Origin: Pedobacter helvus
GTDB taxonomy: Bacteria; Bacteroidota; Bacteroidia; Sphingobacteriales; Sphingobacteriaceae
DNA length: 64,000 nucleotides
NCBI RefSeq assembly: GCF_005925325.1
Contig: NZ_SRMP01000008.1
Span: 44,676-108,675 of the forward strand
Direction: 5' to 3'
Positions 1 to 64,000 of this stretch are shown piece by piece. A program made the position numbers and the translations under genes. The notes beneath the pieces were generated by a model, which ran no database searches, was not told where the DNA came from, and saw only the letters and a program-made list of their open reading frames with translations. Within the stretch, counting starts at the first letter, position 1; each line of letters opens with the position of its first letter.

Positions 1-76
1 GAAAACGCAATAGTTCAAAAAGCTCGTCTAAAAAACGTTGCTTGTTATCTTCTACATATTTTTTTATCTCTTGCAT
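1..76 (-). CDS. M20-family metallopeptidase/dipeptidase, N-terminal fragment
   Basis: Only the first 25 codons are inside the window; the gene runs off the left edge. Reading leftward from an ATG at 76 the frame is open and gives MQEIKKYVEDNKQRF followed by LDELFELLRF, an N-terminal helix that resembles the start of Bacteroidota M20/M25/M40 dipeptidases. Those enzymes are zinc aminoacyl- or dipeptidases of the cytoplasm. The metal-binding part is outside the window, so the assignment rests on this N-terminal pattern only. It is divergent from the next gene. Confidence 0.6.
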   Translation of the reverse strand, partial: MQEIKKYVEDNKQRFLDELFELLRF

Positions 77-206
77 AAGACTATTATTTGAAGCAAATAT
101 AGGAATTTTGACAGGAGCAGCAGACTAATTAAGGTCACAAATATTAAACGTTTTGCAGTAAAAAGGAGCGTTTTTCTTATTTTTAATATATCTACCAACC
201 AAACTG

Positions 207-1169
207 ATGCCTATGAAAAAGCTAACCCTTTGTTTGCTGCTGTTCAGCATTATCATTCTTTGCTCTTCATGGGGATTTTTTGCCCATAAAAGGATTAATC
301 AATTAGCTATTTTTACCTTGCCAGAAGGCATGATTGGCTTTTACAAAAACAATCACAAATATATAACTGAGCATGCCGTAGATCCGGATAAAAGGAGATA
401 CGCAGATACTGCCGAAGCACCTCGACATTATTTAGATGTAGAAAACTATGAAAGCCATATAGACAGTATTCCTGAGAAATGGAATGATGCAGTAAATAAA
501 TATGGAGCCAAAAAAATCGCCAAAGACGGCATGGTTCCATGGCAAATTCAGCGTAGCTATTACAACTTAATTAGAGCTTTTAAAGAGAGAGATTCGTTAA
601 AGATTTTAAAATACTCTGCAGATTTGGGGCATTATGTAGCCGATGCACATGTGCCCCTCCACACTACTGCAAATCACAATGGGCAACTTACCAACCAAAC
701 TGGTATACATGGATTTTGGGAAAGCAGGATACCAGAGCTATTCGCTAAAGACTACAACCTGTTAGTGGGCAAAGCTACTTACATAGAAGACCCATTAAAG
801 GAAGCTTGGAAAATAGTAAAGAATGCGCATACGATGGTAGATACAGTACTTAGTTTCGAAAAAAAGTTAAGCGAAAGCTTTCCTTCCGATCAGAAATATG
901 ATTTTTCAGTGCGTGGAAAGAATGTAATGAAACAATATTCTTTAGCTTACACCAAAGCCTACCAAAACATGATGAACGGAATGGTAGAAAGGCAAATGAA
1001 ATCTTCAATCCTTAAAGTAGGCTGCTTTTGGTTTTCTGCATGGGTAGATGCCGGTCAACCTGATTTAAGAAACATGATTAGGATTGAGGCAAGTATAGAA
1101 GAAAAGCAACAGGCTGAAAAAGTAGATAAGAAATATCACGAAGGAAAGATTATAGGAAGAGAGTTTTAA
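207..1169 (+). CDS. secreted zinc-dependent phospholipase C / S1-P1 nuclease-like protein
   Basis: The protein has 320 residues. A signal peptide (MKKLTLCLLLFSIIILCSS) is followed at once by Trp-Gly-Phe-Phe-Ala-His. A mature N-terminus starting with Trp plus a nearby His is a hallmark of the zinc phospholipase C/S1-P1 nuclease fold, where these groups bind zinc. Further likely ligands are in HAVDPDKRR, APRHYLD, DLGHYVADAHVPLH and HGFWES. The enzyme is expected in the periplasm, cleaving phosphodiesters in lipids or nucleic acids; the substrate cannot be told from sequence. An alternative ATG at 213 removes two residues and gives a more typical signal peptide. A shared terminator separates it from the convergent DedA gene. 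Confidence 0.75.
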   Translation: MPMKKLTLCLLLFSIIILCSSWGFFAHKRINQLAIFTLPEGMIGFYKNNHKYITEHAVDPDKRRYADTAEAPRHYLDVENYESHIDSIPEKWNDAVNKYGAKKIAKDGMVPWQIQRSYYNLIRAFKERDSLKILKYSADLGHYVADAHVPLHTTANHNGQLTNQTGIHGFWESRIPELFAKDYNLLVGKATYIEDPLKEAWKIVKNAHTMVDTVLSFEKKLSESFPSDQKYDFSVRGKNVMKQYSLAYTKAYQNMMNGMVERQMKSSILKVGCFWFSAWVDAGQPDLRNMIRIEASIEEKQQAEKVDKKYHEGKIIGREF

Positions 1170-1185
1170 CACTTAACCAATTAAA

Positions 1186-1210
1186 AAAGGCTTACGATTG
1201 GTAAGCCTTT
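1186..1210. terminator. bidirectional Rho-independent terminator
   Basis: AAAGGCTTAC and GTAAGCCTTT form a perfect 10-bp stem with a 5-base loop, flanked by A and T runs. It lies between the convergent phospholipase-like gene and dedA and can serve both. Confidence 0.8.
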
Positions 1211-1228
1211 ATATCATCATGTTAACTA

Positions 1229-1942
1229 TTAATCTTTGGTAATCTCTTCTTCAATTTGCTTTTCAATTGGCTTCTTTTTAAATAGAGACTTAATACCTGC
1301 AATTACTATTGGAGCAAACGTTCCTACAGCAATAATTACAATAATTACCTCAAAATTTTTCTCTACAAAAGGGATTTTACCTAGCAAATATCCACCAAAA
1401 GATAAACTGAAAATCCAAGCAAAACCGCCGATAATATTATAAGCAGTAAACTTACCAAAAGACATTCTTGCTGCACCAGCAACGAAAGGTGCTACTGTTC
1501 TAAAAATCGGCAAAAACCTACTAAACACTATCGCCTTAGAGCCATGTTTCTCAAAGTAGTCGTGCGCTTGGTGATAGTATTTCAGCTTTAATATTTTATT
1601 TTCTTCCTTAAAAACTTTAATACCAAAAAACTTACCTAAACGGTAATTTAGGGTGTTACCAGCAATGGCAGCAATAGTTAGCAAGAAACACATATACCAG
1701 ATATCCAAACCGGTATCGCCACCAGCAATTAAAGCACCTACAGCAAACAACATTGAGTCGCCAGGTAAAAACGGAGTAACTACAAATCCAGTTTCGGCAA
1801 AAATAATGATGAACAGAATAAGATAGGTCCAGGTTTTATAATTCTGGATAATCGTAACTAAGGTATCTTTAGTATCGGTAAGTAACCTGACAAATAAATC
1901 TAATATTTCCAATGTATCTAAATTTTCCGCTAAAATAAACAA
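1229..1942 (-). CDS. DedA-family membrane protein
   Basis: The protein has 237 residues with several hydrophobic helices. It carries the DedA/SNARE-associated (VTT) signatures: an acidic residue then PFLPGDS near residue 60, and an amphipathic re-entrant segment with conserved arginines (SRFLPIFRTVAPFVAGAARM) near residue 140. DedA proteins sit in the inner membrane and are linked to lipid carrier flipping and membrane homeostasis. The C-terminus is short and highly charged (KKKPIEKQIEEE). It is transcribed away from dnaN's end and convergent with the upstream secreted enzyme. The family is clear; the lipid substrate is not. Confidence 0.9.
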   Translation of the reverse strand: MFILAENLDTLEILDLFVRLLTDTKDTLVTIIQNYKTWTYLILFIIIFAETGFVVTPFLPGDSMLFAVGALIAGGDTGLDIWYMCFLLTIAAIAGNTLNYRLGKFFGIKVFKEENKILKLKYYHQAHDYFEKHGSKAIVFSRFLPIFRTVAPFVAGAARMSFGKFTAYNIIGGFAWIFSLSFGGYLLGKIPFVEKNFEVIIVIIAVGTFAPIVIAGIKSLFKKKPIEKQIEEEITKD

Positions 1943-2035
1943 TAAGACCTGTAAAAAAAGGGCAATTTCAGATTATGACATTCGATTGGTTCAAGTCTCT
2001 GCTAGCCATCACTTTATTACATTTTGTGCATAAAC

Positions 2036-2067
2036 AAAAAAGTCCGAGCATTTGAACTCAGACTTTC
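2036..2067 (-). terminator. Rho-independent terminator after dnaN
   Basis: The stem AAAGTCCGAG/CTCAGACTTT (10 bp with one G-T) has an 8-base loop and a T run on the minus strand, 25 bases past the dnaN stop. Confidence 0.75.
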
Positions 2068-2089
2068 CTTTATCAGGATATTTGATTTA

Positions 2090-3214
2090 CTAGTAAGCGC
2101 TGTTAAGCATTACCGGCATTACCAACATTAAAACATCTTCGTTTTCGTCGTTAGTTTGAGGGATTAACAAACCAGCTCTATTAGGAGTAGAAAGTTCTAA
2201 AGTCACTTCCTCGCCACTTAGATTATTCAGCATTTCAATTAAAAAACGAGCATTGAAACCAATTTCTAAATCTTCACCATCATATTGACAACTTAAACGC
2301 TCATGAGCTTCGTTAGCGAAATCTAAATCTTCAGAAGAAATATGTAACTCGCTACCATTGATTTTTAAACGAACTTGATGTGTAGTTTTATTAGCGAAAA
2401 TCACTACCCTACGCAAAGTATTCAAGAATAAAGCTCTGTCAATGACTAATTTGTTAGGGTTATTAGCAGGGATCACCGCTTCGTAGTCTGGATAACGTTC
2501 ATCAATTAAACGACAGATCAAGTTGATGTTTTCGAACTTGAAAAATGCACTTGTTGCGTTATAATCAACAGAAACGTTGATGTCGTTATTTGGTAAAGCT
2601 GCCTTTAATAAGGTTAACGCTTTTTTAGGTAAGATAAAAGATGATGCTTTTTCAGCTTTACTATCATTTCTTCTATAACGCACCAATTTATGAGCGTCAG
2701 TGGCTACAAAAGTGATATTTTGAGGAGACAGCTGACAATAAACACCTGTCATCGCCGGACGAAGCTCATCGTTACTTACTGCAAAAATTGTTTTGGTAAT
2801 AGCTTCGCTTAAAACAGTAGCAGGCAAATTTACTGAAGATGCGTTGTCTACTACAGGAATTTTAGGAAAATCGTCACCATTCTCGCCACTTAATTTATAT
2901 TTTCCATCACCAGCACTAATTTCAATTGCAAAGTTATTATCATCTACATGGAAAGTAATTGGCTGATCTGGCAAAGTTTTTAACGTATCTAACAAAATTC
3001 TAGATGGAACCGCAACTTTACCTTCTTCTTTCGATTCAACAGGCAAAGAAGTAGTCATGCTTGTTTGTAAATCGGTAGCAGAAATAGTTAAATTTCCTTC
3101 CTTAATTTCAAACAAAAAGTTCTCCAAGATAGGCAATACCGTGCTGCTACTCGAAGCACCATTAACGGTTTGTAAATGTTTTAATAATGTCGATGTGGAT
3201 ACTATAAATCTCAT
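2090..3214 (-). CDS. dnaN: DNA polymerase III beta subunit (sliding clamp)
   Basis: The protein has 374 residues, the normal length for the clamp. It starts MRFIVSTSTLLKHLQTVNG and ends LMLVMPVMLNSAY; a conserved LPI/LMPV-type C-terminal end is typical of beta clamps. The three repeated clamp domains span roughly 1-120, 130-250 and 250-374. The dimeric ring tethers DNA polymerase III to DNA. It sits directly downstream of gldG on the same strand with only 33 bases between, an arrangement known in Bacteroidota. It may therefore be transcribed partly with gldFG, and the terminator after dnaN fits this. Confidence 0.97.
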   Translation of the reverse strand: MRFIVSTSTLLKHLQTVNGASSSSTVLPILENFLFEIKEGNLTISATDLQTSMTTSLPVESKEEGKVAVPSRILLDTLKTLPDQPITFHVDDNNFAIEISAGDGKYKLSGENGDDFPKIPVVDNASSVNLPATVLSEAITKTIFAVSNDELRPAMTGVYCQLSPQNITFVATDAHKLVRYRRNDSKAEKASSFILPKKALTLLKAALPNNDINVSVDYNATSAFFKFENINLICRLIDERYPDYEAVIPANNPNKLVIDRALFLNTLRRVVIFANKTTHQVRLKINGSELHISSEDLDFANEAHERLSCQYDGEDLEIGFNARFLIEMLNNLSGEEVTLELSTPNRAGLLIPQTNDENEDVLMLVMPVMLNSAY

Positions 3215-3247
3215 AGCTTGTTTTATATAGACTCAAAAGTATGAAAA

Positions 3248-4951
3248 TTACCTTGCATACTTATGTTTACGATAATAATGTTGAAAAATTGCAAAACATA
3301 TCAACAACAGAATTGGCAGCACAGTATTTACTAACTGCCATTTCGTTTTTTCGGTACGTACTAAGGTCTTATCCAATGGCCTAACCGTAACTTCTTTATT
3401 TCGCAGAGCGATTAGATTATCTTCGTTTGTAAAATAATCTACGATATTGAGAAGCAGGCCTTTGTTCCCAAAATTTTGCTGTGTATATCTATCAAAGCCT
3501 AATGGAAAAGGCGAACCATCTCCAGAAACTTGGTTACGAAAAATATCACCATCGCCCAATACAATCATTTTTGCTGGCTTGCTTTGTGCAGGTAAATCGT
3601 ATTTTTCGGTAATACCTTCTGGCACAGGTCGGTTTAAGAACACAGATTTAAAACTTCCTTCTAACAAAACACCTACATTCTTTGGTACACTGGTAAATTC
3701 TTTCTGTGTAGGTTGCTCTTCTACCATTTGCAGGTTAAACATTTTTGGGGAGGTGTAAACCTTATTGTAAGGCGATGTAGTCAATATCACTCGCTTATTC
3801 ACATTTTTGCTCCCAATTGTATCAACTGTGCTGGCAAATTCAGCTTTGATATGATCTAAGTTTTTCACTAAATTATTGCTGGTATCTGGCAATAAAATTG
3901 GATAATATAACCACGGCGCCATTTGGATATCGCCTCTCGGACCGCCAGTAGCTACAGGAATTTCCGCAGAATTTACATCAGCAATGATATCATAGTTGAT
4001 ACGAGCTCCATACTCGAACAACATATCATCTAAATTGAGATTGTTGTTGGTTGCCATGAAAGATCTGCCGCTGCGCAAACTATCTAGCTCCATCCGCACC
4101 TGATCTAACGACCAAACCACATGGCCACCTTTCATCACAAAATAATTGATTTTATACTTTTGCGCTTCTGTAAATGTTTTTAAAGGTTTAGCAACCACCA
4201 ACATCTTCAAACTGTCTAAGCCTTGTTTGGTAATCGAATCGAGATTTACCCTTCCCACCACATAGCTATCAGACAAAGCCGTAATCGCATCATACAAATA
4301 ACGATTATCGGGTTCACCATTACCTTCAGTAAAACCAATACGTGGATTATATCCAGTGATCACCTTTTTTAAGGAAGAAGTAAACACATATTCTAAGTTT
4401 TTGATAGAATTGTTGATGCTTTCATCATAATTTGAAGCTTCGCCCCCTAAATTTTGAAGCAACTTAACAGGCATGCGCTTTCCATTACTTTCTATCAGCG
4501 CCATCGGAAACACCAGCTTTTCAGAAAAACCAGCATCAGTTTTAATGTTGATGTTAGTAGGTCTGATGCCCATTTCATACAAATGCTGAATTACCGTATC
4601 TCGCTCTTCTAAAGTTAAACCTGACACGGGATCTATAAAAACTACTTTAAAGTTCGCTTTAGAATAGGCCTTGTAGTCGGCCAGCATATCTTTAGTGGCG
4701 TTGCGCAAACGTTTAAAAGCGGAAGGCATATCTCCATCCAAGAACACTGTTACAATTACCTCATTCTTGTTTTTCTTTAAAGTCTCCTTGGTTTTTTCAG
4801 TGAGTGTAAATCGCTTTTCTTTTGTAAAATCTATTCTAGTGTATGCAAATTGAGCGAGGATATTTACTAAAAGCAGAACGAATACAAATACTATCGAATG
4901 CAAATAACCTTTACGCTTTAAGCTTTCACCTTTAAGCTTTTTCGTTACCAT
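3248..4951 (-). CDS. gldG: gliding-motility ABC transporter component GldG
   Basis: The protein has 567 residues. An N-terminal transmembrane helix (residues about 16-36) and a C-terminal one (near 540-560) bracket a large extracytoplasmic region with the ABC-type uncharacterised/GldG fold (NEVIVTVFLDG, GDGDIFRN near residue 470). GldG works with GldF and GldA as an ABC transporter needed for gliding or T9SS-linked functions in Flavobacterium; its cargo is unknown. The first 7 bases overlap the end of gldF, so the two are translationally coupled. There is no truncation. Confidence 0.93.
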   Translation of the reverse strand: MVTKKLKGESLKRKGYLHSIVFVFVLLLVNILAQFAYTRIDFTKEKRFTLTEKTKETLKKNKNEVIVTVFLDGDMPSAFKRLRNATKDMLADYKAYSKANFKVVFIDPVSGLTLEERDTVIQHLYEMGIRPTNINIKTDAGFSEKLVFPMALIESNGKRMPVKLLQNLGGEASNYDESINNSIKNLEYVFTSSLKKVITGYNPRIGFTEGNGEPDNRYLYDAITALSDSYVVGRVNLDSITKQGLDSLKMLVVAKPLKTFTEAQKYKINYFVMKGGHVVWSLDQVRMELDSLRSGRSFMATNNNLNLDDMLFEYGARINYDIIADVNSAEIPVATGGPRGDIQMAPWLYYPILLPDTSNNLVKNLDHIKAEFASTVDTIGSKNVNKRVILTTSPYNKVYTSPKMFNLQMVEEQPTQKEFTSVPKNVGVLLEGSFKSVFLNRPVPEGITEKYDLPAQSKPAKMIVLGDGDIFRNQVSGDGSPFPLGFDRYTQQNFGNKGLLLNIVDYFTNEDNLIALRNKEVTVRPLDKTLVRTEKTKWQLVNTVLPILLLICFAIFQHYYRKHKYAR

Positions 4952-5673
4952 TTCCTACCTCCTATCGCAAGTTTGGTTAAACCTAAAAACAAGGCCACAA
5001 AGCTGATGAAATAGACTACATCCCTTGTATCCAGAACTCCTCTACTGATAGATTGATAGTGTTCGTTAATTCCCAAGTTTACCAATGAACTTTCTATACC
5101 TGCGAAAGCAGAAATTTTACTTACCGAATCGAAACCACTATAGGCGAAAAAGCATATAAACACAGCAACAGCAAAGGCAATAATCTGGTTTTTAGTAATT
5201 GATGAAGCAAAGATACCGACTGCCACAAATGCATTACCTAATAGGAACAAACCTATATAAGATCCAATTACTGCTCCTGTATCTATATTTCCTTTTGGCA
5301 AACCTAGTTGCGAAATGCTATAATAATAAATGAGTGTAGGCACTAAAGAAAATAGCACTAACATCATACAAGCCAAATATTTAGCAGTAATGATTTGTAG
5401 ATCTGTCAATGGTCTTGTAGCTAGCAAAACGTAAGTTCCTTCTTTTCTCTCTTCTGCAAAAGAGCGCATGGTAATTGCAGAGATCAGAAACATAAAAAGA
5501 TAAGGAACCAAGCTAAAAAAACCATCCATTTCGGCATAGCCGTACTCTAAAATTGAAGTATCAGGAAAAAACCAAAACATAAGACCACAAGCGAGTAAAA
5601 ATATGCCGATGGTAATGTATGCCATGGACGAACTGAGGAAACTGAATAATTCTCGTTTAAATACTGCTAGCAT
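4945..5673 (-). CDS. gldF: gliding-motility ABC transporter permease GldF
   Basis: The protein has 242 residues with six predicted membrane helices, beginning MLAVFKRELFSFLSSSMAY, the ABC-2 permease N-terminus. The conserved EERKEGTYVLLATRPLT segment (near residue 92) is the coupling region that contacts the ATPase. A longer frame opens at 5733, but its extra 20 codons lie in the terminator of the preceding gene and read as non-protein sequence; the ATG at 5673 is chosen. It overlaps gldG by 7 bases. The partner ATPase gldA is 3 kb upstream on the same strand, separated by four beta-barrel genes. Confidence 0.92.
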   Translation of the reverse strand: MLAVFKRELFSFLSSSMAYITIGIFLLACGLMFWFFPDTSILEYGYAEMDGFFSLVPYLFMFLISAITMRSFAEERKEGTYVLLATRPLTDLQIITAKYLACMMLVLFSLVPTLIYYYSISQLGLPKGNIDTGAVIGSYIGLFLLGNAFVAVGIFASSITKNQIIAFAVAVFICFFAYSGFDSVSKISAFAGIESSLVNLGINEHYQSISRGVLDTRDVVYFISFVALFLGLTKLAIGGRKW

Positions 5674-5718
5674 GCCGTTATATAGGAATGACGAAGTTAT
5701 ACAATATCTATTAAAACA

Positions 5719-5750
5719 AAAAAGCCCCGACAAAATTGTCGGGGCTTTGG
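5719..5750 (-). terminator. Rho-independent terminator
   Basis: AAAGCCCCGACAA/TTGTCGGGGCTTT is a perfect 13-bp stem with a 2-base loop, followed on the minus strand by a T run. It ends the beta-barrel gene upstream and insulates gldF. Confidence 0.9.
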
Positions 5751-5766
5751 TTATATATTACTTTTC

Positions 5767-6417
5767 TTAGAAGTTAAAACCTAAGCCAACTGAGAAAACT
5801 TTGTGTTTAGAAGAACTCTCACTTGAATTTTGTATAGTAGTTAAACCTAGACCATAACCAGCATGCAAATTTAGCCCATTAATCAACGTATATCCTCCTA
5901 AAAAGTTAATTCCAAATTCCACTCTTCTATATAGACCATCTTCAGAGCCAAATTCTAAGTCATCTTTTTCAGTGCTCTCTAAATTCGCTGAAATAGCATA
6001 AGCCACGTACGGCCCAGCTCCAATAAAAAACTTTCCGCCGCCAACTTTAAAATTTGCTAAAAAGTTTACGGGAAGTTCAAGATAGGAATAATTAAAAGTA
6101 AATATTTCATTTCCTTGTAAATCGGAAGGATCAATATCAATCTCTTCCATAGCTTTTCTCATATTAAATTTTGCGCCTTTTCCAATATAAGTTAAACCTG
6201 GTTGAAAAGAAAACAGAGGGGAGATATTAATGTCCGCTATAGCCCCTACGTAAAACGATGTTTTAGAATCTGTATTACGAGAAGCAATTTCATTAGAAAA
6301 ATCTATAGTAGGAAAAGCAACGCCTGCTTTAATTCCAAAAAATACAGGCTTGTTTTGAGCATTTGCCGCAACACTTAAACCAGCTACAAGCGTTAACAAT
6401 AGAAGGATTTTTTTCAT
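5767..6417 (-). CDS. PorT-like outer-membrane beta-barrel protein (copy 1)
   Basis: The protein has 216 residues with a Sec signal peptide (MKKILLLLTLVAGLSVAANA|QNKP). Alternating hydrophobic strands (FSFQPGLTYIGKG, YLELPVNFLANF, VEFGINFLGGYTL, LHAGYGLGLT) and a C-terminal aromatic end KVFSVGLGFNF are those of a small outer-membrane barrel (PorT/OMP_b-brl_2 type). The ATG at 6417 is used; a start at 6444 would add nine residues ahead of the signal peptide. The paralogue directly upstream shares the signal peptide, the last 12 residues and even the terminator, so this is a recent tandem duplicate. The ligand or role is unknown. Confidence 0.85.
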   Translation of the reverse strand: MKKILLLLTLVAGLSVAANAQNKPVFFGIKAGVAFPTIDFSNEIASRNTDSKTSFYVGAIADINISPLFSFQPGLTYIGKGAKFNMRKAMEEIDIDPSDLQGNEIFTFNYSYLELPVNFLANFKVGGGKFFIGAGPYVAYAISANLESTEKDDLEFGSEDGLYRRVEFGINFLGGYTLINGLNLHAGYGLGLTTIQNSSESSSKHKVFSVGLGFNF

Positions 6418-6465
6418 TTTAACTTGATTGTTAATTAGACACAAAACTATAAAATTAGTACAAAC

Positions 6466-6499
6466 AAAAAAGCCTTTCCGAAATCGGAAAGGCTTTTGG
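6466..6499 (-). terminator. Rho-independent terminator
   Basis: AAAAGCCTTTCCGA/TCGGAAAGGCTTTT is a perfect 14-bp stem with a 2-base loop. It is nearly the same sequence as the terminator at 7226-7261, but it lies upstream of copy 1 and downstream of copy 2. Confidence 0.9.
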
Positions 6500-6519
6500 T
6501 GTAATATAAATTGCTTTTC

Positions 6520-7161
6520 TTAGAAGTTAAAACCTACGCCAACTGAGAAAACTTTGTTTTTGGTAGCTAAATTAACTCCTGAATTTTCATCATTTACTAT
6601 TTTACCTAAACCTAAGCCATAGCCAGCGTGGAAATTTAAACCGTTAGTTAACTGGTAACCAGCTAGAAAGTTCAATCCAAAATCCATTCTTTTAAACTCT
6701 CCATCATTGGATCCAAATGGTATGTCTTCTTTAACATCACCTGCTTTACCATTACCTGATAATGCATAAGCCGCATAAGGTCCTGCACCTACAAAGAATT
6801 TACCAGAACCAGCGTCAAAGTTAGCTACTAAATTTACAGGCAACTCTAAGTATGAAATATTGATAGAACCTGATAAATCAGATCCCTCTTCTCCAAAAAA
6901 GGCATCACCAGACTTTGTTCCTTTACTCATGAAAGTTAAACCTGGCTGAACCGAGAACATACTCGAAACCTTGATATCAGCGATACCACCAACATAAAAT
7001 GTTGTTTTTGAATCGAGACTAACAGAAGTTCCCATTGCAGAGAAAGTTAGGTTAGGAAATGCCACACCCGCTTTAACTCCAAAAGATACAGGTTTGTCTT
7101 GAGCGTTTGCCGCAACATTTAAACCTGCTGCAAGCGTTAATAATAGAAGGATTTTTTTCAT
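6520..7161 (-). CDS. PorT-like outer-membrane beta-barrel protein (copy 2)
   Basis: The protein has 213 residues: signal peptide MKKILLLLTLAAGLNVAANA|QDKP, then barrel strands (MFSVQPGLTFMSKG, YLELPVNLVANF, MDFGLNFLAGYQL, FHAGYGLGLG) and the C-terminal KVFSVGVGFNF. It is clearly paralogous to the adjacent gene along its whole length; the differences concentrate in the predicted surface loops (near residues 45-55, 85-100 and 180-195), as expected for barrels under diversifying pressure. It is located in the outer membrane. Nothing in the sequence identifies a ligand. Confidence 0.85.
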   Translation of the reverse strand: MKKILLLLTLAAGLNVAANAQDKPVSFGVKAGVAFPNLTFSAMGTSVSLDSKTTFYVGGIADIKVSSMFSVQPGLTFMSKGTKSGDAFFGEEGSDLSGSINISYLELPVNLVANFDAGSGKFFVGAGPYAAYALSGNGKAGDVKEDIPFGSNDGEFKRMDFGLNFLAGYQLTNGLNFHAGYGLGLGKIVNDENSGVNLATKNKVFSVGVGFNF

Positions 7162-7225
7162 TTTAATTTGATTATTTTTTTGATTGTTAATTAATTATAT
7201 GCAAAACTATAAATTTAGTGGAAAT

Positions 7226-7261
7226 AAAAAAGCCTTTCCGAAAAAACGGAAAGGCTTTTGA
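7226..7261 (-). terminator. Rho-independent terminator
   Basis: AAAAGCCTTTCCG/CGGAAAGGCTTTT is a 13-bp perfect stem with an A6 loop, after the 7282-7818 gene on the minus strand. Confidence 0.9.
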
Positions 7262-7281
7262 TATTTTTTTGTTTCTATGGT

Positions 7282-7818
7282 TTACAAACCGAAGTTTAAA
7301 GCAGCTCTTAAACCGATAAACGATGCTGTCCCATTGTTAGACCAACCTTCGTAACGAGCACCAAAATCAATTGCCATTTTATCCGCTACTGGAAATTCAA
7401 CACCTACGCTAGGTGCGTATAAAAATGACGTGCCACCACCTGATTCTGTAGAAAAAGCAGCTCCTAACTGACCTTGAGCATAAAAGTTCTCAGCTAAAAA
7501 ATATCTAACACCTGCCTTAACAGGAATTGAGCCAAAACTAGGTGCCTTTGCGGTAACTCCCATAAAAGTAACCTCTTTACCTGTGAAACTTAAGTAACCA
7601 GCTTCACCAACAAAATTTAATTTATTAGCGATAGGCGCCTGAAAATTTAATGAACCTCCAACACCAAAATCATAACCGTCTTTTAAATCTCCCATTGGAA
7701 ATGCGAAATCCGCACCTACGCCAATTTTAGAGCCATTCATTGCTGGATCTTTTGTTTGTGCATTAGCAGCTAGACCTAAACCAGCTACAAGAGCTAATGA
7801 TAATAGTAATTTTTTCAT
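7282..7818 (-). CDS. small outer-membrane beta-barrel protein
   Basis: The protein has 178 residues: signal peptide MKKLLLSLALVAGLGLAANA|QTKD, then repeated amphipathic strands (GVGADFAFPMGD, FGVGGSLNFQAPI, IPVKAGVRYFLAENFYAQGQLGAAF, MAIDFGARYEGWSN) and a C-terminal FIGLRAALNFGL. The pattern is an eight-stranded OmpW/OmpA-like barrel. It is related in design to the next gene (7960-8502: the strand 'FGARYEGWSN' versus 'FGLRYEAWTN'), forming a second paralogous pair beside the PorT-like pair. It has its own terminator and a spacer of about 140 bases upstream, so it is probably transcribed alone. Confidence 0.8.
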   Translation of the reverse strand: MKKLLLSLALVAGLGLAANAQTKDPAMNGSKIGVGADFAFPMGDLKDGYDFGVGGSLNFQAPIANKLNFVGEAGYLSFTGKEVTFMGVTAKAPSFGSIPVKAGVRYFLAENFYAQGQLGAAFSTESGGGTSFLYAPSVGVEFPVADKMAIDFGARYEGWSNNGTASFIGLRAALNFGL

Positions 7819-7959
7819 ACTGTTTAACGTAATTTAAATTTGTGTATTAATTAATAAACTGCATCAATAGACACAACAACATTGCCAATAGTTACAAAAA
7901 TTAGCAAACAAAAGTATAAACAAATGAAAAACAGCACTTTAATTTAAAAAATAAATTAC

Positions 7960-8502
7960 CTATATTCCAAAAACGTAACCTAACTTCAAGCCAATAAAGG
8001 AGAAACTTGTAGTTTTTAAAGTAGATGTTGCCCCATAACTGGTATTGGTCCAAGCCTCGTATCTTAACCCAAATTCCAGTTTATTATTTGAGCTTCCTGT
8101 TTTAAAGTAAGTTCCAAAACCAGGCGACCACACGAAAGAAGTTCTGGAAGATGCGCCCATGTGAAAGGCAGCTCCCGCCTGTCCTTCTATATAAAAATCT
8201 GGACTTGGATAATGTTTAAAGCCTAATTTAACTGGCACCGCCTCAATATTTTCTAGTTTTGTTCCTAACTTTTTTTTCGTTAGAAATAGGTTATACCCCC
8301 CGTTAGCCGTAATTGCATATTTATCGGCCAGCGCAATTTCCGCTTTTACAGAGCCTCCAAAACCTACGCCACTGATACTAGAAGCATTACCGGTTGGCAA
8401 ATTAATTTCTGGAGCTAAGCCAATTCTCACTTGCTGAGCGTGCGCATTAAAAAAAATTGAAGCAGCTAACAAAAATAGGAAGATGGATGTTTTAAATTTC
8501 AT
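7960..8502 (-). CDS. small outer-membrane beta-barrel protein
   Basis: The protein has 180 residues from the ATG at 8502 (signal peptide MKFKTSIFLFLLAASIFFNAHA|QQVR). Barrel-like strands include FGGSVKAEIALADKYAITANGGYNLF, VPVKLGFKHY and LEFGLRYEAWTN, and the C-terminus is FSFIGLKLGYVFGI, ending with a hydrophobic residue as in outer-membrane barrels. A start at 8526 would add eight charged residues before the signal peptide and is less likely. It is 44 bases downstream of gldA on the same strand and could be the last gene of a GDPD-gldA-barrel transcript. Function unknown. Confidence 0.78.
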   Translation of the reverse strand: MKFKTSIFLFLLAASIFFNAHAQQVRIGLAPEINLPTGNASSISGVGFGGSVKAEIALADKYAITANGGYNLFLTKKKLGTKLENIEAVPVKLGFKHYPSPDFYIEGQAGAAFHMGASSRTSFVWSPGFGTYFKTGSSNNKLEFGLRYEAWTNTSYGATSTLKTTSFSFIGLKLGYVFGI

Positions 8503-8546
8503 ATTGTATTTACGTAAGTAGACCATCTCAAAAATGGCAAAAGAGA

Positions 8547-9254
8547 TTATTTAGTTAGTTTTTTAAAAATATCTTCCAAAGATGAATTTGGATTTTCTTT
8601 TTTAAGATCTGCAATTGAAGAGTTTGCCACCAAAACTCCTTTACTGATAATAATTACATCATCACAAAGTGCCTCTACTTCCTGCATAATATGTGTAGAG
8701 ATAATCACCGTCCGATCATTTCCCAAGTCCTTAATTAGAGCTCTAATATCCGCTAACTGGTTTGGGTCTAGACCTGATGTTGGCTCATCTAAAATTAATA
8801 CCTGCGGTTGGTGGATAATTGCTTGGGCCAAGCCCACACGCTGCTTATAACCTTTAGATAGCATTCCAATTTTCTTGTGCTGCTCTTCCCTTAAACCAAC
8901 CAATTTAATCACATCTTCAACCCTTTGCGATATGTTTTTCAACCCGTAAGTTTCAGCCACAAAACCGAGAAACTCACGAACGTACATATCCATATACAAA
9001 GGTGTATTTTCTGGAAGGTAACCAATCAACTTTTTAATTTCCAGCGGCTCAGCCTGGATGTGTTTCCCTGCAATTTCTGCTTCGCCAGAGGTAGGCTGCA
9101 AATAACCTGTCAGCATTTTCATGGTGGTAGATTTACCTGCACCATTTGGTCCAAGAAAACCTAAAATACGACCGGGTTTTGCTTCGAAACTAATTTGATT
9201 GACGGCCTTTTGCTCGCCATAATGTTTGGCTAAATTTCTTACGATTACGCTCAA
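8547..9254 (-). CDS. gldA: ABC transporter ATP-binding protein, GldA-type
   Basis: The protein has 235 residues. The Walker A is GPNGAGKS (near residue 34), the signature region is MLSKGYKQRVGLAQA (near 132), Walker B is VLILDEP and the switch His is in ISTHIMQEV. The sequence around FGLNGY-like LTGYLQPTSGEAEIAG and YLPENTPLYMDMYVREFL matches GldA/NatA-type importers/exporters that partner GldF and GldG. It lacks most of the ~60-residue C-terminal extension of the Flavobacterium protein as I remember it, ending soon after LEDIFKKLTK. The gene begins one base after the stop of the glycerophosphodiesterase gene, so the two form one transcription unit. GldA energises the GldFG transporter. Confidence 0.82.
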   Translation of the reverse strand: MSVIVRNLAKHYGEQKAVNQISFEAKPGRILGFLGPNGAGKSTTMKMLTGYLQPTSGEAEIAGKHIQAEPLEIKKLIGYLPENTPLYMDMYVREFLGFVAETYGLKNISQRVEDVIKLVGLREEQHKKIGMLSKGYKQRVGLAQAIIHQPQVLILDEPTSGLDPNQLADIRALIKDLGNDRTVIISTHIMQEVEALCDDVIIISKGVLVANSSIADLKKENPNSSLEDIFKKLTK

Positions 9255-9255
9255 C

Positions 9256-10176
9256 TTACTGCAGCTTTAGGTTCTTTAAATTCAGTTGTTTTTCTCTTCG
9301 ATAGGCATCTAACTGCTCTCCTGCCAAAACCACATCGTCTGTAGAAAGTACATCGGCACCATTGGCTACCAAATTACGATATACCTGCCTATTTTTGTTA
9401 GCTTTTGCACTTCTATCTAAGTTGCCCATGGTACCCAAGATGGTACTGATACCTTTGCTATTTAAATATTTGTACAGGCTTTGCTCTGGTTCTGACACCC
9501 CCACGAAGGCAATAATTTTATCGTTAGGAACTCCCATTTGATTTAAACGTTCCAAATCTGCTTGACTTTTTACTGTGGCAGAAATCATCAAATCTGGAGC
9601 TAGCCCATGCACCTTTGCAGCTTGGTTAGCATTATAGGTAATTATAATTGAGTTTGTCTCCGATTTAGTTTTACGTACCGCAGCGATGATCTTTTCGTAA
9701 GGTACACCTCTTTTAATATCGATGGTAAATATCACTTTGTTCTTGCCCCAACGCAATACTTCTTCTAAAGTTGGAATTTTAAAATTCGTTACCTTTCCAT
9801 CATCATCCTTTAAACTAAGCTTTTGCAGCTCGTTATAAGTGTAAGACGAGATTAAACCAGTACCTGTAGAAGTTCTATCCAACTTATCATCATGCATGAT
9901 TACCAAAGCCGAATCTTTACTTAATGCCACATCAAACTCAATAATTACTGGTTGATAAGTGGTGGCATTTTCGAAAGTTTCGATGGCATTTTCTGGAAAA
10001 CCTTGCATCGGCCCACCACGGTGCGCACTTAACAATGGATAAGGCTTAGTCTTCCTATTTAAAAATGCCTGAAAATCTTTTGCAGTTTTAAAACTGATAT
10101 AATGGTGCTGCTTTGGCGCAATACAGGCGATCCCCAAAAAGGCAATGGCAACAAATAAGAATTGTATTTTTTTCAT
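9256..10176 (-). CDS. glycerophosphodiester phosphodiesterase family lipoprotein
   Basis: The protein has 306 residues. The N-terminal MKKIQFLFVAIAFLGIAC has a lipobox with Cys18, so it is a membrane-anchored lipoprotein facing the periplasm. GDPD active-site motifs are present: SAHRGG (His52), PENAIETF, EFDVALS (Glu80, Asp82) and VIMHDD (His95). The TIM-barrel continues with FTIDIKRG near residue 165. The family hydrolyses deacylated phospholipids to sn-glycerol 3-phosphate and an alcohol, with a divalent metal. It is one base upstream of gldA on the same strand. Substrate choice is not visible. Confidence 0.88.
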   Translation of the reverse strand: MKKIQFLFVAIAFLGIACIAPKQHHYISFKTAKDFQAFLNRKTKPYPLLSAHRGGPMQGFPENAIETFENATTYQPVIIEFDVALSKDSALVIMHDDKLDRTSTGTGLISSYTYNELQKLSLKDDDGKVTNFKIPTLEEVLRWGKNKVIFTIDIKRGVPYEKIIAAVRKTKSETNSIIITYNANQAAKVHGLAPDLMISATVKSQADLERLNQMGVPNDKIIAFVGVSEPEQSLYKYLNSKGISTILGTMGNLDRSAKANKNRQVYRNLVANGADVLSTDDVVLAGEQLDAYRREKQLNLKNLKLQ

Positions 10177-10255
10177 CTAACTAGATTTTGTAGTATACAA
10201 AGGTAGTTTTTGTTTTACCAGCTGAGAAATTTAGAGGCCTTAAGTTTCAAGCTTG

Positions 10256-11305
10256 TTACCTCTTCAAGAAGCTCCAAACAGATTCGTCTTTTTGATTTTT
10301 TTGATCTTCGATAACTCCGGCAACAATCTGGTCTAACAACTCTTCGTTTTCACTTACCAGTTTATCTCCAAGAGAGATAATTTTTTGAATATTATGAGTT
10401 GAAGCCGCATCCATAGCAGGATCAATTGATGACAGATTATTTGGTTCTATACGAATGTAGCGATTATTTTTTTTCACAGAATGGAAGAGCTGCTTGAGAA
10501 AGTAATCTGTACTTTCTGCTGAACTGCTACTCATGATATCTACTAATGCAGGCCCGATAGAAATGGCCTTTTTCTTCTTAAAATCTTCGTAGTTGTAGGA
10601 GATTTTTGACAAACCCGTTCCGAGAGATAATACCCAAATATCATCTATTTTATATGTATTGTAATTTTTAATCACTTCTAACAATGCCGACAACGAAGGA
10701 TTGTGAGCAAACACACCTCCATCTACCAAGGGATAACGTGTTTTCGCTAAAGAAAAAATCTCTGCAACAGAGAAATAAGTTGGCGCAGCCGATGTAGCCC
10801 GGCATACATCTCTAATATAAAAATCGCGTGAATCACCATGTGAAATAGCTTTTTGTTGGCGAAAAAGATGGTTCTTACGGAGTTCGATATTGTAAGCCGT
10901 GATGATGCAAGGCCGTAACAATTCACTTAATTTTTTATCTCCGAAATAACTGAGCAGTACTTTTTCTAAAACGGTGTTATCATACAACTCGCTAAGCAAA
11001 CCAAATTTGTTTAGAAAGCGTCGCCAAGGACTTGCCGTAAATATCTCTTCACCATGATTGAGGTAAATATCTAGTGCTTGTTTAGCAGAATACTTTTGTT
11101 TAGTAGGCTCTTCATCATCTGGGCATAAAAGTATAGACAGCAAAATACCCCCAGTGCTCGTTCCAGCAAAAAAATCGAAATAATCGGTTAAATGGGCGTT
11201 AGGATTATTTGTTGCCTTTTGAATTCTTTCTTCCAATGCAACTAATATCATCCCCGGAATAATTCCACGAATGCCGCCTCCATCTATCGAAAGTATCCTT
11301 TTCAT
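10256..11305 (-). CDS. patatin-like phospholipase/acylhydrolase
   Basis: The protein has 349 residues. The oxyanion loop DGGGIRG is at residues 8-14, the nucleophile elbow GTSTGG has Ser50, and the catalytic Asp is in DGG (Asp195). This Ser-Asp dyad defines patatin-like lipid acylhydrolases. There is no signal peptide, so the enzyme is cytoplasmic or membrane associated, like bacterial CapV-type or housekeeping patatins. There is no cGAS-like nucleotidyltransferase or other defence gene beside it, so a CBASS effector role is not supported. It has its own upstream region divergent from glyS. Confidence 0.88.
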   Translation of the reverse strand: MKRILSIDGGGIRGIIPGMILVALEERIQKATNNPNAHLTDYFDFFAGTSTGGILLSILLCPDDEEPTKQKYSAKQALDIYLNHGEEIFTASPWRRFLNKFGLLSELYDNTVLEKVLLSYFGDKKLSELLRPCIITAYNIELRKNHLFRQQKAISHGDSRDFYIRDVCRATSAAPTYFSVAEIFSLAKTRYPLVDGGVFAHNPSLSALLEVIKNYNTYKIDDIWVLSLGTGLSKISYNYEDFKKKKAISIGPALVDIMSSSSAESTDYFLKQLFHSVKKNNRYIRIEPNNLSSIDPAMDAASTHNIQKIISLGDKLVSENEELLDQIVAGVIEDQKNQKDESVWSFLKR

Positions 11306-11714
11306 TTTCTGTTCTGCATTTGTAAATTACCGAATTTAGGAAAAAATTAGATTTATTCCTTTTTTCACTGTGCAAGAGATCTAGCTTAGATAGCTTTTAA
11401 TGTTTCTTTGCGATACTTTACGAAAACTTAAAAAACTTTGCGGCTAGTTTTAACGCAAAGGACGCGAAGTTTGGAAAGATGTCTTTTGTTAATTAAACCT
11501 GAACGAAGTAGAAATACTTTTGCATGAGATTGCTTCGTGCCTCGCAATGACGATGATTGCAAAAGATTGTCGCGAAGTGCTCCCTATAAGAATGCGGAAC
11601 AAGAGAGCTTTCGGTACCAATTAGCACCAGAATTGCTTTTCAACCCCTAAAACTTTTAACTTATAATCAGCAACTTTTAACTTTTTCGCTTTTAACTTTT
11701 AACTTTGGCTCACT
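11306..11714. other. intergenic spacer rich in short repeats, no gene seen
   Basis: This spacer of about 400 bases separates the divergent patatin and glyS genes. It holds an imperfect CTTTGCG/CGCAAAG inverted repeat (about 11400-11465), a CTCGCAATGACGATG-type spacer element (about 11540-11560) and a low-complexity block where AACTTTTAACTT recurs (11650-11707) just ahead of the glyS start. Both promoters must lie here. No open frame with coding character was found. Confidence 0.5.
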
Positions 11715-13202
11715 ATGGCTCAAAAAAATAACGACGAACTTTTTAAAAATGTAATATCACATGCGAAGGAATATGGCTTTGTGTTCCAAAGCAGCGAAAT
11801 ATATGATGGTTTAAGTGCGGTTTACGACTACGGACAATTGGGTGCGGAGTTGAAAAACAACATCAAAACTTACTGGTGGAAAGCAATGGTGCAGATGCAC
11901 GAAAACATTGTAGGTATTGATTCTGCTATTTTTATGCATCCAAAAATTTGGAAAGCAAGTGGTCACGTTGATGGTTTTAACGACCCGATGATTGACAATA
12001 AGGATTCGAAAAAACGCTACCGTGCCGACCAATTATTAGAAGACAAAATCGCCAAATACGAAAAAGACGGAAAAACGGAAAAAGCAGCAAAACTGCAAAC
12101 GGATATGGACGATGCTTTGAAAGCTGAGGATTTGCCTCGTTTAAAAGCATTGATTGAAGAGCATGAGATTGCTTGCCCAGTAAGTGGCACTAAAAACTGG
12201 ACGGATGTACGTCAGTTCAATTTGATGTTTAGCACACAATTCGGAGCAATGGCTGATGGTAGTGAGGTGGTTTACCTGCGTCCGGAGACTGCGCAAGGTA
12301 TTTTTGTAAATTTCTTGAACGTGCAAAAAACAGGAAGAATGAAAATTCCTTTTGGTATTGCACAAATTGGAAAAGCTTTTAGAAACGAGGTAATTGCCCG
12401 CCAGTTCATTATGCGTATGCGTGAGTTCGAACAAATGGAAATGCAATTCTTCGTGCGCCCCGGTGAAGACAAAAAATGGTTCGAATACTGGAAAGAAGCC
12501 CGTTTGAAATGGCACAAAGCTTTGGGCACGCCTGCAGAAAAATACCGTTACCACGATCACGTGAAGTTGGCGCACTATGCTAATGCAGCTACAGATATCG
12601 AGTTTGAATTTCCATTTGGATTTAAAGAGGTAGAAGGTATCCACAGTAGAACTGATTTCGATCTATCGCAACACCAAGAGTTTAGCGGTAAAAAAATGCA
12701 GTATTTTGATGCTGAATTAGATGAGAATGGAAAACCTTATGGCAACTACGTTCCTTACGTAATTGAAACTTCTATTGGTTTAGACAGAATGTTCTTGTTA
12801 ACGATGATTAATGCATTGGAAGAAGAAGATTTGAGCACGCCAGAAAAACAAGATAGCAGAACCTTATTGCGTTTACACCCTGCCTTAGCTCCAATTAAAG
12901 CGGCTATCTTTCCATTAACTAAAAAAGATGGTTTGCCAGAAAAAGCTCGTGAGGTAATGGACGCACTGAAATTTGATTTCAACTGTATCTATGAAGAGAA
13001 AGATGCTATTGGCAAACGTTACCGCAGACAAGATGCCGTGGGTACGCCTTTCTGTATCACAGTAGATCATCAAACTTTAGAAGATAATACAGTTACCATC
13101 CGTCATAGAGATACGATGGAGCAGCAACGTATTGAAATTAAAGATTTGCACTGGACAATTGAAAGCAAGGTAAGCTGGAGAAGCTTGTTGAGCCAATCAT
13201 AA
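11715..13202 (+). CDS. glyS: glycine--tRNA ligase (alpha2 type)
   Basis: The protein has 495 residues, a class II synthetase. Family landmarks are LRPETAQGIFVNF (residues about 190-202), motif 2 with MRMREFEQMEMQFFV, and motif 3 GLDRMFL (near 354), followed by the anticodon-binding domain from about 390 (LAPIKAAIFPL). It charges tRNA-Gly and acts as a homodimer in the cytosol. The strong coding bias produces long antisense open frames that are not genes. A terminator follows eight bases past the stop. Confidence 0.96.
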   Translation: MAQKNNDELFKNVISHAKEYGFVFQSSEIYDGLSAVYDYGQLGAELKNNIKTYWWKAMVQMHENIVGIDSAIFMHPKIWKASGHVDGFNDPMIDNKDSKKRYRADQLLEDKIAKYEKDGKTEKAAKLQTDMDDALKAEDLPRLKALIEEHEIACPVSGTKNWTDVRQFNLMFSTQFGAMADGSEVVYLRPETAQGIFVNFLNVQKTGRMKIPFGIAQIGKAFRNEVIARQFIMRMREFEQMEMQFFVRPGEDKKWFEYWKEARLKWHKALGTPAEKYRYHDHVKLAHYANAATDIEFEFPFGFKEVEGIHSRTDFDLSQHQEFSGKKMQYFDAELDENGKPYGNYVPYVIETSIGLDRMFLLTMINALEEEDLSTPEKQDSRTLLRLHPALAPIKAAIFPLTKKDGLPEKAREVMDALKFDFNCIYEEKDAIGKRYRRQDAVGTPFCITVDHQTLEDNTVTIRHRDTMEQQRIEIKDLHWTIESKVSWRSLLSQS

Positions 13203-13209
13203 ATATTTA

Positions 13210-13240
13210 ATCCCGATCAAAAAAATCGGGATTTTTTATG
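13210..13240 (+). terminator. Rho-independent terminator of glyS
   Basis: AATCCCGAT/ATCGGGATT is a 9-bp stem with an A-rich loop and a T6 tail. Confidence 0.9.
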
Positions 13241-13276
13241 GAAAATGGTTTTTAAATCATCTTTAAATAAAATTGA

Positions 13277-13852
13277 TTGATGAAGAAGCTGACGTTTGCA
13301 ATTATTCTCCTGTTTTTCTGCTTAGTTTTTGTTAAGGCGCAAGAAGTAAAGTTAGATACCGCACTAAGTACTAAGGCAAAGCCCAAGGTTAAAATAATAT
13401 ACGACACGAAAAGCATAGTAGTCCATCCGCATCAGAATAACGATGTGCTTACCTGGAATTTCAACTCGCAAATTAGGGTTAAAACTGCAATTCCAATATT
13501 TATCAATTACAACAATGTTGAGGATTTAAAAATCGATAAAGCCACCAGAAGCCTACTATTTAAATACAAAAAAGAAAAACCAGAAATCATCAGTTTGTAT
13601 GAATTGGCTAGAAAATACTGTAAGATAAGTGGCAAAGATATTTTATTCAGTGTGGATGATGAATGGCAAAAACAACCCGACAGTATTTTTATTGCCATTG
13701 ATGCCATTAAACATATAAGGGTTGTAGATAGCAAGAATTATCCTTATTTAGCTATAAAAAGAAATCATTTTGTAGTGCTCGTTGTAATAACGGTAAACCC
13801 TCCAAAGAAAGAGGAAGATGATGGTGATAAACCTAAGATTTATATTCGATAG
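13277..13852 (+). CDS. hypothetical secreted protein
   Basis: The protein has 191 residues and I do not recognise a family. It has a signal peptide (MMKKLTFAIILLFFCLVFVKA|QEVKL), then a mixed, lysine-rich region without Cys pairs, and a very acidic/basic tail (PPKKEEDDGDKPKIYIR). No transmembrane segment appears besides the signal, although LVVITVNPP near residue 170 is hydrophobic. Either of two adjacent ATGs (13277 or 13280) can start it. It follows glyS with its own spacer and is convergent with arsC. Confidence 0.6.
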   Translation: MMKKLTFAIILLFFCLVFVKAQEVKLDTALSTKAKPKVKIIYDTKSIVVHPHQNNDVLTWNFNSQIRVKTAIPIFINYNNVEDLKIDKATRSLLFKYKKEKPEIISLYELARKYCKISGKDILFSVDDEWQKQPDSIFIAIDAIKHIRVVDSKNYPYLAIKRNHFVVLVVITVNPPKKEEDDGDKPKIYIR

Positions 13853-13937
13853 GCTTCATACCATACTGAGCATTTGAACTCAAGGCTTTAATACTTCACG
13901 TTGATACTGTAGCCTATCAGTAATGTTAATGTTTAAC

Positions 13938-14003
13938 TGACCCTGAAATAAATTCAGGGTGACGAAAATGAGCACTCCGTCATGCTGAATTTATTTCAGC
14001 ATC
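13938..14003. repeat. paired hairpin intergenic repeat
   Basis: Two stem-loops lie side by side: ACCCTGAA/TTCAGGGT with loop ATAAA or similar, and ATGCTGAA/TTCAGCAT. CTGAATTTATTTCAG-type elements of this kind are scattered in Bacteroidota intergenic regions. It lies between convergent genes and may end both transcripts. Confidence 0.6.
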
Positions 14004-14050
14004 AGCTTTATAAACTAATTTCCGGCAATATAGAAATTTCGCTCACATCA

Positions 14051-14401
14051 TTAGATTTGAATAATACCATCAATAGCCTCTTCGTTCCTAGCAATTACTG
14101 CTTTATCATCCTTTACAATAATTGGCCGTTGTATTAAAATTGGATTTTCATGCAGCGCCTTGATCCATTCTTCATCAATCAGTTCTTTACCTTTAAATTT
14201 CTCCAAATAAATCTTTTCCGTTTTACGAACAATATCAATTGGTTTCAAATTCAGTTTAGCTAAAATCGTTTTTAACTCCTCTATACTAGGCACAGCTTCC
14301 AAATAATTAACCACTTCGAACGGCTCTCCACTTTGTGTAAGTTCTTTTAATGCAATATTGCTTTTACTGCATCTGCTGTTATGATAAATCGTAATGCTCA
14401 T
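14051..14401 (-). CDS. arsC: ArsC-family arsenate reductase-like protein
   Basis: The protein has 116 residues, the usual size of the glutaredoxin-coupled ArsC/Spx fold. The active cysteine is in YHNSRCSKS (Cys11), and the three arginine region is represented by NPILIQRPIIV near residue 90. The enzyme reduces arsenate to arsenite with glutathione/glutaredoxin, but no ars operon partner (arsB, acr3, arsR) lies nearby, so a general thiol-reductase role is possible. The start overlaps the stop of the C40 peptidase gene as TAATG, so the two genes are translationally coupled. Confidence 0.85.
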   Translation of the reverse strand: MSITIYHNSRCSKSNIALKELTQSGEPFEVVNYLEAVPSIEELKTILAKLNLKPIDIVRKTEKIYLEKFKGKELIDEEWIKALHENPILIQRPIIVKDDKAVIARNEEAIDGIIQI

Positions 14402-15603
14402 TATTTCTTGCTAAAATACCAATCGTGTTTCTCTACTTTAGTAATTTCTGGCTGATCAATCTGTGTTAAAATCCTTCGGGCACCTACCAAAGTTTTGGTT
14501 TGATATTCATCGTAATTAGCTGCCGTTGGTAAAATGCTACTAATTTTCACCATCCCAGCCGACTGGATAAATTCTCCATTACCCATATAAATAGCCGTAT
14601 GACTAACTCGACCTCCATTTACGCCTCTGCGTTTGGCAGCAGAAAAGAACATCAAATCTCCCGCTTTCAGGTTTTTTAAGCATTTCTCTACGTTGATACT
14701 ATCATTTTCCAAAACATCTAACTTCTCTCCCACCAATGCTTGTTGTGATGCATCACGAGGGATAATTACGCCATTCAGAAAATAAGCAGTTTTAGTAAAG
14801 CCACTACAATCTACTCCTTTAATAGAAGTGCCGCCCCATAAATAAGGCACACCAATTAAGGTTTGTGCTGTTTTTAAAATAGCGTCAGCGTTAGGAACTG
14901 GGCGTTTTAACCAAGCATTATAATCGGTAAGTTGGTGAGCAGGTACGAAAGCCTCACGCCCATCGGGAAAGCTAATTTTTGTAAACGTACCCTCCGTAGC
15001 CAAAACCTTCAAAATATTGCCATTTACCAAATCCGATACCCTTGCAGAACTTATATCAGCCTTCGTGAAAGCATGCCCATAATCGTTAACAAAAACTACT
15101 TTCTTTGCGGCTTGCCATTCTTTAAACTTACTTTGGTTCATTAAAGCGATAGAACCGCCATCTGTCCAAGCCAAATAGCCATCTGGAGATTTCACTAAGT
15201 AAAATCCACCTTGTTTCTTTAAAATTTGGATGGGCGTTCCTAACAATGTTTGTGTCATCAGCTCTGCGCCGTGAAACGGCTGGCTTCTATTGTTAGCAAC
15301 AGAAATAGTGGTCACACCATAAACTAGGTCTTTCAACTGCTTAGCAGGCAAAACCTCTACGCTTAGCTTGTCCTTCGCATCGTTAGCAAAAGATTTCTCA
15401 AAAGCTTCTACAGCTTGTACCGAAGTACTTTCTACAAAAACCGAATCTGCTTTAAATCGCACATTAAAATAGACCGACCTTTTATCTGGTGCAAATTTCT
15501 TCTGGATAGCATTAGCGATAGTTCGATAAGCAGCCGTGTCTATTTGTGCAGAAGCAGAAAGACTAAAAAGACCGCAAACCAAAAAGAAAAAACATCTTTT
15601 CAT
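14401..15603 (-). CDS. NlpC/P60 (C40) cell-wall peptidase with SH3-like domains
   Basis: The protein has 400 residues. Signal peptide residues 1-20 (MKRCFFFLVCGLFSLSASA) are followed by an N-terminal domain, then two bacterial SH3-like regions (about 105-150 and 180-225: LGTPIQILKKQGGFYLV and GNILKVLATEGTFTKI), and a C-terminal NlpC/P60 domain with Cys266 in GVDCSGFT and His335 in RVSHTAIYM. Such enzymes cut the gamma-D-Glu-meso-diaminopimelate bond in peptidoglycan fragments. It is periplasmic. It is the first gene of a two-gene unit with arsC. Confidence 0.9.
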   Translation of the reverse strand: MKRCFFFLVCGLFSLSASAQIDTAAYRTIANAIQKKFAPDKRSVYFNVRFKADSVFVESTSVQAVEAFEKSFANDAKDKLSVEVLPAKQLKDLVYGVTTISVANNRSQPFHGAELMTQTLLGTPIQILKKQGGFYLVKSPDGYLAWTDGGSIALMNQSKFKEWQAAKKVVFVNDYGHAFTKADISSARVSDLVNGNILKVLATEGTFTKISFPDGREAFVPAHQLTDYNAWLKRPVPNADAILKTAQTLIGVPYLWGGTSIKGVDCSGFTKTAYFLNGVIIPRDASQQALVGEKLDVLENDSINVEKCLKNLKAGDLMFFSAAKRRGVNGGRVSHTAIYMGNGEFIQSAGMVKISSILPTAANYDEYQTKTLVGARRILTQIDQPEITKVEKHDWYFSKK

Positions 15604-15765
15604 TTTTAGGTGTTACTGAGTTGGATTTTGTTCAGAACTAAGTTACAATATAAATAACGATCTACATTTTAGTAATCTAATCTTTACACAGATAACTTGC
15701 ACGAGAACCTGATATCCATATTTTTGAAAGTCACCCGAATAGCACATCTATAAAATCAAAACGAA

Positions 15766-16851
15766 ATGCTTAAAAAATTACCTCTTCCGCTCTGGACTAT
15801 CGCTTTGCCTATTTTAGCTTGGTTAGCTTATTTTCTACCACTGGACGGCATTGGAAGTTTTGGCACCATATTGTTAGTGGTTTTATTAATAGGAAGTGTT
15901 TTGGCAGCTGTACATCATGCAGAGGTTGTTGCACATAAAGTTGGCGAACCTTTTGGAACGCTGATTTTAGCCTTAGCAGTAACTACTATAGAAGTCGCAT
16001 TGATCGTTTCGCTTATGCTCACCGGAGGTCCCGGAACAGAAGAATTGGCCAGAGATACCGTTTTTGCCGCCGTAATGATTATTCTAACTGGCATGATTGG
16101 CATTTGTTTGTTGGCAGGAGGTGTAAAATTTAAGCAGCAACGTTTTAGTTTAGATGGCGTAAAGGCTGCCTTAGTTGCACTTACTGCAATTCTTACGCTT
16201 ACCTTAGTGCTACCTAATTATACAACTAGCATATCTGGCCCAACTTATTCTAACTCTCAATTGATCTTTGTGGCCATTATCTCATTGATTTTATACGGCA
16301 CTTTTGTATTAGTACAAACCGTTAGGCATAGAGATTTTTTCTTGCCTCCTGGAAACGATGACAAAGGGATAGAAACACATGCTGAACCGCCTACACGAAC
16401 GGTGGCTTTAAGTAGTGGGTTATTGTTGTTAGTTTGTTTAGGCATTGTGGTTTTGCTAGCCAAATCTTTGGCTCCAGATATAGAAAATGCAGTGATTAGT
16501 GCTGGTGCTCCGAAAATGTTGGTGGGTGTAATTATCGCCGCCGTAGTTTTATTACCAGAAGGATTAGCAGCCTACAACGCAGCTAGAAAAAATAGGCTAC
16601 AAACCAGCTTAAACTTAGCCTTAGGTTCTGCCTTGGCAACCATTGGATTAACAATTCCAGCGGTATCTATTGTGTCTTTAATTTCTGGGATGACCATTAC
16701 TTTAGGTATAGATACCAAGTCTGTTGCGCTACTTTTACTTTCTTTGTTTACCATTATGCTTTCGCTTGGCTCTGGCCGAACAAACATATTGCAAGGCGTT
16801 GTATTATTAACTATTTTTGCGGCCTATCTGTTTACTATTGTTGCTCCATAG
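15766..16851 (+). CDS. CaCA-family calcium/proton antiporter (ChaA-like)
   Basis: The protein has 361 residues and about ten membrane helices. The two alpha-repeat signatures of cation/Ca2+ exchangers are visible: AEVVAHKVGEPFGTLILALAVTTIEVALI (near 50-80) and VLLPEGLAAYNAARKNRLQTSLNLALGSALATIGLTIP (near 265-302), each with the essential Glu and the GSALA or equivalent. It would exchange Ca2+ (or Na+/K+) for protons across the inner membrane. It is monocistronic or leads into gtrA, 68 bases downstream. Confidence 0.88.
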   Translation: MLKKLPLPLWTIALPILAWLAYFLPLDGIGSFGTILLVVLLIGSVLAAVHHAEVVAHKVGEPFGTLILALAVTTIEVALIVSLMLTGGPGTEELARDTVFAAVMIILTGMIGICLLAGGVKFKQQRFSLDGVKAALVALTAILTLTLVLPNYTTSISGPTYSNSQLIFVAIISLILYGTFVLVQTVRHRDFFLPPGNDDKGIETHAEPPTRTVALSSGLLLLVCLGIVVLLAKSLAPDIENAVISAGAPKMLVGVIIAAVVLLPEGLAAYNAARKNRLQTSLNLALGSALATIGLTIPAVSIVSLISGMTITLGIDTKSVALLLLSLFTIMLSLGSGRTNILQGVVLLTIFAAYLFTIVAP

Positions 16852-16919
16852 TGGCAATGCATGTGGTAGATTTGCAATAATAAAGGTTAATGAAAAAACA
16901 AGCAATACATAACTAAAGG

Positions 16920-17399
16920 ATGAGAAAATTAGCGCTTCGCATCATCGATTTTTTCTATCCACCGTTTAAAAATTGGTTTTCTATTGGCACTTTTAGATAC
17001 ATGGCGAGTGGCGGTTTCACTGCCGCCTCAGGTATTGTAGCGTATTTTGTGATCTACAATTACTTATTACGGCAACAAGATGTACATATCAATGGTTACT
17101 TAATTACTGCTCCAATTGCCGCCCTGGCTTTAGAATCGGTATTTACTTTTATAGTTGGCTTTACCTTAAACAAGTACTTAGTTTTTACGCAATCCAACCT
17201 CAAAGGACGCATCCAATTGTTTAGATACGGAACTGTTGTTTGTACGAATATCCTGCTTAACTATGCCCTGATGAAAATTTTGGTAGAAGGTTTTCAATTT
17301 TACCCATCCATTTCTAAGGCTTTTATTACTGTTATTTTAGCAATTTTCAGTTATTTCTCTCAAAAGTATTTTTCTTTTAGAGTGAAAAAAAACGTTTAA
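16920..17399 (+). CDS. GtrA-family membrane protein
   Basis: The protein has 159 residues and four hydrophobic helices, the full GtrA/DPMS-3 domain. The first follows RYMASGGFTAASGIVAYF and the last is FITVILAIFSYFSQKYFSFR, the aromatic-rich closing motif. GtrA proteins are thought to help flip polyprenyl-linked sugars for cell-surface glycans. No glycosyltransferase gene is adjacent, so the pathway is not defined. Confidence 0.88.
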   Translation: MRKLALRIIDFFYPPFKNWFSIGTFRYMASGGFTAASGIVAYFVIYNYLLRQQDVHINGYLITAPIAALALESVFTFIVGFTLNKYLVFTQSNLKGRIQLFRYGTVVCTNILLNYALMKILVEGFQFYPSISKAFITVILAIFSYFSQKYFSFRVKKNV

Positions 17400-17574
17400 A
17401 AAAGAGGAGCGCAAAAATAGCACTTCGATATTCCAACAGTCCCGCTTTCCGCTGCTATCAATTTTTCATAGGAGACAAAAATGTGATGATTGTCAATTTT
17501 CTACTAAAACAGTCGTGTTTTCTTGCTTTCTACTCGCAAATCAGCTACTTTAGTAAATTCAATAAGATGTATAA

Positions 17575-19359
17575 ATGAGCGATTTTAACGACTTTAATAA
17601 CGAGCAAGTTGCCAAATTGCCTAAACATTTGAGGCAATTTATAGTAGAGCAAAATTATGGGAAATATACGCCAATAGACCAAGCGGTTTGGCGTTATGTA
17701 ATGCGTCAAAACTATAGTTATTTAAAGCACGTAGCCTATTATCCGTACATCAAAGGTTTACAAAGAGCAGGCTTAAGCATCGAGTACATCCCCGATTTGC
17801 AGACCATGAACGACAATTTGGGTAAAATTGGTTGGGGCGCAGTAACCGTTGATGGTTTTATTCCGCCAGCTGCTTTTATGGAATACCAAGCTTATAAAGT
17901 GTTGGTGATTGCTGCCGATATTCGCCAGATTAACCATATCGAATACACGCCTGCTCCAGATATTATCCACGAAAGTGCTGGCCACGCCCCTATTATTGCC
18001 GATGAAGACTACAATGCTTACCTAAGCTATTTTGGTTCTATAGGCGCAAAAGCAATGTTTTCTAGTAAGGATTTCGAACTTTACGAAGCCATCCGCAGGT
18101 TATCGATTTTAAAGGAAGCGGTTAATGTAGATGAAGCAGAAATTGCCAAGGCCGAAAAGGAACTCAAATTCATTTCAGAAAATATGGGCGAACCATCGGA
18201 AATGGCTTTGCTAGGTCGTTTGCACTGGTGGACAGTAGAATATGGTTTGATCGGAACATTGGAAAATCCGAAGATTTACGGAGCTGGTTTACTTTCTTCG
18301 ATTGGCGAAAGTGCTACCTGCATGGATCCAAAGATCAAGAAATTGTGGTACGATATCAACACTGTAAATTACACTTACGATATCACACAAGAACAACCTC
18401 AGTTATTTGTAACTCCTACGTTTCAAAACTTAATTGATGTTCTTGAGGCTTTTGCAGATACGATGGCGTTTAGACGTGGTGGTGCTGAAAGTATCCTGAA
18501 AGCTATCGAGTGTAAAAATCCAAGTACAGCGGTTTACAGCTCTGGCTTACAAGTTACAGGTGTATTTACTGATGTTGGCATCAGTAAAGATGACGAAGTA
18601 ACATTTATTAAAACCACTGGTCAATCGGCCTTAGCTTTTGATGGCAAAGAGCTGGATGGACATAGCAAGCACTATCATAAAGATGGTTTTTCATCGCCAG
18701 TTGGCAAATTAAAAGCCATTGATAAATTACTGGAAGATCATAACCTTGAAGATTTAGCTGCTATAGGCATTCTAGTTGGCGAACAAGGAAACTTGGTTTT
18801 CGAGAGTGGTATCGATGTAGACGGCACGGTGAAAGAGATTATTCGCAAAGGCGATAAAACAATTTTGATTGCGTTCGAAGGTTGTACGGTAAAGGAAGCT
18901 AACGGCAATGTATTGTTCCAGCCAGAATGGGGAACTTACGATATGGCGGTAGGCGATAAAATTGTATCAGTTTTCAACGGTGCTGCAGATAAAGATGCTT
19001 ACGAAGAAATTACTCACATTAGCGAGCAGTTAACGCATAAGATTGAATATGATGATGCTACCAAACGTTTGCACGGCTTGTACCAACAGGTAAGAGATAT
19101 TCGTGAAGCTGGTGAAGGCACAGAAAAATTAGCTGAAATTTTTAACGAATTAAAAACTAGTTTCCGTTACGATTGGCTTTGTGCAATGCAGATTTTAGAG
19201 ATTTTGCAGCATACAGCAACTAATCCGTCGTTAGAAAGCGAAGTGAGGATCTATCTCGAAATGAAAGCAGCTAATGAAAAAGAACTGAGCAAGCTAATCA
19301 ATGATGGTTTTCATGTAATTGCTAACCCAGTAACACAGTTGATTACTGTAGAGGATTAG
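17575..19359 (+). CDS. aromatic amino acid hydroxylase (phenylalanine 4-monooxygenase family), long form
   Basis: The protein has 594 residues. The biopterin-dependent hydroxylase core fills roughly residues 20-330. The iron ligands are visible: His132 and His137 in IIHESAGHAP and Glu222 in WTVEYGLIG. About 260 residues follow the core (from about 330) with mixed alpha/beta sequence I do not recognise; ordinary bacterial enzymes of this family are near 260-300 residues. The reaction is phenylalanine to tyrosine with O2 and tetrahydropterin. It opens a window region that also carries hppD, hmgA and fumarylacetoacetase, so it probably feeds phenylalanine into tyrosine breakdown. A strong bidirectional terminator follows. 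Confidence 0.92.
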   Translation: MSDFNDFNNEQVAKLPKHLRQFIVEQNYGKYTPIDQAVWRYVMRQNYSYLKHVAYYPYIKGLQRAGLSIEYIPDLQTMNDNLGKIGWGAVTVDGFIPPAAFMEYQAYKVLVIAADIRQINHIEYTPAPDIIHESAGHAPIIADEDYNAYLSYFGSIGAKAMFSSKDFELYEAIRRLSILKEAVNVDEAEIAKAEKELKFISENMGEPSEMALLGRLHWWTVEYGLIGTLENPKIYGAGLLSSIGESATCMDPKIKKLWYDINTVNYTYDITQEQPQLFVTPTFQNLIDVLEAFADTMAFRRGGAESILKAIECKNPSTAVYSSGLQVTGVFTDVGISKDDEVTFIKTTGQSALAFDGKELDGHSKHYHKDGFSSPVGKLKAIDKLLEDHNLEDLAAIGILVGEQGNLVFESGIDVDGTVKEIIRKGDKTILIAFEGCTVKEANGNVLFQPEWGTYDMAVGDKIVSVFNGAADKDAYEEITHISEQLTHKIEYDDATKRLHGLYQQVRDIREAGEGTEKLAEIFNELKTSFRYDWLCAMQILEILQHTATNPSLESEVRIYLEMKAANEKELSKLINDGFHVIANPVTQLITVED

Positions 19360-19368
19360 TATTTAAAT

Positions 19369-19401
19369 AAACTTACGAAGTTTTTGAAACTTCGTAAGTT
19401 T
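19369..19401. terminator. bidirectional Rho-independent terminator
   Basis: AAACTTACGAAGTTT/AAACTTCGTAAGTTT is a perfect 15-bp stem with a TTG loop, placed between the convergent hydroxylase and PhnA genes. Confidence 0.92.
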
Positions 19402-19411
19402 ATACCTTACT

Positions 19412-19966
19412 TTAATTATTCTTCTTTACGTATTTCGTTAAGATCACGATCATTTGCTCATTGATTTTACCTTCAATCTGCTCATTGTTATCATGAACTA
19501 ACCTAATTCTTTTTACAACCGTACCTTTTGGCGCACTAAAATTAGTGCCTTTCACATCCAGAGCTTGCGTTAAAACTACAGTATCACCATTCTCTAACAC
19601 GTTGCCAAAGGCATCTATATGAACCGCAGCAGTTTCTAATCCACTCATTCCCCACTGGATCACGTCTTCATCTAAATCAACCATGCTCAAAACGCCGCTT
19701 GCCCAATCTTCGTCTTTATAACTTTGTAGAATACGATAACTCAACGCTTGTACACTTGGCTCTGGGTTCCAAATACTTCCCTCAATTACTCTCCAATAAA
19801 AACTCTGGTCTGTTGCCTCTACATTTGTTAGGCAATCGTTACACAAAGCAACCTGATTTTCAATTACATCATCTTTTTTTGGACTTACCACATAGGCGTT
19901 TACAGCTTCTGTTTTATTGCACAACTCACATAATCCCCCACTGCGTTCTTTTAGTTTTTCTAACAT
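19412..19966 (-). CDS. PhnA-domain protein
   Basis: The protein has 184 residues. An N-terminal zinc ribbon (CELC near residue 15 and CNDC near 43) is followed by a C-terminal PhnA domain (ALDVKGTNFSAPKGTVVKRIRL, near 140-160). The name comes from alkylphosphonate operons, but the domain is not an enzyme of that pathway and occurs widely with unknown function. No phosphonate gene is nearby. Convergent with the hydroxylase. Confidence 0.88.
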   Translation of the reverse strand: MLEKLKERSGGLCELCNKTEAVNAYVVSPKKDDVIENQVALCNDCLTNVEATDQSFYWRVIEGSIWNPEPSVQALSYRILQSYKDEDWASGVLSMVDLDEDVIQWGMSGLETAAVHIDAFGNVLENGDTVVLTQALDVKGTNFSAPKGTVVKRIRLVHDNNEQIEGKINEQMIVILTKYVKKNN

Positions 19967-20073
19967 GTCTTTTTCGAATTCAAGCGGCGAATTTACTCAT
20001 TTAAGTTGATCAGCATCAAAAATGTAGCGTTAATCATTTTTTTAAACTGCAAATGCGAAACATTTATAATCCC

Positions 20074-20081
20074 TATCTTTG
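20074..20081 (+). promoter_or_regulatory. Bacteroidota -7 promoter element
   Basis: TATCTTTG fits the TAnnTTTG -7 consensus, ending 18 bases before the ATG at 20100. It also argues against the in-frame TTG at 20079 as a start, because that codon lies inside the promoter box. Confidence 0.5.
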
Positions 20082-20099
20082 CCGCTCAAATTAGTTGTT

Positions 20100-20801
20100 A
20101 TGAATATCATCATTACGGGAGCCAGTAGCGGCATAGGTTTCGAAGCAGCATTAGAATTTAGTTTAGACACTAAAAATAAAGTAGTATGTATTGCACGTTC
20201 GGCCGACAAATTGCGCAAACTTCATGAAATTGCAAAAAGCATTACTCCAGAATGCACTTTGCTACCTGTAGCTTTTGATTTAGTGAATGATGATTACAAT
20301 GCGCTTATTCCTTTTATTGAGCAAAGACTTGGAACTGTAGATATTTTGATTAATAATGCTGGTGCTTTAGTTAACAAACCAATACTAGAAACTACTGAAA
20401 GTGATTTAGCAGAAATGTTAGAACACAACGTAATAAGCCATTTTAAAATGACCCGGTATATGCTACAGTTCATGTCTGTAGGTGCTCACATTGTAAATAT
20501 TGGTAGCATGGGAGGCTTTCAAGGAAGCGTTAAATTTCCAGGACTAGCGGCTTACTCTGCTAGTAAAGCTGCTTTACATACCTTAACAGAATGTATGGCT
20601 CAAGAGTTAATACAGACTGGCATTAAAATTAATTGCCTAGCGTTAGGATCTGCTCAAACCGAAATGCTGGAAGCGGCATTTCCGGGATATGAAAGCCCTG
20701 TGATGGCCTTTGAAATGGGCAAGTACGTTGCAGATTTCGCTAAAACAGGACACAAGTTTTTTAACGGGAAGGTGTTGCCAGTAGCGGTTACCACTCCATA
20801 A
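20100..20801 (+). CDS. short-chain dehydrogenase/reductase
   Basis: The protein has 233 residues from the ATG at 20100. It shows the classical SDR pattern: TGASSGIG nucleotide-binding loop at the N-terminus, NNAG after beta-strand 4, the catalytic Ser in GSMGGF and the YSASK Tyr-Lys pair. The substrate is unknown. The C-terminal end lacks the usual long substrate-binding extension and finishes with NGKVLPVAVTTP. Short spacing (about 95 bases) to the next gene suggests separate regulation. Confidence 0.9.
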   Translation: MNIIITGASSGIGFEAALEFSLDTKNKVVCIARSADKLRKLHEIAKSITPECTLLPVAFDLVNDDYNALIPFIEQRLGTVDILINNAGALVNKPILETTESDLAEMLEHNVISHFKMTRYMLQFMSVGAHIVNIGSMGGFQGSVKFPGLAAYSASKAALHTLTECMAQELIQTGIKINCLALGSAQTEMLEAAFPGYESPVMAFEMGKYVADFAKTGHKFFNGKVLPVAVTTP

Positions 20802-20895
20802 ATCGCTAAAACGACTATATCTAGCTAATATCATTTTTTGGCAACAATATTGCTACTAGCCAATCTAATTAAAATGAAAACTAAAATTAATTAGA

Positions 20896-21264
20896 ATGGA
20901 AAACAACGTTACTACTGCAGACAATGGCAAGACCGCCTCAATTATCAGCTATTTTACCATCATTGGCTGGTTAATCGCATACTTCGCTATGCACAAAGAC
21001 AATAGAACTGAATTAGGTAGCTATCAACTAAGGCAAACGCTTCTTTTAAACATTGCTGCTATTGTATTGGGTTGGGGCTTAGGCTTCGTACTCGGTATTT
21101 TAATTACCACAACAGGAATTTTTTCACTTGTTTCCATTTCTTACCTAGTTCAATTAGGCATTTTCATCATTTGGTTAATTGGATTAATTGGCGCTATTAA
21201 TGGCCAGAAAAAACCGATGCCAATTATTGGAGAGAAAGCACAAACGATGTTTGCTTCTATATAA
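20896..21264 (+). CDS. DUF4870-like small membrane protein
   Basis: The protein has 122 residues with three hydrophobic helices and the motif YQLRQTLLLNIAA that marks DUF4870/Tic20-like proteins. The N-terminal part (DNGKTASIISYFTIIGWLIAYF) and the C-terminal helix with GLIGAINGQKKPMPI fit that family. Function unknown; a strong terminator follows the gene. Confidence 0.78.
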   Translation: MENNVTTADNGKTASIISYFTIIGWLIAYFAMHKDNRTELGSYQLRQTLLLNIAAIVLGWGLGFVLGILITTTGIFSLVSISYLVQLGIFIIWLIGLIGAINGQKKPMPIIGEKAQTMFASI

Positions 21265-21285
21265 AATGAAGTTCAATTTTTATAA

Positions 21286-21318
21286 AATAAGCCCTAGCAT
21301 ACGTTAGGGCTTATTTTT
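21286..21318 (+). terminator. Rho-independent terminator
   Basis: AATAAGCCCTA/TAGGGCTTATT is a perfect 11-bp stem with an 8-base loop and a T6 tail. Confidence 0.92.
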
Positions 21319-21386
21319 TGCTCCACAACCAACAAGTTTTCAACATTTTATACAAGTGTTTTCTTTTTTTAGTTAAGTTTGAAACA

Positions 21387-21923
21387 ATGAAGAAAATACT
21401 TTTAACCATCTTTTTGCTCGGTAGTATAGCTTTCAGCTCTAAAGCGCAAGACAATGTGTCTTTAACTGTGCAATATCAAAAGATGATGGAGAAAGTGATT
21501 GGCCGTATTCCAGAGGTAGCCAATTCTACATCAAATAAAATCATGGACTTTGCCAAATCACTAATTGGAACTAGATATCGCTATGCGTCTAGCAATCCCG
21601 AAATTGGTTTTGACTGTTCTGGTTTTGTAAGCTATGTTTACAAGCAATTCGGTTTTACAGGAGCTCGCTCTTCGGCAGATTTTGCTAAAAAAGGCAAAGC
21701 CATCAAACTAGCAGATGCTAAAGTTGGTGACGTGTTAGTTTTTACCGGCTCTAACTCGAGAGTAAGAAGACCTGGACATGTAGGAATTATCTATTCAATT
21801 GACGAAGAAGGTAAAATCAAATTCATTCATTCTTCTTCTGGCAAAGCTAAAGGCGTAACCATTACCGATTTAGAAGGCTATTACAAAAACCGTTTCTTAA
21901 AGGCAGTTACAGTGATGGAGTAA
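21387..21923 (+). CDS. NlpC/P60 (C40) family peptidase
   Basis: The protein has 178 residues from the ATG at 21387 (signal peptide MKKILLTIFLLGSIAFSSKA). The frame is open upstream to 21318 but that stretch encodes no plausible signal and crosses the previous terminator. The NlpC/P60 domain has Cys77 in GFDCSGFV and His131 in RPGHVGII. It is a minimal periplasmic peptidoglycan endopeptidase, without the SH3 domains seen in the 14401-15603 protein. Confidence 0.88.
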   Translation: MKKILLTIFLLGSIAFSSKAQDNVSLTVQYQKMMEKVIGRIPEVANSTSNKIMDFAKSLIGTRYRYASSNPEIGFDCSGFVSYVYKQFGFTGARSSADFAKKGKAIKLADAKVGDVLVFTGSNSRVRRPGHVGIIYSIDEEGKIKFIHSSSGKAKGVTITDLEGYYKNRFLKAVTVME

Positions 21924-22010
21924 GCTAGTGATCAGGAATTAGGAACTAGATATCAGTCATGATGCTAAAGACCTTCAGCATTTCAGTCTTTTCAACTCAT
22001 GCCTCATTAA

Positions 22011-22043
22011 CTTTCGGACTTTCCTGACTAAAAACTTCCCGAC
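22011..22043. repeat. CTTTCGGACTTTC intergenic repeat
   Basis: CTTTCGGACTTTCCTGACTA and nearby CTTCCCGACTA recur, partly inverted, in the spacer at 25866-25992. They lie in the convergent gap between the C40 peptidase and the flavin reductase-like gene. Confidence 0.5.
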
Positions 22044-22046
22044 TAT

Positions 22047-22934
22047 TTAAAGCAATAACACCTTCAAAGCGTCTGCTACTTTTCCATAAGCAATTAGCTC
22101 TTTTGCAAACTCATGTAGCTCTCTTTCTCTGTTGGTTTCATCGCCAATGGTAGCATCTAAGATATCTTTCACGTTAGTGTTCCATTGCATATCGGAAACT
22201 TCCCCTTCTGTAGGCAACTGTTCTTCGTTACCTAACAAACCTAAATCGTTACCTGTAAGTACTTTTGAACGACGAACTGAAAGCGGTAGTGCATCTACAC
22301 CAATCCCTAAAGTGGTTAACGGTTTTGGAACGGTAAACAAACTCTCTGGCGTAACCCGGCTGTACCAATTACCACCTAAACGAGCTACTAAATCTATTTT
22401 CTGCTGATCGATCTTACCTTCCGCATCTAAAATTTCTTCTTTAACATGAATGATTTTAATCTCGGCTAGCACTAAATTTCCAGCCCCATGTTGATCGCCC
22501 AAAGGGATGATTTGACTTACTACACATTCTAACGATACAGGTGCTTCAGCAACTCTTGGTGGTTTTACCAAATGCGATGTTTCCATAGTAAAACCTGATT
22601 TATCAAATTCGTTTACGCCTTTGCCGTATTCCGTACTCGATAAACTGGTTTGCTGCACCATCGCATAATTCACAATATTGATGACACACTCCCCCACTTC
22701 TTGCACATTTTCTAAAGTATGCTTGGTGGTGTTATCTCTTACCCTACGTGCTGGTGAAAAAATACAAACAGGCGGATTGGTACTGAAAAGATTAAAAAAA
22801 CTAAACGGGCTGAGATTGACATTGCCTTCTGCATCTACTGTTGAAGCTAAACATATAGGACGTGGTGCAATGGCGTATTGCAAGTAGTTCTGCAATTGCA
22901 TTGGAGAAAGGTCTTCGCATTTTAGTGTTAGCAT
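22047..22934 (-). CDS. flavin reductase-like protein of the tyrosine-degradation region
   Basis: The protein has 295 residues from the ATG at 22934. The FMN-binding split-barrel core includes YAIAPRPICLASTVDAEG, NLSPFSFFNLFSTNPP and the flavin-contact SPARRVRDNTTKHTLEN. The frame is open upstream for 52 codons, but that part is a translated intergenic hairpin repeat (22988-23055) and is not used. Related proteins are usual neighbours of homogentisate genes in Bacteroidota; the electron acceptor or substrate is not known. It is transcribed with fumarylacetoacetase's strand but separated from it by repeats. Confidence 0.85.
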   Translation of the reverse strand: MLTLKCEDLSPMQLQNYLQYAIAPRPICLASTVDAEGNVNLSPFSFFNLFSTNPPVCIFSPARRVRDNTTKHTLENVQEVGECVINIVNYAMVQQTSLSSTEYGKGVNEFDKSGFTMETSHLVKPPRVAEAPVSLECVVSQIIPLGDQHGAGNLVLAEIKIIHVKEEILDAEGKIDQQKIDLVARLGGNWYSRVTPESLFTVPKPLTTLGIGVDALPLSVRRSKVLTGNDLGLLGNEEQLPTEGEVSDMQWNTNVKDILDATIGDETNRERELHEFAKELIAYGKVADALKVLLL

Positions 22935-22987
22935 GATGTGGGGTTGAAATGTTTTAAGGTTGGAAAGTTTAATATTGTTTTGAGCGC

Positions 22988-23055
22988 TGTCATCCTGAGC
23001 TTGTCGAAGGATTTTTAATATATTTTGCAGACGCTTCGACAGGCTCAGCGTGACA
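22988..23055. repeat. palindromic intergenic repeat (TCATCCTGAGC type)
   Basis: TGTCATCCTGAGCTTGTCGA and CGACAGGCTCAGCGTGACA are nearly exact inverted copies around an AT-rich centre. It is a large hairpin of a type found many times in Bacteroidota genomes. It explains the false N-terminal extension of the adjacent gene. Confidence 0.75.
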
Positions 23056-23130
23056 CTGAACGAAAGGCAAAGGTTACAAAAATGCACCACTGCTGTCGGA
23101 TTTAGCGTAGAAAGGTTTACCTCTGTAACC

Positions 23131-23173
23131 TAAACCTGATAGCAGCGGCACGCAGTAGAGCGAATAGCAGGGC
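23131..23173. repeat. diverged copy of the CCTGAT...AGCAGGGC repeat
   Basis: It begins TAAACCTGAT and ends TAGCAGGGC like the copies at 29596-29666 and 33856-33925, but the central part is shorter and different. Confidence 0.5.
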
Positions 23174-23212
23174 CTTCGTAACCGAAACGCACTAAACCCT
23201 GCTTTTCAAATT

Positions 23213-24208
23213 TTATTTTTTAAGTGCTAGTATCGAAAAATCAGTATCTACTTTGGTAATATTGTTAGTCAAAGCACCCAATCCAGTAATTTCCATTTCT
23301 ACATGATCATCTGGTTGCAGCCATTGAACTTGATAATTCGGATCGTTCAACAAACCTGTGCCATTTAATTCCAAGAAACAGCCCGTGCCCACAGTTCCCG
23401 AACCAATCACATCGCCAGGCAAAATATCTACACCATACGCACAGCGTTCAATAATCTCTGCAAAAGTCCAATCCATATCGGCCATGTTACCGCTAGAAAC
23501 CTCAATACCATTTACCTTACATGTCATTTTAAGGTTGTAAGCATTTCCAACATGGTTTTCTTTTGCAGCTACTTTATATTGTTCCAATTCATCTGGTGTT
23601 ACCAACCAAGGACCAATTACAGTAGAAAAATCCTTTCCTTTTGCTGGGCCAAGATTTAACAGCATCTCTTCCATTTGCAAAGTACGGGCACTCATATCGT
23701 TCATAATGGTATAACCCGCAATGTACTCATCAGCTTCCGAAGCTTTGATATTACGTCCTTTTTTACCGATTACCACAGCTACTTCCAATTCAAAATCTAG
23801 CTTTTGGAAATGATCTGGCATACATTCAATTTCGCCTGGACCTTGAATGGCGTTGTGGTTAGTAAAATAGAAAATTGGATATTGGTCGAACTCGGCAATC
23901 ATATCTACCTTACGATTTCTACGGGCCGCAGCCACGTGCTGCCTGAAAGCATAACCATCTCTACACGAAGTTGGGTGTGGAACTGGAGCTAACAATTCGT
24001 AAAAAACCTCTTCCTTTGGAGCCAATGAGCCGTCTAAAATATCCTGATTAACTTTTTTAGCTCTTTCCATTAAAGGCTCGCCACCTTCTAAAAAAGCGTT
24101 CATGTTATCGGGGATCAGTTTATCGCAAGAATTAAGATTATAGATATGACCATTTGCATAAATGCCTAAATGCTCTTTATCTTCTGTTTTATAGGATACA
24201 AGCTTCAT
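23213..24208 (-). CDS. fumarylacetoacetate hydrolase family protein
   Basis: The protein has 331 residues. The FAH fold signatures are DFELEVAVVIGKKG (acidic metal ligands, residues about 130-145), DMSART (the conserved MNDMSART near 165), GPWLVTPDE and GTVGTGCFLELNG. It cleaves fumarylacetoacetate to fumarate and acetoacetate, the last step of tyrosine breakdown; other family members act on related diketo acids. Context with homogentisate and hydroxyphenylpyruvate dioxygenases makes the first reading likely. It is divergent from hmgA across about 490 bases. Confidence 0.9.
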   Translation of the reverse strand: MKLVSYKTEDKEHLGIYANGHIYNLNSCDKLIPDNMNAFLEGGEPLMERAKKVNQDILDGSLAPKEEVFYELLAPVPHPTSCRDGYAFRQHVAAARRNRKVDMIAEFDQYPIFYFTNHNAIQGPGEIECMPDHFQKLDFELEVAVVIGKKGRNIKASEADEYIAGYTIMNDMSARTLQMEEMLLNLGPAKGKDFSTVIGPWLVTPDELEQYKVAAKENHVGNAYNLKMTCKVNGIEVSSGNMADMDWTFAEIIERCAYGVDILPGDVIGSGTVGTGCFLELNGTGLLNDPNYQVQWLQPDDHVEMEITGLGALTNNITKVDTDFSILALKK

Positions 24209-24698
24209 TTTTAAATAATTTAGTTAGCGATGTCAATATCCACATCCCAATGGAACAACAATATTTATTGGAGATGGTTTATAATTGGATGTGGTCAAAG
24301 CTATGAAAGGAGTTTGGGTTTTCCAAAAGCTGTACAATGTTATTATTTTTTATTTTATTAACCACCTAAGACACATAAGAGCATCTTAGTTTAAGCAATT
24401 CCTAAAATGACCTAAGGTGACTTAGATGGTAAAGTTTTAAAAGAGAAACATGATGTTTGAAACATTGATTTTAAAAAGCTAATTTTACAAAAGCAAAATG
24501 AATGAGATTTTCCCATATCACAACCATTGTGTAGCAGAAGTATTTTCTGCCTACCGATATGCGTTGCTATCTAAGTTGATTTTCGCACAATATTCTTTAT
24601 AGATAATTTACATCTATTCTCAACGTTTTTAAAACGTTCCGAAAACGCTTTCCGTTATTATTCGTTATATTTAATTCTAACCAAATTAACCGTATCAT
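24209..24698. promoter_or_regulatory. divergent promoter region of FAH and hmgA
   Basis: The 490 bases between divergent genes hold no convincing gene. An ACCACCTAAGACACATAAGAGCAT element with an imperfect inverted partner (CCTAAGGTGACTTAGATGG) covers 24358-24429 and is related to a copy at 33801-33840. AT-rich sequence near 24600-24690 should hold the hmgA promoter. Whether a regulator binds is not evident. Confidence 0.5.
24358..24429. repeat. ACCACCTAAGACACATAAG-type intergenic repeat
   Basis: AACCACCTAAGACACATAAG, GCATCTTAGTTTAAG and GACCTAAGGTGACTTAGATGG form a partly palindromic block. A shorter relative (CAACCATTTAAGACATATAA) is at 33801-33840. Confidence 0.55.
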
Positions 24699-25865
24699 AT
24701 GCCAATTTATCACACTTTAGGAAGTATACCTCCTAAAAGACATACCGTTTTCCGTAAGCCAAATGGCGATTTATATGCCGAAGAATTGGTTTCGACCGAA
24801 GGTTTTTCGAGTTTATACTCCTTGGTTTATCACTGCCATCCGCCTACTATTGTAAAAGCGATTGGTGAACCTTACAATGTAGAGCCTAAGATTGCGAGGG
24901 AAAAGCATTTGCGCCATACGAGTTTGCTGGGTTTCAATGTGAAACCGGAAGATGATTATTTGCAAAGCCGTAAGCCTGTATTGGTAAATAGCGATTTGCA
25001 CATTTCTTTGGCAGCTCCTCGAAAATCGATGACTGATTATTTTTACAAGAACAGTCAGGCAGACGAGGTGATTTTTATTCACGAAGGAACGGGGAAATTA
25101 AAAACTGGCTTTGGAGAAATTGCTTTCGAATACGGAGATTACTTAGTTGTTCCTCGTGGCACGATTTACCAATTGGAATTCAATGATGAGAAAAATCGCT
25201 TGTTCATTGTTGAGAGTTTCAGTCCAATTCGTACCCCAAAAAGATATAGAAATGCTTTTGGACAGTTAGAGGAACATTCTCCATTTTGTGAGCGAGATAT
25301 CAAAAGACCCCAAAACCTACAAACCTTTGACGAAGCTGGCGATTTTAAAGTACTGATCAAGAAGCAAGGGATCATGTATCCTTACACCTATGGTACGCAC
25401 CCTTTTGATTTTGTAGGTTGGGATGGTTTTCATTATCCATGGGGATTTTCGATCCATAACTTTGAACCGATTACCGGCCGTTTGCACCAACCACCACCAG
25501 TGCACCAAACTTTCGAAGGACACAACTTCGTGATCTGTTCCTTTGTACCTCGAAAATACGATTACCATCCATTAGCAATTCCAGCTCCTTATAATCACAG
25601 TAATGTAGATAGCGATGAGGTTTTGTACTACGTAGATGGTGATTTCATGAGTAGAAAAAGTGTGGTGAAAGGACAAATTACTTTACATCCAGGCGGCATC
25701 CCTCACGGACCACATCCTGGAACAGTAGAAAAATCAATCGGAAAAGAAAGCACAGAAGAACTAGCCGTAATGATTGATCCTTTTAGACCATTAATGTTAA
25801 CTGAAGATGCTATCGCAATTGAAGACGAAAGCTACCATAAAAGTTGGCAGGTGAACGTGGAGTAA
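24699..25865 (+). CDS. hmgA: homogentisate 1,2-dioxygenase
   Basis: The protein has 388 residues, a bicupin. The C-terminal cupin holds the iron region HPGGIPHGPHPG (near 328-340) preceded by NSDEVLYYV-like DSDEVLYYVDGDF, and the N-terminal part has FIHEGTGKLKTGFGEI and YGDYLVVPRGTIYQ. It opens the ring of homogentisate with O2 to give maleylacetoacetate. The next gene, hppD, makes its substrate, 141 bases downstream on the same strand. No maleylacetoacetate isomerase gene is seen in the window. Confidence 0.95.
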   Translation: MPIYHTLGSIPPKRHTVFRKPNGDLYAEELVSTEGFSSLYSLVYHCHPPTIVKAIGEPYNVEPKIAREKHLRHTSLLGFNVKPEDDYLQSRKPVLVNSDLHISLAAPRKSMTDYFYKNSQADEVIFIHEGTGKLKTGFGEIAFEYGDYLVVPRGTIYQLEFNDEKNRLFIVESFSPIRTPKRYRNAFGQLEEHSPFCERDIKRPQNLQTFDEAGDFKVLIKKQGIMYPYTYGTHPFDFVGWDGFHYPWGFSIHNFEPITGRLHQPPPVHQTFEGHNFVICSFVPRKYDYHPLAIPAPYNHSNVDSDEVLYYVDGDFMSRKSVVKGQITLHPGGIPHGPHPGTVEKSIGKESTEELAVMIDPFRPLMLTEDAIAIEDESYHKSWQVNVE

Positions 25866-25992
25866 AGTTGGAAAGTTATTAGTCTGGAAAGTCCGAAAGA
25901 CATAACGACGAAATTACCTACACAAGATTTTTCCACTTATACAATTAAAAACATTAACATCCGATTTTTCGTTCTTCCGGACTTTCGGACTA
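25866..25992. repeat. inverted AGTCCGAAAG/CTTTCGGACT spacer between hmgA and hppD
   Basis: AGTCTGGAAAGTCCGAAAGAC (25880-25901) and CTTCCGGACTTTCGGACTA (25974-25992) face each other as an inverted pair that could fold in the mRNA between the two cistrons. The same words recur at 22011-22043. Confidence 0.55.
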
Positions 25993-26006
25993 ATTAAAAA
26001 CAAACA

Positions 26007-27137
26007 ATGAGCACACAAACATTTGCAGAAAAAATAGCTAAGGCACAAGATTTCCTTCCCATTAACGGAACGGATTATATAGAATTTTATGTAGGTAACG
26101 CTAAACAAGCCGCACATTACTACAAAACGGCATTCGGTTTTCAATCGTTGGCTTATGCTGGACCAGAAACGGGCGTTAGAGATAGAGCATCTTACGTTTT
26201 ACAACAAGGGAAAATCCGCTTGATTTTAACCACAGCGTTGAAGTCGGATAATCCTATCGCAGAACATGTAAAGAAACACGGCGATGGTGTTAAAGTATTG
26301 GCTCTTTGGGTAGATGATGCATATAGTGCCTTTGAAGAGACGACTAAACGTGGTGGAAAACCATATTTAGAGCCTCAAACTTTAACAGATGAAAATGGCG
26401 AAGTAAAAATGTCGGGCATTTACACTTATGGTGAAACCATCCATATGTTTATTGAACGTAAGAACTACAATGGCGTATTTATGCCAGGCTACAAAAAATG
26501 GGAAAGCGAGTACAATCCAAGCGATGCAGGCTTACTTTATATCGATCATTGTGTAGGCAATGTAGGTTGGAACCGCATGAACGAAACAGTAAAATGGTAC
26601 GAAGATGTGATGGGCTTTGTGAACATTCTTTCGTTTGATGACAAACAAATCAACACCGAATATTCTGCTTTAATGAGCAAGGTAATGAGCAACGGCAATG
26701 GCTACTCAAAATTCCCAATCAACGAACCTGCTGAAGGTATTAAGAAATCTCAGATTGAAGAATATTTAGAGTTTTACGAAGGTGAAGGTGTACAACACAT
26801 CGCGGTAGCCACTAATGATATCGTTAAAACCGTAAAGCAGTTGAAAGAAAGAGGTGTTGAATTTTTAAGTGCACCGCCACAAGCTTACTATGAAATGATG
26901 CCTGAACGTGTAGGCGAGATCGATGAAGAAATCAATCGTTTAAAAGAACTAGGCATTTTGGTAGATTGTGATGAAGAAGGTTATTTACTACAAATTTTTA
27001 CAAAGCCAGTAGAAGATAGACCTACATTGTTTTTCGAGATCATTCAACGTAAGGGCGCACAAAGTTTTGGAGCTGGTAACTTTAAAGCCTTATTTGAAAG
27101 TCTAGAGAGAGAACAAGCATTGAGGGGTAATTTGTAA
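26007..27137 (+). CDS. hppD: 4-hydroxyphenylpyruvate dioxygenase
   Basis: The protein has 376 residues with two vicinal-oxygen-chelate domains (residues about 20-150 and 175-350). The iron ligands are visible: His181 in YIDHCVGNV, His264 in GVQHIAVATNDI and Glu344 in FFEIIQRKG. It turns 4-hydroxyphenylpyruvate plus O2 into homogentisate and CO2. It lies directly after hmgA and is probably expressed with it. The transaminase that makes the substrate is not in this window. Confidence 0.96.
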   Translation: MSTQTFAEKIAKAQDFLPINGTDYIEFYVGNAKQAAHYYKTAFGFQSLAYAGPETGVRDRASYVLQQGKIRLILTTALKSDNPIAEHVKKHGDGVKVLALWVDDAYSAFEETTKRGGKPYLEPQTLTDENGEVKMSGIYTYGETIHMFIERKNYNGVFMPGYKKWESEYNPSDAGLLYIDHCVGNVGWNRMNETVKWYEDVMGFVNILSFDDKQINTEYSALMSKVMSNGNGYSKFPINEPAEGIKKSQIEEYLEFYEGEGVQHIAVATNDIVKTVKQLKERGVEFLSAPPQAYYEMMPERVGEIDEEINRLKELGILVDCDEEGYLLQIFTKPVEDRPTLFFEIIQRKGAQSFGAGNFKALFESLEREQALRGNL

Positions 27138-27138
27138 T

Positions 27139-27221
27139 CGTCATATCGAGCGTAGTCGAGAAATCTTTGGATCTACTTTTTCAAAGATTTCTCCATACGC
27201 TTCGCTTAATCGAAATGATGG
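27139..27221. repeat. palindromic intergenic repeat (GTCATATCGAGC type)
   Basis: CGTCATATCGAGCGTAGTCG and the inverse CGCTTAATCGAAATGATG surround a second inverted pair AAATCTTTGGATC/CAAAGATTT. The same layout is found at 38214-38313. It follows hppD and may end its transcript. Confidence 0.7.
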
Positions 27222-27232
27222 CAACGTTAATG

Positions 27233-27349
27233 CTAACAATGTCCAAGCAAATAATATAACACCACAAAAATCACAATGGTTGATACGCAACCGCCACCTA
27301 GTTTCCAAGCGCCCCAACCAGCAAATATTGTTCTAAAAAAGTTGTTCAT
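27233..27349 (-). CDS. 38-residue membrane protein beside hppD
   Basis: A short frame opens with ATG at 27349 and reads MNNFFRTIFAGWGAWKLGG followed by GCVSTIVIFVVLYYLLGHC. One hydrophobic helix follows a Gly/Trp-rich segment with a GGGC turn. The sequence looks coding rather than random: no rare codons, and a Gly-Ala-Trp-Lys-Leu-Gly-Gly-Gly-Cys pattern that I associate with short conserved proteins of Sphingobacteriaceae and relatives. Convergent with hppD. Function unknown. Confidence 0.6.
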   Translation of the reverse strand: MNNFFRTIFAGWGAWKLGGGCVSTIVIFVVLYYLLGHC

Positions 27350-27479
27350 ATCTTAAGTTTTAATTTGATTAGATAACCAAGCAACTTGCAGAAAGGTTTT
27401 CGAATGCTTCAAAAACCTCTCATCACTCAATAGTTACATTAAAAAGTGCAATACCAAACATCTGTTAGCCATATTTTGT

Positions 27480-27487
27480 TATTTTTG
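27480..27487 (+). promoter_or_regulatory. Bacteroidota -7 promoter element
   Basis: TATTTTTG fits TAnnTTTG and ends 10 bases before the YihY ATG, implying a very short leader. Confidence 0.45.
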
Positions 27488-27497
27488 AAATTCGCTA

Positions 27498-28418
27498 ATG
27501 GAAAAAACTGCAGCCCTCAAAAATTCTAAGCTTTTTCATTTTTGTTTTCATTTACAAAAAGCATTTGTCCTATATCAAAAAAATGATCCCTTACGCTTAG
27601 CTGGGGCAACTGCATTTTTCGCAAATTTCGCTATCCCTCCTATCTTACTGATACTTATTAGGTTATTTGGTTTTTTTGTAGATAGAAGAATTTTAGCTAC
27701 CCGTTTGTTCGACCGTATATCAGAAATTTTAATTCCGAGCAGTACCAATCAAATTAAAGATACACTCAAAAATATCCGGGGGGTTGACCATAATTGGTGG
27801 GCTACCGTATTAACTTTTGTGTTTTTTATTTTCGTTGCTACTACCCTTTTCAATGTAATTAAAAACTCGGTAGAACAGATTTGGAATATTGGCAGAGATG
27901 ATAAAACAGGCTTTATATTCAGCTTGAAAATAAGAGCTAGGTCTATGATCATTATTCTCTTGGCAGGAATTTTATTCTTTGTAGGCTTGGTGACAGACAG
28001 TATTCAAGCTTTTGTAAGCTCTTATTTAAACAGTACCGCTCCAAACTTTGGCAAATGGTTGCTTTGGTGCTTAAATCAAGCGGCTTTTACCTTGATTGTA
28101 ATGATTTGGTTCACCATCTTATTTAGATTTTTAACCAATGCAAGGCCAAGCTGGAAAATTGCGATGCAAGGTGGATTGTTAACAGCAGTTCTATTCAATA
28201 TTGGAAAATACATACTTCGTATCATGCTGCCACTGAGCAATATCGAAAATATTTATGGTGCTTCCGGATCTATTATTCTCGTAATGTTGTTTGTATTTTA
28301 TTCTTCACTAATTTTCTATTTTGGTGCTTGCTTTATCAAAGTAATTAGTGAGCGGAAAAGAAAAGATATACGCCCAATTAAGGGCGCACATGCTTATGAG
28401 TTAAAAGAAATTGTTTAG
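27498..28418 (+). CDS. YihY/BrkB-family inner-membrane protein
   Basis: The protein has 306 residues and about six helices. The YihY pattern is visible: RLAGATAFFANFAIPPILLILIR, IEQIWNIGRDDKTGF-like VEQIWNI, and the conserved IYGASGSIILVMLFVFYSSLIFYFGA near residues 255-280. It is an inner-membrane protein of unknown transport role, once misnamed ribonuclease BN. Its stop overlaps the stop of the convergent barrel gene by four bases. Confidence 0.9.
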   Translation: MEKTAALKNSKLFHFCFHLQKAFVLYQKNDPLRLAGATAFFANFAIPPILLILIRLFGFFVDRRILATRLFDRISEILIPSSTNQIKDTLKNIRGVDHNWWATVLTFVFFIFVATTLFNVIKNSVEQIWNIGRDDKTGFIFSLKIRARSMIIILLAGILFFVGLVTDSIQAFVSSYLNSTAPNFGKWLLWCLNQAAFTLIVMIWFTILFRFLTNARPSWKIAMQGGLLTAVLFNIGKYILRIMLPLSNIENIYGASGSIILVMLFVFYSSLIFYFGACFIKVISERKRKDIRPIKGAHAYELKEIV

Positions 28419-28999
28419 AAAAGCTTTAGTCCTAAGCCAAGTGTAAACATATTCAATTTCGTATCTGGATAACCGGCAGAATTAAGTTTAGATAAACCCA
28501 GCTCGTATCTCAAATCAACGCTAAGTTTGCCTACATCTAAGCCAGTTCCGAACTGCCAAGCAAATGCCTGATCTTTAAAGCTACCGCTGAATACGTTTGA
28601 AGCTGCATCGCCAAAACTTTGATCCTCATTTAAAATAAATGACACTACTGGACCGGTATTTAACCTAAAGCCAACGCCAGCTGCTCCAATTTTTGTACCT
28701 ACCAAAACGGGAACATCTAAACTCGTAAATTTCACTTCGTTTTCTAGGCTACCACTTTTTAACGTTGTATTTTTGCCCGAAAGATATAATTCTGGCTGTA
28801 AATGGATACCCGCTGCGCCAATACGTGTCCAAATTCCGGCATAATAACCTGCATTGTTATCACTACCGAAGGTATTTTCTGTACTGAACTTAGATAAGTT
28901 AACCCCACCTTTTACACCAAATTGAAAAGAAGGAAGTATTTGCCCAAAAGCAAAAAATGCGGAGCAAACTAAAAAAGCTACCAGTGAAATTTTTTTCAT
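28415..28999 (-). CDS. PorT-like outer-membrane beta-barrel protein
   Basis: The protein has 194 residues: signal peptide MKKISLVAFLVCSAFFAFG|Q, then FQFGVKGGVNLSKF, IHLQPELYLSGKN, LDVPVLVGTKIG, LSVDLRYELGLSK and the C-terminal MFTLGLGLKLF, the alternating pattern of a small outer-membrane barrel. It is more distant from the 5.7-8.5 kb barrels than those are from each other. Convergent with yihY, sharing four bases. Role unknown. Confidence 0.82.
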   Translation of the reverse strand: MKKISLVAFLVCSAFFAFGQILPSFQFGVKGGVNLSKFSTENTFGSDNNAGYYAGIWTRIGAAGIHLQPELYLSGKNTTLKSGSLENEVKFTSLDVPVLVGTKIGAAGVGFRLNTGPVVSFILNEDQSFGDAASNVFSGSFKDQAFAWQFGTGLDVGKLSVDLRYELGLSKLNSAGYPDTKLNMFTLGLGLKLF

Positions 29000-29120
29000 A
29001 AAAATTAAAATTTAATAATATCAGTTAATTGTGAATGCGAATTTACTCCTTTTTAGAATGGGCAAGCGCACAAAAAAACATTGCACTTTAGAAAAGTACA
29101 ATAACCTCAATTTAAAAAAA

Positions 29121-29396
29121 CTAAGCTCTGGCTTCAACTTTTTCGAAGCCTTGCATTTCGAAAACAGCAAGTTTATCTAAAGAATTGAAATGTAGCGTAC
29201 CGAAGAAATTGAAAATACCTTCGTCATTTTTACCTTCAATGCAAACAGATTCTTTTAATACAGAATTTTTAGGATTTCTTTTGCTTGAAAAAAGCATCTC
29301 TTCGTCCTGAATAATTACATTTTTTGCTTCGATTGCAAAATCATTTAATAGGGCCAAAAAAGCCTTACCATTCAGTAATAGTTCTTTAATATTCAT
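29121..29396 (-). CDS. hypothetical cytoplasmic protein
   Basis: The protein has 91 residues from the ATG at 29396 (MNIKELLLNGKAFLALLNDF). An upstream in-frame start at 29447 would add a hydrophobic leader of 17 residues; both are possible but the shorter one looks like a normal soluble start. I do not recognise the family. No motif, no Cys, slightly acidic. Confidence 0.55.
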   Translation of the reverse strand: MNIKELLLNGKAFLALLNDFAIEAKNVIIQDEEMLFSSKRNPKNSVLKESVCIEGKNDEGIFNFFGTLHFNSLDKLAVFEMQGFEKVEARA

Positions 29397-29595
29397 AACC
29401 CAAAAATTTAAAATGAAGATTAGTTTAAATGTAAACAAAAAATCCAAGTAGATAGTTCTTTAAACTTAACAAAATAATCGTTAAAACACTGATTATCTGA
29501 CAAATATTTTTAAAACAAGTCTAAATCAACTCGAAAACTATTTAATTTACTTAGCATTTAGCGATATGAAGTACGCTGCAATGGCCTTAGTTAAA

Positions 29596-29666
29596 TAAAC
29601 CTGATGGAAATGAAAAGCCCGCAACCAAATGTTAATTTGGTGCGGCCTTGTAATGTACAGCAGGGC
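29596..29666. repeat. CCTGAT...AGCAGGGC intergenic repeat
   Basis: It begins TAAACCTGATGGAAATGAAA, continues with AGCCCGCAACCAA and ends ACAGCAGGGC. The ends are near-inverted (CCTGAT against CAGCAGG). The copy at 33856-33925 agrees at most positions, with a different middle. Confidence 0.75.
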
Positions 29667-29713
29667 TATGCTTAAATAGCTGCTGTATCTATGCTTTTCT
29701 GATAGAAAGACTG

Positions 29714-30217
29714 TTACAAATTGATATAAAATATGTTTTGAACATAACCAGTAACGGTTCCCGTTTCTGCCGGCGCTACCTTCTCATCTACCAATAACTT
29801 ACTTAATTGGTATTTCTGATCGGCTTTAAACTCAAAATCGAGTTTCATTGGATTATTATTACCTAATTTCAGGTAAATACTACGATTTGTTGCCGCAATG
29901 TTCTTGATAATTTCTGTGCTATGTAATTGAAAATAATTGAACTTCTCGTTCCCAAAAGAAAATGGCGGGCGAACATAGAAATACAGTTGCTTTAATGAGC
30001 CATTTGCTTCTTGGTAATACAATTGGATTGCCGTATTCGCAAAATAACCATTCGTAGCTGGATTTAGCATATCAGCACCTGCGGCATTTTTTACAACTAG
30101 TACAACAGTAGGTTCCACAATAGGAGAGCAGGCGCACAGCCTGTCGTTTTCATCCAGTTTTTTGCAACCTAAGTTGGCTAAAAATACGATTACCAATACT
30201 GCTAAAAATTTCTTCAT
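29714..30217 (-). CDS. hypothetical lipoprotein
   Basis: The protein has 167 residues; lipobox LANLGC puts the lipidated Cys at 18, followed by KKLDENDRLCACS. The rest has a beta-rich look and no recognised domain. It belongs on the periplasmic side of a membrane. It stands alone between repeats and the DUF72 gene. Confidence 0.65.
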   Translation of the reverse strand: MKKFLAVLVIVFLANLGCKKLDENDRLCACSPIVEPTVVLVVKNAAGADMLNPATNGYFANTAIQLYYQEANGSLKQLYFYVRPPFSFGNEKFNYFQLHSTEIIKNIAATNRSIYLKLGNNNPMKLDFEFKADQKYQLSKLLVDEKVAPAETGTVTGYVQNIFYINL

Positions 30218-30339
30218 CTTAGTTTATTTAAAAGGTTAGTTGAGGTTGATTTTATGCCAATACGTAGCTCGTCGATAATTCGCTACAAGTTTGAAACAAA
30301 AATCTGAAAACCCGAGCCTGCGCATTTTGTTCTATAGCC

Positions 30340-31059
30340 ATGAATTGGAAAATAGGATGTTCGGGGTTTTACTACAAGGAATGGAAAGATTTTTTCTACC
30401 CGAAGGGGTTGACGCAAAAAGATTGGTTTAAATTCTATTGCGAACATTTTAATACGATTGAAATTAATTCGAGCTTTTATAAAATGCCGACAGTAAAATC
30501 GTTAAGAAAGTGGTATGATGAAAGTACAAACGATTTCTCATTTACCATGAAGGCCCCTCGATTAATCACCCATTATAAACAACTGAAAGATTGCAGTACG
30601 GACTTAGCGGAATTTAACCAAATCATAAACGAAGGTTTACAAGAAAAACTAGTTTGTGTTCTGTTCCAATTTCCGCCGTCGTTTAGTTTTACTGATGAAA
30701 AACTAGACAGACTAATCGAACTGCTTGCCAACTTGCCTTCGAAAAAAGTTGTCGAATTTAGGCATAGCTCCTGGTGGAACGAAGATGTTTATCGGAAGTT
30801 AGGCTCAAGCCAAATTATTTTTGCAGGACAGAGCTATCCCTCAAATTTATCTGAAGAAATCATCAAAACTGAATCTACAATATATTATCGCTTTCATGGA
30901 AAACCTGTGTTGTACAAATCACAATATGAATTATCTGTTTTAGCAAACTTTGCGAGAAACATCCCTTCAGATACCAAGGAAGCCTTTGTTTACTTTAATA
31001 ACACGTGGGGTTCAAGCGCCATCATCAATGCAGAGCAATTAAAAAGCTTGGTGACCTAG
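30340..31059 (+). CDS. DUF72-family protein
   Basis: The protein has 239 residues, a TIM-barrel-like DUF72. The N-terminal GCSGFYYKEWKDFFYP and EINSSFYKMPTVKSLRKWY and the later VEFRHSSWW and YYRFHGKP are the family's fingerprints. No activity is firmly established for the family, although a phosphatase- or nuclease-like role has been guessed. It overlaps the end of the convergent EamA gene by four bases. Confidence 0.9.
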   Translation: MNWKIGCSGFYYKEWKDFFYPKGLTQKDWFKFYCEHFNTIEINSSFYKMPTVKSLRKWYDESTNDFSFTMKAPRLITHYKQLKDCSTDLAEFNQIINEGLQEKLVCVLFQFPPSFSFTDEKLDRLIELLANLPSKKVVEFRHSSWWNEDVYRKLGSSQIIFAGQSYPSNLSEEIIKTESTIYYRFHGKPVLYKSQYELSVLANFARNIPSDTKEAFVYFNNTWGSSAIINAEQLKSLVT

Positions 31060-32042
31060 GCCGATTTGCCAGTTCTGCTCAATATAAAAACAGTGGATAT
31101 AATGCACAACCCGCCTATCCAATCCACTGCGTAAAAGGGAACTTTTAACCAAATTACAGAAAGTACTGCTGCCGAAAGTGGCTCTGCGGAAGCTAATAAA
31201 CTTGATTTTTGTCCGCCGATTAACTTTACAGCAGTTAAATAAGTGTAGAATGCAATCAGTGTTCCGAAAATGATAATGAAAGCTGCTGAAATAAAGCTGT
31301 AATTATCCCAAATACCTTCTACGTGCCAAGGGGCTTTGATCAATGAAAAGGCAATTCCGCCAATTAACATCCCCCAACCTACAATAGTTGCAGAATCGTA
31401 TTTCTTTAATAATTTTACTGGCTGCAAAGTGTAGATAGCCAATGCTAGCGCTGATGCTATGCCCATCACGAATGCTGTTTTTGAGATGGAAAGTCTACTC
31501 AAATCGCCATGCGTAACTAACAAAAATGTACCGAAAACTGCTAGACCAATAGACAATACTTCTAGTGAGCGTGGCCATCTCTTATTTTTTAGGGCAAGGT
31601 AAATGGCAATCAAAACCGGGCCTGCAAATTGTAGGATGGTAGCGGTTGCCGCATTTGAATGTTTAATGGCAGCAAAGTAAGTGTATTGAACAGCAACCAT
31701 CCCAGTGATACCAAAAACAATAAGTTGAAGAAAATCTTTCTTGCTGTTTAAAATAGCAAAGGTACTTTTGAGATCTCTTGCTGCAGAAAATAACAATAGC
31801 AGACTTCCAGAAATCAGCATTCTAACCGAAATGAGCCACTCAACGTTCACGCCTCTCTGCTGAAAAAGAAACTGTCCGAAAGTTCCAGATACACCCCATA
31901 AAGTAGCCCCAACAATTGCCAATACAAATCCTTTCATTTGCTTGTTCATTTTTGGAGTTTCCTTTAATTCATTGGAGATAAGAATTGAGCTATCATCTTT
32001 TAAGATCAACACGTCTTCTTTAGCAGGATTGGTTTCTAACAT
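31056..32042 (-). CDS. EamA/DMT-family transporter
   Basis: The protein has 328 residues with ten predicted helices in two EamA halves (about 35-165 and 185-320). An N-terminal hydrophilic tail (about 31 residues) is unusual; a start at the internal Met32 (MNKQMKGFVLAIVGATLWG) would give the standard size and cannot be excluded. It likely exports small metabolites or amino acids across the inner membrane. It faces the Lrp-type regulator, which is a common pairing for regulated exporters. Confidence 0.88.
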   Translation of the reverse strand: MLETNPAKEDVLILKDDSSILISNELKETPKMNKQMKGFVLAIVGATLWGVSGTFGQFLFQQRGVNVEWLISVRMLISGSLLLLFSAARDLKSTFAILNSKKDFLQLIVFGITGMVAVQYTYFAAIKHSNAATATILQFAGPVLIAIYLALKNKRWPRSLEVLSIGLAVFGTFLLVTHGDLSRLSISKTAFVMGIASALALAIYTLQPVKLLKKYDSATIVGWGMLIGGIAFSLIKAPWHVEGIWDNYSFISAAFIIIFGTLIAFYTYLTAVKLIGGQKSSLLASAEPLSAAVLSVIWLKVPFYAVDWIGGLCIISTVFILSRTGKSA

Positions 32043-32141
32043 TTCTTTAATCTGATTTAATGCAAAATTAATTACCTAATAGCGAATTAATTCTTTAAAT
32101 TTCATCCACTTTTTGCAATTTTGTTTCATTTCAAACTCAAA

Positions 32142-32630
32142 ATGACTGAACTAGACTCTTTCGATATTTCGATACTTAATTTGCTACAGGCAGATAATTT
32201 TACGCCACAACGTGATATTGGTGATAAAATAGGCTTATCTGCAGCGGCCGTACAGCGAAGAGTGAAAAGATTGACGGACACGGGCTTCATTATTTCCAAT
32301 ACGTCTGTGCTAAATAGCCAGAAGTTAGGTAACCTGATTACCATTTGCGTAACCGTTGCAATGGAGAATGAAAAGATAGAGTCTATTGACGAAGCAAAAT
32401 CTCTGTTTAAAAGCTGTCCAGAAGTACAGCAATGCTATTACGTAACTGGAGATACCGACTTCATTTTGATCGTTGTGGTTCCGTCCATGCATTATTACGA
32501 GCAGCTTTGCAGACGACTGTTTTTCGCAAACCCCAATATTAAAAGGTTTAGGAGTTTTATAGCAACGGATTTAATTAAAATAGGATCTACCATTACCTTA
32601 GATCATTTGAGAGCGCCACGAAGCAAATAG
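32142..32630 (+). CDS. Lrp/AsnC-family transcriptional regulator
   Basis: The protein has 162 residues from the ATG at 32142. An N-terminal helix-turn-helix (DIGDKIGLSAAAVQRRVKRL) is followed by the RAM ligand-binding domain (VQQCYYVTGDTDFILIVVVPS). It forms oligomers that sense amino acids. It is divergent from the EamA transporter 100 bases away, so it probably controls that gene; it also probably regulates itself. The TTG at 32121 is in frame but is a poor start. Confidence 0.92.
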   Translation: MTELDSFDISILNLLQADNFTPQRDIGDKIGLSAAAVQRRVKRLTDTGFIISNTSVLNSQKLGNLITICVTVAMENEKIESIDEAKSLFKSCPEVQQCYYVTGDTDFILIVVVPSMHYYEQLCRRLFFANPNIKRFRSFIATDLIKIGSTITLDHLRAPRSK

Positions 32631-32680
32631 CTAAAACAGCGGCTTAAACATTTCGCATCGTAGAAGTGTTATCTCCTTCG

Positions 32681-33763
32681 ATGGAAAAACTTCAACAATC
32701 TGTTTATGTGCTTTTATTCTTTACTTTAGGTTTCACTGGACTTTACTTCTCTGCGCCTTTTGTAATTCCGGTAGTGCTTGCCGCAGTTTTATCAATGCTG
32801 TTCATCCGATTATGTAATTATTTCGAGAGCAAAGGGATGAGCAGAGCTGTAGCGGCGTTGGCTTGTATGTTTATTTTCATCACAAGTATTGCATTTATTC
32901 TAGTATTGTTATCGATCCAGCTATCTAGTTTGGCAGAAAATATAGACGAAATGAAGAACAGGCTGTACAATCTGTTCAATAATTTACGTAAATGGATTAA
33001 TGATACTGTAGGTATTGATGCCAAACAACAAAAAGAAATTATCGACAAAAGTGGCGGGAACACTAGCGAAATGTTGTTTTCTTTCGCTTCTGGAATGATG
33101 AGCGTTGTCATTAACTCGGTGCTGGTGTTAGTTTACATGTATTTATTCTTATTGTATCGAAACCACATTAAGCGCTTTATTTTAAAATTAGTTGCTCAAA
33201 AAGAGAAAGAAGATACAGATGAAGTAGTGCATAAAGCAGGCAAAGTTTCTCAAAAATACTTAAGTGGATTGGCCGCCATGATCGGTATGCTGTGGGTAAT
33301 GTACGGCATTGGTTTCAGTTTGGTTGGCGTAGAGAATGCTATCTTTTTCGCCGTGTTATGCGGTTTGCTAGAGATTATTCCTTTTGTAGGTAATTTAACT
33401 GGCACTTCTATCACGGTTTTAGCGGTACTGGCACAAGGTGGTGGTAGCGACAAAATCATTTTCGTATTGCTAACCTATTTTGTGGTTCAGTTTGTGCAGA
33501 CTTATATTTTGGAACCATTGGTTGTTGGTGAGCAAGTTAATATTAATCCCTTGTTTACCATTATGGCAATTGTTTTGGGCGAAATGATTTGGGGCATTGC
33601 CGGTATGATTTTGGCAATTCCGTTGTTAGGGATGGTGAAGATTATCTGTGATAGTCATCCAGATTTACAACCTTATGGCTTTTTGATTGGGCCAGAAAAC
33701 CCTAGGAAACGTAGAACGAGTTTTATTGACTATGTAAAACGCTTGTTCACGAAGAAGGACTAA
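32681..33763 (+). CDS. AI-2E family (PerM-like) transporter
   Basis: The protein has 360 residues from the ATG at 32681, about eight helices with a central periplasmic region. Typical segments are FFAVLCGLLEIIPFVGNLTGTSI (near 225-248) and VVQFVQTYILEPLVVGEQVNINPLFTI. The family includes Na+/H+ antiporters and the putative autoinducer-2 exporter TqsA; the substrate here is not evident. The preceding GTG at 32666 is in frame but the ATG is favoured. Confidence 0.88.
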   Translation: MEKLQQSVYVLLFFTLGFTGLYFSAPFVIPVVLAAVLSMLFIRLCNYFESKGMSRAVAALACMFIFITSIAFILVLLSIQLSSLAENIDEMKNRLYNLFNNLRKWINDTVGIDAKQQKEIIDKSGGNTSEMLFSFASGMMSVVINSVLVLVYMYLFLLYRNHIKRFILKLVAQKEKEDTDEVVHKAGKVSQKYLSGLAAMIGMLWVMYGIGFSLVGVENAIFFAVLCGLLEIIPFVGNLTGTSITVLAVLAQGGGSDKIIFVLLTYFVVQFVQTYILEPLVVGEQVNINPLFTIMAIVLGEMIWGIAGMILAIPLLGMVKIICDSHPDLQPYGFLIGPENPRKRRTSFIDYVKRLFTKKD

Positions 33764-33800
33764 ACAATTTGCGTTTTTCACGAACTTACATACCAATATA

Positions 33801-33840
33801 CAACCATTTAAGACATATAAGAACATTTAAGTTATACAGG
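33801..33840. repeat. CAACCATTTAAGACATATAA repeat
   Basis: It resembles 24358-24429 (AACCACCTAAGACACATAAG) over about 30 bases. It is in the same spacer as a CCTGAT...AGCAGGGC repeat. Confidence 0.5.
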
Positions 33841-33855
33841 ACTGCCTTTGTTCAT

Positions 33856-33925
33856 TAAACCTGATTGTAATGAAAAGCCCACAGCCAAGCGTAGCGAGGC
33901 GAGGACTTGGAATGAAAAGCAGGGC
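33856..33925. repeat. CCTGAT...AGCAGGGC intergenic repeat
   Basis: It begins TAAACCTGATTGTAATGAAA, then AGCCCACAGCCAAGCG, an inverted GCGTAGCGAGGCGAGGACTTGG segment and the end AAAAGCAGGGC. It is one of three to four copies in the window. Confidence 0.75.
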
Positions 33926-34023
33926 TACTTTACCGATGTAAAATTGCCATTTTCTAAAAAACACAAAATTTGTGTAACGAAATTACCTTTTTGCTATCTT
34001 ATCATCGAAACTAAACGATAGAT

Positions 34024-34932
34024 ATGTTAAGCGTAAAGAATATTGTAAAGCAGTATGCTACGCACCGTGCCTTAGATAATGTGAGTTTGGAAGTAGAGAA
34101 GGGCAAAATTTTCGGGCTTTTGGGTCCAAACGGTGCTGGTAAAACCTCCCTCATTAGAATTATTACCCAAATTACCGCTCCAGATAGTGGCGAAGTTTTT
34201 TTTAACGGCGAGCGCCTCAACACCAAACACATTTCGCAAATTGGTTACCTACCAGAAGAACGCGGTCTTTACAAAAAAATGGAAATTGGCGAACAGGTAC
34301 TTTACCTTTCTAAACTGAAAGGATTGGACAGTGCCGAGGCTACCAGACGCATCAGGTATTGGTTCGAGAAGCTGGAAATGAAAGATTGGTGGAGCAAAAA
34401 AGTGGAGGATTTGAGTAAGGGAATGCAGCAAAAAGTGCAGTTTGTAGCTACTGTATTGCACCAGCCTGAACTTATTATTCTAGATGAACCATTCTCGGGC
34501 TTCGACCCCGTAAATGCAGATATCATTAAAAATGAAATTTTAGAGCTGAACAAAAATGGAGCTACTTTCATTTTCTCTACGCACCGAATGGAAAGTGTAG
34601 AAGAACTTTGCGACAACATTGCGCTAATTAACAAATCACATAAAATATTGGACGGCACAGTTGACGAAATTAAGGCTAGCTATCGCAGCAATACCTATTG
34701 GGTAGAATATGAGGGTGATTACGCTGTTGCTAGTAACGATGTTTACGACGTTTTGCAGACTGAAAACGTGAAAGCAAATACTTTGGTGAAACTTCAGTTA
34801 AAAGAAAATCGTACGGCTAACGAGGCTTTATCGCTGCTTTTGCCGCACGTCAACATCCACCGTTTGGATGAAGTGATACCAACAATGAACGATATTTTTA
34901 TTGAAAAAGTGAAAGGACAAAACCATGAATAA
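34024..34932 (+). CDS. ABC transporter ATPase, NatA-like
   Basis: The protein has 302 residues: Walker A GPNGAGKT (near residue 36), signature LSKGMQQKVQF, Walker B IILDEP, and the H-loop in FSTHRM. The C-terminal DUF4162-like domain extends past residue 215, as in NatA. It overlaps the permease gene by eight bases, so the pair is translationally coupled. NatAB-type exporters move Na+ or unknown molecules outwards. Confidence 0.92.
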   Translation: MLSVKNIVKQYATHRALDNVSLEVEKGKIFGLLGPNGAGKTSLIRIITQITAPDSGEVFFNGERLNTKHISQIGYLPEERGLYKKMEIGEQVLYLSKLKGLDSAEATRRIRYWFEKLEMKDWWSKKVEDLSKGMQQKVQFVATVLHQPELIILDEPFSGFDPVNADIIKNEILELNKNGATFIFSTHRMESVEELCDNIALINKSHKILDGTVDEIKASYRSNTYWVEYEGDYAVASNDVYDVLQTENVKANTLVKLQLKENRTANEALSLLLPHVNIHRLDEVIPTMNDIFIEKVKGQNHE

Positions 34933-36262
34933 GATTTTACTCATTATCCAAAGGGAATATTTTTCGAGAGTAAAGAAGAAATCGTTCATTGTAATGACTT
35001 TCTTAACGCCACTGTTGATTGCCGGCGTTTATGCCATTATCGGATATTTCACTTACAAAGGAATTAAAGATACTCATGATAGTGTAGCAGTAGTGAGTAA
35101 TAATAAAACACTGACCGAGAAGCTGCAAACGAATGATAATATTGAATACACTTATATCAACAAAAGCTTAGAAGAAGCGAAGAAAGCCATCGGCAAGGCA
35201 GATTACGATTACATTTTATATCTGCCTGAGTTTACTTTAGATGCGCCAAAAGGTATAGAACTATTCGGCACCAAACAAGCGGGCATGTCGCTAAACCGAA
35301 GAGTTTCTGGAGATATTGAAGAACTAATTAGAACCCAAAAACTGAAAGAAAGCGGCATTTCTCAAAGCGATTTAGACAAGCTGAAAACCAATGTCGATAT
35401 ATCAACTAAGAAAATTGCTGACACTGGAGCAGAAGAAGAATCGAGTGCTGGTGCAAGTACGTTTATTGCCTTTACTGCAGGTGTGTTGATGTTTATGTTC
35501 ATCATGATGTACGGCATACAGGTGATGCGTGGTGTAATCGAAGAAAAAACCAGTCGTATCATCGAAGTAATGATTTCTTCAGTAAAACCTTTCCAACTGA
35601 TGATGGGTAAAATTGTTGGTATCGCCTTAGTTGGCTTAACCCAATTTATGCTCTGGATTGTGTTGACTTTGGCCATCAGCACCGCAGCAGTAAGTTTATT
35701 TGTAAACAAGGATGACGTTAAAGAAATTGCCGCTGCCCAAGCGCAAAGTCAGGTGACGACTGCTAATCCAACGATGTCGGCTGCTGCTACACAAGCGGGT
35801 CCAATTGGCGATATCCAAAAAAGTTTAGCGGGCTTAGATGTAGGTAAAATTGTAATGGTATTTATCTTCTTTTTCTTAGGAGGATATTTATTTTACAGCG
35901 CATTGTATGCCGCTATCGGCTCTGCGGTAGACAGCGAAACCGAAACACAGCAGTTTATGATGCCGGTAATGCTGCCACTGTTGTTAGGTTACGCCTTGTC
36001 GCTAAGCGTAGTTACTAACGACCCTTATGGCAATACAGCCTTTTGGCTATCTATGATACCATTTACCTCTCCTATTGCCATGGTGGTGCGTATGCCTTAC
36101 GGCGTTCCAACTTGGGAATTGGCTTTATCAATGGCAATTCTAGTAGCTGGTTTCTTGGGTACGGTTTGGATTGCAGGACGAATTTACCGCGTGGGTATTC
36201 TAATGTATGGCAAGAAAACTACTTTCAAAGAAATGTTTAAGTGGTTTAGGTATAAAAATTAG
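34925..36262 (+). CDS. ABC transporter permease, NatB-like
   Basis: The protein has 445 residues. An N-terminal helix (residues about 23-43) is followed by a ~150-residue extracytoplasmic domain and then six helices (from about 178 to the C-terminus), including EEKTSRIIEVMISSVKPFQLMMGKI, the coupling segment for the ATPase. ABC-2 type permease, NatB-like. Partner of the preceding ATPase. Confidence 0.92.
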   Translation: MNKILLIIQREYFSRVKKKSFIVMTFLTPLLIAGVYAIIGYFTYKGIKDTHDSVAVVSNNKTLTEKLQTNDNIEYTYINKSLEEAKKAIGKADYDYILYLPEFTLDAPKGIELFGTKQAGMSLNRRVSGDIEELIRTQKLKESGISQSDLDKLKTNVDISTKKIADTGAEEESSAGASTFIAFTAGVLMFMFIMMYGIQVMRGVIEEKTSRIIEVMISSVKPFQLMMGKIVGIALVGLTQFMLWIVLTLAISTAAVSLFVNKDDVKEIAAAQAQSQVTTANPTMSAAATQAGPIGDIQKSLAGLDVGKIVMVFIFFFLGGYLFYSALYAAIGSAVDSETETQQFMMPVMLPLLLGYALSLSVVTNDPYGNTAFWLSMIPFTSPIAMVVRMPYGVPTWELALSMAILVAGFLGTVWIAGRIYRVGILMYGKKTTFKEMFKWFRYKN

Positions 36263-36317
36263 ATTGAGGAACAAAGAACAAAGACAAAAGAATAAAGATT
36301 TCAATGCCTTTGCTAAA

Positions 36318-36366
36318 AGCATCTCTCTCCCATTTGGGGAGAGATGCCGAAGGCAGAGAGGGGTGT
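36318..36366. repeat. CTCTCCC..GGGAGAG intergenic repeat
   Basis: CATCTCTCTCCCATTTGGGG and GAGAGATGCCGAAGGCAGAG make one arm of the same palindromic element found as a pair at 55655-55760. Confidence 0.6.
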
Positions 36367-36382
36367 TGCAAATTAACCACTC

Positions 36383-36806
36383 ATGACTTTAGGCGACTAT
36401 GTAAAAAAGAGAAATGGCGTTCCGATAGGGCATCCTAAATCACTTGGTAACAACTTGTATCGTTCATTTGGCGCCAAAAACTTCACTACCTTTTGGACTT
36501 TCTGGAACCCAATTTTCGGATATTATTTAGGTTCAAAAATATTCAAACCATTAAAAAAAGTATTACCAATTGGTATTGCTTTGATATTAACTTTCATTTT
36601 TTGCGGACTAATACATGATTTAGTCACTACCTTGATTAGAGGCAAAATATCGCTATTCTTTACCATCTGGTTCTTCATTATGGGAACCACAATTACAATT
36701 TCCAAAAAACTATCCTACGATTTATCAACAGCATTGGATTTTGAGGGTACTAGCAAACGTGTCTATCATCACCATCTATTTAAACACTATCTTAGGCTTT
36801 TATTAA
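36383..36806 (+). pseudogene. small membrane protein with MBOAT-like HD motif, probable frameshift near its 3' end
   Basis: The annotated-looking frame runs 36383-36823 (146 residues). Up to about residue 112 it is a membrane protein: FWTFWNPIFGYYLGSKIF, then FIFCGLIHDLVTTLI (a HD motif of the kind found in MBOAT acyltransferases), then SLFFTIWFFIMGTTITISKKL. After about 36725 the frame gives a His-rich, non-membrane tail. The +1 frame from 36726 instead reads QQHWILRVLANVSIITIYL and NTILGFY, a good final helix, and stops at 36804-36806, eight bases before the next gene's ATG. A single-base indel would restore a full protein. Function is not established; an acyltransferase-like membrane role is a guess. 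Confidence 0.5.
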
Positions 36807-36813
36807 AAATGAG

Positions 36814-37284
36814 ATGCCATTAAAACACTTATTCAAGGCCATATTAAATTGGCAAACCAATACCAACTCCGAGAAAAGATATATAAAAAACCATGCCATT
36901 AGCTTCGAAGGCAAATCTGATTTACAACTTTCAGCCGCCAAAGCTTTCAAAGGTGACCCTAGTTTACACAACCCCGAAGATTTACTTCTAAGCAGCTTAA
37001 TGTCTTGCCACATGATGTCGTACCTTTATGTATGTAGCTTACATCAAATAAATGTATTAGCTTATACAGACAGTGCAAGTGGCACTTTAGAAACTGATGA
37101 AAAAGGAAGTGGAAGATTTGTAAAAGTTCACTTACATCCAATAGTGACCATAGATAATCCAGAACAAATAGAGTTAGCAAACTCGCTACATCAAAAAGCG
37201 AACGAATTATGTTTTATTGCTAATTCTTGCAACTTTAAAGTACTGCATACCGCAACCTGCAACATTGGTAAAAAATTATCTTAG
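36814..37284 (+). CDS. OsmC-family peroxiredoxin-like protein
   Basis: The protein has 156 residues. The two redox cysteines of the OsmC/Ohr fold are in SLMSCHMMSYL and CFIANSCNFKV. OsmC proteins reduce organic hydroperoxides using lipoyl-dependent or thiol donors in the cytoplasm. The ATG overlaps the tail of the longer frame of the preceding membrane gene, but if that gene is read with the frameshift the spacing is eight bases, giving a normal operon layout. Confidence 0.88.
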   Translation: MPLKHLFKAILNWQTNTNSEKRYIKNHAISFEGKSDLQLSAAKAFKGDPSLHNPEDLLLSSLMSCHMMSYLYVCSLHQINVLAYTDSASGTLETDEKGSGRFVKVHLHPIVTIDNPEQIELANSLHQKANELCFIANSCNFKVLHTATCNIGKKLS

Positions 37285-37305
37285 CTTACAACAATAAAGT
37301 CGAAA

Positions 37306-38208
37306 ATGAAAATTGCTGCCATAGATCTAGGAACCAATACTTTTCATCTCATCATCGCTGAGCAAGCGGAAAGTGAGATGAAGATCATCTACAAAACCAA
37401 TAAACCCATTAAACTAGGTGAAGACATCACCAAAGAAAACAAAATTATCCCTACGGCTTTTGAGCGTGGTATTAATTGCCTAAAAGAGTTTAAAGCAACG
37501 CTAGATCAATATGGAGTTACCAAGATTAGAGCGGTGGCTACTTCTGGCGTTCGCAGTGCCAGCAATGGAAAAGATTTTATAGATACTGTGAAAGAAGAAA
37601 CTGGAATTCTCATTGATATTATTGACGGAGAGGAAGAAGCAAACCTCATTTACGAAGGTGTAAAATACAGTGGTGCTATTCAAGGCAAATCATTGATTAT
37701 GGATATTGGAGGTGGCAGCACTGAGTTTATTTTCTGCGATAAGAAAGGATTTTATTGGAAAAAGAGCTTTGATATTGGCGCTGCTCGGTTAATGCAGAAA
37801 TTTTTCAAATCAGACCCGATTAGTTTGGAAGATCAAGAGCAAATTAAAATCCACCTGAAGGAAAATCTAGCTGAATTAATTGAATTTGGAAAAGATTTTG
37901 GAGCTACTACCTTAATCGGCTCTGCTGGCGCTTTTGAAACTTATGCCGAAGTAATAGATCCAGCTATAAATATTCATGAAATTCCTAATTCGCTTATCGA
38001 TATTGATGCTTATCATCAATTGAGTAAGAAGCTGATTGGTTCTAGCCATCAAGAACGTAGCGAAATTCCCAACCTTATTCCATTACGTGTAGATATGATT
38101 GTAATGGCTTCGATGATTACGGATTATGTTTTGGCTGAGCTTAATCTTAAAACCATCATCTTATCTACATATGATTTGAAAATGGGAGTTTTACAAAAAC
38201 TTTACTAG
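37306..38208 (+). CDS. Ppx/GppA phosphatase family protein
   Basis: The protein has 300 residues with the ASKHA fold: AAIDLGTNTFHLII at the N-terminus, ATSGVRSASNG, IIDGEEEANLIYEG and MDIGGGSTEF near residue 130. It covers only the catalytic phosphatase domains; it lacks the C-terminal HD domain of long Ppx proteins. It hydrolyses polyphosphate and/or pppGpp. The gene starts 21 bases after osmC, so the two are probably co-transcribed. Confidence 0.9.
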   Translation: MKIAAIDLGTNTFHLIIAEQAESEMKIIYKTNKPIKLGEDITKENKIIPTAFERGINCLKEFKATLDQYGVTKIRAVATSGVRSASNGKDFIDTVKEETGILIDIIDGEEEANLIYEGVKYSGAIQGKSLIMDIGGGSTEFIFCDKKGFYWKKSFDIGAARLMQKFFKSDPISLEDQEQIKIHLKENLAELIEFGKDFGATTLIGSAGAFETYAEVIDPAINIHEIPNSLIDIDAYHQLSKKLIGSSHQERSEIPNLIPLRVDMIVMASMITDYVLAELNLKTIILSTYDLKMGVLQKLY

Positions 38209-38213
38209 GCCTA

Positions 38214-38313
38214 TCGTCATTTTGACCGATTGTAAGGAGTGGAGAAATCTTTGGATTGATTTAATCTGACTAAAAGATTTCCCTGTTACGCTGCGCTTCA
38301 GTCGAAATGACGG
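38214..38313. repeat. palindromic intergenic repeat (GTCATTTTGACC type)
   Basis: ATCGTCATTTTGACCGATTG and CAGTCGAAATGACGG surround GAAATCTTTGGATTG and AAAAGATTTCCC, which are inverted. The same design is seen at 27139-27221. It lies between convergent genes. Confidence 0.7.
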
Positions 38314-38358
38314 CAAACCTAAGCTTATAACGTAGAACTTAATACTTACATCCTAGCC

Positions 38359-39579
38359 CTACTTAAACCTAATCGCTTTTAGCGGACTTATTCTACTCAC
38401 CAACATAGATGGAACGATCAAAACCAAAGTACAAATCAAGATAGTCACTCCGTTTAGTAATAGAACATCAGTTAAATGGACTTCAATTGGCACATAATCC
38501 AGGTAATAGTTAGCTTGGTCGAGCTTGAACAAATGCGTGTATTGTTGTAGGTAACAAAGTCCAAGTCCTAAAATATTCCCTAATAAAAGGCCTAAGCCAA
38601 CTAAATAAATTGCATTGTAAAGGAAAATCTTCATCATTTTGGTATTAGACATGCCCATTGCTTTTAAAATACCTATCATATTAGTTCGCTCTAAAATCAT
38701 AATCAGCAATGCCGTAATCATGTTAATTACCCCTACAATCAGCATCAAAATTAAAAGTACCCTAGTATTTACATCTAATAAAGACAACCAAGTAAATATT
38801 TCTGGTGTACTTTCCTCTACCGATCTAGATCTTAATTTCAGTTCTAGTTTAGCGTAAACATCATCAGCAACTGTCTTTAGAATTTTAAAATCTTTGATAC
38901 GGACTTCTATACCACCAGTTTCTTGGGCTTGCCAATTATTGAGACGTCTAATCAAGCTGAGGTCTCCAATTACAAAACCTTTATCCAAATTTTCGATACC
39001 GATGTGATAAATTCCGACTATGGTTAACTTTCGTTTTCTAGGTGGGTTCTGCACAAAGTGCATGATGAAACTATCTCCAGTTTTCAACATCAATCGCTTT
39101 GCAGTATAATCTGAAATCATCACTTGCTGAGCAGATTTAGTACTGTCAGCAAAATCAATGACTTTACCGCTCACCAAATGCTTTTTGATGTAATCCCAAT
39201 TGTATGTAGCATCTATGCCTTTAAAATTTATGCCTTCTACCTCACCATTTGCAACAATAATGGCAGGCTTAGTAGCGAAAGGATAATAGGCAGCAATTTC
39301 CTTGTTATTCTTAAGGTTGTTTAATGTAGTATCGTTAGGTACAAATGGAGATTTCTCAAAAGAACCATTCAAATCATATCTATAAATCTGGATATCGCCT
39401 ACGAAACCTCGTACCTTGTCTTGGATTTCGGTTTTAAAGCCTTTGATAATGGCTACCGAAAGGATCATTACAGCTAGGCTTAGCATTACACCAACGATAG
39501 CGATACGCACGATCAACTTTGAAAAGGTTCGTTCAGCCTTCAAGGAAATACGGCTCGATATGAAATACGCTACATTCAA
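38359..39579 (-). CDS. LolC/LolE-type ABC transporter permease (FtsX-like)
   Basis: The protein has 406 residues. An N-terminal helix (about 25-48, IAIVGVMLSLAVMILSVAIIKGF), a MacB-like periplasmic domain (about 50-260) and three C-terminal helices (from about 275: LLILMLIVGVINMITALLIMI) match the lipoprotein-release permeases. It is expected to work with a LolD ATPase to extract lipoproteins from the inner membrane; no lolD is next to it. It is divergent from namZ. Confidence 0.88.
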   Translation of the reverse strand: MNVAYFISSRISLKAERTFSKLIVRIAIVGVMLSLAVMILSVAIIKGFKTEIQDKVRGFVGDIQIYRYDLNGSFEKSPFVPNDTTLNNLKNNKEIAAYYPFATKPAIIVANGEVEGINFKGIDATYNWDYIKKHLVSGKVIDFADSTKSAQQVMISDYTAKRLMLKTGDSFIMHFVQNPPRKRKLTIVGIYHIGIENLDKGFVIGDLSLIRRLNNWQAQETGGIEVRIKDFKILKTVADDVYAKLELKLRSRSVEESTPEIFTWLSLLDVNTRVLLILMLIVGVINMITALLIMILERTNMIGILKAMGMSNTKMMKIFLYNAIYLVGLGLLLGNILGLGLCYLQQYTHLFKLDQANYYLDYVPIEVHLTDVLLLNGVTILICTLVLIVPSMLVSRISPLKAIRFK

Positions 39580-39659
39580 CTTTTTTGCAATATTTTGTAA
39601 CTTAGCAACAGTGCTAACTCAGTTCTGTTTTAGTCCACACACGCTTAAAAAACCTAAAA

Positions 39660-40907
39660 ATGAACAAATCGATTGTATTTTTAAAGCTTTTCTTAGTTGC
39701 GTTTGCATTTACAGCTTGCGGACAAAGCAGCAAAAAAACGCAGAAAATCAAACCAGCCATCAATCAAAGTCGAGTTGCTACGCAGTTTAAAACTGGTGCA
39801 GAGCAAACCGAACTTTACCTTCCATTACTAAAAGGTAAACGGGTGGGCATGGTGGTTAATCCAACATCTATCATTGGTAAAACAACTACCGTAGACAGCT
39901 TGCTAAAACGCGGTGTAAAAATAGTAAAGATTTTCGGTCCTGAGCATGGTTTTAGAGGTAATGCTAGTGCGGGTATGCATGTTGATAATGAAACTGATGC
40001 TAAAACAGGGATAAAAGTGGTTTCCCTTTATGGTAAACAAAGTACACCTAGTAAAGAAAACTTAGCAGATATTGATGTCATGATTTTCGACATTCAGGAT
40101 GTGGGTGTTCGTTTCTACACTTACATTAATACGCTACAACGTGTAATGGAAGCTTGTGCTGCTAACGACAAGGAAGTCATGATTTTCGATAGACCAAATC
40201 CGAATGGTTTTGTGATTGACGGCCCAATTTTAGATCCTCAGTTCAAATCGGGCATTGGTTTCCAGCCAATTCCAGTAGCCCATGGCTTAACTGTTGGAGA
40301 ATATGCACAAATGTTAAATGGAGAAGGTTGGTTAAAAGATAAATTGAAGTGCAAAATCACTGTAATTAAGAATGCCAACTACAATCATGATATGCCTTAC
40401 GAATTGCCCGTTGCACCGTCTCCAAACCTAAATACAGCACAATCTATTTTGTTGTACCCAAGCACCTGCTTATTTGAAGGCGTTTATGCCAACTTAGGAA
40501 GGGGAACTCAATTTCCTTTCACCGTATTAGGCGCTCCATACTATAAAGGCATTTACGAGTTCTCTTTTAAGCCGGTCGGCATTAAAGGAATGGCAGAAAC
40601 ACCTCTTTTTAAAGATCAGGTTTGTTATGGTATCGACCTAAGAAATTATGACACTTCCATCTTTAGAAAAACGAGGCAAATCAACATCCAATGGGTAATG
40701 GAACTTTACAAAGCATCACCTAAAAAAGAAACTTTCTTCGACTCTAAACTGAGCAATCAGTTACTACCTATCGAGAGATTAATTGGCGTTGCCGATTTTA
40801 GGAAACAGATAATAGCTGGTAAAAGCGAAGCTGAAATTAGAGCTAGCTGGGAACCTGGTTTGAGCAAGTACAAAGAAATGAGGAAGAAGTATTTGTTGTA
40901 CCCTTAA
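39660..40907 (+). CDS. namZ: DUF1343 exo-beta-N-acetylmuramidase NamZ-like lipoprotein
   Basis: The protein has 415 residues. Lipobox FTAC places the lipidated Cys at about residue 20. The DUF1343 core includes VNPTSIIGKTTTVD, FGPEHGFRG, DIQDVGVRFYTYINTL, FDRPNPNGF and NLGRGTQFPF. NamZ removes N-acetylmuramic acid from the non-reducing ends of peptidoglycan fragments during cell-wall recycling. It sits alone, divergent from the LolC/E-like gene. Confidence 0.92.
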   Translation: MNKSIVFLKLFLVAFAFTACGQSSKKTQKIKPAINQSRVATQFKTGAEQTELYLPLLKGKRVGMVVNPTSIIGKTTTVDSLLKRGVKIVKIFGPEHGFRGNASAGMHVDNETDAKTGIKVVSLYGKQSTPSKENLADIDVMIFDIQDVGVRFYTYINTLQRVMEACAANDKEVMIFDRPNPNGFVIDGPILDPQFKSGIGFQPIPVAHGLTVGEYAQMLNGEGWLKDKLKCKITVIKNANYNHDMPYELPVAPSPNLNTAQSILLYPSTCLFEGVYANLGRGTQFPFTVLGAPYYKGIYEFSFKPVGIKGMAETPLFKDQVCYGIDLRNYDTSIFRKTRQINIQWVMELYKASPKKETFFDSKLSNQLLPIERLIGVADFRKQIIAGKSEAEIRASWEPGLSKYKEMRKKYLLYP

Positions 40908-40913
40908 GTTATA

Positions 40914-40968
40914 GGTTTAAAGTGATACGTTTTAAAGTTTACCGACCTAAAACTTATCACTTTAAACC
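40914..40968. terminator. long inverted repeat between namZ and pcm
   Basis: GGTTTAAAGTGATA/TATCACTTTAAACC is a perfect 14-bp pair with a 27-base centre, between two convergent genes. It likely stops both transcripts although the loop is longer than in a standard terminator. Confidence 0.6.
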
Positions 40969-40973
40969 TTTTA

Positions 40974-41630
40974 TCACCAAGCCTGGTCGCCCACTAAAGG
41001 CACAAACCTAAAAGTATCTAATTCTATCCTATCGTATTCGTTCTCGCTAACGCGGATTACTGTAATCATCTTCTGAGATTTTTCATCTCCTACCGGGATC
41101 ACCAAAATACCACCAATTTTAAGCTGCTTTAATAATATTTCTGGCACGAAAGGCGCACCTGCAGTAACGATAATCTTTGCATAAGGCGCATGGGCTTCAA
41201 TTCCCTTCGAGCCATCACCCAAAAAGAAATTAGCTTGATAACCCATTCCAGGTAAAACCTTAATGGTTCTATTGTACAAGTTTTCCTGACGCTCGATAGT
41301 AAAAACATTTGCTCCAAGCTCTAACAGAATACAAGTTTGATAACCTGAACCAGTACCAATCTCTAATACTTTATCTCCTTTTTGTATATGTAATAACTCT
41401 GTTTGATAAGCTACAGTATATGGCTGTGAAATGGTTTGTCCGTCTCCAATAGGAAAGGCGATATCTTTATAAGCCTGGTTCCAGAATGTTTCATCGAAAA
41501 AGAAATGACGCGGAACTTTACCTATCGCCCTAAGTACTTTAGCATCAGATATTCCTCTTTCTTTTAAGATTTCTACAAGTTTTTTTCTTGCTCCCTTTTC
41601 TCTATAATTATCTACAAACTTATACGCCAT
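40974..41630 (-). CDS. pcm: protein-L-isoaspartate O-methyltransferase
   Basis: The protein has 218 residues from the ATG at 41630. The SAM-binding motif VLEIGTGSGYQTCILLELGANVFTIE, the PCMT signature around DGQTISQPYTVAYQTELL and GKVPRHFF are clear. It methylates damaged isoaspartyl residues so they can be repaired. The TTG at 41639 is in frame but less likely. Confidence 0.94.
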   Translation of the reverse strand: MAYKFVDNYREKGARKKLVEILKERGISDAKVLRAIGKVPRHFFFDETFWNQAYKDIAFPIGDGQTISQPYTVAYQTELLHIQKGDKVLEIGTGSGYQTCILLELGANVFTIERQENLYNRTIKVLPGMGYQANFFLGDGSKGIEAHAPYAKIIVTAGAPFVPEILLKQLKIGGILVIPVGDEKSQKMITVIRVSENEYDRIELDTFRFVPLVGDQAW

Positions 41631-41782
41631 TTGCGTCAAAAATAGCTTTAAAGTCGGTATTTAACGAAGCTGAGCACTATAATTTTTACCAACAATGAGA
41701 TGTGTAAACAAAATAGCTATAGCTAAATGCCAAACAATTAATTTAATAACGCCATAAAAGCACTAGGGTAACAAATAATTTA

Positions 41783-41790
41783 TATTTTTG
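41783..41790 (+). promoter_or_regulatory. Bacteroidota -7 promoter element
   Basis: TATTTTTG fits TAnnTTTG, 19 bases ahead of the next start codon (41810). Confidence 0.45.
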
Positions 41791-41809
41791 CGCTATCAAG
41801 ATCGTTTGC

Positions 41810-42493
41810 ATGAATAGATTTATACTTGTTATTGCTTCATTATTGATTAGCCTCTCAGCTTTTTCCCAAGTAGATGGAAATTATAATTACAGTGTTGGTG
41901 TACGAGGCTATAGCTTGATGCAAATGCCTAAAATTTTACAGCAAACCACTACTGACGATTATACCAATATGTGGTTAAATGGCGGTATCATTAAATTTAA
42001 CGACAATCAAATTGCGTTTAGGATCAGTGGGCACTATCTATTTAAAAGAGATTTGACTTTTGCTAATAAATGTGACGATTGCGAAACTGCCAAAGGCAAT
42101 ATGACCGACTATGCTATTAAATTCGGTTTCGAGAAAAACTTCAATTATTCTGTAATACAACCTTATTTTGCTGCCGACCTCGGTTTCAGATCACACAGCT
42201 TTAAAGGAAATGTTACACCTGATCATGCTTCAAGCCTTAATATTCCTTATTCTGCAATAACAACTAAAACTGGCGGCGTACTTAGTCCTACGTTGGGTAT
42301 AAAAGCAAATGTACTTAGCCAGGTTAGCTTCTTCGTAGAGTCTAGTATGGATTTCTATTACGCCTACGAGCGTCAGGAAACTATTTTCAGCGATGCTGCC
42401 AATACAAGAACCTTTGCCAAATACAACAAGCTGGAGACCTTGCTAAATCCAGTATCAGTTGGTATACAAATTCATTTGGTGAGAAGAAACTAG
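41810..42493 (+). CDS. hypothetical outer-membrane beta-barrel protein
   Basis: The protein has 227 residues: signal peptide MNRFILVIASLLISLSAFS|Q, then beta-rich sequence with possible barrel strands (YAIKFGFEKNFNYSVIQPYFAADLGFRS, LSPTLGIKANVLSQVSFFVESSMDFYY) ending VSVGIQIHLVRRN. A CDDC-like Cys pair (CDDCETAKG) lies near residue 90 and could bind metal or form a disulfide. Its last four bases overlap the stop of priA, which is convergent. Confidence 0.65.
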   Translation: MNRFILVIASLLISLSAFSQVDGNYNYSVGVRGYSLMQMPKILQQTTTDDYTNMWLNGGIIKFNDNQIAFRISGHYLFKRDLTFANKCDDCETAKGNMTDYAIKFGFEKNFNYSVIQPYFAADLGFRSHSFKGNVTPDHASSLNIPYSAITTKTGGVLSPTLGIKANVLSQVSFFVESSMDFYYAYERQETIFSDAANTRTFAKYNKLETLLNPVSVGIQIHLVRRN

Positions 42494-44964
42494 TACGGAT
42501 CTACGTCTATTTGCGTAATTACACTTCTGAAATCTTTCTGAGCATTGAAATCCTTTATGGTATCAAGCAACACGGTTTTCACTTTTTGCATGGCTGCTGT
42601 ACGCTCAATTTTAAGTATAATTTGCTTGATGTAATAGTTCCTCACCCTAGAAACCAATGGCTGCTCTGGGCCTAAAACTCTTGCACCCAATTGTGCTCTA
42701 AGATTTGTGGCTAAAGTTTGGGAAGCAATGTTTAGTACATTTGCATCCTTATGCTTCACGTTAATGAAAATTAGTCGAGAGAAAGGTGGATAGTTAAACT
42801 GTCTGCGCTCTTCCAATTCATCTTCATACATTTGCTGGTAATCATTATTCATCACTTGCTTAATGATACGGTGGTCGTCAGCATAGGCCTGAATACAAAC
42901 TTTACCTTGCTTATCTCTTCTCCCAGCCCTTCCAGCAACCTGAGCCAACAACTGATAGCTACGCTCAAAAGCCCTAAAATCTGGGAAGTTCAACAAAGTA
43001 TCTGCATTAATTACGCCTATTAAACTCACATTTTCAAAATCCAAGCCTTTGGCAACCATCTGGGTTCCAATCAGGATATCGTTTTTCTTTTCCTGAAAAT
43101 CAGTGATGATCTGCTGCATGCCATTCTTTGTACGGGTACTATCCAAATCCAATCTTGCAATTTTAGCATCAGGAAAAATTAGGCTTAATTCTTCTTCTAT
43201 ACGTTCGGTTCCAAACCCCTTCTGCTCCACATGCACAGAGCCGCATGCCGGACAAACATTGATGCTACTTTGATGATAACCACAATAATGACAATGCAAT
43301 TTACCACTAGATTTGTGATAAGTTAAGCTTACATCGCAGTTTACGCACTTTGGCGCATAACCACAGGTAGCACAAATCAAAATCGTAGCGTAGCCCCTAC
43401 GGTTTTGGAACAAAATCACCTGCTCCTTCTTTTCTAAGGCATCGGCAATGTCATCAACCAAAACACTCGTAAAGTAAGATGTCATTTTCTTACGCTTAGT
43501 TTCTTCAGCTATACTTACCACCTCTTGTAAAGGTAACTGTACACCTCCGAAACGTTCAGTTAACTCTACTAAACCGTATTTGTCTGTTTTGGCATTATAG
43601 TAACTTTCCAAAGACGGCGTAGCCGATCCTAGTACTACTTTTGCTTGGTGCAAATGCGCCAGATAAATAGCCGCATCCCTAGCTTGGTATCTTGGAGCAG
43701 GATCATATTGTTTATAGGAATTCTCATGCTCTTCATCCACTACAATCAACTTCAAATCTGTAAAAGGTAATAGCACTGCAGATCTAGCACCAAGAACAAC
43801 CTGATAGGCACCATTAATAAACTTATTCCAAATCTCTACACGTTCGTTATCATTAAATTTAGAATGATAAACGCCAATTTTATGTCCAAAATAAAGTTTT
43901 ATTCGCTCTACAATTTGCGTAGTTAAAGCAATTTCTGGAAGCAAAAACAATACTTGTCCACCGCTAGCAATTGCCTCTTCAATTAATTTGATATAAAGCT
44001 GAGTTTTACCAGCGGCAGTAACACCATGTAGCAAAACCACATCCTTAGTTTCAAACTGTTGTTTAACTTTTGTTAATGCCACTTTCTGATGGTCGCTTAA
44101 TTCGAAATTGATATCGAATAACTCGCCATCACTACTCAATCTACTTACAGGCCTCTTCTCTATATTAAAGATTTCCTTGTCAGTTAAAGCTTTTAAAGCA
44201 GCTTGGCCGCTTCCACTTTCTTCTATCAACTGATTTTTAGCTACAAAACCTTTATCCTTGCTTAATTTCAGATAGGCTAACAAAGCATCCAATTGTTTGG
44301 GCGCTCTCTCCAGCTGTTCAAAAAGCATTCTTAAATTAGCCTCTTCATGGTAGAAATCATTTAGCCTTACAAACGATTTCAACAAGGGTTTGTACTTGTC
44401 AACAACCTCTTCGGCTGCAACAATTACCTCCTTAGCAATTAAAGAATTTACAATAGGATATACTGTTTTCTGCCCCAAGAGGCCAGCTACTTCATCAATA
44501 CTGATGCGATGCTGCTTATGTAGCACCTCAAAAATGATTTGCTCCTTATCGTTTAGATCTAAATCGCCCGGGAGCTCATCTTTTAGCAACAACACTGTTT
44601 CACTCGCCAATTTTAAGCCTGTAGGTAGTGCGGCAGACATTACATCGCCTTCATTACAGAGGTAATAGGAAGTAATCCAGTTCCAAAATTCAAATTGCTT
44701 TTCGGTTACTACCGGATAATCGTCTACAACATCAATAATGTATTTTGCTTGGTAATGTTCTGGCGGATTTTTACCAATACTTTTCACCAAAGCAGTGTAA
44801 ATTTTGTGTTTACCAAACTGTACCACTACCCTTTTGCCAACAGCAACAACATCGTTAAGCTCAAAAGGTACCCGATAAGTATAGTTAATAGCTAAGGACA
44901 GCGGTAAAACCACCTCTACAAATAATGTGTCTCTCTCCAGAAAATCCGTCTCCGCAAAATTCAT
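42490..44964 (-). CDS. priA: primosomal replication protein N' (helicase PriA)
   Basis: The protein has 824 residues. N-terminal DNA-binding domain, then a helicase core with Walker A GVTAAGKT (near residue 315) and DEEH, and a zinc-binding insertion with paired cysteines (CATCGYAPKCVNCDVSL and CHYCGYHQSSINVCPACG) near 520-580. PriA restarts stalled forks. It begins directly at the end of the DUF423 gene as a TAATG overlap, so both are translated from one mRNA. Confidence 0.96.
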   Translation of the reverse strand: MNFAETDFLERDTLFVEVVLPLSLAINYTYRVPFELNDVVAVGKRVVVQFGKHKIYTALVKSIGKNPPEHYQAKYIIDVVDDYPVVTEKQFEFWNWITSYYLCNEGDVMSAALPTGLKLASETVLLLKDELPGDLDLNDKEQIIFEVLHKQHRISIDEVAGLLGQKTVYPIVNSLIAKEVIVAAEEVVDKYKPLLKSFVRLNDFYHEEANLRMLFEQLERAPKQLDALLAYLKLSKDKGFVAKNQLIEESGSGQAALKALTDKEIFNIEKRPVSRLSSDGELFDINFELSDHQKVALTKVKQQFETKDVVLLHGVTAAGKTQLYIKLIEEAIASGGQVLFLLPEIALTTQIVERIKLYFGHKIGVYHSKFNDNERVEIWNKFINGAYQVVLGARSAVLLPFTDLKLIVVDEEHENSYKQYDPAPRYQARDAAIYLAHLHQAKVVLGSATPSLESYYNAKTDKYGLVELTERFGGVQLPLQEVVSIAEETKRKKMTSYFTSVLVDDIADALEKKEQVILFQNRRGYATILICATCGYAPKCVNCDVSLTYHKSSGKLHCHYCGYHQSSINVCPACGSVHVEQKGFGTERIEEELSLIFPDAKIARLDLDSTRTKNGMQQIITDFQEKKNDILIGTQMVAKGLDFENVSLIGVINADTLLNFPDFRAFERSYQLLAQVAGRAGRRDKQGKVCIQAYADDHRIIKQVMNNDYQQMYEDELEERRQFNYPPFSRLIFINVKHKDANVLNIASQTLATNLRAQLGARVLGPEQPLVSRVRNYYIKQIILKIERTAAMQKVKTVLLDTIKDFNAQKDFRSVITQIDVDPY

Positions 44965-45350
44965 TATTTATCCTTTAATGCCGCCAAAAACAAGAAAACC
45001 CACCCTAGGATAAAACACAAACCCCCAATTGGCGTTATTGGACCTAATATATGTGCAAAAGATAAATGATAAGCATCTTTAAGAGCTAACAAATAAAGCG
45101 AGCCCGAAAAAAAGACAATACCTAGCGTAAAAAACAAAAACGAGAACCCAATTAATTTGTTTTTATAACGGGCAAAAGTAGACAAGTACAAGATAGCAAA
45201 AGTATGATAGAACTGATATTCTACTCCCTTTTGCCAAATTTCCAACTGACTTGTTGTTATGATGCTTTTTAACCCATGAGCACCAAAGGCACCCAGTATC
45301 ACAGCTAAAGCACCAAAGAAAGCGGCAGTTAAGATTATTCTTTTATTCAT
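44964..45350 (-). CDS. DUF423 membrane protein
   Basis: The protein has 128 residues from the ATG at 45350. Four short helices and AFGAHGLK near residue 25, typical of DUF423 (YgdD). Function unknown. It shares the TAATG junction with priA and is first in that two-gene unit. Confidence 0.88.
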   Translation of the reverse strand: MNKRIILTAAFFGALAVILGAFGAHGLKSIITTSQLEIWQKGVEYQFYHTFAILYLSTFARYKNKLIGFSFLFFTLGIVFFSGSLYLLALKDAYHLSFAHILGPITPIGGLCFILGWVFLFLAALKDK

Positions 45351-45438
45351 GAGCAACGGCTTTAAATAGTGCTAAATTAAGAAAATGCCCTTACAATATC
45401 GCTAATCATAAAATTAAATTAAATTTGCTGTAGCTGTT

Positions 45439-47004
45439 ATGAGAAAGATTTACATACTACTGATTTTATTGACGCTCGGCGTAACGGGCATGGCATACTT
45501 ATATTTTTCTAACCTAAATAAGGAAACTAGCGCATCAGACAATTCTTTAAATATCGTTTCGGCAAGCGCTCCCATTATTTTCACTTTCGAAAACGATAAA
45601 AGCTTTTATGAAATTCTTAGCGGTCAACAAATTACTGACAACATTTTAGGCGAAGAAAAGAGTAAGTTATTAGGCGCTCTTAGAGAAAATATTGTTAAGA
45701 ACAACAACATTAACCAACTTATTGAAGGCGAAAAAATAGTAGTGGGCTTTTTACCTGGCGAGGACAATAAAGTAGATTTTGTGATGGCTACCCAAACCAA
45801 AAAAGCGCAGCTAGATTTGGCTTTATTTACCAAGCTAAATGTGTCACTAAAAAAGGAAGGAAATTTTCATGAAGTGAATTTTGGGGATAGCGTAAAGTTT
45901 TATTTAGCAATCAATCAAAAATCTATTTTAATCTCAAACAGTTTAAAAGCCTTGAGCCAAATATCTAGCATTGATAAAACTAAGAAAAATGGTTTTGCGG
46001 AATACATTAAACAGAATATACGAGTTAACAAAAATACCTTAGCCAATATTTACATCGACTACGCCAAGCTTCCCTTGCTACTTAAAAACATTTTGAACAC
46101 CAACCTAACCGGAGAATTAAGTATTTTTAATAAGCAAGATACCTACGCATCCTTAAGCTATAATTTCGGTAGCGACAAGCTGTTACTAAATGGTTATACC
46201 GATATTCAAAATTCTCAAAATTATTTTAAACTCTTTGTAGACCAAAAGGAACAAAAGATTAACATAGACCAGCTTTTCCCTGAGCAAACTGCAAACTATA
46301 CCGTATTGGCGATAGATGATTACCAAAAGTGGAGTAGCGCACTCAAAAACCTACAAAAAGAACAGAAAGAAGACATCAAAATTTCGGAACAATACGAGGC
46401 TATAAGTGAAAAATACAGGATAGATATTTCTCAAACTTTCCCTCGATATTTTAATAAGCAACTAGCCATATTGCAATTAAACAGTGGAGAGAAAATAGGC
46501 ATTATTGAAATTAAAAATGGTGATAAATTAGGGCAATTGCTTCTGGATTTAAGTAGCGACTATGCACCAGACATCCGCATCTTCAAGGAAGCTAACTTAT
46601 TAGCGAGTTTCTTTGGTGAGCCATTCAAAAAGTTTGAACGCCCATTTTATACCATTATCGATAATCATTTTGTGGTAGCCAATTATGCCAGCACACTACA
46701 GGTGTTTTTAAATAGCTATAAAAACGATCACTCATTGGTTTCTACGCAAACCTACGCCCATTTTAAAGATCAAACCTCAAGCACCGCTACCATAGCTTTT
46801 TATATCAACAACAAAAACAGCAGTGATATTTTCGGAAGAAACTTAAAACCAGCCTACTACAAACAGTATAGATCTACGAAAGGTATTAAAGAGTATAGTT
46901 CATTTGGCTACCAGCTATCTGCAGATAATGGGAAGTTTATGAGCAACATTGTTTTATTGAAAAACCAAACAAAAATTGAAATAGATAGCTTGAAAAACAA
47001 CTAA
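45439..47004 (+). CDS. DUF3352-like single-pass membrane protein
   Basis: The protein has 521 residues. One N-terminal helix (residues about 4-25, MRKIYILLILLTLGVTGMAYLYF) anchors a large extracytoplasmic region whose pattern (repeated ALDRAIL-like strands, FYEILSGQQITDNIL, NKQLAILQLNSGEKIGIIEIK) suggests a DUF3352-type fold. I am not certain of the family. It precedes a DUF5723 gene by 40 bases on the same strand, so the two may act together at the cell envelope. Confidence 0.55.
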   Translation: MRKIYILLILLTLGVTGMAYLYFSNLNKETSASDNSLNIVSASAPIIFTFENDKSFYEILSGQQITDNILGEEKSKLLGALRENIVKNNNINQLIEGEKIVVGFLPGEDNKVDFVMATQTKKAQLDLALFTKLNVSLKKEGNFHEVNFGDSVKFYLAINQKSILISNSLKALSQISSIDKTKKNGFAEYIKQNIRVNKNTLANIYIDYAKLPLLLKNILNTNLTGELSIFNKQDTYASLSYNFGSDKLLLNGYTDIQNSQNYFKLFVDQKEQKINIDQLFPEQTANYTVLAIDDYQKWSSALKNLQKEQKEDIKISEQYEAISEKYRIDISQTFPRYFNKQLAILQLNSGEKIGIIEIKNGDKLGQLLLDLSSDYAPDIRIFKEANLLASFFGEPFKKFERPFYTIIDNHFVVANYASTLQVFLNSYKNDHSLVSTQTYAHFKDQTSSTATIAFYINNKNSSDIFGRNLKPAYYKQYRSTKGIKEYSSFGYQLSADNGKFMSNIVLLKNQTKIEIDSLKNN

Positions 47005-47043
47005 TAGTTTACTTTTATAGTACAAATTAATTAGCACCGCTTC

Positions 47044-48456
47044 ATGAGAAAACTTCTCTTTGTAACCCTGTTAGTTGTATGTTCGTTTAGCGTTTATGCT
47101 CAGCAATACGCTCTTTTCAATACCAAAACTTTATTCGATTCTTTCGAAAACCCTGCGCAAAAATCTTTCGTTCTAGACTCATCTCGCCAATTTGCTTCTA
47201 ACTTTCTTTTTCCCTACATGGATTTGAGCAGTTTAAGCAGGGGCTCATCTAGTGAAGCGATGAGAAATTTGATTAATGCAACTTATGCCCAAAGGAGAGT
47301 TGGTGCTTTTAACAACCCCAGTACAGTTCGAGAAAACATCAATGTTTATCTACTAAACATCAAGCTTTTTAAATATCACAAGTATCATAGCGAAATGGGA
47401 TTTTCCTGGCAAGTAAGATCGGAAACCCAAATAGATTACGATAAAGATATAAGCACAGGGGTGTTTTACGATTCTTTTCAAAATTTCGCTACCATTCCCC
47501 GTATTAACATTTTTAATAATAACGGAAAATTACAAGCCTACCATCAATTCAGTTTTACCTATAGAGAAAATTATACTAGGCGTTGGGCATTGGGAGCTAA
47601 AGTGAGCTTGCTAAGTGGCATAGGCTATACTGAATTTTATGCAGACAAATCTTCTGTAACAATCAATAGAAACAGCATAGATATAGACATGGAGGCGAAA
47701 TACAGGATAAATTATCCCGAAGATGATTTTAAATTTAAAAACACGTTACCATTTAAAAATCTAGGTGCTGCAATTACATTAGGTACAAACTACACTACCA
47801 AATCGGGCATTTTCATAATGGCAAACGTGAAAGACCTAGGTTTCATTAGATGGGGAAAAAACTCTTACACCGGATCTTTTGACATTACCGCTAATCAGGT
47901 CGAGTTCGAAAACAATATAAATGCAGAAAAAAATCTCCAACGAGAGCTCAACGAACTTGGCACACAAAACATACAGCAAAAATCATTTGTTACCCCAATT
48001 AATAGCAGGGCCGATTTCCTAATATCAAAGACCTTTGGTCCGATTACCCCAAATTTGATCCTTACCAAAAATATATTTAACGAGTATGGAGAGGCCGCTT
48101 TGGCTACAACCTTAAAATCTGGCATTTTTTCCTTTAGCGCTGTACCAAGCTATAACACAGATAAAAACTTCCGGTTTGGGGCTCAGGGTATGATACAAAC
48201 ACCTAATTTTGAACTCTTCCTAGGAACAAATGACGTGACTCAGACCTACCGTGCTGGAAAAGAAATTCTAAATAGTAAGCCAGATAGTGAGACTGGTTAC
48301 AACAGAGGCTCGTTATACATTGGAATGGCATTTAAAATCGGCTACATTGTAGAACATCCACAAAACATGAGCTGGATGCCGGGAGTAGGCAACAACAAAG
48401 ACCAAAAAAGCTTCTTCGGTAGCATATTCGGCATATTTAAAAAGAAAAAGAAATAG
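47044..48456 (+). CDS. DUF5723 family outer-membrane protein
   Basis: The protein has 470 residues: signal peptide MRKLLFVTLLVVCSFSVYA|QQ, then a beta-rich protein beginning with an ALFNTKTLFDSFENPAQKSF segment that matches DUF5723. The C-terminus (GSLYIGMAFKIGYIVEHP, FFGSIFGIFKKKKK) ends in a lysine tail. Such proteins look like outer-membrane barrels of unknown ligand, possibly T9SS-linked. Confidence 0.75.
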   Translation: MRKLLFVTLLVVCSFSVYAQQYALFNTKTLFDSFENPAQKSFVLDSSRQFASNFLFPYMDLSSLSRGSSSEAMRNLINATYAQRRVGAFNNPSTVRENINVYLLNIKLFKYHKYHSEMGFSWQVRSETQIDYDKDISTGVFYDSFQNFATIPRINIFNNNGKLQAYHQFSFTYRENYTRRWALGAKVSLLSGIGYTEFYADKSSVTINRNSIDIDMEAKYRINYPEDDFKFKNTLPFKNLGAAITLGTNYTTKSGIFIMANVKDLGFIRWGKNSYTGSFDITANQVEFENNINAEKNLQRELNELGTQNIQQKSFVTPINSRADFLISKTFGPITPNLILTKNIFNEYGEAALATTLKSGIFSFSAVPSYNTDKNFRFGAQGMIQTPNFELFLGTNDVTQTYRAGKEILNSKPDSETGYNRGSLYIGMAFKIGYIVEHPQNMSWMPGVGNNKDQKSFFGSIFGIFKKKKK

Positions 48457-48474
48457 GTTTACGTTTGCAATAAC

Positions 48475-49161
48475 CTAAACCTTCTTTTTTGACGTAGTAA
48501 AAACGAAATCCTTTAAGTAGAAAGGCTCAAAATAAGCCACATCCTCAAATTCATTTGCTTGGTAGGCTGCAAATGCTAAACTACTCATATACGTTGCACT
48601 GTTGTAATTATCTAATTTAAAATGTGCATTGGGATCATCAATCACAGCTTTACATTTCTCGGCACCATCACCAATAAACGAAATGTAGTTGTTCTGCAAT
48701 TCTAAGACGAAACTCTTGTCATCCACAATTTTAGCATGCGTGTTTTCAACCTCTCCCAAACGATGATCGAAAACAGCTGTAAACACTTCCATTCTGCGGG
48801 CATCTATCATGGGGCACACCAAACCACCAAAATTTGGATGTTGCGATAGGTATCCATTGGCCATCATCTTTAAAGTATTGATAGCAATTAGTGGTTTATC
48901 CAACGCAAAGCACAGTCCTTTTGCTGTAGAAACACCAATACGTAAACCCGTATAAGAACCCGGTCCTTTACTTACCGCTATCGCATCTAAGTCGGCATAA
49001 GCAAGCTTCGCCATCTTCATGGCTTCTTCTATAAAAAGCGTTAAACTAGCAGCATGAATATTTGGTGCTTTTTCTTCCTTCAGTGCAATGGTTTTTCCAT
49101 CTACCGAGATAGCCACCGAGCAAACAGGTGTAGCCGTTTCTATTTGAAGTATTGTTGACAT
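48475..49161 (-). CDS. tsaB: tRNA N6-threonylcarbamoyladenosine biosynthesis protein TsaB
   Basis: The protein has 228 residues, ASKHA fold without the metal site of TsaD. N-terminal ILQIETATPVCSVAIS and KGPGSYTGLRIGVSTAKGLC are diagnostic. TsaB scaffolds the TsaD/TsaE complex that makes t6A at tRNA position 37. It is convergent with the DUF5723 gene. Confidence 0.93.
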   Translation of the reverse strand: MSTILQIETATPVCSVAISVDGKTIALKEEKAPNIHAASLTLFIEEAMKMAKLAYADLDAIAVSKGPGSYTGLRIGVSTAKGLCFALDKPLIAINTLKMMANGYLSQHPNFGGLVCPMIDARRMEVFTAVFDHRLGEVENTHAKIVDDKSFVLELQNNYISFIGDGAEKCKAVIDDPNAHFKLDNYNSATYMSSLAFAAYQANEFEDVAYFEPFYLKDFVFTTSKKKV

Positions 49162-49168
49162 TAGACTG

Positions 49169-49176
49169 CAAATATA
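49169..49176 (-). promoter_or_regulatory. Bacteroidota -7 promoter element of tsaB
   Basis: On the minus strand TATATTTG fits TAnnTTTG and lies only about 8 bases before the tsaB ATG, so the message would be nearly leaderless. Confidence 0.4.
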
Positions 49177-49251
49177 CGTTGAATATTGGTTAACTGATAA
49201 TTTGGTTAATCGGTTAATTGTTAAGAACTGACAACTAATACCTGACCACTA

Positions 49252-49482
49252 TTAAGGTACTGGATCATGACCATGACCACCCCAAGGATGGCAGCGACCG
49301 ATACGCTTTAGTGTAAGCCAACCGCCCTTAAACGGTCCGTATTTTTTAATTGCCTCTACACCATATTGCGAGCAAGTTGGCGTATACCTACAGCTTGGCC
49401 CTAATAAAGGCGACAACAACCATTGGTACAACTTAATGATAGCCAAGAACAACCAAGAAATTAACTGCTTAATTATCTTCAT
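49252..49482 (-). CDS. yidD: membrane protein insertion efficiency factor YidD
   Basis: The protein has 76 residues from the ATG at 49482 ([13 protein letters not shown]). The YidD signature [27 protein letters not shown] and [10 protein letters not shown] with three cysteines is complete. It helps YidC-dependent membrane insertion. The gene begins inside the last 14 bases of rnpA, in another frame, the usual rnpA-yidD coupling. Confidence 0.95.
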
Positions 49483-49861
49483 TGTTGATCTGTGTGAGTA
49501 GCTTCTTAAACAATTGTGCGAGCCTCTTCTCCAAGAAAGCATAAGGGTAAATCTCCTTGCCTACGTATTGCAGACCCAAAAGTAGCAATTCGTTTTTGCT
49601 AGGTAAAAGCTCGTATAAACCAGCTTGCTTCTGCAAACGATACGCTTCTCGCGTACGTCTTTTGATTAAATTGCGGTCGTGAGCATGTTTATAGCGCTTT
49701 TTGGCTACATTGATAACTACTTGTGCAGGAAATTTATGAGGTTGGGCATCGAAAACAAAAGTTGCCCTATAAGGATATAATAAAAAAGAAGAGCCTTTTT
49801 TAAATAGCAGGTCTAGCGACTTTTTGCTACATAAACGCTCTTCTTTATAAAATTTATTCAT
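49469..49861 (-). CDS. rnpA: ribonuclease P protein component
   Basis: The protein has 130 residues from the ATG at 49861. The RNase P motif [23 protein letters not shown] (residues about 62-84) is diagnostic; the rest is basic. It binds the RNase P RNA for tRNA 5' maturation. The longer frame to 49921 overlaps the rpmH spacer and is not used. It overlaps yidD by 14 bases and follows rpmH by about 80 bases. Confidence 0.94.
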
Positions 49862-49941
49862 TTTTTGATTGTGATCAACCCTAGACTTTACAGCATGTAC
49901 TGCTCCAGGTGCCAAAGGCATCCCTTTGGGACAATCAAAAA

Positions 49942-50100
49942 TTATGCTTTATGACGACGCTCGTCAGAAACTGATAATCTTTTTCTTCCTTTAGCACGGC
50001 GAGAAGCTAAAACTCTTCTACCATTTGCTGTAGCCATTCTTTCGCGGAAGCCATGTTTATTTCTTCTCTTTCTTTGCGAAGGTTGGAATGTTCTTTTCAT
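49942..50100 (-). CDS. rpmH: 50S ribosomal protein L34
   Basis: The protein has 52 residues, from [18 protein letters not shown] to [10 protein letters not shown], the normal L34 length and conserved start. A shorter gene than the usual reporting limit but fully supported. It leads the rpmH-rnpA-yidD operon, the standard bacterial order, transcribed leftward. Confidence 0.97.
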
Positions 50101-50139
50101 AACTATATAATATCTTAACTAGAGTTTTTAATCGAGGTG

Positions 50140-50147
50140 CAAATATA
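50140..50147 (-). promoter_or_regulatory. Bacteroidota -7 promoter element of rpmH
   Basis: On the minus strand TATATTTG matches TAnnTTTG, about 40 bases before the rpmH start. Confidence 0.5.
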
Positions 50148-50311
50148 AAGCGATATTTTTAAATATGCAAAAAGTATTTACTTTTCTTTTCTGAAAGGCA
50201 AAGATAATGATTATTAGATGAGTTTAGTTTACCATACCAAATTCATTTCGAGATAGCCGCTATAATTATCGATGAGATTGGGATATTTTCGCTGCCTCCG
50301 AGCCCAAACAC

Positions 50312-50346
50312 AAAAAAGCCCGATAGGTGACCTAAACCTATCGAGC
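50312..50346 (-). terminator. Rho-independent terminator
   Basis: GCCCGATAGGT/ACCTATCGAGC (11 bp with one mismatch) is followed on the minus strand by T6, just past the lmo0937-like gene. Confidence 0.85.
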
Positions 50347-50378
50347 CTCATTTATTAACTAACTACAAATTTTTCTAT

Positions 50379-50531
50379 CTATGCAGCACCCCTTATTACT
50401 CTCAATAAGATGGCTACGATAGCTATTACCAATAATGCGTGAATAATTCCGCCAGTGTAATAACCCCCTAAAAAACTAATTGCCCAAATGATTACTAATA
50501 TTACGGCAATTACGTATAATAAATTCCCCAT
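50379..50531 (-). CDS. 50-residue lmo0937-family membrane protein
   Basis: The frame from ATG at 50531 reads MGNLLYVIAVILVIIWAISF and LGGYYTGGIIHALLVIAIVA then ILLRVIRGAA. Two hydrophobic helices and the GNLLYVIAVILVI-type start with GG..GGIIH..L are typical of lmo0937-family small membrane proteins, often stress-induced. Between it and the IS110 element there is a terminator-like hairpin. Its role is unknown. Confidence 0.85.
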   Translation of the reverse strand: MGNLLYVIAVILVIIWAISFLGGYYTGGIIHALLVIAIVAILLRVIRGAA

Positions 50532-50627
50532 GACTATGATGTTTAAGTAATTAAAAATTGTTAATTGATTTGATTACTACTTAAACACACAGTATTTAAA
50601 AATTGTTCTATATTTTTTTCGGAACAC

Positions 50628-50679
50628 AAAAAAAGCCACAGCTGCACAGATTTTCAATCTTATCTATGTAGCTGTGGCC
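50628..50679 (-). terminator. Rho-independent terminator, probably of the LytTR operon before IS insertion
   Basis: GCCACAGCT (50635-50643) pairs with AGCTGTGGC (50670-50678); inside the loop AGATT/AATCT can pair further. On the minus strand seven T follow the stem. It is just outside the predicted right end of the IS110 element; joining the flanks at the AT core puts this hairpin about 30 bases after the LytTR stop codon. Confidence 0.8.
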
Positions 50680-50725
50680 AATAAACCCGTATTCTATGGT
50701 TTTTACAAATGAATTTTGAAATATT

Positions 50726-51734
50726 TTAAGCTACTGCATTGAATTCCTTTTGATACGGCCTGTCTTTTAACACTGCTGCAAATGCCCTGCTAATTAGTTT
50801 ATTTCTGATTACGTTTAGGACTGAAGAATGATGTTTCCCTTCTTTGATCTTTCTGTCATAATACCTTTTGAACTCGTTATCTTTCTTAATCGTGTTTAAT
50901 GCACACATAGTTAATAGTGTCTTTATCCTTTTTTTCGCCAGATGGCTGACCTTTGGCTTTCCCTTCAATGTGGTTCCCGATTCGTTTCCGAAAGGTGCCA
51001 ATCCGCAATAGCAGGCAAATTTCCTTGGGTTTTCGAACAGGGTAAAGCCCTGTGTGAGCACCACGATGAACATCGCCGTCTGTGCTCCAATACCATGGAC
51101 AGTCCTTACAAGGTTATATTGTTTTTCAAGTGCGGGATCTTCTCTAACACATGTCAAGAGCCTTCCCTCGAGCATATTGATTTTGTTGTCATATTCATTA
51201 ACCAACGATTTCCTGATATCCAGGGTAAAATCTGCGGATTCCCTATCGAAGACCTCAAGTTCCCCCAGGGCATTTTTTCAGGGCGGTCTGTTGTTTTACC
51301 AGTTGCCTCCTACAGCTCATCAGATGTTTCAGCCTGCTAATGGTCTTGCTTGGCAGCTTGAAAAGAATTGCCCTGCGCCTGTGCAGGAAGCCATAGTTTG
51401 CTATCTCTGCCGCATCCGCTTTATCCGACTTGCCACGTTTTAAACCTAACGACCGTTTCAGCCTGAGTGCATTCTCCACCCAGAGATTACCTCCCTGTCC
51501 ATCAAAATAAGTGCAGATCGGCAGTGTGTAGAGCCCTGTGTCCTCAGCACAGAAAAGCATGTCAGAAATTGAAAGGCCGGTAATCTCATTTATCCAGGAG
51601 ACCATCTTAAAACAGCCTTCATCGCTGTTCTCGAAACACTCATGGAACTGCTTGTCGGGGTTGTCGGCAAGGAAAAACACAACATCTATTTTCAGTTTTG
51701 AAACGTCGATGCCCGCAAATAATCTGTAATTCAT
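50726..51734 (-). pseudogene. IS110-family transposase, interrupted by a one-base frameshift
   Basis: Two frames cover 51734-51255 and 51205-50726. The first has the RuvC-like DEDD domain: Asp10 (GIDVSK), Glu64 (FCAEDTG), Asp104 and Asp107 (SDKADA). The second has the C-terminal Tnp domain with HGIGAQTA and NESGTTLKGKPKVSHLA, containing the candidate catalytic Ser, and runs to the end. The break lies in a run of six A (minus strand, 51278-51273): removing one A lets LKNALGELEVFDRESADF continue directly into the second part, for a normal total of 335 residues. It is either an inactivating mutation, a sequencing error at a homopolymer, or transcriptional slippage. Confidence 0.85.
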
Positions 51735-51770
51735 AACTTCGGGTTGTTAAGTGGAACAAAATAACCTTGA

Positions 51771-51994
51771 TGTTGAATAAAACTAAATCCCTTAACGGTC
51801 CGGCAAAGACTAAAATTCTATATGGTTCTTTTTCAACAAGCGGCAGTGCTCGCATACGGGTTTTAGATTTTTAATCTAGATAGAGTAATAGTTCAGCACT
51901 GCCGTTAAGGTTTTTCACAAATCTCAAACTTTTTTGATAATAACAAACCTAAGGGATAGCAAACACTCCGTTCCCATTTCCGAATGGTGAGAAC
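51771..51994 (-). ncRNA. candidate bridge RNA of the IS110 element
   Basis: The 5' non-coding region of the IS folds, on the minus strand, into: a 5' hairpin (GUUC..CCAUU/AAUGG..GAAC, 51994-51970); a first loop closed by CGGCAGUGCU/AGCACUGCCG (51904-51895 with 51850-51841) around the small stem UAGAUU/AAUCUA; and a second loop closed by GUUGAA/UUCAAC (51838-51833 with 51776-51771). In loop 1, ACUCUAU (51886-51880) equals the left flank (52019-52013) and AAACCCGUAU (51863-51854) is complementary to the right flank (50692-50683). In loop 2, AUAGAAU (51821-51815) equals the right IS end (50697-50691), and AAGGGAU (51793-51787) pairs, with one G-T, with the left IS end (52014-52008). All four guides finish on the AT core. 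Known bridge RNAs (IS621) have target guides in loop 1 and donor guides in loop 2 with the same polarity. Transcript ends are not determined. Confidence 0.7.
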
Positions 51995-52027
51995 AAACAG
52001 TCCTTAAAAGAGATAGAGTGAGTTTTT

Positions 52028-52762
52028 TTAAATCCCTAAAGCAGCTTTTAATTTAACATAACCTGTTTTGCTTACGGGCAGCCAAATTCCAGATTTTAGC
52101 AGCACCACATAGGTTTCCTTTTCTTTAAGCTCTATTTTGGTAACTTGAGCCAAATTAATGATATAAGAGCGATGAATACGAATGAACTGCGTTGAGTCTA
52201 GCGTTTGCTCAAAGAAACTCATCGTTTTATTTTTTTGGAAATTGCCCTCAGTGGTACTCAGTTTTACATAGTCATCATCTGCTTCGAGGTAATTAATCGC
52301 TTCTACAGGAATAATCTTTATTACTCCAGCATTTTTTACTACTACCCTATTATTCTGTGCTGGCGACAAAGAAGCTGTTTCTAACAACTCCTGACTATCA
52401 TCGCCTTTGGCTAATTTTGAAGGCAATTTTTGCATGGCTTGCTCAAAACGACCTTGCTCAATCGGTTTCAAGAGATAATCTACCGCATTTACTTCGAACG
52501 CCTTAATGGCATATTCATCAAAAGCAGTGGTAAAAATTACAGCTGGCCTGTTCTCTACCAACTCCAACATTTCAAAACCACTAATTTTCGGCATTTGGAT
52601 ATCTAAAAAGATCAGATCTGGCTGATGTTGAGTTATCGCTTTTAACCCTTCAAAACCATCGCTACATTCGGCTACCACCTCGATATTTGGGAAAGCTTTT
52701 AAATAATGCTTTACAATATCTCTGGCAAGGGCTTCATCATCAATGAGTATGGTTTTGATCAT
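52028..52762 (-). CDS. LytTR-family response regulator
   Basis: The protein has 244 residues: receiver domain with DDE near residue 8 and phospho-acceptor Asp54 in FLDIQMP, then a LytTR DNA-binding domain from about 140 (IKIIPVEAINYLEADDDYVKL, RIHRSYIINL). Regulates transcription when phosphorylated by the kinase encoded upstream. The gene overlaps the kinase's end by 23 bases. Its own terminator appears to have been separated by the IS110 insertion 16 bases past the stop, so transcripts may now read into the element. Confidence 0.93.
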   Translation of the reverse strand: MIKTILIDDEALARDIVKHYLKAFPNIEVVAECSDGFEGLKAITQHQPDLIFLDIQMPKISGFEMLELVENRPAVIFTTAFDEYAIKAFEVNAVDYLLKPIEQGRFEQAMQKLPSKLAKGDDSQELLETASLSPAQNNRVVVKNAGVIKIIPVEAINYLEADDDYVKLSTTEGNFQKNKTMSFFEQTLDSTQFIRIHRSYIINLAQVTKIELKEKETYVVLLKSGIWLPVSKTGYVKLKAALGI

Positions 52763-53801
52763 CTTTTTGAGGTATTTTTAGAGTGGTAATATACAAATTA
52801 TTGTTTTGCGATTCGGCTTGTAACAAGTTGCTATCGGCAAAAAGTAAGTACAATCTTCGTCTAATGGCCGAAAGTCCGAAACCGGTACCTTTTGATGCTT
52901 TCATTTCCGGATCGTAAGGATTGGTGACGCAAATGATCAGCATATTGTTTTCCAACTTCACATCAAGTGTAATGGTAATTGCCGTTGATGTATTGTACAA
53001 ACCGAATTTAATGGCATTTTCTACAATGGGTTGCAACAATGTGCCGGGTAAATGAAGTGCCAAAGTTTCTTCTGCAATATTGACCTCAACACTCAACCTA
53101 TGGCTAAAACGAACTTTTTCGATATCCAAATACAGTTGGATGTACTCCATCTCATCAGCCACGCTAACCCAAACTTCGTCATCTCGTTTAAGTGTACCAC
53201 GTAAAAATGCAGCCAATTTGGTAATCATGGTACCTGCTTCGGTTGGATTTACAATCGTTAAGGCATAAACCGAGTTTAAACTGTTGAACAAAAAATGTGG
53301 CTGCAATTGGTGACGAAGCTTATTCAATTCGGCTTCCTTCGCCAAGTTTTGTGTAGCCAACATTCTTGCCTGCATTTCCGACTGTTCTTCCAATCGGTAC
53401 CATAAGATATTAGCTAATGCACACCAGGCCAAACAAATAAAAGAAACTGCAGATTTAAAAACATCAGACAGATCTAAAAAAGAAATATAGCTAGTTTCAT
53501 TAGCGAATAAAAAGGTTAAGCTGTATTTAGATGCAATTACAACAGCAGCAGAAATAACTAGGGTTACCAGTAAAACATATAATAACTTTTCGTTTTTAGG
53601 CTGATAAAAGCCAAGCATGTTACTAATAATGATACAACCAATGGCTAAATACGAATTACTAATTACGCTATCTGCCAATGAAATTTGCCAAGAAAAGTTA
53701 AAGAAAAAATATAATACCGCGGCACTTGCAGCTTGACAGCATAGCAGAATAATGCTGGCAATTGTCTTGATCTGCGGTTTTGATAGTGGTGTGGTTGTCA
53801 A
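52740..53801 (-). CDS. sensor histidine kinase (LytS/YehU-type)
   Basis: The protein has 353 residues. Four N-terminal membrane helices (residues about 10-130) serve as a sensor without an obvious ligand domain, then a coiled stretch leads into the His-kinase domain: His169 in LQPHFLFNSLNS, N-box PIVENAIKFGL near 255 and G-box KGTGFGLSAIRRRL. It phosphorylates the LytTR regulator encoded next to it (overlap 23 bases). The LiaF-like gene upstream likely belongs to the same operon. Confidence 0.92.
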   Translation of the reverse strand: MTTTPLSKPQIKTIASIILLCCQAASAAVLYFFFNFSWQISLADSVISNSYLAIGCIIISNMLGFYQPKNEKLLYVLLVTLVISAAVVIASKYSLTFLFANETSYISFLDLSDVFKSAVSFICLAWCALANILWYRLEEQSEMQARMLATQNLAKEAELNKLRHQLQPHFLFNSLNSVYALTIVNPTEAGTMITKLAAFLRGTLKRDDEVWVSVADEMEYIQLYLDIEKVRFSHRLSVEVNIAEETLALHLPGTLLQPIVENAIKFGLYNTSTAITITLDVKLENNMLIICVTNPYDPEMKASKGTGFGLSAIRRRLYLLFADSNLLQAESQNNNLYITTLKIPQKDDQNHTH

Positions 53802-53829
53802 AGCGTTTTAGTTTTAGGTTATAAAAAAA

Positions 53830-54624
53830 TTAATAACTCTTGAACTCTACTCCTCCAAACAACACCGTTCCCCTAATAATTATAAGTTTATTTGCCTGCT
53901 CAATTGCTGGGTAAATAGCTCGCTTATCATCTACGCCACCAAAAACAGCAGTTACTTCCGATTTAATTTGCCATGTAGGCGGCACTACTATTTTCACTCC
54001 GCCAAAAACAGCTGTGATATCTAATATAATTTGTCCTTCAAAATCAGACTGTGTTAAATTGATGTCCCCACCTCCAAAAACTGCAGTAATTTCCCCACCT
54101 TTTAAGTTTTTAGAATAGATCACTTGGTTGCTGCCACCAAATACATTTACAGAATCGATATAATCGTTAGGATTGAAGTCTTTTTTAGCATCTGAAGTTG
54201 CATTTGGATCTTGACCTAATGGATTCACTTGTTCAAATGTATTATAGTCGCCGTGTTTACGTCTCCATTTATCTTTCTTGAAATTAAGCGTGTTTTTAGG
54301 CTTAAAGATAAGATAAAGACCTAGCACCACAACCGCCACTGGGGTAGCAATATCAGGCAAATTAAAACCGTCCAAAATATCGTCCAGCATTACATAACCA
54401 CCAATGAGCACCATTATAAACCAGCCACTAGTTCTGAAGTTGTTACGTGCACCTACGAACAAACCGATGATCACTAACCAAGTGCCCCAGTTAATCCAAG
54501 ACGGAAATCCCAAACCAAAGTTTTTAAGCAACAAAAGTGCACCTATACCTACGATAAATAAGCCTGCCCAAACTTTCCCAGAGCGATTAACCATTTCTTT
54601 ATTATTATTATTTATATTTTCCAT
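53830..54624 (-). CDS. LiaF-like membrane protein (DUF5668 plus LiaF C-terminal domain)
   Basis: The protein has 264 residues from the ATG at 54624. Four N-terminal helices (about 15-110), then a beta-helix like C-terminal domain (from about 160: VNVFGGSNQVIYSKNLKGGEITAVFGGGDINL and three more GG-containing turns) that resembles LiaF/YvqF-like envelope stress proteins. It may sense envelope damage and act with the kinase and LytTR regulator encoded just downstream. The upstream start at 54681 adds 19 residues without features. Confidence 0.85.
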   Translation of the reverse strand: MENINNNNKEMVNRSGKVWAGLFIVGIGALLLLKNFGLGFPSWINWGTWLVIIGLFVGARNNFRTSGWFIMVLIGGYVMLDDILDGFNLPDIATPVAVVVLGLYLIFKPKNTLNFKKDKWRRKHGDYNTFEQVNPLGQDPNATSDAKKDFNPNDYIDSVNVFGGSNQVIYSKNLKGGEITAVFGGGDINLTQSDFEGQIILDITAVFGGVKIVVPPTWQIKSEVTAVFGGVDDKRAIYPAIEQANKLIIIRGTVLFGGVEFKSY

Positions 54625-54779
54625 CGTCTTATGTGATTTGATATGCCCAAAAGTATCTCTACTATTGAAGCAACACAACACAAGACCGCTATTTGCTATC
54701 CAATTATCGGTAAAATGCGTTAATTTATCGGTAAAAATTTTTGTTAATTTGAAAACCTTAGTTAATCAGATATTCAACA

Positions 54780-55652
54780 ATGAGAAGATTACTCTTTATA
54801 GCTTTAATTATCTTACCGTTTTTTGCTCAATCACAAGATCTTAGTCAGCACTATAAAATCTACGATGTGAAAAAGCAAAAGATCATCAGCCTAGATGATA
54901 TTGTAGCTGATATGGCTAATGCGAATGTCTTGTTTTTTGGTGAAGAACATAACGACTCTATTGGTCATTATTTAGAAGTAACTTTATTTAAAAAACTGGC
55001 TGCTGCTTATGGTAATAAAATAGGTCTAACCTTAGAAATGTTTCATACCGATGTGCAACCGGTAATTAATGAGTACTTAGCAGGAATGATTACTGAGAAG
55101 AACTTTATTAAAGAAGCTAGAGCTTGGAACAACTACAAAGATTACAGACCAATGGTTGAATTTGCTAAAACGAAAGGTATTGAAGTGATTGGTGGCAATG
55201 CAGCGGCGAGATACAGCAATGCTGTCACTAAAAATGGATTAGAAGTGCTAGCAAAACTACCTGCTAATTCTAAACAATTTTTACCGCCAAATGCAATTGA
55301 CACACTAACGGGAAGATATTACGAAAAATTCATTGGTTTACTGGGCGGACACGGCATGGGCGCAATGAAAGTCTATCAAACTCAAAATTTTTGGGATGCA
55401 ACCATGGCTTGGTCTATCGCTAAATTCGCCAAAGCAAATAAAGACAAAAAGATTCTTCAAGTAAATGGCCGCTTTCACAGCGATGAAAAATTAGGAACTT
55501 ATGCGCAATTAAAGAGATATGCTCCTAAACTTAAAGCATTAAATATTTCCTCATTTTCTTCAGATGATTTTACTAATCCAAATTGGGAAAAATATAAAGA
55601 TTTAGGAGACTATGTAATATTGACTGATCCAAAAGTGAAAAAGACTTTTTAG
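54780..55652 (+). CDS. ChaN-family heme/iron-associated protein
   Basis: The protein has 290 residues: signal peptide MRRLLFIALIILPFFAQS|Q, then a ChaN (Haem-binding uptake, DUF399) domain with NVLFFGEEHNDSIGHYLEV, GLTLEMFHTDVQPVINEYL, and GGHGMGAMKVYQTQNFWDATMAWSI. Homologues bind heme dimers at the outer membrane, mostly as lipoproteins; here no lipobox Cys is seen. It is convergent with a TonB-dependent receptor gene across a palindromic repeat, which fits iron or heme uptake. Confidence 0.88.
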   Translation: MRRLLFIALIILPFFAQSQDLSQHYKIYDVKKQKIISLDDIVADMANANVLFFGEEHNDSIGHYLEVTLFKKLAAAYGNKIGLTLEMFHTDVQPVINEYLAGMITEKNFIKEARAWNNYKDYRPMVEFAKTKGIEVIGGNAAARYSNAVTKNGLEVLAKLPANSKQFLPPNAIDTLTGRYYEKFIGLLGGHGMGAMKVYQTQNFWDATMAWSIAKFAKANKDKKILQVNGRFHSDEKLGTYAQLKRYAPKLKALNISSFSSDDFTNPNWEKYKDLGDYVILTDPKVKKTF

Positions 55653-55654
55653 AT

Positions 55655-55760
55655 CCCCTCTCTGGCTATGCCATCTCTCCCAAAGGGAGAGAAATCTAAA
55701 GTTTTATAAGCATGTAGTTGCTCTCTCCCTTTGGGAGAGATGCCCAACGGGCAGAGAGGG
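55655..55760. repeat. large palindrome of two CTCTCCC...GGGAGAG repeats
   Basis: CCCTCTCTGG..CCATCTCTCCCAAAGGGAGAG is followed, across about 35 bases, by its inverse CTCTCCCTTTGGGAGAGATG..GGGCAGAGAGGG. Each arm also folds on itself. One arm occurs at 36318-36366. It separates convergent genes and should end both transcripts. Confidence 0.8.
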
Positions 55761-55761
55761 T

Positions 55762-57795
55762 TTATTTATTTTTAACCCAGCCCAATTTTAACCCAAAGTA
55801 AAAGCTACGGCCCGGAGCTACGTTATAATATCGCCCGCCAAAACCGTTGATATCATTACCCAAACTGTAAGTTTGATCTAACAAATTATCTAACCCAACA
55901 AACAATTGGAAAGGTATATTTCGAACTTGTTTTTGATAGCCTAATTTCATCGATACCAACTGAAAATCATTTGCATATTGCGTGTTTCCATCGTTCAGCG
56001 CAATTTTAGCATTGTGGTTTAAGCTCAAAAATGCAAAAAATCCACTTTTGTGGTTTACATCAGCCATTATAGTAAAAGTATGTGGCGAAACCCCCGGCAG
56101 TCGATTACCCGAGAAATCATCGTTCAGCTGCACAAACTGATCGTATTTAAAATCATGCCATGCATAGGCACCTTGCAACAAAACCGACAAAGGTTTTTCT
56201 TTAGCAATTAATTGATAAGACAGGTTGGCCTCCACGCCTTGCTGCTTGGTTTTTCCAGCATTCAAATAATAATTAGCGCCCGCGGCATCTCTTCTAGTTA
56301 CAATAGAATTGCTCAATAAAGTATGGAAATAACTTGCATCGAGAAATAAGCGATTGTTCAACGCATTCCATCTTACGCCCGGTTCCACATTCCAGCCTTT
56401 TTCTGCTTGCAATGACAAATTGTAGCTGTTGTTATCTGCAAAAATCTCGCTGCTAGCTGGCGGAGAAAATCCTTTCGATACATTTAAATAGGCAGAAAAC
56501 TGATCGTCTACCTCGTAAAGCGCAGCAAAACGAGGTTGTAGTTGAGCTTTGAAATTTTTACTGGCGTTGATATTGGGCACTTCGCTACTGCGTAAAAAAT
56601 CCAAAGAAAACTGATTAACGCTTGCTCCAGCCGTGAACAACCAACGGTCTATTTGCCAATTCACTTGGGCAAAAACCATCCATTGCAATAAATCTAATTG
56701 GTCGTCCGTAACTTGATTTCCTTTGTTTCCTTGTAAATTTCGATAGGTTTTAGAAGTAAAATCACCACTTTGTAGCTCACCACCAAAATTAATGGAGAAA
56801 TCTTTTAAGCCGTAAAGAAAGCTTGTTCGCCCGCCCCAATGCGGTTCTTTCTTTAACTCATAATTCTGTATCGCGGGATTTTCGGTTTCATTATAAAAAC
56901 CATAGAGGCTAGTGATATTACTTAACTGAGGAGAAAAAGAATATTTATGCGTTAAGCCTAGCAACGCCGCTTGTTGATGAATATGGGCATTAGCCAAAAC
57001 CGCACCTTGATTTGCACCAACCGATGGTCTCGCCTGACGAGGATTAGCTTGATATTCGGCTAAGGTTAAAGCTCCTGGAGTTTGATAATTTAAATCGCTA
57101 TAGATGAAATGTAAGCTCAGCTGCCCTTTTGAAAAAGTAGAGATCTGAGTTTGATAAGTAGCCAATCGGCGTTTCATTTCGGTATGTTCGCGGTAACCAT
57201 TGGCACTGGCTTCTTCATAGCTCAATGTGTGTTTTGGCAGTTGCAACTGTAGATTGTAATTTAAAGCGCCAAAACTACCGGCAGTAACACCTGCATTTAC
57301 TTGAATTTTTTCGGACACTATGGGCGCATCAAACAGTACTACGCCACCTGTACCAGCCCCGTACAAACTGCTCCCAGGCCCTTTGATAACTTCCATTCCG
57401 CCAACATTGTAGAAACCCAGCATATTTAACATCGAACTTCCCCCGGGTGCCGTAAAAGGAATGCCATCGTAGTAAATTTTCACATTACGCACTCCGTACG
57501 GACTACGAACCGAACTTCCTCTAATGTTTAAACGATAGCTTCCAGGTGAGCGTTCTTCCATCCTTACTCCAGGTGTTGCATTAACGGCCTGGATAATGTT
57601 AGCATTGCCATAGCGCTGCAATTGCGCTAAACCAATCTTATTTACTGCCGCTGGTGTCGACATTAATGTTTTACTACCATAGGCATTAATGACAACGCTA
57701 TCTAAAGCTACCTTTAAAACTGTATCTCGATTTTGAGCGTAAGTACTTACAAAGAAGAAACAAAAAATGGAGCTGAGTAAGAATTGTTTTTGCAT
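55762..57795 (-). CDS. TonB-dependent outer-membrane receptor
   Basis: The protein has 677 residues from the ATG at 57795: signal peptide MQKQFLLSSIFCFFFVSTYA|QNR, a plug domain with VVINAYGSKTLM, AVNATPGVRMEER, YRLNIRGSSVRSP and GMEVIKGPGSSLYGAGTGG, and a 22-strand barrel ending LYFGLKLGWVKNK. No N-terminal CarboxypepD domain as in SusC. Short loops and proximity to ChaN suggest siderophore or heme uptake rather than glycan import. The frame upstream of 57795 overlaps the YchJ-like gene and is not used. Confidence 0.92.
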   Translation of the reverse strand: MQKQFLLSSIFCFFFVSTYAQNRDTVLKVALDSVVINAYGSKTLMSTPAAVNKIGLAQLQRYGNANIIQAVNATPGVRMEERSPGSYRLNIRGSSVRSPYGVRNVKIYYDGIPFTAPGGSSMLNMLGFYNVGGMEVIKGPGSSLYGAGTGGVVLFDAPIVSEKIQVNAGVTAGSFGALNYNLQLQLPKHTLSYEEASANGYREHTEMKRRLATYQTQISTFSKGQLSLHFIYSDLNYQTPGALTLAEYQANPRQARPSVGANQGAVLANAHIHQQAALLGLTHKYSFSPQLSNITSLYGFYNETENPAIQNYELKKEPHWGGRTSFLYGLKDFSINFGGELQSGDFTSKTYRNLQGNKGNQVTDDQLDLLQWMVFAQVNWQIDRWLFTAGASVNQFSLDFLRSSEVPNINASKNFKAQLQPRFAALYEVDDQFSAYLNVSKGFSPPASSEIFADNNSYNLSLQAEKGWNVEPGVRWNALNNRLFLDASYFHTLLSNSIVTRRDAAGANYYLNAGKTKQQGVEANLSYQLIAKEKPLSVLLQGAYAWHDFKYDQFVQLNDDFSGNRLPGVSPHTFTIMADVNHKSGFFAFLSLNHNAKIALNDGNTQYANDFQLVSMKLGYQKQVRNIPFQLFVGLDNLLDQTYSLGNDINGFGGRYYNVAPGRSFYFGLKLGWVKNK

Positions 57796-57836
57796 TGCGT
57801 TTAGAACAAAGGGTAATAGGTTTTGTTTATTACTTC

Positions 57837-58217
57837 TTAATGAAAATGATCTCCAGAAAAATAATACCATTTTCCGTCTTCTTTCTTAAAAACAGAACGT
57901 TCGTGATGAACAAACTCTCTTAATCCTTGTTGATAAAAAGCCTTAAATTCTACTACCTCTTTGTGGGCTACAACAATTTCTAACCTAAGCCAGTGGTTAT
58001 CTTTTGCCCACTTTTCCATGTCAGCTTTGTGATATAGATATCTTTTCGAAGGATGAGTGGTATCCCATAAGTAATCGATCAAATGCAAAGCATAGGCACT
58101 ATACCTAGAACGCATCAGTTGCGCTGGCGTTTGCGGAACAGCAGCTTTAGCATGATAAATTTGACAACATTCGGCGTAAGGATTACCCGAACAGCAGGCA
58201 CATGAAATAATTGACAT
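57837..58217 (-). CDS. YchJ-family protein
   Basis: The protein has 126 residues. A short N-terminal Cys cluster (ISCACCSGNPYAECCQIYH) suggests a SEC-C-like zinc site, followed by the YchJ/UPF0225 domain: AQTPAQLMRSRYSAYAL, HIDYLWDTTHPSKR and the C-terminal W-Y-Y-x-S-G-D-H-F motif. Function unknown. It precedes the TonB receptor by 41 bases and could share its mRNA. Confidence 0.88.
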   Translation of the reverse strand: MSIISCACCSGNPYAECCQIYHAKAAVPQTPAQLMRSRYSAYALHLIDYLWDTTHPSKRYLYHKADMEKWAKDNHWLRLEIVVAHKEVVEFKAFYQQGLREFVHHERSVFKKEDGKWYYFSGDHFH

Positions 58218-58281
58218 AGGCCAAAAATACGTTAAAAATGAAATTACATCTCTTAAAAGTTGTAGTTTTCAGCACTAATTT

Positions 58282-58289
58282 TATTTTTG
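58282..58289 (+). promoter_or_regulatory. Bacteroidota -7 promoter element
   Basis: TATTTTTG fits TAnnTTTG, about 40 bases ahead of the GAF-kinase start. Confidence 0.45.
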
Positions 58290-58328
58290 TATTAGCTAAA
58301 TATTGTGTTAGAAATTAAAATTTGAGCC

Positions 58329-59528
58329 GTGCAAACTACCCGTACCATTCTCAGCAACGAAATGGAAAGGCTTTCGAGCCTTTTCAAACTAGACCTAGAC
58401 TACAACAGTTTAGACAATACTTTTAAGGATTTAAGCTATTTAGCCGCTAAAATAACAGGAACAGAAATATCTTTAATTTCGTTTATCGATTCCTACACAC
58501 AGTGGATCATTTCTCGCTTTGGACTAGATATCTACCAAACGCCTATAGACGATACGGTTTGTCAATTTACCTTAATGGAAGAAGACCATTTAGAAATTGA
58601 AGATTTATCTAAAGATGCGAGGTTCATCGAAAAAGGATTTATCGACGAGCCGATGAGCTTGAAATACTATTTGGGAATTCCACTTAAATCGAATAATGGA
58701 TTAAATATTGGTACACTTTGCGTACTAGATAAAAAACACCATAAACTTTCGGAGGAGAAAATTGATCAACTGAAAATTATCGCTCGTCAGGTTATTGATA
58801 GAATTAACGATTCGAATTCCATTAAGGTACTCACCAAACAGCTTAATACCCAAAACGAAACTTACAAAAAAGTAGCTCATGACATAAGAGGACCTATTGC
58901 CGGCATTGTTGGTTTGGCCGATATGATTAGCACCGACAAAGAGCATTATCAAAATGAGGAGCTAGTACACATTGTTGGCATGATGGGAAAAAGTGGTCAG
59001 TCGGTACTGGATCTAGCCGATGAAATTTTAAAAAATCCCCGTAAAACCATAGAACGAACAGCAGATTTCTTTAACCTTGGCATTTTTAAGGACAAGCTAG
59101 AAAAGCTCTATCAACCTCAAGCGTTTAACAAACAAATCGATCTGGCTATTCACGCAAATATTGCTTTCGAGTCTATCTCCATTAAGAAAGATAAGCTCTT
59201 GCAAATTAGCGGAAACCTCATCTCCAATGCCATAAAGTTTACGCCGAATGGTGGAAAAATCAAGGTTTATCTAGATCTAATTTTAGATACAGATAAAAAG
59301 ACATTGCTTATCGATGTTATAGATACTGGTAAGGGCATTAGTGAACAGGCAATTCAAGAAATTTTGAAAGGAACCGCAGAAAGTAGCGATGGCACAATCG
59401 GCGAAAAAGGATACGGCTTTGGCTTGCCTTGCGTAAACAAACTTCTGAACGAACTAGAAGGCGAAATGCAAATCGAATCTAATATAGGTGAAGGCACACA
59501 TTTCAAAATAAGAATTCCGTTTGTGTAA
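58329..59528 (+). CDS. cytosolic histidine kinase with GAF sensor domain
   Basis: The protein has 399 residues, no membrane helix. A GAF domain (about 15-160: EISLISFIDSYTQWIISRFGLD, LGIPLKSNNGLNIGTLCVLD) precedes an HK domain with His184 in AHDIRGPI and ATPase N-box SNAIKFTPNGG and G-box KGYGFGLPCVNKLL. The start is uncertain: GTG at 58329 or ATG at 58362; the GTG gives a complete helix. No response regulator is adjacent; an orphan kinase. Confidence 0.88.
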   Translation: MQTTRTILSNEMERLSSLFKLDLDYNSLDNTFKDLSYLAAKITGTEISLISFIDSYTQWIISRFGLDIYQTPIDDTVCQFTLMEEDHLEIEDLSKDARFIEKGFIDEPMSLKYYLGIPLKSNNGLNIGTLCVLDKKHHKLSEEKIDQLKIIARQVIDRINDSNSIKVLTKQLNTQNETYKKVAHDIRGPIAGIVGLADMISTDKEHYQNEELVHIVGMMGKSGQSVLDLADEILKNPRKTIERTADFFNLGIFKDKLEKLYQPQAFNKQIDLAIHANIAFESISIKKDKLLQISGNLISNAIKFTPNGGKIKVYLDLILDTDKKTLLIDVIDTGKGISEQAIQEILKGTAESSDGTIGEKGYGFGLPCVNKLLNELEGEMQIESNIGEGTHFKIRIPFV

Positions 59529-59707
59529 TATCCATTGTTAAATTGTTTAGTTAAAAGCTAAGAAAAAACACTCCTGAAACTGCTTTGTCATATCAAGCTT
59601 AATTTTTTCGGTATTGATGATTTGCGAAAAACTTTCTTCGTAAATCACTTGTAATAACACAAGGCTTCCAAATTAGTGGAAGTAAACATTTACTTAAATT
59701 TATAATT

Positions 59708-60460
59708 ATGTCATTATTACAAAACAAAGTTGCATTAGTAACAGGAGCCGGCTCTGGCATCGGAAAAGCTATCGCAGAGGCATTCGCACGTGAGGGCGCA
59801 AAGGTTGTGATATCAGATATCAATGAAGAGCATGGAAATGAGACCGTGACAGCAATTAAGAATAACGGTGGAGAAGCTTTTTTCTTCAAAGCTGACTCTG
59901 GCAGTGCAGAAGACAATAAAAAATTGGTAGAAGCTACGGTAGCGCAATATGGAAGATTGGATATTGCCTGCAATAATGCCGGTGTTGGCGGGCCAGCGGC
60001 AGCTACCGGAGACTACGATATCGAAGCTTGGAACAAAGTGATTTCTGTTAATCTAAATGGGGTATTTTACGGCTGTAAATATCAACTACTGCAAATGGAA
60101 AAAAACGGAGGTGGTAGTATTGTAAACATTGCTTCTGTCCATGGAACAGTGGCAGCCCCTAATAGTCCGGCCTATACTGCTACCAAACACGCTGTTGTGG
60201 GTTTAAGCAAAAATATTGCGGCAGAATATGGTCAAAAGAACATCCGCTGTAATGCTGTTGGACCGGGCTACATTAAAACACCTTTGCTAGATAAAAACTT
60301 AGACGAGGCTAGCATGAAAGCAATTGCGGCAAAGGCAACAATGAACAGACTGGGTACTTCTGAGGAAATTGCCGAGTTGGTTGTATTTTTAAGTTCCGAC
60401 AAAGCATCATTCACTACGGGCGCTTACTACATTGCCGACGGTGGTTATACGGCAGTATAG
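59708..60460 (+). CDS. SDR-family oxidoreductase
   Basis: The protein has 250 residues, complete classical SDR: TGAGSGIG (residues about 12-19), NNAGVGGP, catalytic Ser in IASVHG, YTATKH with Tyr and Lys, and the C-terminal GAYYIADGGYTAV tail of the 3-oxoacyl-ACP reductase/glucose dehydrogenase group. Substrate unknown. Followed by a terminator. Confidence 0.9.
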   Translation: MSLLQNKVALVTGAGSGIGKAIAEAFAREGAKVVISDINEEHGNETVTAIKNNGGEAFFFKADSGSAEDNKKLVEATVAQYGRLDIACNNAGVGGPAAATGDYDIEAWNKVISVNLNGVFYGCKYQLLQMEKNGGGSIVNIASVHGTVAAPNSPAYTATKHAVVGLSKNIAAEYGQKNIRCNAVGPGYIKTPLLDKNLDEASMKAIAAKATMNRLGTSEEIAELVVFLSSDKASFTTGAYYIADGGYTAV

Positions 60461-60480
60461 CTCTTAATTAACTTAAAATT

Positions 60481-60511
60481 ATCCTCTAGCAGTTGTTGGG
60501 GGATTTTTTTT
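60481..60511 (+). terminator. Rho-independent terminator
   Basis: ATCCTC/GGGGAT (6 bp with one G-T) with a 12-base loop and T8 tail. Confidence 0.65.
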
Positions 60512-60595
60512 GCGCTAAATACGGGTTTTCGAAAATTACAAAAACCATAATGTGATAAAGATGTTACTAAATCCTAAACATTAAGAAATAGAATT

Positions 60596-60970
60596 ATGAA
60601 AACTCATTTTAAATTTTTAACCATCTTATTTATGCTACCTCTTGTATTCTTAGCATGTAGCAAAGATGATGATCCAGCTGATAATGACTTATTTGTAGGA
60701 ACTTATAACGGGAGCATTAGCTATACTAGTGGAAGCACTTCAACTCGTACGGAAACTGGAAAAGTAACCGTGGTAAAAGCCGGGAACAATTATGACTTCA
60801 AATTTTCTGACGGCATTCCAGATTTAAATGGAGTAGAGTTTAACCGAAATGAAAACGAAGCTATTTCAATCGGTAGCGACGGGACTAAATATATTAAAAT
60901 TACGGCTAGAGAATTAACAATTGGCTTTCTAAAAGATGGTGCAACTTGGACAGCTGACTGTGATCGCTAA
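60596..60970 (+). CDS. small hypothetical lipoprotein
   Basis: The protein has 124 residues. Lipobox VFLAC with the lipidated Cys at about 21, then SKDDDPADNDLF and a beta-rich domain with repeated TGKVTVVKAGNNYDFKF strands. I do not recognise the family. Own terminator. Confidence 0.7.
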   Translation: MKTHFKFLTILFMLPLVFLACSKDDDPADNDLFVGTYNGSISYTSGSTSTRTETGKVTVVKAGNNYDFKFSDGIPDLNGVEFNRNENEAISIGSDGTKYIKITARELTIGFLKDGATWTADCDR

Positions 60971-60990
60971 ATATCGTTAACGGCATATCA

Positions 60991-61020
60991 AGCGCAACCT
61001 TAAAAGTTGCGCTTTTTTTA
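60991..61020 (+). terminator. Rho-independent terminator
   Basis: AGCGCAAC/GTTGCGCT stem (8 bp) with T8 tail. Confidence 0.88.
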
Positions 61021-61101
61021 TGTAAAAACAGACCCAAAGAAAACATTTGTAGGAAAGTAAATGATTAGTTTTGTGGATAAAATGAAACTAGCTATACAAA
61101 T

Positions 61102-62013
61102 ATGAGCAGTTCAAACAAACCTCTGCTCAACTTTTTATCGGGAATTACTTTCGTGATTTTATGGGCCTCAGCGTCTTCTGCTACGAAAATAGGTCTCCAT
61201 TCCGTACAGCCTCTGGTACTATCTATTCCTCGCTTCATATTAGCTTCAACATTGATGCTGGGTATCGCCCATTTATTTATGAAGCAATCTGTGCCAACAA
61301 CTAAAACTGCTTGGAAAAAAATAGCCATTTATGGGTTCTTCAATGTTGGTTTATACCTCGGATTGTATGTAGTTGCAATGAAAGAAGTTTCAGCGGGTTT
61401 AGGTTCATTGTTTATTGCCATTAACCCGGTACTCATCATGCTGATCAGTAGCATTTGGTTTCGCCAACCCTTAAAATTGGCTACTGTACTCAGCTTTGCA
61501 CTCTGTATGGTGGGTATGCTAATAGCCGCCTATCCCTTGTTAGATGGTAGCCACGCCAGTGTACTAGGTTTATGTTTATTACTCTTATGCAACATCTCTT
61601 ATTCTGTCGGAGCCATTTATTTTTCTAAGCAAAACTGGGAAGGCATGCACATCCTCACCATAAACGGCTGGCAAACATTATTCGGATGTTTATTCTTGCT
61701 ACCCTTTGCCATTTATTTTTACCATCCAGAATTGAATAATTTTGACCTCAGTTTTTTAGGATCAGTAGTTTGGCTGGCTGTTCCGGCTTCTATTATTGCC
61801 TCACTATTGTGGATGTCCTTACTTCGAGACAATCCAACTAAAGCATCTGCATGGTTATTCTTATGTCCTATTGCAGGTTTTACCATTGCCTCGATAATTA
61901 TGAAGGAGCCACTTACCTGGTACACTTTAGCAGGTGTAATTTTGGTAATCGTTGGTCTTTACATTGTCCAACAAATGAAAACCCCAACAAACGCTAAAGT
62001 TGGTAAAAGTTAG
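61102..62013 (+). CDS. EamA/DMT-family transporter
   Basis: The protein has 303 residues and ten helices in two EamA repeats (about 10-135 and 155-290). The EamA boxes are LGSLFIAINPVLIMLISSIWFRQPL and ASAWLFLCPIAGFTIASIIMKEPLTWYTLAGVILVIVGLY. It differs from the 31056-32042 protein and is not a close paralogue. Metabolite exporter of unknown substrate. Confidence 0.9.
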   Translation: MSSSNKPLLNFLSGITFVILWASASSATKIGLHSVQPLVLSIPRFILASTLMLGIAHLFMKQSVPTTKTAWKKIAIYGFFNVGLYLGLYVVAMKEVSAGLGSLFIAINPVLIMLISSIWFRQPLKLATVLSFALCMVGMLIAAYPLLDGSHASVLGLCLLLLCNISYSVGAIYFSKQNWEGMHILTINGWQTLFGCLFLLPFAIYFYHPELNNFDLSFLGSVVWLAVPASIIASLLWMSLLRDNPTKASAWLFLCPIAGFTIASIIMKEPLTWYTLAGVILVIVGLYIVQQMKTPTNAKVGKS

Positions 62014-62390
62014 TTTGATGTATTTTCTTGGGATCACTCATTACCAATTTGTAGCTTTTCTTTGTAAAACGCACCTGTAACATAGATGCATTAAGATCGA
62101 ATAGGTCTATCCCGATCTTTGAAAAGAGCTTTATCTGATTTTAAATACCGCAGTAATTAATATTTCTTTAGCAAGTGCGTCGCTTAAATTCAGTAAGCTT
62201 AGGTTTTCAAACTGCGTGAACTGTAAGCCGAATTCCAAAGTTCAACTTCATCACCTCTTTGGAACTACTTAGCAACCACAAATCTGTACAAAAAAGGGTT
62301 GTGATTAGTCTTTTCCTTTTAAAAAACTAATCACAACCCTAAGTTCTAAAGGCTTATGTTTTTATTGCCTTTATCTCTATACTTTCTTTC
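62014..62390. other. 377-base spacer, no confident gene; contains terminator
   Basis: The spacer between the convergent EamA and OmpA genes. A minus-strand open stretch (about 61997-62160) with codon-like content (SMLQVRFTKKSYKLVMSDPK) has no start and an in-frame stop; it may be a decayed fragment. The stronger feature is the terminator at 62291-62339. Confidence 0.5.
62291..62339 (-). terminator. Rho-independent terminator of the OmpA-type gene
   Basis: GGGTTGTGATTAGT/ACTAATCACAACCC is a perfect 14-bp stem with a 16-base loop and T run on the minus strand, 52 bases past the stop. Confidence 0.92.
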
Positions 62391-64000
62391 CTATTGTTTC
62401 ACGATCCTGAACTCGGTCCTCCTGTTGAGCTGGTGGTCTGCCTCGCTGCACTTCACACCGTTGGTACATCGGTTCACCGGAACGCTCTCCCCATAGCCCC
62501 TGGCCGTGATCCTGCTCTTGTCTATCCCCCTGTCTATGATGTACTGCACCGCCGAGTTGGCCCTGCGCTGCGACAGCCACTGGTTGTACTGGTCGTTGCC
62601 CCTGCTGTCGGTGTGCGAGCCCAGCTCGATCCAGATCGTTGGGTTCTCCCTCATGATTGCTACCAGCTTGTCCAGCTCTACAGCGGCATCCTTCCTGATG
62701 TTCGCCTTGTCAAAATCGTAATAGATGTTCTCGATACGGATCGGTCTGTCGATCACGATCGGCGTAAGGTAGAGCGACCGTTCGATCGGGGCGGCACTCT
62801 TCAGCCCCTTTGTGGTAATGTCCGCCCTATCGCTCCTGAAGTTCGTCCTTTCGGCAAGCAGCTGGTAATCGGAGTTCTCATCCAGGTCGAACCTGAACCT
62901 GCCTTCCCCGTCGGTCTGCACCATCACCGGGGTCCCATCAGCCCTGCCCAGGGTAACCACCGCGTCCGGCAGCGGCATATTGGTCTCTTTGTTGAACACC
63001 CTGCCCTGTACCAGCAGCTTCAGCCGCTCACGCTCGATGAAGCTGTAGATGTCGTCCTGCCCAAGGCCACCGTCCCTGTTCGAGGCGAAATAGCCCTCCA
63101 GCCTGCCCGTAGGGCGGAACGCGAAGTCGTCCTGCGGCGAGTTGATCGGATAGCCCAGGTTCTCGATGCCCGAAGGGCCGCCGCTGCCCATCTTTGCCCT
63201 GTGGATGTCCAGGCCGCCCATGCCGATACCGCTATCGGTAGAGAAGTAAAGGTAGCCATCATGAACCACCGGCGAACGCTCGTTGCCCGCAGAGTTCACC
63301 GCCGCAAGGTTAGTTGCCTCTCCCCATTTGCCATCACCTGTACGTTCACAGAAATAAATATCCGTACCGCCCTTTCCACCCGGCTTGTTGGAAACGAAGA
63401 ACAGCGTCTTCCCATCGGCGCTCAGAAAAGGATCCCCCACCGACCATTCCTGTACGCTGTTGTAGCGGAAGGCCTCCGGTTCCGACCAGGTATCTCCTTC
63501 CCTGCGGCTGCCATAGATCTCTATATTGATCGTGCTCGGTGCGCCCTTGACCCTATCCATATTCTTTGGGATACGGGTCAGGGTAAAGTACATCTCCCTT
63601 TCATCGGCACTGAACGTTGGCGAGCCCACGTGGTAGTCCGAGCCGGTCCTCATCGCAAAGGGTACGATACCGCCCCCCTCCCCCTGCCGCTGGTAGATCC
63701 GCAGGTAGCCGTTGCCGCTCCAGCCGTAGGTATCCCTGTCGGGCATCCTGCTGCCGTCGAACTTCAGGAACGGCCTTGACCCACCGGCCTTGCCCGCTCC
63801 CCCAGCTGTCCTGTCGGAGGTGAACAGCAGCCCACTGCCATAGGGTACCGGGGCCCAGTCGGACTGCGCACTATTCAGCGCTTTCTCGTTCGTTATGCTT
63901 ACCGTTTTGGGGCTGCGCATCCACTTCACCGCGGAATCGCAGGAGTTTTTCCAGTTGGCTATCTGCGTCAATTGCTCTGGGCCTGCATCTTTCAACGACT
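62391..64000 (-). CDS. PD40-repeat/OmpA-family outer-membrane protein, C-terminal part, GC-rich
   Basis: The gene runs off the right edge; about 536 codons are inside, ending at 62391. The visible part has PD40/TolB-like repeats (SPTFSADEREMYFT, DPFLSADGKTLFFVSNK, GGTDIYFCE, YASNRDGGLGQDDIYSF), then a carboxypeptidase-like regulatory domain (LVQGRVFNKETNMPLPDAVV), then an OmpA peptidoglycan-binding domain with YYDFDKANIRKDAAVELDK, GSHTDSRGNDQYNQWLS and GYGESVP. Such layouts (PorE/PorP partners) serve in T9SS or envelope anchoring. Its codons are strongly GC-rich compared with the rest of the window; the first TTG-like start inside the window is not the true start. Confidence 0.88.
   Translation of the reverse strand, partial: SLKDAGPEQLTQIANWKNSCDSAVKWMRSPKTVSITNEKALNSAQSDWAPVPYGSGLLFTSDRTAGGAGKAGGSRPFLKFDGSRMPDRDTYGWSGNGYLRIYQRQGEGGGIVPFAMRTGSDYHVGSPTFSADEREMYFTLTRIPKNMDRVKGAPSTINIEIYGSRREGDTWSEPEAFRYNSVQEWSVGDPFLSADGKTLFFVSNKPGGKGGTDIYFCERTGDGKWGEATNLAAVNSAGNERSPVVHDGYLYFSTDSGIGMGGLDIHRAKMGSGGPSGIENLGYPINSPQDDFAFRPTGRLEGYFASNRDGGLGQDDIYSFIERERLKLLVQGRVFNKETNMPLPDAVVTLGRADGTPVMVQTDGEGRFRFDLDENSDYQLLAERTNFRSDRADITTKGLKSAAPIERSLYLTPIVIDRPIRIENIYYDFDKANIRKDAAVELDKLVAIMRENPTIWIELGSHTDSRGNDQYNQWLSQRRANSAVQYIIDRGIDKSRITARGYGESVPVNRCTNGVKCSEADHQLNRRTEFRIVKQ

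Follow-up and report, generated by a model that had tools for sequence, protein, structure and literature searches.

The window, by which we mean the whole 64,000-nucleotide stretch of Pedobacter helvus DNA that was analysed, carries an IS110-type insertion sequence at about 51955-50690 on the minus strand, a length of 1266 bp that follows from homology to relatives and from their vacant sites. Its parts, with the evidence for each, are as follows.

50690..51955, minus strand: IS110-type element, from CCCTTAGG at its start to AGAATA at its end; edges from relatives and the relatives' vacant sites
51255..51734, minus strand: N-terminal half of the recombinase, PF01548; open reading frame and domain search
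50726..51205, minus strand: recombinase C-terminal half (PF02371), not in the frame of the N-terminal half; open reading frame and domain search, frame break relative to relatives
51770..51912, minus strand: bridge RNA (bRNA) region as modelled (model R1); covariance model and pair changes
51841..51904, minus strand: target-binding loop; outer stem 51904-51895 with 51850-51841
51772..51837, minus strand: donor-binding loop; outer stem GTTGAA/TTCAAC
51879..51888, minus strand: left target guide (LTG) TTACTCTATC; covariation across guide groups, weak match to its own flank
51854..51863, minus strand: right target guide (RTG), AAACCCG plus UAU, the UAU complementing the element end ATA
51815..51821, minus strand: left donor guide (LDG); 7 letters identical to the right end, 50697-50691
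51787..51793, minus strand: right donor guide (RDG) AAGGGAT; 7/7 pairing with ATCCCTT at 51957-51951
51956..51957, minus strand: target AT next to the left junction; relatives have AT or GT, retained in vacant sites
50683..50689, minus strand: right target CGGGTTT; right-edge rows, vacant sites and guide match
51956..52012, minus strand: flank included in the initial annotation by mistake; absent from relatives
51944..51951, minus strand: candidate -7 promoter element TAGGTTTG; junction reading, consensus TANNTTTG
50706..50708, minus strand: TTG that would stand 20 nt before TAGGTTTG in a circle; same position in 8/8 right ends

The left edge reads CCCTTAGGTTTG in 15 of 17 relatives, at the place of window position 51955 and with unrelated DNA upstream; the two exceptions, L010 with one base different and L012 without CCCTTAGGTTTG, both have degenerate left ends. 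Since the relatives begin there, positions 52012-51956 lie outside the element, and the left boundary first proposed, at 52012, was wrong by 57 bp. The excluded stretch is hairpin-like and is taken as a degenerate REP-like repeat, a nature judged by eye. On the right, ACCATA(G/A)AATAC(A/G)GGTTT is found in 11 of 12 rows, the window copy included (the row of L015, a chance right-end match, was dropped), and the element ends in ATA (50692-50690). One C is common to target and element, so that the element's first C may be target-derived. Of the other copies and homologues that the initial annotation had proposed seeking, homologues were found as DNA matches in 14 of 145 Pedobacter genomes, its own counted, and a scan of genome contigs gave five loci; no second copy was found in its own genome, where the element is single-copy, and the plasmid records searched held no match to it. 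Directly after the insertion stands a strong, terminator-like hairpin followed by a T run (window 50682-50631, minus strand), a hairpin that Rfam matches below threshold as a microRNA, and a short hydrophobic reading frame with the start MGNLLYVIAVILVIIW runs from window 50531 downwards on the minus strand. In the degenerate copy L010 (G077), CCTTAGGTTT comes after the ACTCTGT of a target loop, as if a left end lay inside a guide.

The IS110 domain pair, a DEDD/RuvC-like N-terminal PF01548 and a C-terminal PF02371, is present in the window copy, with 58.5 bits (cut-off 29) and 68.5 bits (cut-off 21.3) on the two halves, which bears out the transposase family first assigned. A single intact recombinase frame is absent, a feature that the initial annotation did not mention: the two halves lie in two frames, and comparison with relatives places the break at about 51275-51255 on the minus strand, as a net one-base difference beside an A run. 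The comparison covered 15 relatives, and in 14 of them the frame stays open for 339-355 codons from stop to stop, against 201 in L068 and 183 in the window copy, which looks broken by this frameshift. The IS110 model NF033542 of NCBIfam gives the window halves 69.5 and 69.9 against a cut-off of 140, and the intact relative L069 passes it with 143.8; the L069 recombinase also matches ISCro4 (1.7e-14) and IS621 (3e-14). The C-terminal half (50726-51205, minus strand) has in addition a weak match to a TIGR-Tas model, 20.4 bits with a cut-off of 100 and E = 0.0004.

Upstream of the gene, the element has a non-coding left end of 221 nt (51955 to 51735) that holds the bRNA as modelled. Positions 51913-51767 fold as two stem-loops with z = -2.78, equalled in stability by 1 of 200 shuffles, and the entire left end folds less markedly (z = -1.46, 15 of 200). 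Model R1, built from seven left ends, matches 20 of 399 family genomes, spread over 5 of 25 genera, and in the alignment of its 22 matches (19 distinct), 22 of 26 pairs show changes on both sides with 89.7% of cells paired. The covariation score of this alignment is 0.556, against 0.179 in shuffles and at most 0.115 in slides, figures that lean towards the model to which the alignment was fitted. An unfitted MAFFT alignment of the seven left ends scores 0.205 against 0.085 (0 of 500 shuffles), with five pairs changed on both sides, a count that 28 of 500 shuffles reach. The predicted two-loop fold with internal loops, which agrees with the two stem-loops originally drawn, is supported by these pair changes across related RNAs. 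Rfam, searched over 50000-53000, gave three matches up to E = 5, all under their gathering scores and none a bridge RNA by name.

The guides are best considered against the flanks. All letters quoted in the initial annotation stand where it placed them, and its bRNA in the left non-coding end, its order of target loop before donor loop, its guide polarity and its positions for RTG, LDG and RDG are retained. Its RTG match of 10/10, to ATACGGGTTT, goes beyond chance, a complementary run of that length occurring in 0 of 500 shuffles; the right flank accounts for 7 nt of it (CGGGTTT), and the other 3 nt pair with the element's own end. Among relatives, an RTG with CCC or CCU goes by eye with ACGGG or ACAGG respectively. 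The RDG had been placed correctly against a misplaced edge, and the corrected edge gives 7/7 pairing where the earlier one gave six pairs and a wobble. With LDG fitting the right end and RDG the left, loop 2 fits the donor on both sides; among these close relatives the donor ends hardly vary.

The left target match first proposed is not supported. The initial annotation had matched ACTCTAT, which is identical to part of loop 1, with 52019-52013, and had combined this left target with a start at 52012 and an AT core. CACTCT does occur near that place in the vacant locus of the nearest relative (L037), yet the relatives' edges and the better fit of RDG to the corrected edge speak against this reading; set against the 120 nt upstream of 51955, the 5' side of loop 1 has an 8-nt run in common with them, a length that 13 of 500 shuffles also attain, and 59 of 500 attain at least 7 nt. 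The ACTCTAT match, in the wrong place, is probably chance, and the reading built on it, already contradicted, is very improbable. In the window copy the LTG TTACTCTATC matches its own flank over CTAT only. Across 27 left flanks in 10 guide groups, all chosen for carrying CCCTTAGGTTTG, LTG and left flank vary together, the covariation that the initial annotation had put forward as a check: the match averages 5.39 of 9, compared with 4.35 (sd 0.27) when the guides are reassigned across groups by shuffling (p = 0.0002, a shuffling that leaves relatedness among groups in place, as for the p values that follow). Outside the two inner positions p is 0.00045, and at these two positions alone the covariation is not significant in this sample (p = 0.067). 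That the repeats and guide matches are all chance and no guide RNA exists is hardly credible: each match is short, which is what this reading has in its favour, and it would have to accommodate the pair covariation in the fold, the guide/flank covariation, the RTG match and the IS110 recombinase.

What the frameshift means for the window copy is a separate matter. The copy would either need a recombinase supplied in trans from elsewhere or be dead, and that it is a dead remnant whose RNA and guides were merely inherited, a view compatible with the explanation that we prefer, seems to us about evenly balanced. The break falls where 14 of the 15 compared relatives keep a long open frame, the genome has this one copy and the LTG fits its own site poorly; set against this, the element ends, stems and donor guides are all intact, and the indel, adjoining an A run, could be a sequencing error.

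Many left flanks are intergenic repeats with hairpins, ending in CGCTNNNAT or GT. Allowing at most one mismatch, the motif CGCTRYNATNNGGTTTA occurs at 24+32 places in the element's own genome and at 3+3 for the reversed control (56 against 6), and the smallest excess in eight genomes is 37 against 9 (G050). Judged from its sequence and distribution, the target is an interspersed REP-like repeat. Y1_Tnp proteins, the partners of REPs, were found in all four genomes searched. A further copy of the REP-like motif, CGCTGCTATCAGGTTTA, lies within the window at 23131-23147 on the minus strand (G000:C11:67806-67822).

To find vacant sites, 145 genomes were searched with the joined flanks of nine copies, and those of 15 copies were aligned to the loci fetched. 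This gave 26 junction-spanning alignments from 10 of the 15 copies, 23 of which have a clean gap facing the A of ATAC, the others being those of L188, L206 and L208; for L102, L069 and L196 represent a single place that entered the count twice, and some subject places (L189, L068, L196) are repeats within the same genome, not orthologous loci. The form (A/G)TAC(A/G)GG is found at a vacant site in none of the 26. The relatives' vacant target reads (A/G)T and then, across the junction, C(A/G)GG, the element end is ATA, and C alone is common, with exchange just before and just after it indistinguishable from sequence. As the vacant sites lack the element's A or ATA, target and donor share no dinucleotide in these relatives, and an IS621-like core, one dinucleotide in both target and donor, was not found there. 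At 51957-51956 the AT is part of the target, and the donor end is ATA; the single AT core at both ends of the initial annotation is not supported, the vacant sites of relatives having no A after the AT of the right junction. The g14 genus, a second lineage, agrees: for its five copies, none of 24 alignments shows inserted bases at the junction, the place expected for the element's ATA. These copies end in AGAATA in four of five (AGAAA in L094), and the exchange is preceded on its left by the dinucleotides GG, CC, GC, AC and GA. The g14 alignments of L109 and L094 fall on the same three places as those of L082, which are therefore related repeats, and in the four L085 alignments the junction is bordered by small gaps or changes. 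The right end of L094 reads AGAAACGGG, that of the other four g14 copies AGAATACGGG.

For the window copy itself no vacant site was found, a flanking gene stretch being matched in 143 of 144 genomes; 29 relatives' loci were fetched and 28 viewed past the gene's stop, and REP-like sequence was seen by eye in L039, L049, L055 and L062, none of which fits both flanks of the window copy. Exact (A/G)TAC(A/G)GGTTTA places without an element right end occur in G106:C19 (L034, L166), G117 (L167, L178) and G050 (L161, L172, L183); mostly REP-like, these could be excision scars or variants. They bear on the proposal that AT is after all a true shared core, insertion being restricted to uncommon REP variants in which ATAC(A/G)GGTTTA, fully complementary to the RTG, is already present. 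We consider this improbable. The 10/10 match of RTG and the exact element-free places (two in G106, one of them REP-like, two in G117 and three in G050) are what it would explain, while it conflicts with the 26 vacant alignments of 10 copies, with the second lineage, where the same element end meets unrelated targets, and with G081, where most of the ATAC(A/G)GGTTTA places listed are right ends of elements and 92 ordinary REP-type motif places remain. ATAC REP variants as targets were dropped after the vacant-site alignments of relatives. The two readings predict different circle junctions, CCATAGAATACCCTTAGG under the present edges and CCATAGAATCCCTTAGG under an AT core.

We hold with good confidence that the element is an IS110-group insertion sequence with a bridge RNA encoded in its left end, a REP-like target and guides that fit the products of insertion. 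The relatives' edges, the fold, the guide/flank covariation, the target repeat and the vacant sites form its basis, and from these we infer the transcription, circle, strand-exchange order and direction of the following cycle. In the excised circle the right end (..AGAATA) would be followed directly by the left end (CCCTTAGG..), and this junction, held by the donor loop, may build a promoter for the bRNA. The joined ends give TTG-N20-TAGGTTTG. According to passages of PMC6847099, the Bacteroidetes promoter consensus (-33/-7) is TTTG/TANNTTTG, and at its two N positions G, which TAGGTTTG has there, is virtually absent in Flavobacterium johnsoniae; this counts against the promoter reading. A circle or tandem junction pattern was found in 0 of 145 genomes. 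The target loop would locate a REP-like repeat, LTG on its left half and RTG on the CGGGTTT half, and the recombinase would swap strands beside the single common C, cutting the target after (A/G)T and the donor after ATA. After exchange, the 3' UAU of RTG would base-pair with ATA of the arriving donor end, and the 3' AU of RDG with the target end AT, or with GT by wobble. In IS621, passages of PMC11208158 report, top-strand cleavage falls after the core; RTG and RDG next base-pair with the core that comes in, and the handshake guides pair adjacently. Because target and donor have no common AT here, the 3' ends of RTG and RDG suit insertion products and not substrates, as the published handshake model predicts. 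From this better fit to products we infer that product pairing drives insertion forward, so that insertion would be favoured. In L081 the element apparently ends in AAAT followed by CGAGAT and its RTG reads ATCTCGATTT (by eye, from sequence), so that guide and donor end differ together.

In some relatives another target loop lies 114-142 nt upstream of the first: L082, L093 and L109 (three copies in G368), L083, L084, L085, L094, L078, L076 and L254. The tandem loops have partly different guides. The distal loop is less stable than the proximal in g14 (-11.8 to -15.2 against -18.9 kcal/mol) and in L078 (-17.0 against -23.8 kcal/mol), with the order reversed in L076 (-21.1 distal, -19.8 proximal), and g14 vacant sites place the distal loop within the element. 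A target-loop model matches 41 of 399 genomes, 7 of which have tandem pairs (G368, G382, G362, G386, G110, G230, G041) and none a triple; the distal loops of G110, G230 and G382, being in the training set, were found by construction. Compared by eye, g14 right flanks fit the proximal RTG, the G041 insertion fits the proximal loop, G110 is a tie and the flanks of L078 fit its distal loop slightly better.

Set beside known systems, this is an IS110 element with a bRNA, a known kind; less expected are the tandem target loops in three related lineages, within the element in one. With IS621, as described in passages of PMC11208160 and PMC11208158, it shares the DEDD recombinase, the bRNA in the left end with target loop before donor loop, the polarity of LTG, RTG, LDG and RDG, the REP targets and a predicted handshake pairing after exchange. 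It differs in that IS621 has a CT core common to target and donor where C alone is shared here, and in its longer RTG, with 7 nt in the flank. ISCro4 (structure 9t56), compared by recombinase sequence alone, is homologous over residues 6-323 of L069. In the seekRNA passages of PMC11187229 on IS110/IS1111, the non-coding region upstream of the gene sets target choice, as here; its authors state there that target duplication is not characteristic of the IS110 or IS1111 family, with which our vacant sites agree, and the passages hold no example of the clade studied here. The TIGR-Tas paper (passages of PMC12045711) ties Tas to IS110 via the Nop domain and describes tandem guide units, presenting the IS110 bRNA as one unit of two stems, whereas in some relatives here a pair of target stems precedes the donor stem. 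In the open-licence literature, covered largely by listing or passages, we found no description of tandem target loops in IS110 or of this element, and IS110 and Pedobacter together only in Paracoccus plasmid work. Tentatively, and with slightly less than even confidence, we suggest that the clade differs from IS621 twice, in having no common core dinucleotide and in right guides that encode the product and push insertion, and that some members have a two-address bridge RNA, which would be a natural intermediate between single-unit bRNAs and guide arrays; their tandem loops pose the question of whether a single bridge RNA can serve two sites. The element belongs to a natural multi-copy Bacteroidetes family whose guides, targets and vacant sites can be compared directly, and as its target and donor ends differ, unlike the identical cores of IS621, substrate and product pairing are separable and the handshake step becomes testable with natural sequences.
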